In this document: in pieces, positions 1 through 40,748 of the stretch
How the letters are laid out: each line of letters opens with the position of its first letter
How positions within the stretch are numbered: the first letter of the stretch is position 1
Assembly: GCA_003555415.1 (NCBI GenBank)
Contig: PWHX01000101.1
Coordinates: 1 to 40,748, forward strand
DNA from: Syntrophomonadaceae bacterium
GTDB taxonomy: Bacteria > Bacillota > Dethiobacteria > SKNC01
Length of the DNA stretch: 40,748 nt
Direction of reading: 5' to 3'
Made by a program: the position numbers and the translations under genes
The notes under the pieces: generated by a model
What the model was told of the DNA's origin: nothing
Seen by the model: the letters and a program-made list of their open reading frames with translations, nothing else
The model's database searches: none

Positions 1-36
1 ATTATATCACACTATAATAATATATTAAGCCTGAAA

Positions 37-264
37 CTATCTTCCTATTGCAATTTTTATCTGCCAGATACCTTCTACTACTTCTGCAATTGTTATTTCA
101 TAATTTCTCCTTTTGAAATAATTGGGAATACTGGTCATAGCACAACTGTGGTCCGATTCCACTACCAACACATCGCCTTTTTTTAGTTCTTTCAGTTTTT
201 TTTCTGCCTTTAAGGCAGGGATAGGACACATATCTCCCAACGCATCCAAAAAATAGGTAGCCAT
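37..264 (-). CDS. TusA/SirA-family sulfurtransferase-like protein
   Basis: 75 aa with N-terminal D-x-x-G-x-x-CPIPALKAEKKL motif typical of the TusA family; good SD (GGGAGG) upstream; 31 bp after ribH. Confidence 0.85.
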   Translation of the reverse strand: MATYFLDALGDMCPIPALKAEKKLKELKKGDVLVVESDHSCAMTSIPNYFKRRNYEITIAEVVEGIWQIKIAIGR

Positions 265-295
265 TTTTTTCCTCCCAAATAATAACTATTAATAC

Positions 296-763
296 CTATA
301 CTATTTGTCGAGTTAAATGGGCCATTTCAATGGCAGATACAGCTGCATCCCAGCCTTTATTCCCGGCTTTAGTGCCTGCTCTTTCAATGGCCTGCTCCAA
401 GGTATCACTGGTAATAATACCAAATATAACAGGTACCCCCGTATCTAAATTAACCTTAGCAATTCCCTTGGATACTTCACTGGACACATAATCAAAATGG
501 GGAGTTGCTCCCCTTATAACTGCTCCCAGGCAGATGACAGCATCGTACTTTTGAGATTTAGCCATTTTCTGTGCTATCAGCGGAATCTCAAAAGAACCAG
601 GGACCCAGGCAATTTCGATATTTTCTTCTAGAGCTCCGTGCCTTTGCAGACCATCAATTGCCCCATCTAAGAGCTTACTAGATATAAATTCATTAAATCT
701 GCTTACGATAATACCAAATTTAAAAGTATCTGCTATTAACTGACCTTCAAATATTTTGCTCAT
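296..763 (-). CDS. ribH: 6,7-dimethyl-8-ribityllumazine synthase
   Basis: 155 aa; [38 protein letters not shown] motifs; rib operon context. Confidence 0.97.
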
Positions 764-786
764 AATCCTCCTCCTTGTTTATTAAA

Positions 787-1983
787 TTATTGTTCTAACA
801 AGTGTCCAAGTTTTTCCTTCTTGGTGTTTAGATAACTGAAGTTATAAATACCTGGCTTAATTTCTAAAGGAACTCTTTTAACAATTTGTAAGCCATAACC
901 CTCCAGGCCTTTTATCTTTCGGGGATTATTAGTTAAAAGCTTTATTTTCCTTACTCCAAGGTCAACTAAAATCTGAGCACCTATACCATAATCCCTTAAA
1001 TCGGCAGGAAACCCCAGTTCCTCATTGGCCTCTACCGTATCCCTGCCTTCGTCTTGAAGTTGATAAGCTTTAATTTTATTGGAAAGTCCAATTCCCCTGC
1101 CTTCCTGGCGCATATAAATCAAAACTCCCTTACCTTCCTGGTTAATTTTTTTCATGGCTTGAGCCAGCTGGTTACCACAGTCACATCTGAGGGACTTTAA
1201 AACATCTCCCGTTAAACATTCCGAATGCCCCCTTACCAGGACATCATCTTCACTGTCGATCTCCCCCTTTACCAAGGCTACATGGGCTTCCTCATCTACC
1301 GAGTTTTCATAAGCAACTAACTTAAAATCGCCATATATAGTAGGAAGTTCTGCTTCAGCAGCTCTCCATACCAATTTCTCTTTTTTCATACGGTATTTAA
1401 TTAAATCAGCAATAGTAATTATTTTTAGCCCATATTTTTGAGAGAATTTCATAAGTTCAGGAACCCTGGCCATAGTCCCGTCTTCATTCATGATTTCACA
1501 AATAACCCCGGCAGGATATAACCCAGCCATATTGGCTAAATCTACAGCCGCTTCGGTGTGCCCGGCTCGCCGCAATATGCCTCCTTCTTTAGCCCGCAGT
1601 GGAAAAATATGACCGGGACGATTTAAGTCACGGGGAACTGTTTCCGAAGATATTAAAGCTTTAACAGTCAAAGCCCTTTCATGGGCAGATATTCCCGTTG
1701 TGGTATCTGCAGCATCTACAGACACGGTAAAAGCCGTCCCCAGCCCTTCAGTGTTTTCATTAACCATCAAGGGAAGGTCCAGTTCTTCTATCCTTTCTGC
1801 AGTTAAAGGAGTACAAATTAAACCACGGCCGTATTTAGCCATGAAATTTATAGCTTCCGGTGTAACTTTTTCGGCAGCCATAATTAAATCCCCTTCATTT
1901 TCTCGATCTTCATCATCAACTACTATTACCATATTTCCCTTTTTAAGCTCTTGCAGTGCTTCTTCGATACGGTTAAAAGACAT
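787..1983 (-). CDS. ribBA: Bifunctional 3,4-dihydroxy-2-butanone-4-phosphate synthase / GTP cyclohydrolase II
   Basis: 398 aa; [12 protein letters not shown] (RibB) and [23 protein letters not shown] / RQEGRGIGL (RibA) motifs. Confidence 0.97.
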
Positions 1984-2001
1984 CTCCCATCCATCTCCTT
2001 T

Positions 2002-2652
2002 TTAAATAAATCCATTTTCTAATAAATCTTTCATACTTATATTACCGGAGTTTTCCCCGTACTTTTGAACGGAAATAAACTTCTCCACATATTTACCGAT
2101 CAAGTCTCCTTCCAGATTTAACTTATCTCCGATTATCTTTAAACCCAAGGTCGTAATCCCGGCAGTATGAGGGATTAAAGAAACAGTAAAGCTGCCCTGC
2201 TTTACCTCGACTACAGTCAAGCTAATACCATCTATAGCTATAGAACCTTTGGGAATAACATATTTTAAAACTTCTGATGGAGCATCAATTTCTAAAACTA
2301 CAGCGTTTGCTTCCATATATTTTTTTATAATTTTACCTACTCCATCAATATGCCCTGTTACAATATGCCCCCCTAGACGATCTTTTAAAGAAAGGGCTCT
2401 TTCCAAATTTACTTTATGACCCCTCTTCAGCTCAGCTAACCCTGTTTTTCTTAATGTTTCAGGCATAACCTCTACTTTAAAAGAATCTTTTTTATAAGAT
2501 ATTACCGTAAGACATACACCATTAACGGAAATACTGTCGCCAATTTTTATATCAGAAAGAATTTCTGTAGCCAGCACTTCAATTGAAGGATTTAAACCAT
2601 TAACTTCTATTCCCTTAATCGTTCCCAATTCTTCAACAATTCCTGTAAACAC
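2002..2652 (-). CDS. ribE: Riboflavin synthase alpha subunit
   Basis: 216 aa; MFTGIVEELG start, two internal lumazine-binding repeats (VNGVCLTV, IDGISLTV). Confidence 0.97.
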   Translation of the reverse strand: MFTGIVEELGTIKGIEVNGLNPSIEVLATEILSDIKIGDSISVNGVCLTVISYKKDSFKVEVMPETLRKTGLAELKRGHKVNLERALSLKDRLGGHIVTGHIDGVGKIIKKYMEANAVVLEIDAPSEVLKYVIPKGSIAIDGISLTVVEVKQGSFTVSLIPHTAGITTLGLKIIGDKLNLEGDLIGKYVEKFISVQKYGENSGNISMKDLLENGFI

Positions 2653-2656
2653 CTTT

Positions 2657-3766
2657 TCAACCCCTTTTGTCCAGGTAGCCGGTTAATAAAATATCTTTTC
2701 CTAAATACTTCACCGTAATGTCCTGGATTTCCCAGGCTTCATCTAGAAAATCAATCCCTTCTCCACCAACAGGTGTAGGAGCTTTGCTGCCGCCAATCAG
2801 CTTGGGAGCGATAAAGAATAAAGCTTTGTCAATCAGCTCCTCTTTTAATAAAGCATAATTGAGGGTTGAACCCCCCTCTATTAGAAGACTGGTTATCTCT
2901 TTATCTCCTAAATATTTTAATAAAGCCTTTAAATCTACTTTATTATCTTTACTTTCAGCCTGATAGATTTCCACGCCTAAATTTGAAAGCGCCTTTAATT
3001 TATCGTAAGGAGCCATCTGGGTAGTAGCTATAATAGTTTTTGTATCGCTGTTAGATTGCCTTACTACCCTGGATTCTAAAGGAAGGCGACCGTTAGTATC
3101 CACAATTACCCTTACGGGATTTTTCATATCTTCTCCTTCTAACCTGGTAGTAAGTCTGGGATTATCAGTCAAAACAGTGCCAATGCCAACCATAATAGCG
3201 TCTACCTGGTTCCTCAGCTGGTGAGAAAACTCCCTTGATTTTTCCGAAGTTATCCAGCGGGAAAAACCTTTTTTAGTAGCAATTTTCCCGTCCATACTCA
3301 TGGCAGACTTTGAAATGGTAAAAGGAACTCCTGTGGTTATATACTTCAAAAATATCTCATTTAGTTTTTGTGCCTTATCTTCCAGTACCCCTTCTTTTAC
3401 TTTAATCCCGGCTTCTTTTAAAGCAGCAACTCCTGAACCACTAACTAGAGGATTGGGATCAACCATTGAAATCACAACTCTTTTTAGGCCAGCCTGGATT
3501 ATTTTTTCTGTACAGGGAGGAGTTCTTCCGAAGTGCGCACAGGGCTCTAATGTTACATAGAGAGTTGCCCCCTGTGCTCTTTCTCCCGCTACATTAAGAG
3601 CATAAATCTCTGCGTGATGTGTGCCGGCTTTCTGGTGATATCCAGTGCCAAGTATCTCACCATCCTTAACAATTACCGCACCCACCATAGGGTTGGGACT
3701 TGTCCTGCCCATACCCTGTCGTGCCAAGTCTAAAGCCAGCCACATATACTTTTCGTCTGCTTCCAT
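2657..3766 (-). CDS. ribD: Bifunctional diaminohydroxyphosphoribosylaminopyrimidine deaminase / 5-amino-6-(5-phosphoribosylamino)uracil reductase
   Basis: 369 aa; HAEIYAL ... TLYVTLEPCAHFGRTPPCT deaminase motif and C-terminal reductase domain. Confidence 0.97.
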   Translation of the reverse strand: MEADEKYMWLALDLARQGMGRTSPNPMVGAVIVKDGEILGTGYHQKAGTHHAEIYALNVAGERAQGATLYVTLEPCAHFGRTPPCTEKIIQAGLKRVVISMVDPNPLVSGSGVAALKEAGIKVKEGVLEDKAQKLNEIFLKYITTGVPFTISKSAMSMDGKIATKKGFSRWITSEKSREFSHQLRNQVDAIMVGIGTVLTDNPRLTTRLEGEDMKNPVRVIVDTNGRLPLESRVVRQSNSDTKTIIATTQMAPYDKLKALSNLGVEIYQAESKDNKVDLKALLKYLGDKEITSLLIEGGSTLNYALLKEELIDKALFFIAPKLIGGSKAPTPVGGEGIDFLDEAWEIQDITVKYLGKDILLTGYLDKRG

Positions 3767-3804
3767 TTAAAACTAATCACCTCTTCAATTATGAAATAAA
3801 AATA

Positions 3805-3824
3805 CCCCGGGATTACCCTCAGGG
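3805..3824 (-). terminator. Intrinsic terminator of the FMN riboswitch expression platform
   Basis: Minus strand CCCTGAGGGTAATCCCGGGG hairpin followed by TATTTTTATTT, between aptamer and ribD RBS. Confidence 0.7.
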
Positions 3825-3832
3825 CAAATTTG

Positions 3833-3954
3833 TCCTTCTTTCATCCAGACTATACTGTCGGCTCTGGAATTACACCAGATCTGCTCTTAAAGCTCGCGGG
3901 CTTTTACCGCCGGTTCGGAATTGAAATATTAATTTCTCACCGGACCCTGAAGGA
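3833..3954 (-). ncRNA. FMN riboswitch (RFN element)
   Basis: Minus strand CCTTCAGGGTCCGGTGAGAAATT...AATTCCGAACCGGCGGTAAAAGCCCGCGAGC...GGTGTAATTCCAGAGCCGACAGTATAGTCTGGATGAAAGAAGGA matches RFN conserved blocks; immediately upstream of ribD. Confidence 0.95.
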
Positions 3955-3976
3955 TTAACTAGTTGTAAACAAATTA

Positions 3977-4005
3977 ATTATAGCACAAAAAACTACATCA
4001 AACCA
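3977..4005 (-). promoter_or_regulatory. Candidate sigma-A promoter of the rib operon
   Basis: Minus strand TGGTTT-17 nt-TATAAT with extended -10 TGCTATAAT; ~22 nt before the riboswitch aptamer; -35 overlaps the rpe stop region. Confidence 0.6.
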
Positions 4006-4651
4006 TCTTTTTTTTAGTACGAAGAAGCTTAATGGCTAAACTGGTATCGCTCTGGCAAAAAACGGCAGAACCTGCTACCAGTACATCGGCTCCTGCTTCA
4101 GAAACCAGAGAAGCATTTTGGGAATTAATCCCCCCGTCTACCTCTATCAAAACAGAGCGGTGAGAAATAATATTCTTTAGCTTTCTTATTTTTTCTAAAG
4201 AAGAACTAATTAATTCCTGCCCTCCAAATCCAGGGTTTACAGACATTAATATTACCATATCAACATCATCCAAAACATATTCCACAGCGGTAAGAGATGT
4301 AGCAGGATTTAAAGCTACCCCGGCTTTTACCCCCAAACTTTTTATATAATTAACAGTCCGGTTTAGATGTACAGAAGCTTCTGTATGGACAGAAACTATA
4401 TCTGCCCCGGCATTTACAAATTGTTCCACGTAACGCTCAGGTTTTTCAACCATTAAATGGACGTCCAGAGGTAAGCTGGTATTCTTCTTTATAGCTTCAA
4501 CAACTAAAGGCCCCATGGTAATATTTGGCACAAAATGGCCGTCCATAACATCAATATGAACCCAATCAGCACCACCTTTTTCTATTTTTTTGATTTCTTC
4601 GTGCAAAAAAGCAAAATCCGCAGAAAGAATAGAAGGTGCGATTTTTACCAC
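3998..4651 (-). CDS. rpe: Ribulose-phosphate 3-epimerase
   Basis: 217 aa; IAPSILSADF, WVHIDVMDGHFVPNITMG, MSVNPGFGGQ, EVDGGI motifs. Confidence 0.97.
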   Translation of the reverse strand: MVKIAPSILSADFAFLHEEIKKIEKGGADWVHIDVMDGHFVPNITMGPLVVEAIKKNTSLPLDVHLMVEKPERYVEQFVNAGADIVSVHTEASVHLNRTVNYIKSLGVKAGVALNPATSLTAVEYVLDDVDMVILMSVNPGFGGQELISSSLEKIRKLKNIISHRSVLIEVDGGINSQNASLVSEAGADVLVAGSAVFCQSDTSLAIKLLRTKKKMV

Positions 4652-4653
4652 GT

Positions 4654-5526
4654 TTAAAAGCTCCTTTCTCTTTCTTTAACCTCATTTAAAAATATATTAT
4701 AGTGCCTATGTCTAGAAGAAGATATTTCCCCCCTGTCTACAGCTTCTTTTACAGCACAGGAAGGTTCATGCTTGTGTTCACATCCGTTAAACTTGCATTT
4801 TTTGCTATGCATAAATATTTCCGGAAAACAATGAGCCACTTCTTCTCTTTTTATGTCTGTCAAATCTATTTGATTAAATCCTGGAGAATCAGCTACCAGA
4901 CCTCCAGATTTTAGGCTTATCAATTCTACATGCCTTGTAGTTTGCTTTCCCCTCCTGGATTTAGAGCTGATAGAACCTACTTTAAGCTTCAGCCCGCTTT
5001 CAATACTGTTTAAAAGAGTAGACTTTCCGGAACCGGAGGGACCGGAAATTACAGATATCTTGCCTTTAAGGCACTCCCTAACCTCATTAATTCCCTGGTT
5101 TTTTAATGCGCTGGTTAAAATAACTTTGTAACCTATGTTGCTATATAGTTCCGCAACAGGATTAACTTCCTCCACATCAACAAGATCAACTTTATTAAAA
5201 CATATAACTGCTTTCAAATATTTGCTCTCCGATAAAACAAGTAACCGGTCTAAAAGCATAAGGTTTAGGGGAGGATCTTTTATGGAAAAAAGAAAAACAA
5301 CCAACTGAACATTAGCTATGGGAGGTCTGGTCAACGTACCCTTTCGGGGATATAATTTTTCTATAACCCCTTCTTCTTTGCTGATTTCTGTAAATTCAAC
5401 CTGATCCCCCACTAAAGGATTGATTTTTTCTTTTTTAAAGCGTCCCCGTGCCTTGCATCGGTATATATGGTCATTTGTTTTAACATAATAGAATCCACTG
5501 ACTGCTTTAACGATTATTCCTTCCAG
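4654..5526 (-). CDS. rsgA: Ribosome small subunit-dependent GTPase A; start revised to CTG at 5526 (track starts at internal GTG 5412)
   Basis: Circularly permuted GTPase motifs (FNKVD, SGPSGSGKSTLLN, DSPGF) and C-terminal Cys/His Zn site; upstream in-frame extension LEGIIVKAVSGFYYVKTNDHIYRCKARGRFKKEKINPLVGDQVEF matches the RsgA OB-fold N-terminus. Confidence 0.93.
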   Translation of the reverse strand: MEGIIVKAVSGFYYVKTNDHIYRCKARGRFKKEKINPLVGDQVEFTEISKEEGVIEKLYPRKGTLTRPPIANVQLVVFLFSIKDPPLNLMLLDRLLVLSESKYLKAVICFNKVDLVDVEEVNPVAELYSNIGYKVILTSALKNQGINEVRECLKGKISVISGPSGSGKSTLLNSIESGLKLKVGSISSKSRRGKQTTRHVELISLKSGGLVADSPGFNQIDLTDIKREEVAHCFPEIFMHSKKCKFNGCEHKHEPSCAVKEAVDRGEISSSRHRHYNIFLNEVKERERSF

Positions 5527-5543
5527 CTGTTGATTCCTCCTTC

Positions 5544-7445
5544 CTATTGCGGAAAATTAACATATTCAAGAGTAATATACCCCTGGCCTTCCTTTTTCAT
5601 AATACTAACTGTACCTGTTCCCCAACCTTCAATTACTATATTAGATCCTGTGTAAGAACTTTCAAAGGCGGTCCTTTTACCTTTATTATCATCTACATCT
5701 ATCCTGACTGTTTCTCCATGGTCAATGCCCCACAGGCTGGGATCTATGGTAATATCATAAGCCTCCACAGCTTTTTCGGGATCAGGGCCTTTACTGACCA
5801 CCAGGTCTATGAGATCTAAAGCCTGAACCATTTCTCCGGCCTTAGGAGATTGTTTGATAACATGACCTTCAGACACATCCTCACTGTGCTCTTCATCTAC
5901 ATCCCTTAATTCTAGATTATATAACCTTACCCACTCTTTTGCATCTTCTAAAGAATGACCAGAGAAATCCCTCAGGGTAAAAGGCTCTGACCCTTTACTT
6001 ACTACAATTGACACTATTTCACCACTAGACAACTTAGAGCCCTGGCCTGGATCCTGGGAAATAACTTTTCCTGCTTCCACATCTGAACTGTAATCATTCG
6101 AAACTTCTACAACCAGGTCCTTATCCTCAAGCACTATTTTAGCTTCTTGTTCCCTTTTCCCGGTAACCAGGGGAACCTCTATATAAGTTGGCCCTGTACT
6201 TATTATCAGTTCAATCTCCCTACCTTCTTTTACTATTCTTCCTGCTTCCGGAAATTGAGAAACAATATAACCAGTGGGAACCTCATCATGGGAAACTTCT
6301 TCTATGATATCTCCCTCCAACCCTGCTTCATTTAACAATCCTGTAGCCTCACGGATTGAAAGGTTAACTATATCTGGAACTTCTGTCTCGGGAACCAGTA
6401 AAGAAGACTTTAAGTGGTTAAATCCCATGGCAAGGGCAGCTACAAATATAAAGAAAATCAAAAACCCCACAACGATCCAGCTATATCGCCAGCTTAAATC
6501 TCCTGCACGTTTCTTGCCCTTTTTTCCCTCATTATTTCTGGCATTATCATTTCTCTTAACAGGGATCGAATTGTTTTTAATGCTGTTAACTATAGGTTGT
6601 TTGTGGTTTTCGTTATTAATTATTTCATTATTAATAAACGCTTTTAATTCTTCTAGCATTTCTTCTGCACTTTGATATCTATGATTTAAGTCCTTCTGTA
6701 CTGCTCTGAGAACTATTCTCTCCAGTTCAGACGTCACCTCAGGATTTAGTTCCACAGGCGACTTGATATCTTCCTGAAGATGCTTAATAGCTATAGATAT
6801 GGGGCTTTCCCCGGAAAATGGCACTTTGCCTGTAAGCATCTCATAAAACACAATGCCCAGGGAATAAAGATCTGCCTTTTCCTCAGCTAAACCTCCTTTA
6901 GCCTGTTCCGGTGCAGAATAATGAACGGAACCCATAAATTCATTGTTGTTGTAAGTCATAGTAGCAGTAGTAACCGCTCTGGCTATTCCAAAATCAGTCA
7001 CTTTTACCCTTTTGTCTTTAGTTATAAGTATGTTTTGGGGTTTAATGTCCCGATGAATTATTTTATTTTTATGGGCATGGACCAAAGCTTCACAGATTTG
7101 CCGAGTAATTTCTACGGCTTCTTCAACGGGCAGTCTTTCCTTTTCGTTAATAAGCTCTTTTAAAGTTTTCCCATCAATATATTCCATAACTATATAATAG
7201 GTATCATCTTCTTCACCCACATCATATATGTTAACAACGTTAGGGTGTGATAAACTGGCAGCAGCCTGAGCCTCACGACGAAAACGATGGACAAAGTCTT
7301 CATCAAGAACAAACTGCGCCCTTAATATCTTTATAGTCACCCAACGGTTAAGCACAGCATCATGGCCTTTATAAACAATAGCCATACCACCGTCTCCAAT
7401 TCTTTCTTCTATTTTATAGCGCTTAGCCAAAGTTTTTCCAATCAT
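5544..7445 (-). CDS. prkC: PASTA-domain Ser/Thr protein kinase
   Basis: 633 aa; GDGGMAIVYKG, HRDIKPQNIL, DFGIA kinase motifs; one TM (IVVGFLIFFIFVAALAMGF); three PASTA repeats. Confidence 0.96.
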   Translation of the reverse strand: MIGKTLAKRYKIEERIGDGGMAIVYKGHDAVLNRWVTIKILRAQFVLDEDFVHRFRREAQAAASLSHPNVVNIYDVGEEDDTYYIVMEYIDGKTLKELINEKERLPVEEAVEITRQICEALVHAHKNKIIHRDIKPQNILITKDKRVKVTDFGIARAVTTATMTYNNNEFMGSVHYSAPEQAKGGLAEEKADLYSLGIVFYEMLTGKVPFSGESPISIAIKHLQEDIKSPVELNPEVTSELERIVLRAVQKDLNHRYQSAEEMLEELKAFINNEIINNENHKQPIVNSIKNNSIPVKRNDNARNNEGKKGKKRAGDLSWRYSWIVVGFLIFFIFVAALAMGFNHLKSSLLVPETEVPDIVNLSIREATGLLNEAGLEGDIIEEVSHDEVPTGYIVSQFPEAGRIVKEGREIELIISTGPTYIEVPLVTGKREQEAKIVLEDKDLVVEVSNDYSSDVEAGKVISQDPGQGSKLSSGEIVSIVVSKGSEPFTLRDFSGHSLEDAKEWVRLYNLELRDVDEEHSEDVSEGHVIKQSPKAGEMVQALDLIDLVVSKGPDPEKAVEAYDITIDPSLWGIDHGETVRIDVDDNKGKRTAFESSYTGSNIVIEGWGTGTVSIMKKEGQGYITLEYVNFPQ

Positions 7446-7478
7446 GGTTTCACCTCTTGGTTATATAACCGCTAACTC

Positions 7479-8228
7479 TTAGAGCCTACTTTCTAATCTG
7501 ACAAGCAATGCAGTAATATTGTCAGGACCTCCCCGGGCATTGGCCATCTTAATCAGTTCTTCCACAGATTCTGAAGGCGATTTTTTAGTTAATATTAAGT
7601 CCTTTATCTCCATATCTGAAACTATTCTGGTTAAACCATCAGTGCATAGTAAAATATAATCGTTTTCTTTCACGGAGTAATAATGAATATCAACATCTAC
7701 TACCCTGTCTGTGCCCAAAGCGCGGGTAAGTATATTTCTCTGAGGGTGATTACTCTCTTCTCCGGCTTCCAGTTGATTCTCATTAACCAGCTTTTGGACA
7801 TAGGAATGATCCTCCGTTAACTGCCATAGTCCAGCTTCACTTACCAGGTAAGCCCTGCTGTCCCCAATGTGCCCGATAATTAAGTGATTAGCAATTAATA
7901 AAGCTACAGTTAGTGTTGTCCCCATTCCGTTTAAGTTTTTGTTATAAAAAGAATTTTCCCATACTTTCTTATTAGCCTTTCTGAACATTTCAGTAATAAA
8001 TTTCTTAATACTTTCGGAAGAAACTTCTAATAATTGCTCCCAATGATTATAAAAATAATCTTTGACAATTTCCATGGCCAAGCTGCTGGCCACTTCTCCT
8101 CCTTTGTGTCCTCCCATACCATCAGCTACCGCAAAAAGTCTTATACGTTCATCATTATTTATGATCAGATAGCAATCTTCGTTTTTTTGTCGTTCTTGTC
8201 CTACATCAGTTTTGCCTTCTACTAACAT
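7479..8228 (-). CDS. prpC: PP2C-family Ser/Thr protein phosphatase (Stp/PrpC)
   Basis: 249 aa; TDVGQERQKNEDC, VADGMGGHKGGEVAS, IGHIGDSRAYL, GGPDNITALLV; adjacent to prkC. Confidence 0.95.
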   Translation of the reverse strand: MLVEGKTDVGQERQKNEDCYLIINNDERIRLFAVADGMGGHKGGEVASSLAMEIVKDYFYNHWEQLLEVSSESIKKFITEMFRKANKKVWENSFYNKNLNGMGTTLTVALLIANHLIIGHIGDSRAYLVSEAGLWQLTEDHSYVQKLVNENQLEAGEESNHPQRNILTRALGTDRVVDVDIHYYSVKENDYILLCTDGLTRIVSDMEIKDLILTKKSPSESVEELIKMANARGGPDNITALLVRLESRL

Positions 8229-9289
8229 TAAAGATCTCCACCTTTTGGCTGATGGTATGACTTTCTCCTAAGCTGACCGCAAGCCGCATCTATATCTCTT
8301 CCCAGGGACCTTCTAACAGTTACAGGTATCCTTGATTTTTCTAACATGTCTTTAAATTCTATTATCTTATTTTTTGAAGGAGGTCTGTAATTAAAATCTT
8401 TTACTGGATTAAAGGGAATAAGATTAACATGACAGTTTATTTTTTTTACTAGATTCGCCAAGTTGTAAGCATAAACCTTCTCCGAGTTAAAATTATCTAT
8501 GAGAAGATAATCAAAAGTAATTCGAGAACCGGTTTTTTTAACATAATACCGGCAGGAATTCATTAACTCTTTTAAAGGATATTTGCGATTAACAGGCATA
8601 ATCTGGTTCCTTAAAACATCCGTAGGAGCATGAAGCGATACTGAAAGTGTTAGAGGGTAATTATATTCAGCAAGCCTCTTTATTTTTTGTGCCAAACCGC
8701 AGGTAGATAAAGTAACATGCCGTAAACTCATATTAAAACCCAGGGGAGAACTTACCAGGTGAAGAAAATCCAAAATATTTGTAAAGTTATCTAAAGGCTC
8801 ACCTAGTCCCATTAGGACAATTCCTTTTAATACCTTATCTCTTCTTTTTAATTCTTTTTGTACAAACAACACCTGTGCCATTATCTCTCCAGCTTCTAAG
8901 TTTCTAACCCTTCCTCCAATCCCGGAAGCACAAAACGTGCAGCCCATGCGGCATCCTACCTGAGAAGAAACACAAAGGATATAACCATACCTGTAGTACA
9001 TAACTACCGATTCAATTTTTTCCCCATCCGGCAGACAAAATAAGTATTTAATAGATTCATCCTTTGAAATCTGCTCATCTAAAAGAACTAATTCTTCAAT
9101 GAAAGCAGTTTTTTTCAACTTCTCTCTCAGCTCTTTGGGAAAATTGGTCATCAAATCAAAAGAAGTTACTCCTTTTTTATAAATCCAGTCTATTAACTGA
9201 TAAGCCCTGTATTTTTCTTCCCCCAAGCTGGAAAAAAAATCTATTAACTCTTCTTCTTTTAGTCCCAGAAAATTGGCCTTTTGATTCAA
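8228..9289 (-). CDS. rlmN: 23S rRNA (adenine2503-C2)/tRNA methyltransferase, radical SAM
   Basis: 353 aa; CRMGCTFCASG radical SAM cluster motif, GMGEPLDN-like MGLGEPLDN, C-terminal DIDAACGQL. Confidence 0.97.
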   Translation of the reverse strand: MNQKANFLGLKEEELIDFFSSLGEEKYRAYQLIDWIYKKGVTSFDLMTNFPKELREKLKKTAFIEELVLLDEQISKDESIKYLFCLPDGEKIESVVMYYRYGYILCVSSQVGCRMGCTFCASGIGGRVRNLEAGEIMAQVLFVQKELKRRDKVLKGIVLMGLGEPLDNFTNILDFLHLVSSPLGFNMSLRHVTLSTCGLAQKIKRLAEYNYPLTLSVSLHAPTDVLRNQIMPVNRKYPLKELMNSCRYYVKKTGSRITFDYLLIDNFNSEKVYAYNLANLVKKINCHVNLIPFNPVKDFNYRPPSKNKIIEFKDMLEKSRIPVTVRRSLGRDIDAACGQLRRKSYHQPKGGDL

Positions 9290-9336
9290 TTCACATTACA
9301 CCCTTTTGTTATTTTATTTATACTGTTAACATAACT

Positions 9337-9372
9337 CCTTTTAAAAAGTATAACAAATGACTTTTTAAAAGG
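9337..9372. repeat. 13-bp perfect inverted repeat between rsmB and rlmN
   Basis: CCTTTTAAAAAGT-10 nt-ACTTTTTAAAAGG read directly on the plus strand. Confidence 0.7.
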
Positions 9373-9376
9373 CAAA

Positions 9377-10741
9377 TTAACCCTTCTTTTGCCATCTGGC
9401 CAGAAAAAAACCATCCAAATTATATTTATGGGGGAAAATATGCAAGAAGCCTTTTACAAGTGTGCTTTCTTCCCTAAACTGGGAAGGTAAATATGGAGTA
9501 AGATCACAATAGACAAAATCAGGGTTTTTTTTCATAAAATATTCAAATATTTCTGTTGTTTCTTCCAGCTCATTGGTGCACACCGAGTAAACCAGTACCC
9601 CTGAAGGCTTAAGGGTGCTAGCTGCTTCTTCTAACAGTTTTATTTGAATCCTGGAAAGTTCACTAATATCGGCAGGTTTTCTTTTCCACTTTAAATCAGG
9701 CTTTCCCTTTAACACCCCAAGCCCGGAACAAGGAGCATCAACAAGTGCCCTGTCCACCTTACCTTTTAGCTTTAAAGGAAGATTACGGGCATCCCCTATA
9801 ACAGGTTCTATAATATTGATTCCCAGACGTTTTGCGTTCTTTTCTATTATTTTAACTTTATGAGAATAGATATCACAGCATACCACCCTTCCCCTGCCAC
9901 CCATAAGTTGTGCAATATGGGTAGCTTTTCCTCCTGGGGCACTACAACTATCTAAAATTGTCTCCCCTGCCTGTGGGTCTAAGAGCCTGGAAACCAGCAT
10001 AGAACTTTCACTTTGAACATGAAATAATCCATCATTGAAAGATTTTAAGCCTGAAAGAGGTTTTGCCTTTTTTATAATAAGGGCTTCCGGGGTGCAAAAT
10101 CCTTCCTCTACCTCCATATCTTCTTCCCTTAAAACCTTCTTTAATTCCTCCCGCTCAACCTTAAAGGTATTAGTTCGCACTGTTACAGGTGCTGGCTTAT
10201 TCAGGGAAATTAGCATTTCTTCAACATTTCTAGCTCCAAAACGCTTAAGCCATCTTTTTACCATCCAAGTAGGAAAACTAAACCGGATTGACAGGTGTTT
10301 TAATAAGTCCTTTTCACGATCAGGATTTTTTATCTCGTCTTTCCGACGTAAAAATCCCCGGAGCACACCATTAACAAATTTAGCCGCTCCTTTATGGCTA
10401 AATTTTTTGGCTAACTCTACTCCTTCATAGCAGGCGGCAGATGCCGGAATCTTTTCCAGATAAGCAATCTGGTAAATAGATAGTCTAAGTATATTTTTAG
10501 TCTTTGGATCAATTTTTGATGCTTTCCTTCCAGTAACATTTTCTATCAACCAATCCAGAGTTAGTAAATATCTTACCACACCATAGCACATTTCTGTGAC
10601 CAAAGCCCTGTCTCGGCCGGTCAAATTTTTTTTCTGTAAATGGGCTTTTAAAGAAAGGTCCACATAAGCTCCCCGGACATCCACTTCATTTAAAATGTGA
10701 AAAACGACCTCCCGGGGTTTAACCATCTTTGCTTTCATCAA
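9377..10741 (-). CDS. rsmB: 16S rRNA (cytosine967-C5)-methyltransferase
   Basis: 454 aa; NusB-like N-terminus, DSCSAPGGKATHIAQLM, VDAPCSGLGVLKGKPDLKW, YSVCTNELEE. Confidence 0.95.
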   Translation of the reverse strand: MMKAKMVKPREVVFHILNEVDVRGAYVDLSLKAHLQKKNLTGRDRALVTEMCYGVVRYLLTLDWLIENVTGRKASKIDPKTKNILRLSIYQIAYLEKIPASAACYEGVELAKKFSHKGAAKFVNGVLRGFLRRKDEIKNPDREKDLLKHLSIRFSFPTWMVKRWLKRFGARNVEEMLISLNKPAPVTVRTNTFKVEREELKKVLREEDMEVEEGFCTPEALIIKKAKPLSGLKSFNDGLFHVQSESSMLVSRLLDPQAGETILDSCSAPGGKATHIAQLMGGRGRVVCCDIYSHKVKIIEKNAKRLGINIIEPVIGDARNLPLKLKGKVDRALVDAPCSGLGVLKGKPDLKWKRKPADISELSRIQIKLLEEAASTLKPSGVLVYSVCTNELEETTEIFEYFMKKNPDFVYCDLTPYLPSQFREESTLVKGFLHIFPHKYNLDGFFLARWQKKG

Positions 10742-10817
10742 TTATTACCTCCAGCAGTTCTACATACCAGTAAATATTATTAAGTATGGAATAGCTTGCA
10801 TATTTAATGTACTTTAA

Positions 10818-10845
10818 AAGTAGGGGCCGGTTAATACCCCTACTT
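10818..10845 (-). terminator. Hairpin after the DUF6391-like gene, possible weak terminator
   Basis: AAGTAGGGG-10 nt-CCCCTACTT perfect stem overlapping the stop codon; short T run on the minus strand. Confidence 0.5.
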
Positions 10846-11506
10846 AAAAATCTAACGCTACATGATGCGCTCTTCTAGTTCGGACAAAAAACTCCGTTGG
10901 CTTGAGGCTTATGGGCAGACCTAAAAAACCCATGCCTACCTTCGCCTTATACTCAACTCCAACAATCTGAAAGTCATCTACCTGAGTAGAAGTAGTTAGA
11001 TAACGCTGTATTATTTTACCGACTATCGGACCAATGATTTGGGCTAAAAAAATAGCTAACAATACATTTATCAAATTAAACATCCCTGTTTGCAAAAGAA
11101 GCAGCAGAAAAATTACTGAAGTAACAAAATTAGCAGCAAGGATGCTGGTTCCACAGCGGTCATGGATGACAAGGCTGTCTTCTCTTTGCTGCAGCCGACG
11201 CAAACCTGCAGCTGCCGCCATTTCCAGGTGTAATGGGTCTACCATTCCCTGAATAATGAATCCATTTTCGTTAGCCATACCTGCTAATCCCTGATAGCCA
11301 AACTTTTCTTCCAGGACATTTATAGTTGCATGCTCTAAAGCATGATTTCCCCTTAGCTCTTTGTTAAAAGCTATCTTTATCAATTGAAAAGGAACAGTAA
11401 CAATATTTATTAAAGAATAAATGGTAAAGTGAAAAGGAAGTAAAATAACACTAATTAAGATAACAAGAACTAAAGGCCATAGAAATAATGCAAATACTAA
11501 CCACAT
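10844..11506 (-). CDS. DUF6391-like membrane protein
   Basis: 220 aa; two hydrophobic segments and HALEHATINVLEEKFG motif recalled from the DUF6391 family. Confidence 0.65.
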   Translation of the reverse strand: MWLVFALFLWPLVLVILISVILLPFHFTIYSLINIVTVPFQLIKIAFNKELRGNHALEHATINVLEEKFGYQGLAGMANENGFIIQGMVDPLHLEMAAAAGLRRLQQREDSLVIHDRCGTSILAANFVTSVIFLLLLLQTGMFNLINVLLAIFLAQIIGPIVGKIIQRYLTTSTQVDDFQIVGVEYKAKVGMGFLGLPISLKPTEFFVRTRRAHHVALDF

Positions 11507-11589
11507 TAAGACTTCACGCTCCTATTTTCTTGTATAATAATTCCTGTATAATTGTATAAGTAAGCTTTTGAAAAATGAGCCTTAAAAAT

Positions 11590-12342
11590 CTATTTTATGA
11601 AAAATTTAACCGCTTCTTCTACTATTTTTAAGTCCACCTGGGTATTAAAGCAAGGACCCTGGGGTCGTTGGTTAGATATCCCTAAAACCGGCAGTGGACT
11701 GGCCTCCAGTATACCACTACTCAAATCTCTCTCACACGCTACTGCAATAATGGCTTTAGGTTTTATACTTTCAATCTCTTTCCTTGCCAGGGTACCTCCT
11801 GTAACTACTTTAACGTTAAAACCGTATTCACCAGCTAGCTCCAATAAAGGCCCAATTTTACACCTGCCACAGCCTTGGCAATTATTAATATTCATAGTAA
11901 TACGGTGGGGGCAGTTACTTAACTGTAAACAGTGGGGAAGTAAAATTAGCAACTGGGAGGGATGCACCTTCATATTGCGGATACACACAAGATGGTTATT
12001 TAATTCTATAAATGACCGTTGTATTTTATCCTGAGCAATCTTAAGCATTTTCCCCAGTTGAATCACAAAGGGATAAAGGAAGTTTAACGTAAGTCTTGTA
12101 GCTTTTTGCCAGCTGGGGTAAAGGGGAACATTTAAGATAGTAAGCAATATACCTGCAAGGCCAGCTGCTGCCAGAAAAGCTATTCCCATAAAGATCACCA
12201 CTAAAACTATAAATACTATTTGATTTAAAAACGTCCTCTGATTAAAAGTTAAACTCCAGATATAATAAACAAGAAGGGTAAATATTATTAGACTGACCAG
12301 AAGAAGCCCTACAAAAATTCTTTTTTTTGACTCCATTTTCAT
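11590..12342 (-). CDS. DUF116-family protein with N-terminal TM helices and Cys cluster
   Basis: 250 aa; LPHCLQLSNCPHRITMNINNCQGCGRCKIGPLLELA and IIAVACERDL motifs. Confidence 0.85.
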   Translation of the reverse strand: MKMESKKRIFVGLLLVSLIIFTLLVYYIWSLTFNQRTFLNQIVFIVLVVIFMGIAFLAAAGLAGILLTILNVPLYPSWQKATRLTLNFLYPFVIQLGKMLKIAQDKIQRSFIELNNHLVCIRNMKVHPSQLLILLPHCLQLSNCPHRITMNINNCQGCGRCKIGPLLELAGEYGFNVKVVTGGTLARKEIESIKPKAIIAVACERDLSSGILEASPLPVLGISNQRPQGPCFNTQVDLKIVEEAVKFFIK

Positions 12343-12344
12343 AA

Positions 12345-13289
12345 TTACCGGCCCCCCAGTAAATCTCCTGCCTCTAATTTATTCCCCTTTAAGAAATCAA
12401 CAGCCGACATTTTCCTGCTTCCTGAGAGCTGGAGTTCCGTAGCCAGTAAAATCCCTTTTCCTGTACCGATTTTTATTCCTTCTTCATTAATCTTCAGCAC
12501 TTTTCCCGGTTTGAAACTGCCTTCCTCTTGTGCCACCCTGGATCCCCATATTTTAAGCCTTTTTTCTTTAAAGAAAGTATAGGCTCCGGGCCACGGATTC
12601 ATACCTCTAACCTGGTTGAAAATATTTCTTGCTGAATCTTCCCAGTTAATTATTTCTTCTTCCCTTTTCAACGGAGGCGCATAAGTAGCCTTTTCCTGAT
12701 CCTGCTCCCTTCGGAAAACGTTCCCTTTAACGATATATTCTATTGTTTCCAGCAGCACCTCTGCTCCCATTTCAGCCAACCGATCATGGAGCAAGCCTAC
12801 CGTTTCATCCTCCTTAATATTCGTATCTCTCTGTAAAATAATATCTCCAGTATCCATTCCCTTAGTCATATACATGGTAGTAATCCCTGTAGTCTTTTCC
12901 CCATTAATTAGGGCCCGATGGATGGGAGCTGCACCCCTGTATTGAGGTAAAAGAGAAGCGTGAACATTTACACAACCAAGGGGAGGAGTCCTTAATACAC
13001 TCTCCGGAAGAATTTTACCATAAGCTACAACTATAATTAAATCCGGCTTTAGTTCAACTAAATTATTAATGAATTCAGTGGAAAGTTTTTCCGGCTGCAG
13101 TATTTTAAAACCATGCCCCATGGCTTCTTGTTTTACCGGTGAATAAGATATTTTTTTGCCCCTTCCTTTAGGGCGATCCGGCTGGGTTACTACAGCTTTT
13201 ATATAATAATTATTTCCAATGAGATTTTTTAGAGTAGGAACTGCAAAATCAGGAGTTCCCATGAATACTATACCAGGTGTTCTTTTCAT
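12345..13289 (-). CDS. fmt: Methionyl-tRNA formyltransferase
   Basis: 314 aa; FMGTPDFAVPTL, NVHASLLPQYRGAAPIHRAL. Confidence 0.97.
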   Translation of the reverse strand: MKRTPGIVFMGTPDFAVPTLKNLIGNNYYIKAVVTQPDRPKGRGKKISYSPVKQEAMGHGFKILQPEKLSTEFINNLVELKPDLIIVVAYGKILPESVLRTPPLGCVNVHASLLPQYRGAAPIHRALINGEKTTGITTMYMTKGMDTGDIILQRDTNIKEDETVGLLHDRLAEMGAEVLLETIEYIVKGNVFRREQDQEKATYAPPLKREEEIINWEDSARNIFNQVRGMNPWPGAYTFFKEKRLKIWGSRVAQEEGSFKPGKVLKINEEGIKIGTGKGILLATELQLSGSRKMSAVDFLKGNKLEAGDLLGGR

Positions 13290-13388
13290 CTAAATTCTCC
13301 TTTAAATCTATACAACAACCAAAATTAAAGTTTAATCTATTATAGGTTCTATTTTACCATATTTTATATTGGGTTAATAGGTTACTGT

Positions 13389-13868
13389 TTATAGCTCTTT
13401 TTCAGACGGCTCAATAAAGCGAATAGCCCTGTCTATAAGCAGTTTCCCTTCCAGATGGTCTATTTCATGCTGAAGGGCCCTGGACAGCAGTCCATTAGTC
13501 ACTATTCGAAAGTTTTGTCCTTCCCTGTTTAAAGCCTCTACCGTGACCTTCTTTGCCCGACTTACCTCACCTATGATTCCAGGAAAACTAAGGCAGCCCT
13601 CAACATTATTCTCTTTTCCTTCTAATTCAACTATTTTGGGATTTATCAGTTCAATCAGGTTCCCATCTTGAATATCTATAACTACCAACTGCTTTGGAAT
13701 TCCTATCTGGTTAGCCGCCAGCCCAATTCCCTCTGCGCTGTACATAGTTTCTGCCATGTCGTTAAGAATGTTAATTATCTGGGGAGTAATTTTTTTAATT
13801 TCGCTAGCTTTTTCTCTAAGGTCCGGGTCATTCCCTTTTCTGATAATTCTTACTGCCATTTTATTCAC
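13389..13868 (-). CDS. def: Peptide deformylase
   Basis: 159 aa; GIGLAANQIG, EGCLSFPG, QHEIDHLEG. Confidence 0.97.
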   Translation of the reverse strand: MNKMAVRIIRKGNDPDLREKASEIKKITPQIINILNDMAETMYSAEGIGLAANQIGIPKQLVVIDIQDGNLIELINPKIVELEGKENNVEGCLSFPGIIGEVSRAKKVTVEALNREGQNFRIVTNGLLSRALQHEIDHLEGKLLIDRAIRFIEPSEKEL

Positions 13869-13881
13869 TCCTTTTGCCTTA

Positions 13882-16122
13882 TCACAACATATTTAAAGGA
13901 TTAACATCCAAGGCTATCCTTATATTTTTACCCTTTGCAGTGCTATAAATATCTTCAAAAGCCTTTTGACCTACCTGACTTATGATTTCCAAATCACTGC
14001 TTTTTAGCACTAAATGCCATCGATATCTGCCCTTTATTTTAGACAAGGGACAGGGCCCAGGGCCGAGTATATCTCCTTTATCACTTTCTAATAAAGAGTC
14101 CAGAGTTTCTTTAAACAAACCTGCAATATTAGAAAGATCCTTTTCATCACTTCCAGAAAAAACCACCCTTAGCATACAAGAATAAGGTGGATATCCAAAT
14201 TCTTTCCTTAAATTCATCTCTTTTTCATAAAATTCCTGGTAATCATGGTTCATGGCCGTCAAAATACTATAATGATCGGGACAGTACGTCTGTATTAAAA
14301 CCTTACCTCCTAGAGAACTACGCCCGGTCCTCCCGGCTACTTGAGTTAAAAGCTGAAAAGTTCTTTCTCCAGCCCTGAAATCAGGCAAATTTAAAGCTGT
14401 ATCCGCAGCGATCACTCCCACTAAAGTAACCCTGGGGAAATCTAACCCCTTGGCTACCATTTGTGTGCCAATTAATATATCCGCTTTCCCCTGTTTAAAG
14501 GACTTAAATATTTCCTGGTGAGAATGCCTGCGGGAGGTTGAGTCTCTATCCATGCGTAAAATCCTGGCAAAAGGGAATTTTTCTTTCACTTCTCTTTCAA
14601 CTCGCTGTGTACCTAACCCCAAAAAACGTATATAGTAGCCCTGGCAGTCAGGGCAAAGCTTTGGGACCTTTCTTTCATAGTGGCAGTAGTGACACTTTAA
14701 CTGATCCCCGCTGGAATGGTAGGTTAGAGTAATGCTGCAGTTAGGACAGCGCTGTACAAAACCGCATTCTTTACAAACTACAAAAGAAGCAAACCCCCTG
14801 CGATTAATAAAAAGTATAACTTGTTGTTTTTTCTCCAGGGAAGACTCTATCTCCCTATAAAGCTCACTGCTCAAGAAATTCTTGTTGCCTTTTTTTATTT
14901 CTTTTTTCAGGTCTACCACATTAACTGGAGGCAAAGGACGCTCTTCCACCCTGCTGTCTATTTTAACAAGAACATTGAACCCGGACGCAGCCTGGTAATA
15001 ACTGTCCACAGAAGGAGTGGCACTTCCTAAAATAAGAGGACATTTATTTATCCAGCTTCTTCTTTCAGCTACTTTACGGGCATCGTACCTGGGGCTCTCT
15101 TCCTGCTTGTAGGTGCTCTCATGTTCTTCGTCGATAATAATAATGCCCAGATTAGTAAAAGGAGCAAAAATAGCTGAACGGGGGCCCACAGCAATTTTTA
15201 TCTCTCCCTCTAGTATCCTACACCACTGGTCGTATCTTTCCCCCGCGGAAAGCTTGCTGTGCAGGACGGTAACCAGAGAACCAAACCTTGCTCTAAACCA
15301 GCTTACCATCTGGGGAGTTAAAGATATTTCTGGAACCAGTACCAGAGCTTCTCTGCCTTCTTTAATAACCTCTTCAATTGCCTGTAGATAAACTTCAGTT
15401 TTCCCACTGCCGGTTACCCCGTGAAGCAATATAGTATCAGATTCTTTTTTATACAGATGACTCTTTATGGTTTCTAAAGCTTGTGACTGCTGGATGTTTA
15501 ATTTTAGTTTTGCTGAAAGTCCAAAAAGTTTTTTTTGGAAGGGATCTCTTATTATTCTTTTCTTATAGAACTCTACTAAACCCTTTTTCTCCAGAGCATT
15601 AACTGTTTGATGACTGGTTTCAGCAGCTTCCAGGAGATCTTTTAAAGGCATTTCCCCTTGACTCATTATTAAGTTTAGAACTTGAGCCTGCTTCGGGGCT
15701 CTTTTTTCATATTCTTGGATATAGGTTAATGTTTTTTCCCCAAATTGTTTTATTCTAACCAGGGTTATTTCCTTGGCTTTAACCTTAGCATAAAACCCAG
15801 GAACAATAGTTTTTAAAACTTCTGACAAAGGACAAAGATATAACTGAGAGATCCAACCGGCTAACTCTATTAATTCTTTAGTCAGTAATGGAAAGGGGTC
15901 TATTACATTAATTATATCTCTTATTTTTTCTTCTTCAATTTCCGGGCTGGAATCAAAACCTGTAACAAACCCGGACAGTTTACGCCCACCGAAAGGAACT
16001 AATACCCTGGCCCCTTCTTGTATTAAGTCTAACTGCTGTCCGGATATTCTGTAATGAAAAAACTTGTTTCCAATCCCCGGATTGGCAAGATCAACAACCA
16101 CCCTGGCAAACTTATCTTCCAT
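13882..16122 (-). CDS. priA: Primosomal protein N' (replication restart helicase); start set to MEDKFARVVVDL after SD GGAAGGA
   Basis: VTGSGKTEVYLQ Walker A, DEEH, Zn-binding CKECGFVQRCPNCSITLTYH, QVAGRTGR. Confidence 0.95.
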   Translation of the reverse strand: MEDKFARVVVDLANPGIGNKFFHYRISGQQLDLIQEGARVLVPFGGRKLSGFVTGFDSSPEIEEEKIRDIINVIDPFPLLTKELIELAGWISQLYLCPLSEVLKTIVPGFYAKVKAKEITLVRIKQFGEKTLTYIQEYEKRAPKQAQVLNLIMSQGEMPLKDLLEAAETSHQTVNALEKKGLVEFYKKRIIRDPFQKKLFGLSAKLKLNIQQSQALETIKSHLYKKESDTILLHGVTGSGKTEVYLQAIEEVIKEGREALVLVPEISLTPQMVSWFRARFGSLVTVLHSKLSAGERYDQWCRILEGEIKIAVGPRSAIFAPFTNLGIIIIDEEHESTYKQEESPRYDARKVAERRSWINKCPLILGSATPSVDSYYQAASGFNVLVKIDSRVEERPLPPVNVVDLKKEIKKGNKNFLSSELYREIESSLEKKQQVILFINRRGFASFVVCKECGFVQRCPNCSITLTYHSSGDQLKCHYCHYERKVPKLCPDCQGYYIRFLGLGTQRVEREVKEKFPFARILRMDRDSTSRRHSHQEIFKSFKQGKADILIGTQMVAKGLDFPRVTLVGVIAADTALNLPDFRAGERTFQLLTQVAGRTGRSSLGGKVLIQTYCPDHYSILTAMNHDYQEFYEKEMNLRKEFGYPPYSCMLRVVFSGSDEKDLSNIAGLFKETLDSLLESDKGDILGPGPCPLSKIKGRYRWHLVLKSSDLEIISQVGQKAFEDIYSTAKGKNIRIALDVNPLNML

Positions 16123-16223
16123 ATGATCTTCCTTCCCTGTTATAAACATTCTTGCTTCTTTTTCTTTAAAAATATTTTAATATTTATATTTTTTAAGATA
16201 TACTAATTCTAGGAGGTTTTAAA

Positions 16224-16838
16224 TTGTTTGACCTGAAAAAGTTTCTATTAATTCTAAAAAATAATAACTTCTGGATTAAGCTGTCGGCCTTAATATTTTT
16301 TGGTAGTTTTTTTCTTGGATATATTGGTGCAGCTCAAAACCTTGGTTTTATTCAAGAATTTTCTGCTCCCTATTTTGATTTTTTGGAGGATCTGGCAGAA
16401 GAAGTTGTTGACAGCAGTCCTTTAAGAGGCATTTTTCTGCTTTTTTTGAATAACTTCCTTGCCTCCTTAAGAGTGCTGTTCCTGGGAATAATTCTGGGCA
16501 TAGCTCCATTTTTAAGTTTACTGGTTAATGGTAGTATTTTAGGAATTGTTACCGCAATCCTGGCTGAGCAAAACATTAATCCTGTATTCTTTTTATCCCT
16601 GGGCATTCTTCCCCATGGTATCTTAGAAATACCCGCCTTCTTAATCAGCGCAGCCTTCGGGTTAAAACTTGGGTATCATTTAATCTACCCTATTGAAGGA
16701 AAAAACAGGCGGAAAAGCATTTCTTATATTCTCAATGAAGTTTTAAACATATTTTTCTTTATATTTATTCTTTTAGTTTTAGCAGCCATAATTGAAATTC
16801 TGATAACTCCATTTCTTATAAGTATTTTATTTATATAA
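16224..16838 (+). CDS. Stage II sporulation protein M-like (DUF95/SpoIIM family) membrane protein
   Basis: 204 aa, TTG start after TAGGAGG; multiple TM helices; FLNNFLASLRVLFLGIILGIAPFLSLLVNGSILG and LPHGILEIPAFLISAAFGLKLG motifs. Confidence 0.85.
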   Translation: MFDLKKFLLILKNNNFWIKLSALIFFGSFFLGYIGAAQNLGFIQEFSAPYFDFLEDLAEEVVDSSPLRGIFLLFLNNFLASLRVLFLGIILGIAPFLSLLVNGSILGIVTAILAEQNINPVFFLSLGILPHGILEIPAFLISAAFGLKLGYHLIYPIEGKNRRKSISYILNEVLNIFFFIFILLVLAAIIEILITPFLISILFI

Positions 16839-16920
16839 AAAAAAATATAAAGATGCAAGCCTTTTTTTGTATTATGATTCAGGGGTTTAGCTTAATTGCC
16901 GGTTACATCGCTAAAAAAAA

Positions 16921-16937
16921 CGACTTTTTTCAAGTCG
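16921..16937. terminator. Compact bidirectional terminator between spoIIM-like gene and coaBC
   Basis: CGACTT-TTTTC-AAGTCG hairpin flanked by A8 on one side and T6 on the other; overlaps the coaBC stop codon. Confidence 0.75.
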
Positions 16938-18129
16938 ATTTTTTGTTTCTCATAATTTGGTCTAAAATTTTATCGGCCAAGTCTCTTTTAGCCATAATTG
17001 GCATTTCCAGCACCTCTCCCTGCCGATTAATTATTTTAACTATATTGGTGTCTACTTCAAACCCTGCTCCTGACTGACCAAGGTCATTGGCTATTATTAA
17101 GTCTAAGTTTTTTGTGGTTAATTTATTTTGGGCATTTTCTAAAAGCTTCTCTGTCTCGGCAGCAAAACCTACCAGTATCTGGTTCTTTTTCATTTTTCCC
17201 AGTTCCTCCAGGATATCGGGATTTCTTTGAAGAACCATTTCCATATTTCCTTCTTTTTTCTTAATTTTATGCTTGTAAACATTTAATGCCCGGTAATCGG
17301 ATACAGCAGCTGCCTTAATAATAATGTCAGTCCCGGGAAACTCTTCAAAAACTTTTTTTCTCATTTCTGAAGTCGTTTTTACAGGAATAAAAATCATACC
17401 GGAAGGAGGAGGCAAACAAGTGGGCCCTGATATCAACACTACTTCTCCGCCCCTTTGAGAAGCCGCTTCAGCCAGGGCGTGACCCATCTTTCCACTGGAG
17501 TTATTGCTGATATATCGAACCGGGTCTAAAGGTTCCTGAGTAGGCCCGGCTGTTATCAAAAATCTGTAACCTTTTAAATCTTGCTTTAAAGCAAGATGCG
17601 AGAAGACAAAGTCAACTATTTTTTGAGGGTCAGCCAGTCTACCCTTTCCTTCATCTCCACAGGCCAAATAACCAGATCCGGGTTCTATGAATTTATAGCC
17701 ATAAGCCTTTAGCCTGTCCATATTATCCTGAAAAACAGAATTGACATACATCTCCTTATTCATCGCCGGAGCTATTACTACTGGAGCAGTAGTAGCCATA
17801 ACAGATGAAGTAAGAAGGTCGTCCGCTATTCCATGGGAAATTTTTCCAACAACATTGGCAGTCGCTGGAGCTATTAAAAATAAGTCAGCTTCCTGGGTCC
17901 AGCTAACATGCTGAATATCCCAGGATCGGTTGTGGTTAAACATAGAGGTGCCTACAGGCCCGGAAGTTAAAGTTTCAAAAGTAAGGGGATTCACGAAGGC
18001 CATAGCTGCTTCAGTCATTATAACCCGGACTCTTGAACCTGCTTTTATTAACAGCCGGCAAATTTCCGCTCCTTTATAAGCAGCAATACTGCCAGTAATC
18101 CCTAGGATTACCGTTTTACCCTTTAACAT
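16930..18129 (-). CDS. coaBC: Bifunctional phosphopantothenoylcysteine decarboxylase / phosphopantothenate-cysteine ligase
   Basis: 399 aa; GITGSIAAYKGAEI, APAMNKEMY, SGKMGHALAEAA, AAVSDYR. Confidence 0.96.
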   Translation of the reverse strand: MLKGKTVILGITGSIAAYKGAEICRLLIKAGSRVRVIMTEAAMAFVNPLTFETLTSGPVGTSMFNHNRSWDIQHVSWTQEADLFLIAPATANVVGKISHGIADDLLTSSVMATTAPVVIAPAMNKEMYVNSVFQDNMDRLKAYGYKFIEPGSGYLACGDEGKGRLADPQKIVDFVFSHLALKQDLKGYRFLITAGPTQEPLDPVRYISNNSSGKMGHALAEAASQRGGEVVLISGPTCLPPPSGMIFIPVKTTSEMRKKVFEEFPGTDIIIKAAAVSDYRALNVYKHKIKKKEGNMEMVLQRNPDILEELGKMKKNQILVGFAAETEKLLENAQNKLTTKNLDLIIANDLGQSGAGFEVDTNIVKIINRQGEVLEMPIMAKRDLADKILDQIMRNKKST

Positions 18130-18150
18130 TTAAGCCACCCCTTGGAATAA

Positions 18151-18363
18151 CTATTTTATACCTTCTTTTGTCTTTTCATATTCCAGCTTACCGGTAGATA
18201 TTTCTTCCAAGGCAATAGTTACATCCTTAGTAGAATCAGTCTCAACTAATATAGAATTGCCATCAAGAATTTGCCTGGCTCTTTTAGCCGCAGCAATTAC
18301 CAGAGTATACTTGCTATCTACATGCGTTACTAATTCATCAATCGATGGATATATCATAGACAT
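18151..18363 (-). CDS. rpoZ: DNA-directed RNA polymerase omega subunit
   Basis: 70 aa; YPSIDELVTHVDSKYTLVIAAAKRARQI; between gmk and coaBC. Confidence 0.93.
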   Translation of the reverse strand: MSMIYPSIDELVTHVDSKYTLVIAAAKRARQILDGNSILVETDSTKDVTIALEEISTGKLEYEKTKEGIK

Positions 18364-18977
18364 TTTATTAAATCACCCCTCCTTAATTTCTCAAGAAGTT
18401 CACCGTTTCTCGTTACTCGACACTTTTCAGCTTCAATTATATTTTTTATTGTTAACGCTGCCCTTTCAGGGAGATCATTTAAAGCTATATAGTCATAGTT
18501 AATACCTTCTTGTATCTCCAAAAAAGCAGCAGTAAAACGTTCTTCAACTTTCTCCGGCAATTCTGTTCCTCTTTCAACTATCCTGCGCTTTAACTCTGTT
18601 AATGATGGAGGTATTAAAAATATATAAACGCCTTCAGAAAAATTAGATTTTATTTTTTTTGCTCCCTGGGTATCAATTTCCAGCAGCACATCTTTACCTT
18701 CAGCTATATTAGATTCAACAAAGCTTCTGGGTGTTCCATAATAATGACCGTATACTTTAGCCCACTCTAAAAAGGCATTTTCCTGGATCAAACGTTTAAA
18801 TCTTTCTTCCGTCACGAAAAAATAGTTTACCCCATCTTTCTCTCCTGGACGCTGGGGGCGGGTAGTCATAGATATAGAAAAAATTAAATTGTGAATTTCT
18901 GCAGCAAGAATTCTACATACTGTTCCTTTGCCGGTACCAGAAGGTCCAGAAAGAACAATCAGTAAGCCATTAGCCAT
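18354..18977 (-). CDS. gmk: Guanylate kinase
   Basis: 207 aa; LSGPSGTGKGTVCR, SMTTRPQRPGEKDGVNYFFV. Confidence 0.97.
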   Translation of the reverse strand: MANGLLIVLSGPSGTGKGTVCRILAAEIHNLIFSISMTTRPQRPGEKDGVNYFFVTEERFKRLIQENAFLEWAKVYGHYYGTPRSFVESNIAEGKDVLLEIDTQGAKKIKSNFSEGVYIFLIPPSLTELKRRIVERGTELPEKVEERFTAAFLEIQEGINYDYIALNDLPERAALTIKNIIEAEKCRVTRNGELLEKLRRGDLIKCL

Positions 18978-19004
18978 CTCTCTACCTCCCCCGTATATTA
19001 ATTT

Positions 19005-19277
19005 TTACTCCTCTTGTTCTTCAGTGGCACTGGTTTCTTTAGAATGGAGCCTGTGCTTAACAGTTTCTGGCTGGACCGCTGACAAGATTACATGCTGGCT
19101 GTCCGTAACGATAACTGCCCTGGTACGACGCCCGTAAGTAGCATCAATAAGTACTCCCCTGTCCCTGCCTTCAGTAATAATCCTCTTTATTGGAGCAGAT
19201 TCCGGACTAACAATAGCTATAATTCGATTTGCTGAAACGATGTTGCCAAAACCAATATTAATTAGCTTTACCTGCAT
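19005..19277 (-). CDS. remA: Extracellular matrix regulator RemA (DUF370)
   Basis: 90 aa; [43 protein letters not shown]. Confidence 0.94.
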
Positions 19278-19368
19278 TATTATGCCCTCCTTAGTATTTG
19301 TACTAAATAGTATAACGGATAAGAGTTAGAAAATGCAAGAATTATTTAAGGTTTGCCTAAAAATAACT

Positions 19369-20241
19369 CTATTCTATATTTTGCACTTGTTCTCTTATTT
19401 TTTCTAGTTCACTTTTTATTTCTACCACTAATCGTGCAATATGGTAATCATTGGCTTTTGATCCAATAGTATTAATCTCCCGGTAAAGCTCCTGAATCAA
19501 AAAATCCATTTTTCTTCCTACTGTGCCCCTTTCATCTAAAGCCTTTCTAAAAGCCTCAAGGTGGCTTTGCAGTCTAACTACTTCTTCATTAATACTACTC
19601 CTATCTGCAAAAACAGTACATTCCATCAATAGACGGTTATCATCAATTGCCTGGTCGGGCAGTAATTCTTTTAGCCTCTCCACTAACTTCTGACGGTAGA
19701 ATTCAACTACCTGGGGAGCCCTTTCTTCAATCTCTTGCAATAGCTTTTCTGTCTCCGTCACTCGTTGGTTCAAGTCTTTTGATAGATTTTCTCCTTCTAA
19801 AAGGCGCATGCTGGACAAGTTTTTTACTGCTTCCGACAAGGCCTTTTCCATTCCAGGCCAATAAGAAAGTGCTTCTTCTTTTTCTACATTAAGAATGTTC
19901 GTAAAGCTCGATATTTGTTCCAGGGTAATCTCACCGCTTAAGTTAAGGGTTTCTTTGACCCTTTTTAAGGCTTTATAGTAGCCCTGGGCCAGCTGAAGAT
20001 CAACTTCTACCCTCTTTTCCCTATCATCAGTTTCCTTTAGCGTAAGATATACTTCTAGCCTCCCCCTGGTTATATCGTTGCTTATTAACTGCCTCATCTT
20101 TTCTTCTAGAACTATAAACTCTCTGGGTATACGGAATACTATATCACAGTAACGGTGGTTAACAGAACGAATCTCTATTGTAAACCTTACCCCTTCCAGT
20201 TCCCCTTCACCCCGACCATACCCGGTCATACTCCTAATCAC
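19369..20241 (-). CDS. yicC: YicC/YloC-family endoribonuclease
   Basis: 290 aa; MIRSMTGYGRGE N-terminus and KMDFLIQELYREINTIGSKAND C-terminus. Confidence 0.95.
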   Translation of the reverse strand: MIRSMTGYGRGEGELEGVRFTIEIRSVNHRYCDIVFRIPREFIVLEEKMRQLISNDITRGRLEVYLTLKETDDREKRVEVDLQLAQGYYKALKRVKETLNLSGEITLEQISSFTNILNVEKEEALSYWPGMEKALSEAVKNLSSMRLLEGENLSKDLNQRVTETEKLLQEIEERAPQVVEFYRQKLVERLKELLPDQAIDDNRLLMECTVFADRSSINEEVVRLQSHLEAFRKALDERGTVGRKMDFLIQELYREINTIGSKANDYHIARLVVEIKSELEKIREQVQNIE

Positions 20242-20286
20242 ACAAAATTCCTCCTTCCAGTTATCTTATCATATTTAGTATCTAAT

Positions 20287-23046
20287 TTAAATCTTTTGTT
20301 TTTTTAATTGCCATAACTTCACTGGCAATAAGTTTTTAAGAAAATGCTTAAGAATTGTTCCCATAGAAGGCACAGTTGACAGCACCACAACCAACAGCCA
20401 TTCTTCTGTAGTCAGGGAAACTGTTCTAAAAACTTCCTGCAGCCATGGCCAGTAAAGAACTACAAGCAACATCATAAAAGAAGAAACTACAGCCGCAATC
20501 AGGTAAAGATTACTCCTTAGGCTGATTTTCCAAAAAGGAGCCTGCTCGGAACGACAGTCAAAAACATGAAAAAGCTGTAGTACAATTAGAGTTGAAAATC
20601 CTATAGTCCTGGCCCGTTCCAGATCCCCGGTAGTAGTTAACCCGGCTGTAAACGCAATTAAAGTTAAGAGACCAATAAGACTTCCCCTGCTCAGTATCAT
20701 AAACCATAAGCCCCTGGAAAAAACCCCTTCTTCCTTCGACCTGGGAGTTCTTCTCATAATCCCCTTTTCCGGTGGCTCAACTCCCAGTGCCATGGCAGGT
20801 AATCCATCGGTAACCAGGTTAACCCACAGAATCTGTATAGGTCTCAGTGGTAAGGGCAGTCCAATAAGCAGGGCAAAAAACATGGTGAAGATTTCTCCGA
20901 TATTACAGGACAGTAAGAAACGTATAAACTTTCTTATATTATCGTAAATACTTCTGCCTTCTTCTACAGCATTTACTATTGTAGCAAAATTATCATCTGC
21001 TAAAATTAAAGATGCAGATTCTTTCGTAACATCTGTCCCCGAAATGCCCATAGCAATACCTATGTCAGCTTCTTTTACAGCAGGGGCATCGTTTATCCCG
21101 TCACCTGTCATGGCCACCACATGACCCTTATTTTTCAAGGCCTGGACAATTCTTAATTTATGCTCAGGGGATACCCGGGCATAAACATATGTATCATCTA
21201 CCATGTTCTCCAGCTGCCGATCTTTCATTTTGCTTAACTGGGCACCTGTTAACACTTTTCCTCCCGAAGGCATGAGTTTAAGACTTTTTGCTATGGCTAC
21301 TGCTGTATTTTGGTGGTCCCCGGTAATCATTACTGTTTTAATACCGGCTTTTCGGCATTTCTGGATAGCAGGCAATACTTCTGGCCTGGGAGGATCCATC
21401 ATTCCCATTATACCTACAAACACCAGCCCCTGTTCTACTGATTCCTCAGTTTGCTCAACCCCTGGAGGCAGTTCCTTAAAAGCTACAGCTAAATTACGCA
21501 AGGCCTGGGAAGCCATAAAGGAATTATTTTTTAGTATTTCCTGTTTCAAAGGTGTAGTTAATTTCAGGATTCTGCCATTCTCGTAGTAATGGGTGCATAA
21601 ACCCAGTATAACATCCGGTGCCCCTTTGGCGTAAGCCCGCCTTTTTTTATTTGAATCTTCATAAATAACTGTCATTCTCTTACGCTTTGAATCAAAGGGA
21701 AGTTCCCCTACTCTACTCATTTTTTTCTCTAGGTCCTGTTTCCATATGCCTGCCTTAGAGGCGGCTACCATCAACGCTCCTTCTGTAGGGTCTCCTTTTA
21801 TATTCCAGTTTTGATTATTTTTCTTTCCCCGCCATTTTGGTTTTATAGAAACGTCATCTTTGACAAGATGGGTATTGCTGCTTAGTGCACTTATAGTCAA
21901 GGCTAGTTTAATGTTTTTATCCTTCAAGGGATTTATTCCTTTTCTATTTAAAAAAAACTTTCCTTTAGGATCATAACCTTCCCCTTCTACCCCGTACATA
22001 TTATTTCCGGTATAGATCTGCCTGACGGTCATTTTATTCTGAGTGAGGGTTCCGGTTTTGTCAGAACATATAACCGTGGCACAGCCCAGGGTCTCCACCG
22101 ACGGAAGTTGACGCACGATAGCCTTACGTTTTATCATGCGCTGAACCCCCAGAGCTAGAGCTATAGTAACAACGGCGGGTAAACCTTCGGGTATAGCTGC
22201 CACTGCCAGGCTAACTCCTGCTAAAAACATTTTATAAGTTGGCTCGCCCCGGAAAATACCCAGGACAATAACTGCAGCACAAACAGCCAAGCAAACAGTT
22301 ACCAGTAGCTTGCCCAGCTGGGCTAAGCGATCCTGCAAGGGAGTGCTCTCCACTTCTGTATGCTGTATCATATGGGCTATTTTACCCATTTCTGTCTGCA
22401 TACCTGTAGCTACTACTACACCTTTGCCTCTGCCCCTGGCAGCTACACTGCCCATAAAAGCCATATTTTTTAAATCTCCAAGGGTGAGGTTGCCCCCCAC
22501 CAAGGGAGAAGTTTTTTTGCCTACCACTTCCGATTCCCCGGTTAAAGCTGATTCATCCACCGCCAGATTTACAGCTTCTAATAAGCGCAAATCAGCAGGG
22601 ATTCTATCACCTGTTTCCAGGTAGAGCACGTCCCCCGGGACTACTTCCCTGGCCGAGACTTCGGCAAACTCTCCATCCCTTAAAACCTTAGCCGTAGGAG
22701 CCGTTAACTGTTTTAAGGCATCTAAAGATTTCTCAGCCTTAAATTCCTGGAAAAAACCAAGACAGGCATTAAGAATAACAATAATGATTATAGTTATAGC
22801 ATCTGAATATTCATGAAGTAAAAAAGATATTAAGGTAGCTCCCAGCAAAACCAAGACCATAAAATCTTTAAACTGATCTAAAAACATTTTTAAAGGGGAA
22901 GTTCTTTTTTCTTCCTGCAGAACATTTTGTCCCTTTTTCTGAAGCCTTTTTTCTGCTTCTTTGCTGCTTAACCCCAGGGAGGGATCCACTTTAAAACTTT
23001 CCAGGACCTTTCCTTCCGAGAGGATAAACCACGGTTTCTTTTTCAT
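20287..23046 (-). CDS. Calcium-translocating (type IIA) P-type ATPase, YloB-like
   Basis: 919 aa; TGES, VAAIPEGLPAVVTIALALG, CSDKTGTLTQNKM, TGDGINDAPA. Confidence 0.93.
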   Translation of the reverse strand: MKKKPWFILSEGKVLESFKVDPSLGLSSKEAEKRLQKKGQNVLQEEKRTSPLKMFLDQFKDFMVLVLLGATLISFLLHEYSDAITIIIIVILNACLGFFQEFKAEKSLDALKQLTAPTAKVLRDGEFAEVSAREVVPGDVLYLETGDRIPADLRLLEAVNLAVDESALTGESEVVGKKTSPLVGGNLTLGDLKNMAFMGSVAARGRGKGVVVATGMQTEMGKIAHMIQHTEVESTPLQDRLAQLGKLLVTVCLAVCAAVIVLGIFRGEPTYKMFLAGVSLAVAAIPEGLPAVVTIALALGVQRMIKRKAIVRQLPSVETLGCATVICSDKTGTLTQNKMTVRQIYTGNNMYGVEGEGYDPKGKFFLNRKGINPLKDKNIKLALTISALSSNTHLVKDDVSIKPKWRGKKNNQNWNIKGDPTEGALMVAASKAGIWKQDLEKKMSRVGELPFDSKRKRMTVIYEDSNKKRRAYAKGAPDVILGLCTHYYENGRILKLTTPLKQEILKNNSFMASQALRNLAVAFKELPPGVEQTEESVEQGLVFVGIMGMMDPPRPEVLPAIQKCRKAGIKTVMITGDHQNTAVAIAKSLKLMPSGGKVLTGAQLSKMKDRQLENMVDDTYVYARVSPEHKLRIVQALKNKGHVVAMTGDGINDAPAVKEADIGIAMGISGTDVTKESASLILADDNFATIVNAVEEGRSIYDNIRKFIRFLLSCNIGEIFTMFFALLIGLPLPLRPIQILWVNLVTDGLPAMALGVEPPEKGIMRRTPRSKEEGVFSRGLWFMILSRGSLIGLLTLIAFTAGLTTTGDLERARTIGFSTLIVLQLFHVFDCRSEQAPFWKISLRSNLYLIAAVVSSFMMLLVVLYWPWLQEVFRTVSLTTEEWLLVVVLSTVPSMGTILKHFLKNLLPVKLWQLKKQKI

Positions 23047-23113
23047 ATTTTCCCTCCTTTAAATGTTCTCCATAATACATATTCTAAAGGAGGATAAAAA
23101 ATAACAGTAAAAA

Positions 23114-23136
23114 GCTTTCTGCTGATAGCAGAAAGC
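23114..23136 (-). terminator. Strong intrinsic terminator of the ABC transporter end of the inserted operon
   Basis: Perfect 10-bp stem GCTTTCTGCT-3 nt-AGCAGAAAGC followed on the minus strand by TTTTTACTGTTATTTTTT; 14 bp after the permease stop. Confidence 0.9.
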
Positions 23137-23150
23137 CGTATATAAATAGA

Positions 23151-23921
23151 CTAAATATACTGCCAGGGGCAGATCTTTTTTTCCAACAAATCCACCACTA
23201 TGAAAAGAGCCAGTCCCAAAAGGCTCATGGCTATGATTCCGGCAAAAACCTCCTGGTATCTCCCCCGCATAGAAGCATCCAGTATAAAATATCCTATTCC
23301 CCGCACAGTAGCAAAGGTTTCCGTCAAAAATAATACAGCCATAGCCGTACCCAGGCTTATGCGAAGGGAAGTAAAAATTTTAGGCAAACTTGCCGGAATA
23401 AACACATGCTTAAAAAGGTCCCATTCACTTGCCCCCAGGGAAACAACGGAACAAATGATTTGTTTGTTAATATCTCTCACCGCATCCCTGGTTGTTACCA
23501 GTATCTGATAAAAAATTATAAGGCTTATTAGAAATATTTTTGAAGTTTCGCCAATACCTAATATCCCCATCAATACAGGAAGTAAAGCTATCTTGGGTAT
23601 GGGATAGGTTAAATAAATAACAGGGGAAGCACAGTTATCTATCTTTTTCCAGCGGCCAATAACCATTCCTGATACAGTTCCCAGAAAAAGAGCAATTATA
23701 AGGCTGGACATAACTCTAAAAGTTCTCTGTAAAAGGTGGGGAAGCAAATCAGAAATAAATATCCTTGAAAAAGTGCTCAGGGACAACCAGGGCGTAGGTA
23801 AAACCGGTTTATTTATGATAAAAGACAATAAAGCCCATAATAATAATAAAAATAGAAAAGCCAGTAATAGTTCTAATACTTTTTTATACTTTGTTCTCTT
23901 TAAGTTCATGGGCTCTTCCAT
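23151..23921 (-). CDS. ABC transporter permease (SsuC/TauC/ThiX-like)
   Basis: 256 aa; multiple TM helices and a permease loop (GASEWDLFKHVFIPASLPKIFTSLRISLGTAMAVLFLTE). Confidence 0.93.
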   Translation of the reverse strand: MEEPMNLKRTKYKKVLELLLAFLFLLLLWALLSFIINKPVLPTPWLSLSTFSRIFISDLLPHLLQRTFRVMSSLIIALFLGTVSGMVIGRWKKIDNCASPVIYLTYPIPKIALLPVLMGILGIGETSKIFLISLIIFYQILVTTRDAVRDINKQIICSVVSLGASEWDLFKHVFIPASLPKIFTSLRISLGTAMAVLFLTETFATVRGIGYFILDASMRGRYQEVFAGIIAMSLLGLALFIVVDLLEKKICPWQYI

Positions 23922-24663
23922 CCTCCAACAGGGAACGTACTTTGCTACAAATTCTGTAAAACTCCGGACGACGCTTAAGACTAGGGTCTCCGAAATATGG
24001 GTTGCTGATATTTGATATTATAGTGCCGGGTCCAGGAGAGAAAATGGCAATTCTCTGCCCCAGATATACAGCTTCTTCAATACTGTGGGTAACCAAAAGT
24101 ATCGTTACCGGTTTTTCCTGCCAGATATTTAACAACAGCTCCTGTAATTCCTCTCTGGTAATAGCATCTAATGCAGAAAACGGCTCATCCATAAGCAGCA
24201 GGTCGGGTTCCAGGGTTAAAGCCCTGGCTATAGCTACTCTCTGCCTCATGCCCCCGCTGAGCTGTCCGGGATAATAATTTTTAAACTTTAATAAATCAAG
24301 CTGGTTTAAAATATTCTTTACTCTCTGTTCCTGGTACTCCTGTGAACAGCCCCGGATAGAAAGACCCAGGGCTGCATTATTCCATACGTTTTTCCAGGGA
24401 AGTAAGCCAAAATCCTGCAAGATAAGCGCTGTTTTTTTACGCTTGGCTTTAACCGGCTTCCCGTTTATTAAAGCCGTACCGGAATTAAAAGGCACTAACC
24501 CGGCAAGGGCATATAAAAGGGTAGTTTTACCACAGCCCGAGGGACCTATAATTGCACAGGTTTCCCCTTCTTTTACTTCCAGGTCTACCCTGTTTAAAGC
24601 CACAAGCTTATCGTATAAATTTTGATACTCTACCAACATGTTCTTAACTATAATCATTTTCAA
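23884..24663 (-). CDS. ABC transporter ATP-binding protein (SsuB/TauB/ThiZ-like)
   Basis: 259 aa; GPSGCGKTTLL Walker A, LSGGMRQRVAIARAL signature, LLLMDEPFSALD Walker B. Confidence 0.96.
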   Translation of the reverse strand: MKMIIVKNMLVEYQNLYDKLVALNRVDLEVKEGETCAIIGPSGCGKTTLLYALAGLVPFNSGTALINGKPVKAKRKKTALILQDFGLLPWKNVWNNAALGLSIRGCSQEYQEQRVKNILNQLDLLKFKNYYPGQLSGGMRQRVAIARALTLEPDLLLMDEPFSALDAITREELQELLLNIWQEKPVTILLVTHSIEEAVYLGQRIAIFSPGPGTIISNISNPYFGDPSLKRRPEFYRICSKVRSLLEDGRAHELKENKV

Positions 24664-25623
24664 CTACTCCACAAATTCGTTTGTAATTAAGTCCTCATAA
24701 GTCAAATCAAGGTCAATTCTTCCTTCAAGCCAGTTCAAATATTTATTCACACCTTCCCTGTCAGGGAGAAGAGGCTCTCCAAAGTAAGGGATTTCATAGG
24801 TGTCAATAATCTCTTCTGGAAACCTTAACTTTTCTAAAAGCAGGTCATTATAGACGGAAGGGTCCGGGTTTATCAACTCAGCTGCCTCCCGCCAAGCCTG
24901 GTAAAACTTATTAATGGCTTCCTTCTTTTCCTCTATAGCCTCGTCTGTAAAAATAATTACCGAGGGAATTAACCCCTCTTTATCACTTTCTGTTACCATT
25001 ACCGCACCCTGCTCAACAGTTAAGGTCCCCAAAGGCTCCGGTATAGAGACTGCATCAACTTGATCCTGTAGGAGCATTTCCCGACGTAAAGGTATAGCCG
25101 CAATGGCTTCCTTATTTACATCTTCAGGAGTTAAACCATAATTAGCCAGTATCCCGTCCACCATAAATTCAATAATGGTATTTTTAGAAAGGCCTATTGT
25201 TTTTCCTTTTAAGTCATCTACCGATTTTATGCCTGATTCAGGAGAAGCAATTATAGCAAAGTTTCCTTCGTTTAAAGAGGTAATCTTAACGTCAAAACCG
25301 CTGTCCTGGAAAAACCCTACCGCTACTATGTCTGAAATAGCACCATCGATTTGTCCCGCCTGTATAGCCTGGTCCCTTTCCATGGCCTTGCTGAAATATT
25401 CCAAATCTACCTCTATGCCCATGTCTTCAAAGATTCCCTCTTTTTCCGCTACTACCATGGGCAAGCAGGTTACATCAGGTAGAAGGCCAAAACGCAGAGT
25501 ACTTTTCTCCTGCTCCGGTGTATTATCATTACAACCAGTCATGGCAAATACTAACATGAATGCCAGGCATGTTAATAAAATAACTTGTAGTTTAGCACTT
25601 TTAACCTTAAATATCTTTTTCAT
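24664..25623 (-). CDS. ABC transporter substrate-binding lipoprotein (NMT1/SsuA/ThiY-like)
   Basis: Signal peptide with lipobox FAMTGC; LRFGLLPDVTCLPMVVAEKEGIFEDMGIEVDLEYF; start revised to internal ATG after AAAGGAAG. Confidence 0.9.
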   Translation of the reverse strand: MKKIFKVKSAKLQVILLTCLAFMLVFAMTGCNDNTPEQEKSTLRFGLLPDVTCLPMVVAEKEGIFEDMGIEVDLEYFSKAMERDQAIQAGQIDGAISDIVAVGFFQDSGFDVKITSLNEGNFAIIASPESGIKSVDDLKGKTIGLSKNTIIEFMVDGILANYGLTPEDVNKEAIAAIPLRREMLLQDQVDAVSIPEPLGTLTVEQGAVMVTESDKEGLIPSVIIFTDEAIEEKKEAINKFYQAWREAAELINPDPSVYNDLLLEKLRFPEEIIDTYEIPYFGEPLLPDREGVNKYLNWLEGRIDLDLTYEDLITNEFVE

Positions 25624-25675
25624 ATTCTTTCTTCCTTTCTTTTTCATAATAAAGCTTTAATTATAATAACGCGTT

Positions 25676-26965
25676 TTATAATTCAGCCAGAACCCTGTCC
25701 AGCTCTTTAACAACCTGATCTACATCATTCTTGCTTATTATCAGAGGTGGTTGGAAGGCCAGAACATTACGGCTTGGACCGTTTTTACCGATAATCACAC
25801 CTGCGTTTTTAAGATATTCCAACACCTTATCGGTTTCTTCAACAGCTGGCTCTTTTCCTTCCCTGACCAGTTCAGCTCCCAACATCAGTCCGATTCCCCG
25901 AACATCACCTATTATAGGGTGTTTGTCCTTTAGTTCCAAGAGTTTTTCCTTAAAATAAGGGCCTACCTCTGCTGCATTTTTCACTAACTTCTCCTTTTCA
26001 ATAACCTCCAGGGTCGCCAAAGAAGCTGCTGCGGTAACCGGGTTCCCTCCTAGAGTAGAAGCTCCGGGACGGGTATAACAATCTGCCACATCGCTTTCGG
26101 CAATAAAGGCTCCTACAGGAGTCCCGTTAGCCAGAGCCTTGGCTACAGTCATTATCTGGGGATCTACACCGTAATTTTCTATAGCAAACATTTTTCCCGT
26201 CCGACCAAAACCAGTTTGAATTTCATCCACAATTAATAATATTTCATGACGGTCTAAGATTTCCTTAACCACTTTAAAATAATCCAGGGGAGGGGTAATA
26301 ACCCCACCGTTTCCCTGTATGGGCTCAGCTATGAAGGCCGCTACATTACCTGAGGTACTTGTCTGTATGACTTTTTCTATCTCTTTGGCACAGGCCAGGT
26401 CACAGTCAGGATAAGTCCCTTCATAGGGACAACGGTAACAATATGCATTGGGAGCAAAGCTTATCCCTCCCACCGGGTTGGGGTCCGTCCTCCAAAAACT
26501 TAAGCCTGTCAAACTCATGGTAAGATAAGTCCGGCCGTGAAGACCGCTTCTCAAGCTTATAAACTCTGAATTACCTGTGTAGAGCTTGGCCAAAAGAGCT
26601 GCCCCTTCATTGGCTTCTGTCCCGCTGCTGCAAAAGAAACTCTTTTTTAACTTTCCGGGAGTTACCTGAGCCAGTTTCTCCGCCAGGTCAACAATAGGCT
26701 GGGTCAGATATATGGTTGTAGTATGCTGAAGGGTTTTTACCTGCCGACAAACCTCCTCCGTTATTTCAGGATGACAGTGCCCCGCTCCCACTACAGAAAC
26801 CCCGGCAAAGAAGTCCAGGTACTGTTTCCCCGTATGGTCAAACAAATACTTCCCTTCCCCCTTTACAATTTGCATGGGTTCCTGGTAAAAATGATATACG
26901 CAGGGAATCATATACTCCTGCTTCTTTTCTATTATTTTATCCGGGCCGATAAATTTATCCTGCAA
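25676..26965 (-). CDS. Class III PLP-dependent aminotransferase (AGXT2-like)
   Basis: 429 aa; LDFFAGVSVVGAGHCHPEI, DEIQTGFGRTGKMFA, PLP-lysine region VAKALANGTPVGAF; Cys insert CYRCPYEGTYPDCDLAC. Confidence 0.9.
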   Translation of the reverse strand: MQDKFIGPDKIIEKKQEYMIPCVYHFYQEPMQIVKGEGKYLFDHTGKQYLDFFAGVSVVGAGHCHPEITEEVCRQVKTLQHTTTIYLTQPIVDLAEKLAQVTPGKLKKSFFCSSGTEANEGAALLAKLYTGNSEFISLRSGLHGRTYLTMSLTGLSFWRTDPNPVGGISFAPNAYCYRCPYEGTYPDCDLACAKEIEKVIQTSTSGNVAAFIAEPIQGNGGVITPPLDYFKVVKEILDRHEILLIVDEIQTGFGRTGKMFAIENYGVDPQIMTVAKALANGTPVGAFIAESDVADCYTRPGASTLGGNPVTAAASLATLEVIEKEKLVKNAAEVGPYFKEKLLELKDKHPIIGDVRGIGLMLGAELVREGKEPAVEETDKVLEYLKNAGVIIGKNGPSRNVLAFQPPLIISKNDVDQVVKELDRVLAEL

Positions 26966-27001
26966 AAATATTCCTCCTTCTTTAAATAATCCAAAAGATA
27001 C

Positions 27002-29047
27002 TTACAACCTGCTTGAGAAAAACGCTTTTCCTTTCTCTTTTATTTTGCTATCCTTGAGCTTAACTCCTTTTAAATAACCCCCAAAACCGTAAGGAACATT
27101 ATGAAGGGATTTAAGCTTTCTCCAGTCCTCCATTTCAAACCTGTACCCTTCAGGATTTTCTATTATTAAAGAAATTTGTTTGTGGTACAAGGCTGTAACA
27201 GGGCCAACTTTTTCTGGTGGATAGGTCCTCAGGTCCAGGCGAAAACCGGCAGCCCCGGTTTTTATGAAAGCCTGCATGAAAGGCAGGAGGGCCAGTTCAT
27301 TGGCCAGGAAAATATGGTTGCGGCAGTCTTCGTCCACTTCTACTTCATGCTGCTGCCCCTTGTGATCAAGGAGGGAAAGCTTCTTTTCTCGGCAGGAGTA
27401 ACTGCACACATCTTCTCTGGAAACTTCCTGGAGCAGGGCTGCCGGCAGACAGTGATCCATAATCATAGCCGTTAGAGGACCATGAGCTAAAAATTCATAA
27501 GGTATAGATGACTTTTGCAGAAGAGATACCGCATGTTCAAACCTGGTTTCCGGTTGAACCGTTAACTGTTTAACCCCCAGTTTCTTTAATAATTCTACCG
27601 CGGAACTATTAATAACGTTAAGGGAGAAATCACCGTAAAGGGGTAAACTGCTATATCTGCTGACCTGGTAGAGAGTGCCCAGATTGGCAGCCATTATTCC
27701 TGAAGGCTTTAAATCTTCAAGTTGCTCTAACAGATGCCTTACTTTATCTACTTCTCTACCCTGCGTAATTCTAGGGGTGGTAACAACTACATCAACTCCT
27801 GCCTCCCGGCAGTAATTAACCCCATAATAAAGATCTGCCCCAGTCCATCTCCCCCCGGAACTATTAAAGGATTCCCCTCCGATATAAACCAAATCTGCAT
27901 CGTTCTTAACTGCTTCTACCATTCCCTTTATACTACCTGTTCTAACAGCCAGCCTGGGGAGTGCCCCCTTTTTACGTGCTTTCATTTTATCTTGATCCTT
28001 CATTTGAACAAGCTTATCTTCAAAAAACTGTCCCCCAATATCTTCATCTTTAATTTCTTTTTCTCTTACGGCAGAGCTAAAAAAACGAGGTTCCCTTTCT
28101 CCACTGTAACCAATAGAGGAAGGTCCGGGATTTTTAAAAGCATAAAGGGTGCTGTAATCCCTGATCCTCTTTTTGTGCAGATACTTAAAATCTTCCGGGT
28201 CTAAACTGTATCCCACCGGATCATCAATAAACTTGTCCAGGTGCCTCCGGTAAACACTCACAATATCCCTGAGATATTCAGCTGTCCTCATCCTGCCTTC
28301 TATTTTTAAAGAGCAAATCCCTGAATCAGATAATTCTGGAATAAAGGGCAACATACACATGTCCTTAACCGCAAGGGGATACTTTTTCTCCCGGGAGAGG
28401 TTTATTATCCTTTCCTCCTCTTTGTCCCACAAATCAAAGGACCAGCGACAGGGCTTCTTACACCTGCCCCGGTTACTGCTTTCCCCAAAAACCATGCCGC
28501 TATGGTAGCACTGGCCACTCTGGCAAACGCACATATCACCATGTATGAAATACTCCAGCTCCATACCAGTATTTTTAAGAAGCTCTCTAGCTTCTACCAG
28601 GGATATTTCCCGAGAAAGAATGACTCTGCTTACTCCAAATTCCTCCAACATCTTTATGGCGGGTTCACTGTGGGTATTCATCATTACGCTGGAATGCAGA
28701 GGAATATTAATACCCAGGTCCCTGATAAGCTTTGCCAGACCAATATCCTGGATAATAAGTGCATCCGGCTTAACCTTGCTTAAAAATTTTAAGTAAGGCT
28801 TTAATTCCTCCAGCTCTTCATCAAAAAGGAGGTTATTAACCGTAACGTAAATATTTACGCCTCTTTCATGAGCATACTTTACAGCAGCTTCAATTTCTTC
28901 ATCAGAAAAATTAAAATCCTGACGAAACATGCGCATATTATGTTTTTTACTGCCCAAATAGACAGCATCGGCTCCTGCTTCTATAACAGTCTCCAGCACA
29001 TCCCACTTACCTGCCGGCGCCAATAACTCTAATTTCCCCTGGTTCAT
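27002..29047 (-). CDS. Tandem (two-module) U32 peptidase-family protein, YrrO/RlhA-like
   Basis: LELLAPAGKWDVLETVIEAGADAVYLGSK; HGDMCVCQSGQC...RGRCKKPCRW; second U32-like half with HGPLTAMIMDHC...CSYSC...C; start revised to MNQGK after GAGGGGG. Confidence 0.88.
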   Translation of the reverse strand: MNQGKLELLAPAGKWDVLETVIEAGADAVYLGSKKHNMRMFRQDFNFSDEEIEAAVKYAHERGVNIYVTVNNLLFDEELEELKPYLKFLSKVKPDALIIQDIGLAKLIRDLGINIPLHSSVMMNTHSEPAIKMLEEFGVSRVILSREISLVEARELLKNTGMELEYFIHGDMCVCQSGQCYHSGMVFGESSNRGRCKKPCRWSFDLWDKEEERIINLSREKKYPLAVKDMCMLPFIPELSDSGICSLKIEGRMRTAEYLRDIVSVYRRHLDKFIDDPVGYSLDPEDFKYLHKKRIRDYSTLYAFKNPGPSSIGYSGEREPRFFSSAVREKEIKDEDIGGQFFEDKLVQMKDQDKMKARKKGALPRLAVRTGSIKGMVEAVKNDADLVYIGGESFNSSGGRWTGADLYYGVNYCREAGVDVVVTTPRITQGREVDKVRHLLEQLEDLKPSGIMAANLGTLYQVSRYSSLPLYGDFSLNVINSSAVELLKKLGVKQLTVQPETRFEHAVSLLQKSSIPYEFLAHGPLTAMIMDHCLPAALLQEVSREDVCSYSCREKKLSLLDHKGQQHEVEVDEDCRNHIFLANELALLPFMQAFIKTGAAGFRLDLRTYPPEKVGPVTALYHKQISLIIENPEGYRFEMEDWRKLKSLHNVPYGFGGYLKGVKLKDSKIKEKGKAFFSSRL

Positions 29048-29079
29048 AATATTAAACCCCCTCATTTAAGAGCGCCATT

Positions 29080-30597
29080 TTAGTATATAACGGTGGCCTG
29101 TTCTAAAAATTTAGTTGAAACATCTAAACCTAGATACCTGGCTGTGTTTAAATTAATAGCAAGCCTGGGCTGCTCAGGTCGGCCTATAGGAATATCTGAA
29201 GGCTCTCTGCCCTGAAGAATCTCAGCAGCCATATATCCTGCGCTCACGCCCAAATCATAATGACTGGCGTACAGGCCTAGTAAAGCTCCCTTTCTTACCC
29301 CTGTTTCATCGGGAACTATTAAAGGAACCTTCTTTTCCCTGGCAGTAGATATAAGAAGAGAAATGTTTTGCTCCACTACAGGGCTAATGGGAACAAAAAT
29401 TCCATCCCCAGAACTAAGTCTTTTCCGTGCTAAATCCTTAATATCTCCAGACTGCCTGACAGGCAATGTTTCTATTTTTAAACCCATTCCGGCAGCAGCT
29501 GCCAGGACATAATCCAGCTCTATGGCTGTGTTAGGATTTCCTTCTTCATAAATGATAACCAGTTTTCTAAGTCGGGGATATATCTCCTTAAACCTGGCAA
29601 GTTTTAATTCTGAAGAAACCAGTCCGCTTACCCCGGTTAAATGATTTTCAGAACTTTCCCAGCCGGCTACCAGTCCAACCTTAACGGGGTCTAAAACAGG
29701 AGTAAATACTACAGGTATTCCTTGTCCTTCACCAGCTCCAGCCCCTGCCTTGGCTGCCGGTGTAGTACAGGCAAACATTAAATCAACACCTCGACTAACC
29801 AGCTCTCCTGCTTCATCAGCCAAAAGAGGAACCTTACCCTCAACATTCCTGTAATCATAGTGTATTTCTGCATCTTTAAAAGAAGATATCCCTTCCTTAA
29901 AACCTTCCACCGCATCATCTAAGTGAGAGGTGAGTTGTAGAATACCTATATTGTACTTAAATTCTTTATCTTTTCCGATTCTATCTTTCACTTCGCCCCA
30001 GGAATTGTATAAATCATGTTCTATCTCCAGGTTTTCCATTATACGTCCCGTAATAAAATTTAAAAGATCCTCTATATTGTAAGGTTTGTGATAAAAAGCC
30101 GGCATGGCAGGTAATATAGTAACCCCCATCTGACTCAAGCTGAGGAGATTTTGCAGATGAATACTGCTCAAGGGAGTTTCCCTGGGCACTAAAATTAGCT
30201 TACGTCCTTCTTTAATGGCTACATCAGCAGCCCTTTCTAAAAGATCCCGGGAACTTCCCCGGGCTATGCCGGAAACTGTAGCCATAGAGCAGGGAACAAC
30301 TACCATGGCATCAATCTTAAAAGAACCACTGGCTACTGAAGCAGCTATATCCTTATTATCCATTAAAATAAAGCGGTTATCTTCCCTTAAAGGAATCTCA
30401 AAGAAATTCTTAAGCTGTTTTTGCTGATCAAAAAAGTCTCCCTTCAACTTAAAGTTCAGTTCTTTTTCCATAACCAGCTTCCCGGGATCGGTAATAATTA
30501 AAAATATTTTATGGTCCGTTTTATAGAGTTCCTTTACCAGGTTTCGGGCATAATCTATACCACTGGCCCCGGTAATACCAATAACTATATTTTTCAT
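29080..30597 (-). CDS. Fusion protein: N-terminal UbiX/MqnM-like flavin prenyltransferase + C-terminal TrpX-like ABC substrate-binding (ABC_sub_bind type) domain
   Basis: N-half: GITGASG, DIAASVASGSF, VVPCS, RETPL, PAFYHKP. C-half: YNIGILQLTSHLDDAVEGFKEGI, CTTPAAKA, IPVVFTPVLDPVKVGLV, LTGVSG, IVPDETGVRKGALLGLYASHYDLGVSAGYMAAEILQGREPSDIPI, LAINLNTARYLGL. Single uninterrupted ORF, no signal peptide. Confidence 0.9.
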   Translation of the reverse strand: MKNIVIGITGASGIDYARNLVKELYKTDHKIFLIITDPGKLVMEKELNFKLKGDFFDQQKQLKNFFEIPLREDNRFILMDNKDIAASVASGSFKIDAMVVVPCSMATVSGIARGSSRDLLERAADVAIKEGRKLILVPRETPLSSIHLQNLLSLSQMGVTILPAMPAFYHKPYNIEDLLNFITGRIMENLEIEHDLYNSWGEVKDRIGKDKEFKYNIGILQLTSHLDDAVEGFKEGISSFKDAEIHYDYRNVEGKVPLLADEAGELVSRGVDLMFACTTPAAKAGAGAGEGQGIPVVFTPVLDPVKVGLVAGWESSENHLTGVSGLVSSELKLARFKEIYPRLRKLVIIYEEGNPNTAIELDYVLAAAAGMGLKIETLPVRQSGDIKDLARKRLSSGDGIFVPISPVVEQNISLLISTAREKKVPLIVPDETGVRKGALLGLYASHYDLGVSAGYMAAEILQGREPSDIPIGRPEQPRLAINLNTARYLGLDVSTKFLEQATVIY

Positions 30598-30654
30598 GGA
30601 TAAAACATCTCCCCACAAGGTTATCTAATATTAAACCTGACCATCTCTTTTAAG

Positions 30655-31521
30655 TTATATATTAGTTATGAAAAACAGGTCTATCATAGTAAAAAATAAA
30701 ACAGTTATACCTATCAACTCGTTTATATGATAAGAGGCTATTTTCACCCTGGCCAGGTTATCCGGAGAAACTATTTTATGCTCGTACAATAAAAGGCCTG
30801 CGGCAACAAAAACACCCAGGAAATATATATAACCAAAAGGGAAAAATAAAGGTAAAAGAGCTAAAAGAATAATGGTAACAAGATGAAAAGCTTTAGCTAT
30901 GGTTAATGCAGCGCTGATGCCAAACCTGGCGGGAATGGCATGAATTTTTTCCTTCCGGTCAAAATCAACATCCTGGGTAGCATATATAATATCAAAACCG
31001 GCAACCCATAAAGTTACTACCATGGTCAATATGAAAGGCGGCAGCGCCATTTCTCCCGTCACGGCTATCCATGCACCCAGAGGAGCAAGCCCAACAGCCA
31101 GGCCCAGGACAAGATGACAGGCCCAGGTAAAGCGCTTGGTATAAGAGTATCCTGCTAAAATAATAACCGCCAGCGGCAGAAGCTTTACACAGAGTTCGTT
31201 CAGCTGGAAAGCAGATACGATTAAAAGCGTCAACCCGACTATACTCAACACCAGTATTTCAACCGGTTTAACCTTCCCCCGGGGTAAATGCCGGGAAGCT
31301 GTTCTGGGATTTTTTGCATCTATTTTCCAGTCTATAAGCCTATTCAGAGCATTGGCGGCATTCCGGGCACCTGCCATGGCTACCAGTATCCAAAACAAAT
31401 TATTAAAAGGAGGCCATCCTCCAGCAGCCATAAAAGCCCCCATAAAAGCAAAGGGAAGAGAAAACAAAGTATGCCTAAACATTACTACTTCACCGTAAGC
31501 TTTTAATTTATTCCAAACCAT
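30655..31521 (-). CDS. UbiA-family prenyltransferase (MqnP-like candidate)
   Basis: 288 aa; polytopic; NRLIDWKIDAKNPRT and YATQDVDFDRKEK Asp-rich motifs. Confidence 0.92.
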   Translation of the reverse strand: MVWNKLKAYGEVVMFRHTLFSLPFAFMGAFMAAGGWPPFNNLFWILVAMAGARNAANALNRLIDWKIDAKNPRTASRHLPRGKVKPVEILVLSIVGLTLLIVSAFQLNELCVKLLPLAVIILAGYSYTKRFTWACHLVLGLAVGLAPLGAWIAVTGEMALPPFILTMVVTLWVAGFDIIYATQDVDFDRKEKIHAIPARFGISAALTIAKAFHLVTIILLALLPLFFPFGYIYFLGVFVAAGLLLYEHKIVSPDNLARVKIASYHINELIGITVLFFTMIDLFFITNI

Positions 31522-32950
31522 ACTCCTTCCACTTCCTGTCTACAAGCTCTTTAATTTCCGGGCTCATTTCTATTTCATCAGGCCATTCCCGGAAGTGCCC
31601 CTCAGAAGGTCCTTTTATCGTCGCATCTATACCCATCTTGGCCCCGTAATTTGGCAAAGGTGAAGCATGATCCAGAGCGTCGAGGGGCCCATCCACAATC
31701 ATTAGATCCCTTTTGGGATCTACATTATTAAATACCTTCCAGAATACGGCAGACAAATCCTGGGGATCTACATTCTCATCAACCACAATAATTATCTTGG
31801 TAAACATCATCTGACCCAGACCCCATAGGGCATTTATAACTTTACGGGCCTGTCCGGGATAGGTCTTTTTTATAGATACTATTGCACAATTATGAAAAAC
31901 TCCTTCTAACGGCAGGTTAATATCTAAAACTTCCGGCATCAACATCTTTAACAAAGGCAAAAATATTCTTTCCGTAGCCTTAGCCAAGTAGCAATCCTCC
32001 ATAGGAGGCCTACCTACTACTGTAGCCGGGTAAACAGCATTTTTCTTATGAGTCATACACGTAATATGAAATACAGGGTACTTATCAGCCAGGGAATAAT
32101 AGCCGGTATGGTCACCGAAGGGGCCCTCCACCTTGAATTCTTCCTGGGGATCTACATACCCTTCTAAAATAAACTCTGCGTGGGCCGGCACATAAAGGTC
32201 TACAGTTTTACATTTTACTTCTTCCACCGGAGATTTCTTTAAAAAACCGGCAAATATTAGTTCGTATAAGTTTTTAGGAAGGGGTGCCGTAGAAGCATAT
32301 ATAGTTGCCGGGTCTCCCCCTAAAGCTACAGCAACCTCCATCTTCTGGCCCCGCCTCTTATACTTAGAAAAATTACTGGCCCCGTCTTTATGCAGATGCC
32401 AATGCATTCCTGTAGTTTTGTGATCATAAACCTGTAACCGGTACATGCCGACATTGCGCTCCTCTGTTTCCGGGTCTTTAGTAAATACCAGAGGTAAAGT
32501 AATATATTTCCCCCCATCTTGGGGCCAACATTTAGGGATAGGCAGTTTATCCAGGTCCGGGTCCCTAACTACCTCCTGACAAGGCGCTTTTTTTACCTTC
32601 TTTGGTGGATATCCTGCCACCTGGGATAAAATGGGAATGGTTTTTAATTTGTCCATAATTTTTTTAGCGGAAAAGGCTTCTAGCATGGAATTTATTTCCT
32701 CCGCTATGTCGTCCAAGCTCTCCACCCCTAACGACATACTCATTCTTTCATTAGTTCCAAAGGTATTTATGACTAAAGGGAATTCTGAGCCTTTTACGTT
32801 TTCAAACATTAAAGCTGGACCGTATTTTTTAGATATCCGGTCCGTTATTTCTGTTATTTCCAGTTCAGGATCAACTTCTGTTGTAATTCTGCGCAGTTGC
32901 CCCTTACTTTCTATAAAGGCAATAAATTCCTGCAGATCTTTAAAAGCCAA
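31508..32950 (-). CDS. UbiD-family prFMN-dependent decarboxylase (MqnL-like candidate); start revised to TTG at 32950
   Basis: LAFKDLQEFIAFIESKGQLRRI, MHWHLHKDGASNF, EGPFGDHTGYYSLADKYPVFHIT, PPMEDCYLAKATERIFLPLL; SD AAGGAGGGGG directly before the TTG. Confidence 0.94.
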   Translation of the reverse strand: MAFKDLQEFIAFIESKGQLRRITTEVDPELEITEITDRISKKYGPALMFENVKGSEFPLVINTFGTNERMSMSLGVESLDDIAEEINSMLEAFSAKKIMDKLKTIPILSQVAGYPPKKVKKAPCQEVVRDPDLDKLPIPKCWPQDGGKYITLPLVFTKDPETEERNVGMYRLQVYDHKTTGMHWHLHKDGASNFSKYKRRGQKMEVAVALGGDPATIYASTAPLPKNLYELIFAGFLKKSPVEEVKCKTVDLYVPAHAEFILEGYVDPQEEFKVEGPFGDHTGYYSLADKYPVFHITCMTHKKNAVYPATVVGRPPMEDCYLAKATERIFLPLLKMLMPEVLDINLPLEGVFHNCAIVSIKKTYPGQARKVINALWGLGQMMFTKIIIVVDENVDPQDLSAVFWKVFNNVDPKRDLMIVDGPLDALDHASPLPNYGAKMGIDATIKGPSEGHFREWPDEIEMSPEIKELVDRKWKEYGLE

Positions 32951-33158
32951 AAAACCCCCTCCTTCTGTATAAAAACAAATACTATAATAGAAATCCCTAT
33001 CACGCCATTGTTTCATATTCGACAACAACCTACTATTTCCTTCCCTGAAACATCTACTTTTTATATTCTCCATAAACTGCCGTTTAAACTTGAAGATTAA
33101 TGCCACATGATATATTATTTAGTATGTAAATATTTAAACAATGAAGGGAAGTTAAAAA

Positions 33159-34934
33159 ATGGCTTTTAGTGGCATAGTCCTGGCCTCCGTTATGCAGGAA
33201 TTAAAAAGCAAAATAATAGAAGGTCGTATTGAAAAAATCTACCAACCGGAAAAGTTTGAAATTAATTTTCTGGTCCACCGAAACAATATTTATCGCCTTC
33301 TAATATCTGCTCACCCGGTGTACTCCCGAATTCACCTTACAGAAGGTGAAAAAGAAAACCCTTTATCTCCTCCTACCTTTTGTATGCTGCTTAGAAAACA
33401 CCTGTCAGGAGGCAGAATATTAAAAATTGAGCAGGAAGGCTTAGATCGCATATTACGGCTTACGGTACGAACCAGGGATGAGTTCGACCTGATAGAGGAA
33501 AAAATACTGCTGGTTGAAATAATGGGAAAACACAGTAATATTATCCTCCTGGACGAGGATGAAGTTATTTTAGGCAGCATTAAAACTGTAACTGAAGCTG
33601 TAAGCCGTCACCGAACTGTTATCCCTGGAAAACCTTATAACCCACCTCCTTATGGAGAAAAGATAAACTTGACAGATTCTAAAATAATATCCCCCGATGA
33701 ACTAAGGAAAACCCTTATTTCAAAACCTGAACAAAAAATTTCTAAAGCCTTGATTTCTATCTTTAACGGTCTAGACCCTCTTTTGGCTGAAGAAATAACA
33801 TTTCGTGCTGCCCTTGACCCTCAATCAACAACAGAAAAAATAATTACTGAAGAAATAAACCGGTTAGCAACAGTCCTGCAGACTATTAGTGAAACTATAA
33901 AAAGCGGTAACTGGCATCCAGAGATCTTGACAGATAAAAACAAAAACTTTAAAGATTTTACCTGCTTAGAATTAAAAAGCTACCCGGATACCCTTAGAAT
34001 AGGTTACAACAAAATAAACGAAATGCTTGATGATTTCTTTTGCACAAAAATACACCAGCAGAAATATAAACAATTAAGACAAAGTCTCCTCCAGCTGGTA
34101 AATGATGAACTAAAAAAAGTCAAGCAAAAACGTAAAGGCCTGGCTAAAAAATTAAAAAAAGCTGAAAAATGCGAAGAGCTTCAACTGTGGGGAGAATTAT
34201 TAACTTCACAGCTTTATCTGGCCAAAAAGGGACAGGATAAAGTAAACCTGATAAACTATTACCACCCTGAACAGGAACAAATAACTGTATCACTGGATCC
34301 CCAACTGTCTCCAGGGGAAAACGCCCAGAAATTCTTTAAAAGATACCGTAAGTTAAAAAAGTCCCTGCCCCTGGCAAAAAAAGAATTAAAAAAAAGCCTG
34401 CAGGAATTAAATTACCTGGAAGGTCTAAAATATAACCTGGAATCAGGCAGCTGGGAGGATATAAGGGATATAAAAGAAGAACTTTTACGGGAAGGTTATC
34501 TAAAAAAATCTCATAAAAAACAGAAAAAACATGAAATGAAAACAAAAGAAGTAGCATCCAAGCCTTTAAAATTTCTCTCTTCTGATGGTTATGAAATATT
34601 CGTGGGTAAAAATAACCAGCAGAATGATTACCTTACCTTAAAAGCCGCCTCTAAAGAAGACCTCTGGCTCCACGTAAAAGACATTCCCGGGTCCCATGTA
34701 GTAGTAAAAGGAGAAAACATCCCTGTGGAAACCTTGAAAGAAGCGGCGCTTCTGGCAGCTTACTACAGCAAAGGTTCTAACTCCTCCAACGTCCCTGTGG
34801 ACTACACAAAGATAAAGCACGTTAAAAAACCTCGGCAAGCCAAACCGGGCATGGTAACCTATGACCAACATAAAACATTATACGTAACAGCCGATGAAAA
34901 ACAGATAGACAAAATTGCCAGGGTTAATAATTAA
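33159..34934 (+). CDS. rqcH: NFACT-family ribosome quality control protein RqcH (YloA)
   Basis: 591 aa; MAFSGIVLASVMQELK, EGLDRI (conserved Asp-Arg), DLWLHVKDIPGSHVVVK NFACT-R motif. Confidence 0.95.
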   Translation: MAFSGIVLASVMQELKSKIIEGRIEKIYQPEKFEINFLVHRNNIYRLLISAHPVYSRIHLTEGEKENPLSPPTFCMLLRKHLSGGRILKIEQEGLDRILRLTVRTRDEFDLIEEKILLVEIMGKHSNIILLDEDEVILGSIKTVTEAVSRHRTVIPGKPYNPPPYGEKINLTDSKIISPDELRKTLISKPEQKISKALISIFNGLDPLLAEEITFRAALDPQSTTEKIITEEINRLATVLQTISETIKSGNWHPEILTDKNKNFKDFTCLELKSYPDTLRIGYNKINEMLDDFFCTKIHQQKYKQLRQSLLQLVNDELKKVKQKRKGLAKKLKKAEKCEELQLWGELLTSQLYLAKKGQDKVNLINYYHPEQEQITVSLDPQLSPGENAQKFFKRYRKLKKSLPLAKKELKKSLQELNYLEGLKYNLESGSWEDIRDIKEELLREGYLKKSHKKQKKHEMKTKEVASKPLKFLSSDGYEIFVGKNNQQNDYLTLKAASKEDLWLHVKDIPGSHVVVKGENIPVETLKEAALLAAYYSKGSNSSNVPVDYTKIKHVKKPRQAKPGMVTYDQHKTLYVTADEKQIDKIARVNN

Positions 34935-34995
34935 AAAATATTAAACTCCCACATAAATTTAAAAAGAGACAATTTGGTTCTTAACTTATAAACGG

Positions 34996-35451
34996 CTATT
35001 TTTCATGCTCTAAAAAATCCTCTCCCACTTCCAAAAGACCCCTTTCTCCTTCAAGAGTAAAATCCAGAGATAGGGGAAGAAGGATGTAATTCCCCTCCCA
35101 GTAAAAACATCTTATCTCCAGTTCACCTACTTTAAAATCTATATAATAGTCAGGAAATCCTATGTCCGGAAACCGAGAATCTCCTGGCCTGTAAACTCCT
35201 TTAACGCTTGCTTCTTTTAAACTGTCTGCAATAGCCTTTACTTCTTCCGGCTCCTCAATTTCCTTTTCTATCACAGTATAGTCATAATAGTTGAAGGGCT
35301 CACTAAAAGAAACAGACTCCACAGCATCTAAATATCTTAAGTCTCCCTGGGAAGTATGGTAGCAATGAGAACAACCCGGATAAAATAATAATATAGTTAA
35401 AAAAACAGCTCCTATTAATTTAATTACCTTAATTTTGTGTAAATAAATCAT
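34996..35451 (-). CDS. Uncharacterized putative lipoprotein/exported protein; start revised to internal ATG
   Basis: MIYLHKIKVIKLIGAVFLTILLFYPGC signal-like N-terminus; GGGAGG SD 5 nt before the internal ATG; no recognised family. Confidence 0.6.
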   Translation of the reverse strand: MIYLHKIKVIKLIGAVFLTILLFYPGCSHCYHTSQGDLRYLDAVESVSFSEPFNYYDYTVIEKEIEEPEEVKAIADSLKEASVKGVYRPGDSRFPDIGFPDYYIDFKVGELEIRCFYWEGNYILLPLSLDFTLEGERGLLEVGEDFLEHEK

Positions 35452-35747
35452 AATTGCCTCCCATGTATATTTTAATGCTTTTTCCCGAATTTTTCCAGAG
35501 ATATTATTATTTTTAATTACGTAATATTTTCCATTACAAGAAATATTTTCTCTTATAAATATATGACGTTTTGCAATCAAAAATGTTTCATTATTTATTT
35601 CAAACAAAAAACCATAAATTGGTATATATAAACATAAAAAAATAAGACCCAATCTTCTTGCGTTACTTTAAGAAAGAATCTTTGAAAATTACTAGCTTTA
35701 TAAAAATTAAAGCATTTTTAAGAAAAAAACCGCATCTTCAGCCCCTT

Positions 35748-36401
<654 letters not shown>

Positions 36402-36414
36402 CTATATAAGACTA

Positions 36415-37338
36415 TCAAGGAAAAATATTATTGTCAAGCAATATAATTATTTCTTTAAAACTTTCCGACAATGGAGCAGAAAACTCCATGTATTCCCCTT
36501 TACGGGGATGAATGAAACCCAGAACCCCTGCATGTAGTGCCTGATGGGAAATGTCAAGCTTATTTTTCCTGGGACCATATACGTTGTCCCCTAATACAGG
36601 ATGACCAATATAACTTAAGTGAACCCTTATCTGGTGAGTTCTCCCTGTTTCCAATATTAGTTTTAAAAAGGCATGCTTTGAAAACCTCTCTAAAACTTCA
36701 AAATGGGTAACAGCCTTTCTCACCTTGCCTTCGGTAACCGCCATTTTTTTCCGTTCCCTGGGATGCCTTCCTATAGGAGCATCTATAGTCCCGTAATTTT
36801 CTGAAATTCTCCCGTGGACCAGGGCATAATATTCCCTTTTTATAGTCCGTTCTTTTAGCTGTCCACTTAACGATAAATGAGCAATATCGTTTTTAGCTGC
36901 TACCAGTATTCCTGAGGTATCTTTATCAAGACGATGAACAATTCCCGGTCTCAGCTTTCCCCCAATCCCCGACAGGTCTTTACAATGAAAGAGAAGCGCA
37001 TTGACTAGCGTACCGGAGTAATGACCTGCAGCCGGATGGACTACCATCCCCGCCGGTTTATTTATAATTATTATATCTACATCTTCATATAAAATATCTA
37101 AAGGAATATCCTCCGGATTAATATTAATATCTTCAGGAGGAGGAACTTCCATTAGAATTTTATCGCCATCTTTAACCCGGTAATTAGCCTTTACCTTTTT
37201 GCCACTTATCTTAACCCGGCCTTGTTTGATTAAACCTTGAATGCGGGATCTGGAAAAATCGGTGCATTTTTCCATCAAGAATACATCCAGGCGCTTTCCT
37301 ACCTCCTCTTTACAAACGGAAATATATCTATTGTTCAT
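36415..37338 (-). CDS. RluA/RluD-family pseudouridine synthase (YlyB-like)
   Basis: 307 aa; S4 domain N-terminus, GIVHRLDKDTSGILVAAK, GRTHQIRVHLSYIGHPVLGD. Confidence 0.95.
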   Translation of the reverse strand: MNNRYISVCKEEVGKRLDVFLMEKCTDFSRSRIQGLIKQGRVKISGKKVKANYRVKDGDKILMEVPPPEDININPEDIPLDILYEDVDIIIINKPAGMVVHPAAGHYSGTLVNALLFHCKDLSGIGGKLRPGIVHRLDKDTSGILVAAKNDIAHLSLSGQLKERTIKREYYALVHGRISENYGTIDAPIGRHPRERKKMAVTEGKVRKAVTHFEVLERFSKHAFLKLILETGRTHQIRVHLSYIGHPVLGDNVYGPRKNKLDISHQALHAGVLGFIHPRKGEYMEFSAPLSESFKEIIILLDNNIFP

Positions 37339-38080
37339 GAGCTTCGGTCACCTGTTTCCAAGGCCAGAATTTAAGAAGCAGCAGTGAAACTAGAATCATA
37401 ATCAAGCTCACAACCTGGGCTAAAGTAATTGGTCCAAGGAAAAGGTCTCCTTCACGGAAAAATTCAACTATAAACCGGTATGCACCATACAAACCAGTAT
37501 ACACCACAAAAAGATAACCGTTAAAAGGTTTTTTATCTCTCAGGTACATCAAAATACCAAAAAACAACAAGTTGGATAAACTGGCATAAAGCTGAGTAGG
37601 ATGTCTCAGGGCATTATCCAAAAAAGATGCGGGAAGGGCCCAGGGAACATCGCTTACTACTCCAAAACAGCAGCCGTTTAAAAGACAGCCTATCCTGGTA
37701 ATGGCATAACCCAAGGCCACAAAAGGAGCCGCCAGGTCAGCCGTAAGACCAACAGATATATTATGTTTTTTAACGTACCACAGCCCTATCAAAAAACCAG
37801 CAGCCAGGCCGCCGTGAAAGACAAGGCCTCCCCCCCGGGTTACAATGAAAATAGGATTTTCTGCATAGTAGGACCAGTTAAGGATTACATAGTAAAAGCG
37901 GGCTCCAACTATAGCCGCAACACCTATTAATATAGCCAAATCCAGTATTCTCTCAGGCTCTATACCTGCTTTGGGAGCTTCCTTGACAGCAAAATAAGTG
38001 CCTGCTAAAAAGGCAATGACTAAAGCAACCCCGTAAGAATAAATTTCCAAAGAGCCTAATTGAAATAAAACTGGGTGCAT
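37328..38080 (-). CDS. lgt: Prolipoprotein diacylglyceryl transferase
   Basis: 250 aa; GGLVFHGGLAAG, ITRIGCLLNGCCFG, HPTQLYASL. Confidence 0.96.
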   Translation of the reverse strand: MHPVLFQLGSLEIYSYGVALVIAFLAGTYFAVKEAPKAGIEPERILDLAILIGVAAIVGARFYYVILNWSYYAENPIFIVTRGGGLVFHGGLAAGFLIGLWYVKKHNISVGLTADLAAPFVALGYAITRIGCLLNGCCFGVVSDVPWALPASFLDNALRHPTQLYASLSNLLFFGILMYLRDKKPFNGYLFVVYTGLYGAYRFIVEFFREGDLFLGPITLAQVVSLIMILVSLLLLKFWPWKQVTEAHEQ

Positions 38081-38081
38081 T

Positions 38082-38594
38082 TTATCTCCCCTCCTGCTTT
38101 TCTAAAAAATCACCACTGGTAATTAACTCATAAAGGAAAAAGGCCGCTCCTATACATAAAGCCGTATCAGCAATATTAAAAACTGGCCAGTAACGAAAGT
38201 CAATAAAATCAATTACATAGCCAAATCGTAGCCGATCTATTAGGTTACCGATAGCGCCGCTTATAATTAAGGTTAACCCTAATTTTGTATATATTTTTTC
38301 CCGGCATATGTCTTTCATTAAAAAAAATAACACTATAAGACCTATTATCGTAACAATAACAAAAAACCACCTGTTATGAGCCAATATGCCAAAAATAGCT
38401 CCTGGATTCTGAACCAGTGTAATATGAAAATATTCTGGAATTACTGGAACAGACTGACCCAAGTATAACAGACTATCAGCATAATGTTTAGTGAACTGGT
38501 CAATGAAAACCAGAGAAAAAGCTAACAAAAAATATCTCACGTTTTTCTGCCCTCCTAACTCCCTTATTCTAGCACAAACAAGCCTTATCTGCAA
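38082..38594 (-). CDS. lspA: Signal peptidase II (lipoprotein signal peptidase)
   Basis: 170 aa; DQFTKHYAD, VQNPGAIFGIL, SGAIGNLIDRLRFGYVIDFIDF, FNIADTALCIG. Confidence 0.97.
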   Translation of the reverse strand: MQIRLVCARIRELGGQKNVRYFLLAFSLVFIDQFTKHYADSLLYLGQSVPVIPEYFHITLVQNPGAIFGILAHNRWFFVIVTIIGLIVLFFLMKDICREKIYTKLGLTLIISGAIGNLIDRLRFGYVIDFIDFRYWPVFNIADTALCIGAAFFLYELITSGDFLEKQEGR

Positions 38595-38647
38595 AAAAAA
38601 TACTACTATTTGATATACCTAAAGTCCATATTTAAGCAAAGAAAAAA

Positions 38648-38661
38648 GGCGGCTTACCGCC
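38648..38661 (-). terminator. Intrinsic terminator after the TraR/DksA-like gene
   Basis: GGCGG-TAAG-CCGCC then TTTTTTC on the minus strand, starting directly after the TAA stop. Confidence 0.8.
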
Positions 38662-39330
38662 TTATTTATCTTTGTCTTCATCTTCAGCTTTTTTCTCCTT
38701 ACCTGAATCCCGATTTTTATCTTCATTCCATCTGGTCTTGAAATAGCTGCCTCCTTCTCCTTTTTCCGTAGGAATATTTTCCAAATCTTCTACATAGCCC
38801 CTGTTTTCTTCATCCGGATCTACATCCTCATAATATATATGCCGAAGTTTATTAAACTCACTTACATCCTGCCAGGCATCCTCACCATCATAAGCAGAAA
38901 ATTCCTCATCATCTTTAAAGGATCGTCCAAAGGGAGGCATTAATACATCCTCTTCTACCGGTCGTGAATCAGAGTCACCTTCAACCTTATCAGCACACTC
39001 AATACATATTTCGGCATAAGGAAGGATTTCTAATCTTGAACTATCCATAGCTTGACCGCAGGCTTCACAAAGACCATAATCACCCTTTTCCATCTTATGC
39101 AAGGCTTTCCTGACTTTTTTTAATTCAAGCAATCTATTCTCATGCAAAGACAAGTCTTTAGCCCTTTCAAAACTTTCAGAACCAAGGTCTGCCGGATGGT
39201 TATCATATAACGAAAGCTCTTCTATGCTATCCCTTAGGGATTCATGCTTTCCTATCCCCGTATTTTTTTCGATATTATCTGCCATTTCCTTCTCGATTCT
39301 CTTTAATTTTTCATATAAATGACTATACAA
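38662..39330 (-). CDS. TraR/DksA C4 zinc-finger protein (YteA/YlyA-like)
   Basis: 222 aa; HPADLGSESFERAKDLSL, KVRKALHKMEKGDYGLCEACGQAMDSSRLEILPYAEICIECA. Confidence 0.9.
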   Translation of the reverse strand: MYSHLYEKLKRIEKEMADNIEKNTGIGKHESLRDSIEELSLYDNHPADLGSESFERAKDLSLHENRLLELKKVRKALHKMEKGDYGLCEACGQAMDSSRLEILPYAEICIECADKVEGDSDSRPVEEDVLMPPFGRSFKDDEEFSAYDGEDAWQDVSEFNKLRHIYYEDVDPDEENRGYVEDLENIPTEKGEGGSYFKTRWNEDKNRDSGKEKKAEDEDKDK

Positions 39331-39354
39331 TACTCGCCCTCCTTTTGCGTTTCT

Positions 39355-39873
39355 CTATTCTACATAACTGACAGCTTCTTCTAATTTAAAGCGGCTAGAA
39401 GGTTGGGGTTCTTCGTTGGGATAACCGACAGGTATCAAGGCTAAAGGTCTTAGTTCCAATGAAAGATCTAAAATCTTAGCCACCCTGGCTTCACTAAAGG
39501 CGCCAACCCAACATCCTCCTAATCCCAGGGAAACAGCTGTTAAAAGAATGTTCTGGGCAGCTGCGGCTGTATCCTGTATTGAGTATAAATCCTTTCCCCT
39601 TTCTCCATAAAAGCGCTTTGCTCTGGCCAAATTGGCACAAACAACAATGACTACCGGGGCTTCCGTCATCCACAGTTGATTAAGGGCTGATACTGCCAAA
39701 TTTTTTTTAGTTTTTATATTCTTAACTACTATAAATATCCAGGGCTGGACATTACCAGCGGTAGGGGCGTAACTGGCTGCCTCCAAAAGCTTATAAATAT
39801 CTTCCTCAGACACAACATCACCTTTAAAACTCCTTATACTGCGTCTATTCTTAATTGCTTCTACCAGGTCCAA
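39355..39873 (-). CDS. Nitroreductase-family protein
   Basis: 172 aa; AIKNRRSIRSFKGDVVSEEDI, AASYAPTAGNVQPW, LGLGGCWVGAF. Confidence 0.92.
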   Translation of the reverse strand: MDLVEAIKNRRSIRSFKGDVVSEEDIYKLLEAASYAPTAGNVQPWIFIVVKNIKTKKNLAVSALNQLWMTEAPVVIVVCANLARAKRFYGERGKDLYSIQDTAAAAQNILLTAVSLGLGGCWVGAFSEARVAKILDLSLELRPLALIPVGYPNEEPQPSSRFKLEEAVSYVE

Positions 39874-39953
39874 GTTTTCACCTCCTTAAAGCTTATTTAT
39901 TACTATTTTGCAAAAAATTATGCTTATTATTAATAGCCTTAAAAAATAATCTT

Positions 39954-40280
39954 TTACAGCTGGGTATACACTATTTTAACAATTTCAGCAATATAGTCGC
40001 CGATAATTGGTAAGTTAAGAACTACTAACCTTTGTAAACCCATTAAAGCAATAGCGCCCAGAATAGTAGCCCCTAAAGCAAACCCAAAACCCCGGGCAAG
40101 CCCAGCCAGGAAATTAATCCATAAGAAACGTCTGGAATTGTTAATCAACTGTAGATATTCAGCCAAATTAAATTTTTCTAGATCCTCGCCAAGCTTTTCT
40201 AACTTTTTAATTAGTTCTTTCATTAAATAATTTTTTCTATAATAATCCATAAAAACCTCCGCTATGTTTAATTTACCCAA
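39954..40280 (-). CDS. DUF5665-like small membrane protein
   Basis: 108 aa; charged N-half then RRFLWINFLAGLARGFGFALGATILGAIALMGLQ hydrophobic segment typical of DUF5665. Confidence 0.65.
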   Translation of the reverse strand: MGKLNIAEVFMDYYRKNYLMKELIKKLEKLGEDLEKFNLAEYLQLINNSRRFLWINFLAGLARGFGFALGATILGAIALMGLQRLVVLNLPIIGDYIAEIVKIVYTQL

Positions 40281-40333
40281 AAATATATGTAAATAACAGT
40301 TAGTTTATAATTATTCTTATCTCAAGTAATAAA

Positions 40334-40363
40334 ATAGACCGCAAATTTAAGTAAGCGGTCTAT
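40334..40363 (-). terminator. Intrinsic terminator downstream of ileS
   Basis: ATAGACCGC-12 nt-GCGGTCTAT perfect stem followed by TTTATTACTT on the minus strand. Confidence 0.8.
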
Positions 40364-40406
40364 ATCAATCCAATCATTAAATTTTATTAAAAAGTTAAGC
40401 ACTATC

Positions 40407-40748
40407 CTAAGCAGTGGGAATGTTTAGTTTTTTAATAATTTCACTGCACCGACTACAAATTTCCGGAGCCTGGGAATCCTCTCCTACTGATTCGCTTAAA
40501 TTCCAGCATCTCTCACATTTATTCCCTCCAGCCTGCCTGATTCCTATTTTCAACTCTTTAATGATATCGCTTTGGAAAGCGCCTTCTTCCGCCTGGATAT
40601 CCGGCTCTTTTAAATCAACCTGGGACACGATAAAAATCATAGGCAGCTGTTCTTCATATACTTTTAAAAGGTCATAGGTTTTCTGCGAAGGGTAAATATC
40701 TACTGCTGCACTTAGGGAACCAGAAACAACTTTTTGTCTCCTGGCTTC
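40407..40748 (-). CDS. ileS: Isoleucyl-tRNA synthetase, C-terminal part (truncated by window edge)
   Basis: Frame open to edge: EARRQKVVSGSLSAAVDIYPSQKTYDLLKVYEEQLPMIFIVSQ...CERCWNLSESVG...CSRC zinc-binding C-terminus. Confidence 0.9.
   Translation of the reverse strand, partial: EARRQKVVSGSLSAAVDIYPSQKTYDLLKVYEEQLPMIFIVSQVDLKEPDIQAEEGAFQSDIIKELKIGIRQAGGNKCERCWNLSESVGEDSQAPEICSRCSEIIKKLNIPTA

Follow-up and report, generated by a model that had tools for sequence, protein, structure and literature searches.

UbiX makes prenylated FMN (prFMN) for UbiD. In a Syntrophomonadaceae bacterium, a single open frame continues from a UbiX into a solute-binding domain of the TrpX type, a kind of protein that is normally an exported lipoprotein. 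The frame lies in a 40,748-nucleotide stretch of contig PWHX01000101.1, referred to here as the window. The locus raises the questions of whether the two halves are truly one gene, what the binding half may hold inside the cell, and what could follow from carrying a binding protein on a cofactor-making enzyme.

The fused gene and its distribution

The frame encodes 505 residues on the minus strand, from M at position 30597 to a stop codon at 29080–29082. It harbors a complete UbiX and a complete PF04392 (ABC_sub_bind) domain, as was claimed in the original prediction, and all of the UbiX and binding-domain motifs quoted there are found. The N-terminal half scores 195.4 bits against TIGR00421 (cut-off of 108.9), and its AlphaFold model matches many solved UbiX structures in Foldseek with TM values of ~0.9. 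This half is a complete UbiX flavin prenyltransferase, with the enzymatic role assigned by homology. The tyrosine of AFYHKP and the tryptophan of NSWGE correspond to residues Y169 and W200 of PaUbiX (PMC6541611) and are kept in 5/5 fusions. The equivalent of the PaUbiX glutamate at position 49 is D, E, G, G, and E in the five fusions, a position that varies in solved UbiX relatives as well. The fusion is the sole protein above the UbiX cut-off in each of the five genomes.

The C-terminal half scores 160 bits against PF04392 (cut-off of 25.9), spanning profile positions 2–290 of 293, and is part of the only PF04392 protein in the window's genome. It reaches 157.6 bits against the TrpX equivalog NF041285, below the cut-off of 390. 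A complete binding domain had been predicted from about residue 222; the completeness holds, while the AlphaFold model places the start at about residue 213. The anticipated binding-protein fold is also recovered, with Foldseek matches to CD0873, SP1069, and VC_1101 (TM ~0.8). The model of the whole fusion, computed as a monomer, has a mean pLDDT of 92 and a pTM of 0.60; the linker is disordered and the two domains are not confidently docked. The linker sequence differs between the genomes of the order.

Table 1. Features of the fused gene and of the neighboring genes in the window.
Feature	Position	Strand	Remarks
UbiD family decarboxylase, MqnL-like	31508..33106	-	TIGR03701, 660.7 bits (cut-off 495.9)
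UbiA family prenyltransferase	30655..31521	-	closest to MqnP, under the MqnP cut-off
UbiX::cytosolic ABC_sub_bind fusion protein	29083..30597	-	505 aa
UbiX flavin prenyltransferase domain	29998..30588	-	residues 4-200
Flexible linker	29965..29997	-	residues 201-211 (~11 residues), pLDDT below 50
ABC_sub_bind (TrpX-type) domain	29092..29949	-	residues 217-502; pocket re-specified: P300, L302, G325, S405-P406, D430, H446
Tandem U32 protein	27002..29065	-	two U32 domains, four conserved Cys each
Class III aminotransferase	25676..26965	-	part of the SBP-U32-aminotransferase block
SsuA/NMT1-like lipoprotein binding protein	24664..25647	-	adjoins UbiX in other lineages
SsuB/TauB-like ATP-binding subunit	23884..24663	-	
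SsuC/TauC-like permease	23151..23921	-	

The window stems from a fragmented MAG of 155 contigs, and an assembly or sequencing error joining two ORFs had been named as a possible source of the fusion. However, four further genomes of the order carry an uninterrupted frame with both domains, and one of these genomes (G001) is closed as a single contig of 3,558,951 bases (3.56 Mb); the frame is thus not an assembly join. With five independent assemblies in agreement and no start codon within the linker common to all five, an artefact has negligible probability and is rejected. The lack of a shared start codon also argues against separate translation of the C-terminal half. Where measurable, dN/dS is 0.06–0.17 in both halves (synonymous sites are saturated for several pairs), and both the UbiX half and the binding half are to that extent under purifying selection.

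The fusion is present in 5/5 genomes of the window's order, which represent three genera, with 66–69% identity over the full length. The expectation that homologs would carry it is therefore met within the order and stops there: at that match level it is found in 0/93 other genomes of the class, and none occurs beyond the order among the matches listed from 399 genomes of the sampled phylum. In a scan of genome contigs, every UbiX recovered stood alone (Nitrospinaceae, Altiarchaeota, and an alphaproteobacterium), and plasmids yielded no fusion. Among the long frames, those of G282 and G306 are high-GC sequence rather than fusions, and that of G334 is an exported lipoprotein-like protein. Both UbiX and PF04392 are known families; a limited search of open-access literature retrieved no description of a UbiX joined to a TrpX-like domain, in keeping with the novelty suggested for the architecture, and nothing pertinent on cytosolic solute-binding proteins.

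A cytosolic binding domain with an altered pocket

No signal peptide or lipobox is present on the binding domain, as had been foreseen: UbiX precedes it, and its free-standing relatives begin at the fold. In a maximum-likelihood tree, the five fused and four free-standing cytosolic domains are split from 21 exported relatives by a 100/100 branch. The position of the G235 domain inside the fused/cytosolic clade is unsure because of its long branch. A PF04392 protein in G334 (L065, 5263–7212) looks exported and, with 649 residues, is far longer than one binding domain; it is encoded beside its permease and ATPase.

The conserved ligand-binding residues of S. suis TrpX are T108, A127, T129, D152, and N233 (PMC9382623), and Glu-263 and Tyr-279 are selectivity residues of CD0873 (PMC6816091). 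The pocket contacts of the domains considered here were placed by alignment to these positions. The exported proteins (n = 21) keep the equivalents of T108, T129, D152, and N233, as well as that of A127 in 20/21. In contrast, the fused and cytosolic domains (n = 9) keep T108 alone, and the other TrpX positions are replaced in 9/9. A127 is exchanged for P in 8/9, T129 for L, Y, or F, D152 for G, and N233 for P or R, and the EHPALD loop has lost its EH pair. The equivalent of CD0873 Glu-263 is N in eight domains and D in that of the window, while Tyr-279 is replaced by H in 7/9.

The original prediction favored an aromatic or amino-acid ligand. Since every one of the nine members has other residues at the positions through which TrpX and CD0873 contact the amino and acid groups, a Trp/Tyr/Phe sensor is judged unlikely. 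The alignment argues strongly, if not conclusively, against an α-amino acid held in the TrpX manner. The altered positions are themselves conserved within the clade, which also has its own R250, C277, K283, W313, and N318, and a changed ligand therefore fits better than a dead pocket. A different intracellular ligand appears more probable than Trp or Tyr.

Probable operon merging and a possible quinone context

In the window, the genes are ordered UbiD–UbiA–[UbiX::SBP–U32–aminotransferase]–SsuA–SsuB–SsuC, where SBP denotes the binding domain. This order is kept in G001–G003 and, as far as the contig extends, in G004. Outside the order, the closest relatives of the C-terminal half are found in G121, G288, and G201 (41–44% identity, frames of 303–307 residues), followed by G235 (32–34% identity); all four genomes belong to one other class. 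In 4/4 of them, genes for a tandem U32 protein and then a class III aminotransferase come after that for the free-standing binding protein, as they do after the window's fusion, and UbiX lies apart from this block. UbiX is instead found in the order UbiD–UbiA–UbiX–SsuA–SsuB–SsuC in G121, G235, and G288, the last of which has a second UbiX copy on a short contig ending within SsuA. In G201, the UbiD–UbiA–UbiX–SsuABC order was pieced from contig ends, and G312 has UbiX–SsuA–SsuB. The U32 gene beside the cytosolic binding protein of G288 lies in two frames (L057, 4054–6203), probably due to an assembly frameshift.

The simplest reading of these gene orders is that the SBP–U32–aminotransferase block entered directly after UbiX, between it and SsuA, and that UbiX and the binding protein were joined in frame at the junction. 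The relatives suggest that the binding protein was already intracellular and had lost its amino-acid residues before the join. Recruitment of the domain as a sensor of prFMN demand is made less plausible by relatives that are free-standing, accompanied by the tandem U32 protein and the aminotransferase, and located away from UbiX. The locus would be a clear illustration of how an exported nutrient-binding protein can move to the cytoplasm, lose its amino-acid site, and be joined to an enzyme of cofactor synthesis, and extant relatives document the steps.

The tandem U32 protein has a TrhP/UbiU-like first half and a UbiV-like second half. Its scores are below the equivalog cut-offs (190 of 440 bits for UbiU and 62 of 275 bits for UbiV). 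Two cysteine sets, C179/186/202/206 (CX6CX15CX3C) and C539/554/558/581, are invariant in seven sequences; UbiU and UbiV are Fe–S U32 hydroxylases (PMC6747719). At the threshold applied, 5/98 genomes of the class encode the tandem U32 protein, a distribution that matches that of the fusion.

This co-occurrence of the binding domain with the tandem U32 protein, the gene order of the second class, which fully explains the junction, and the flexible and variable linker would all suit a mere by-product of operon merging, in which two independent, uncoupled proteins share one chain and the C-terminal half continues to work as before alongside the U32 protein and the aminotransferase. However, the fusion is not split in any of the five genomes from three genera, and being fixed at a one-to-one ratio to a dodecameric enzyme would presumably not be entirely neutral; an uncoupled pair is thus considered doubtful, if not far-fetched.

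The surrounding genes point to quinone synthesis. Of the five genomes of the order, only G004 has MqnA/D (PF02621) and MqnC; neither was found in G001–G003 or in the window's own genome, which is 87% complete. Because G001 is closed, the absence of early genes there is not an assembly gap. MenD above the cut-off is found in 0/9 genomes examined, MqnC was not found in the four second-class genomes, and no methyltransferase in the order reaches the MenG/UbiE cut-off. The gene content resembles the late part of quinone synthesis, and known early genes were not found in 4/5 genomes; the genomes of the order appear to pair an ABC importer with genes for late quinone steps, either without a recognizable early pathway or with an unfamiliar one. 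The order's only futalosine genes found are clustered in G004 (L099, C13, 10308–14166) and comprise phosphorylase-like, MqnC, MqnA/D family, and MqnE-like genes.

An importer of the SsuABC/NMT1 type directly follows UbiD–UbiA–UbiX at L097, L098, L100, L083, L085, and L086 (in G121, G288, G235, G312, and G201). With neither MqnC nor MenD found in G121, G288, G235, and G201, UbiD–UbiA–UbiX–SsuABC is a candidate operon for quinone-precursor uptake. Earlier work noted that the importer of quinone precursors remained to be annotated (PMC4746308), and this gene set, carried by genomes in which early menaquinone genes were not detected, could reveal it.

On this basis, the merged operon could be an undescribed system for the anaerobic salvage of quinone head groups. 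SsuABC would import an aromatic acid, which UbiA and UbiD, the latter with prFMN from UbiX, would convert to a quinone; the tandem U32 protein would hydroxylate without oxygen, and the binding domain would keep a non-amino-acid aromatic intermediate or co-substrate (e.g., a prephenate-like acid) beside UbiX. As a complete scheme, this is quite unlikely to be correct in all its parts.

Possible function of the fusion and comparison with known systems

The explanation given the most credence, with roughly even chances of being right, is that two merged operons produced a true gene fusion whose C-terminal half binds an intracellular, non-amino-acid ligand and is tethered beside UbiX. The tethering of the binding domain to UbiX is supported. 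The ligand would most likely be an intermediate or co-substrate of the U32, aminotransferase, and UbiD steps, and the flexible tether would keep the domain beside the enzyme that makes prFMN. The UbiX structures 1SBZ and 7KM2, which are among the Foldseek matches, are dodecamers; up to twelve copies of the binding domain could therefore surround one UbiX assembly. The fusion would co-localize the two halves and fix their dosage rather than act as a proven UbiX switch. A functional linkage of the halves is suggested by the operon merging and the retention of the fusion, although retention in one order could also reflect a single ancestral event that carried no cost.

A tighter coupling can be envisaged in which ligand binding closes the domain and thereby shifts prFMN production by UbiX up or down, with the identity of the ligand left open. 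Such an allosteric sensor would account for the persistence of the physical fusion in three genera, for the constraint on both of its halves, and for the conserved pocket positions, and the domain joins just past the conserved tryptophan near the UbiX C-terminus that corresponds to PaUbiX W200 (PMC6541611). However, the free-standing relatives work unjoined to UbiX, and the amino-acid-binding residues are gone. Furthermore, a rigid allosteric device is not favored, given a disordered linker of variable sequence and domains that are not docked in the model (pTM 0.60), although the model is of a monomer and UbiX proteins form dodecamers. Overall, this mechanism is unlikely.

The proximity of the binding domain to both UbiD and UbiX could alternatively suggest that it carries prFMNH2 or passes it to UbiD, in analogy to the chaperone LpdD or the maturase PhdC, which set a precedent for the diverse partners that UbiD maturation requires (PMC10865409, PMC13040415). 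However, the same kind of protein is encoded away from UbiX in four other genomes, and no likeness to LpdD in sequence or fold emerged in Foldseek, making a carrier role highly improbable. Co-localization of a differently specified binding domain with UbiX remains the preferred explanation.

Compared with PaUbiX, Colwellia UbiX (4RHE), and MJ0101, the UbiX half shares the whole domain and the conserved motifs at ~40–45% identity and likewise has adjacent UbiD and UbiA genes; it differs in a C-terminus lengthened by the linker and a 290-residue binding domain. That domain shares the class I binding-protein fold and the PF04392 family with SP1069 (3LFT), VC_1101 (3LKV), and CD0873 (6HNI) at 26–27% identity. 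Unlike exported TrpX-type proteins, it has no export signal, lacks the EH pair and the four TrpX contacts beyond T108, and is not adjoined by a TrpYZ-type transporter. The free-standing cytosolic proteins of G121, G288, G201, and G235 belong to the same clade and have the altered pocket and the downstream U32 and aminotransferase genes, but they are unfused, and their UbiX resides in a separate operon with SsuABC. The tandem U32 protein resembles UbiU–UbiV and TrhP in having four invariant cysteines per half, yet it scores well below their cut-offs and combines two domains in one chain. Finally, with respect to the late MqnL–MqnP–MqnM steps of the futalosine pathway, the window's UbiD is above the TIGR03701 cut-off and its UbiA is closest to MqnP, whereas the early MqnA/D and MqnC accompany these genes in G004 alone, and MenD exceeds its cut-off in none of the five genomes.
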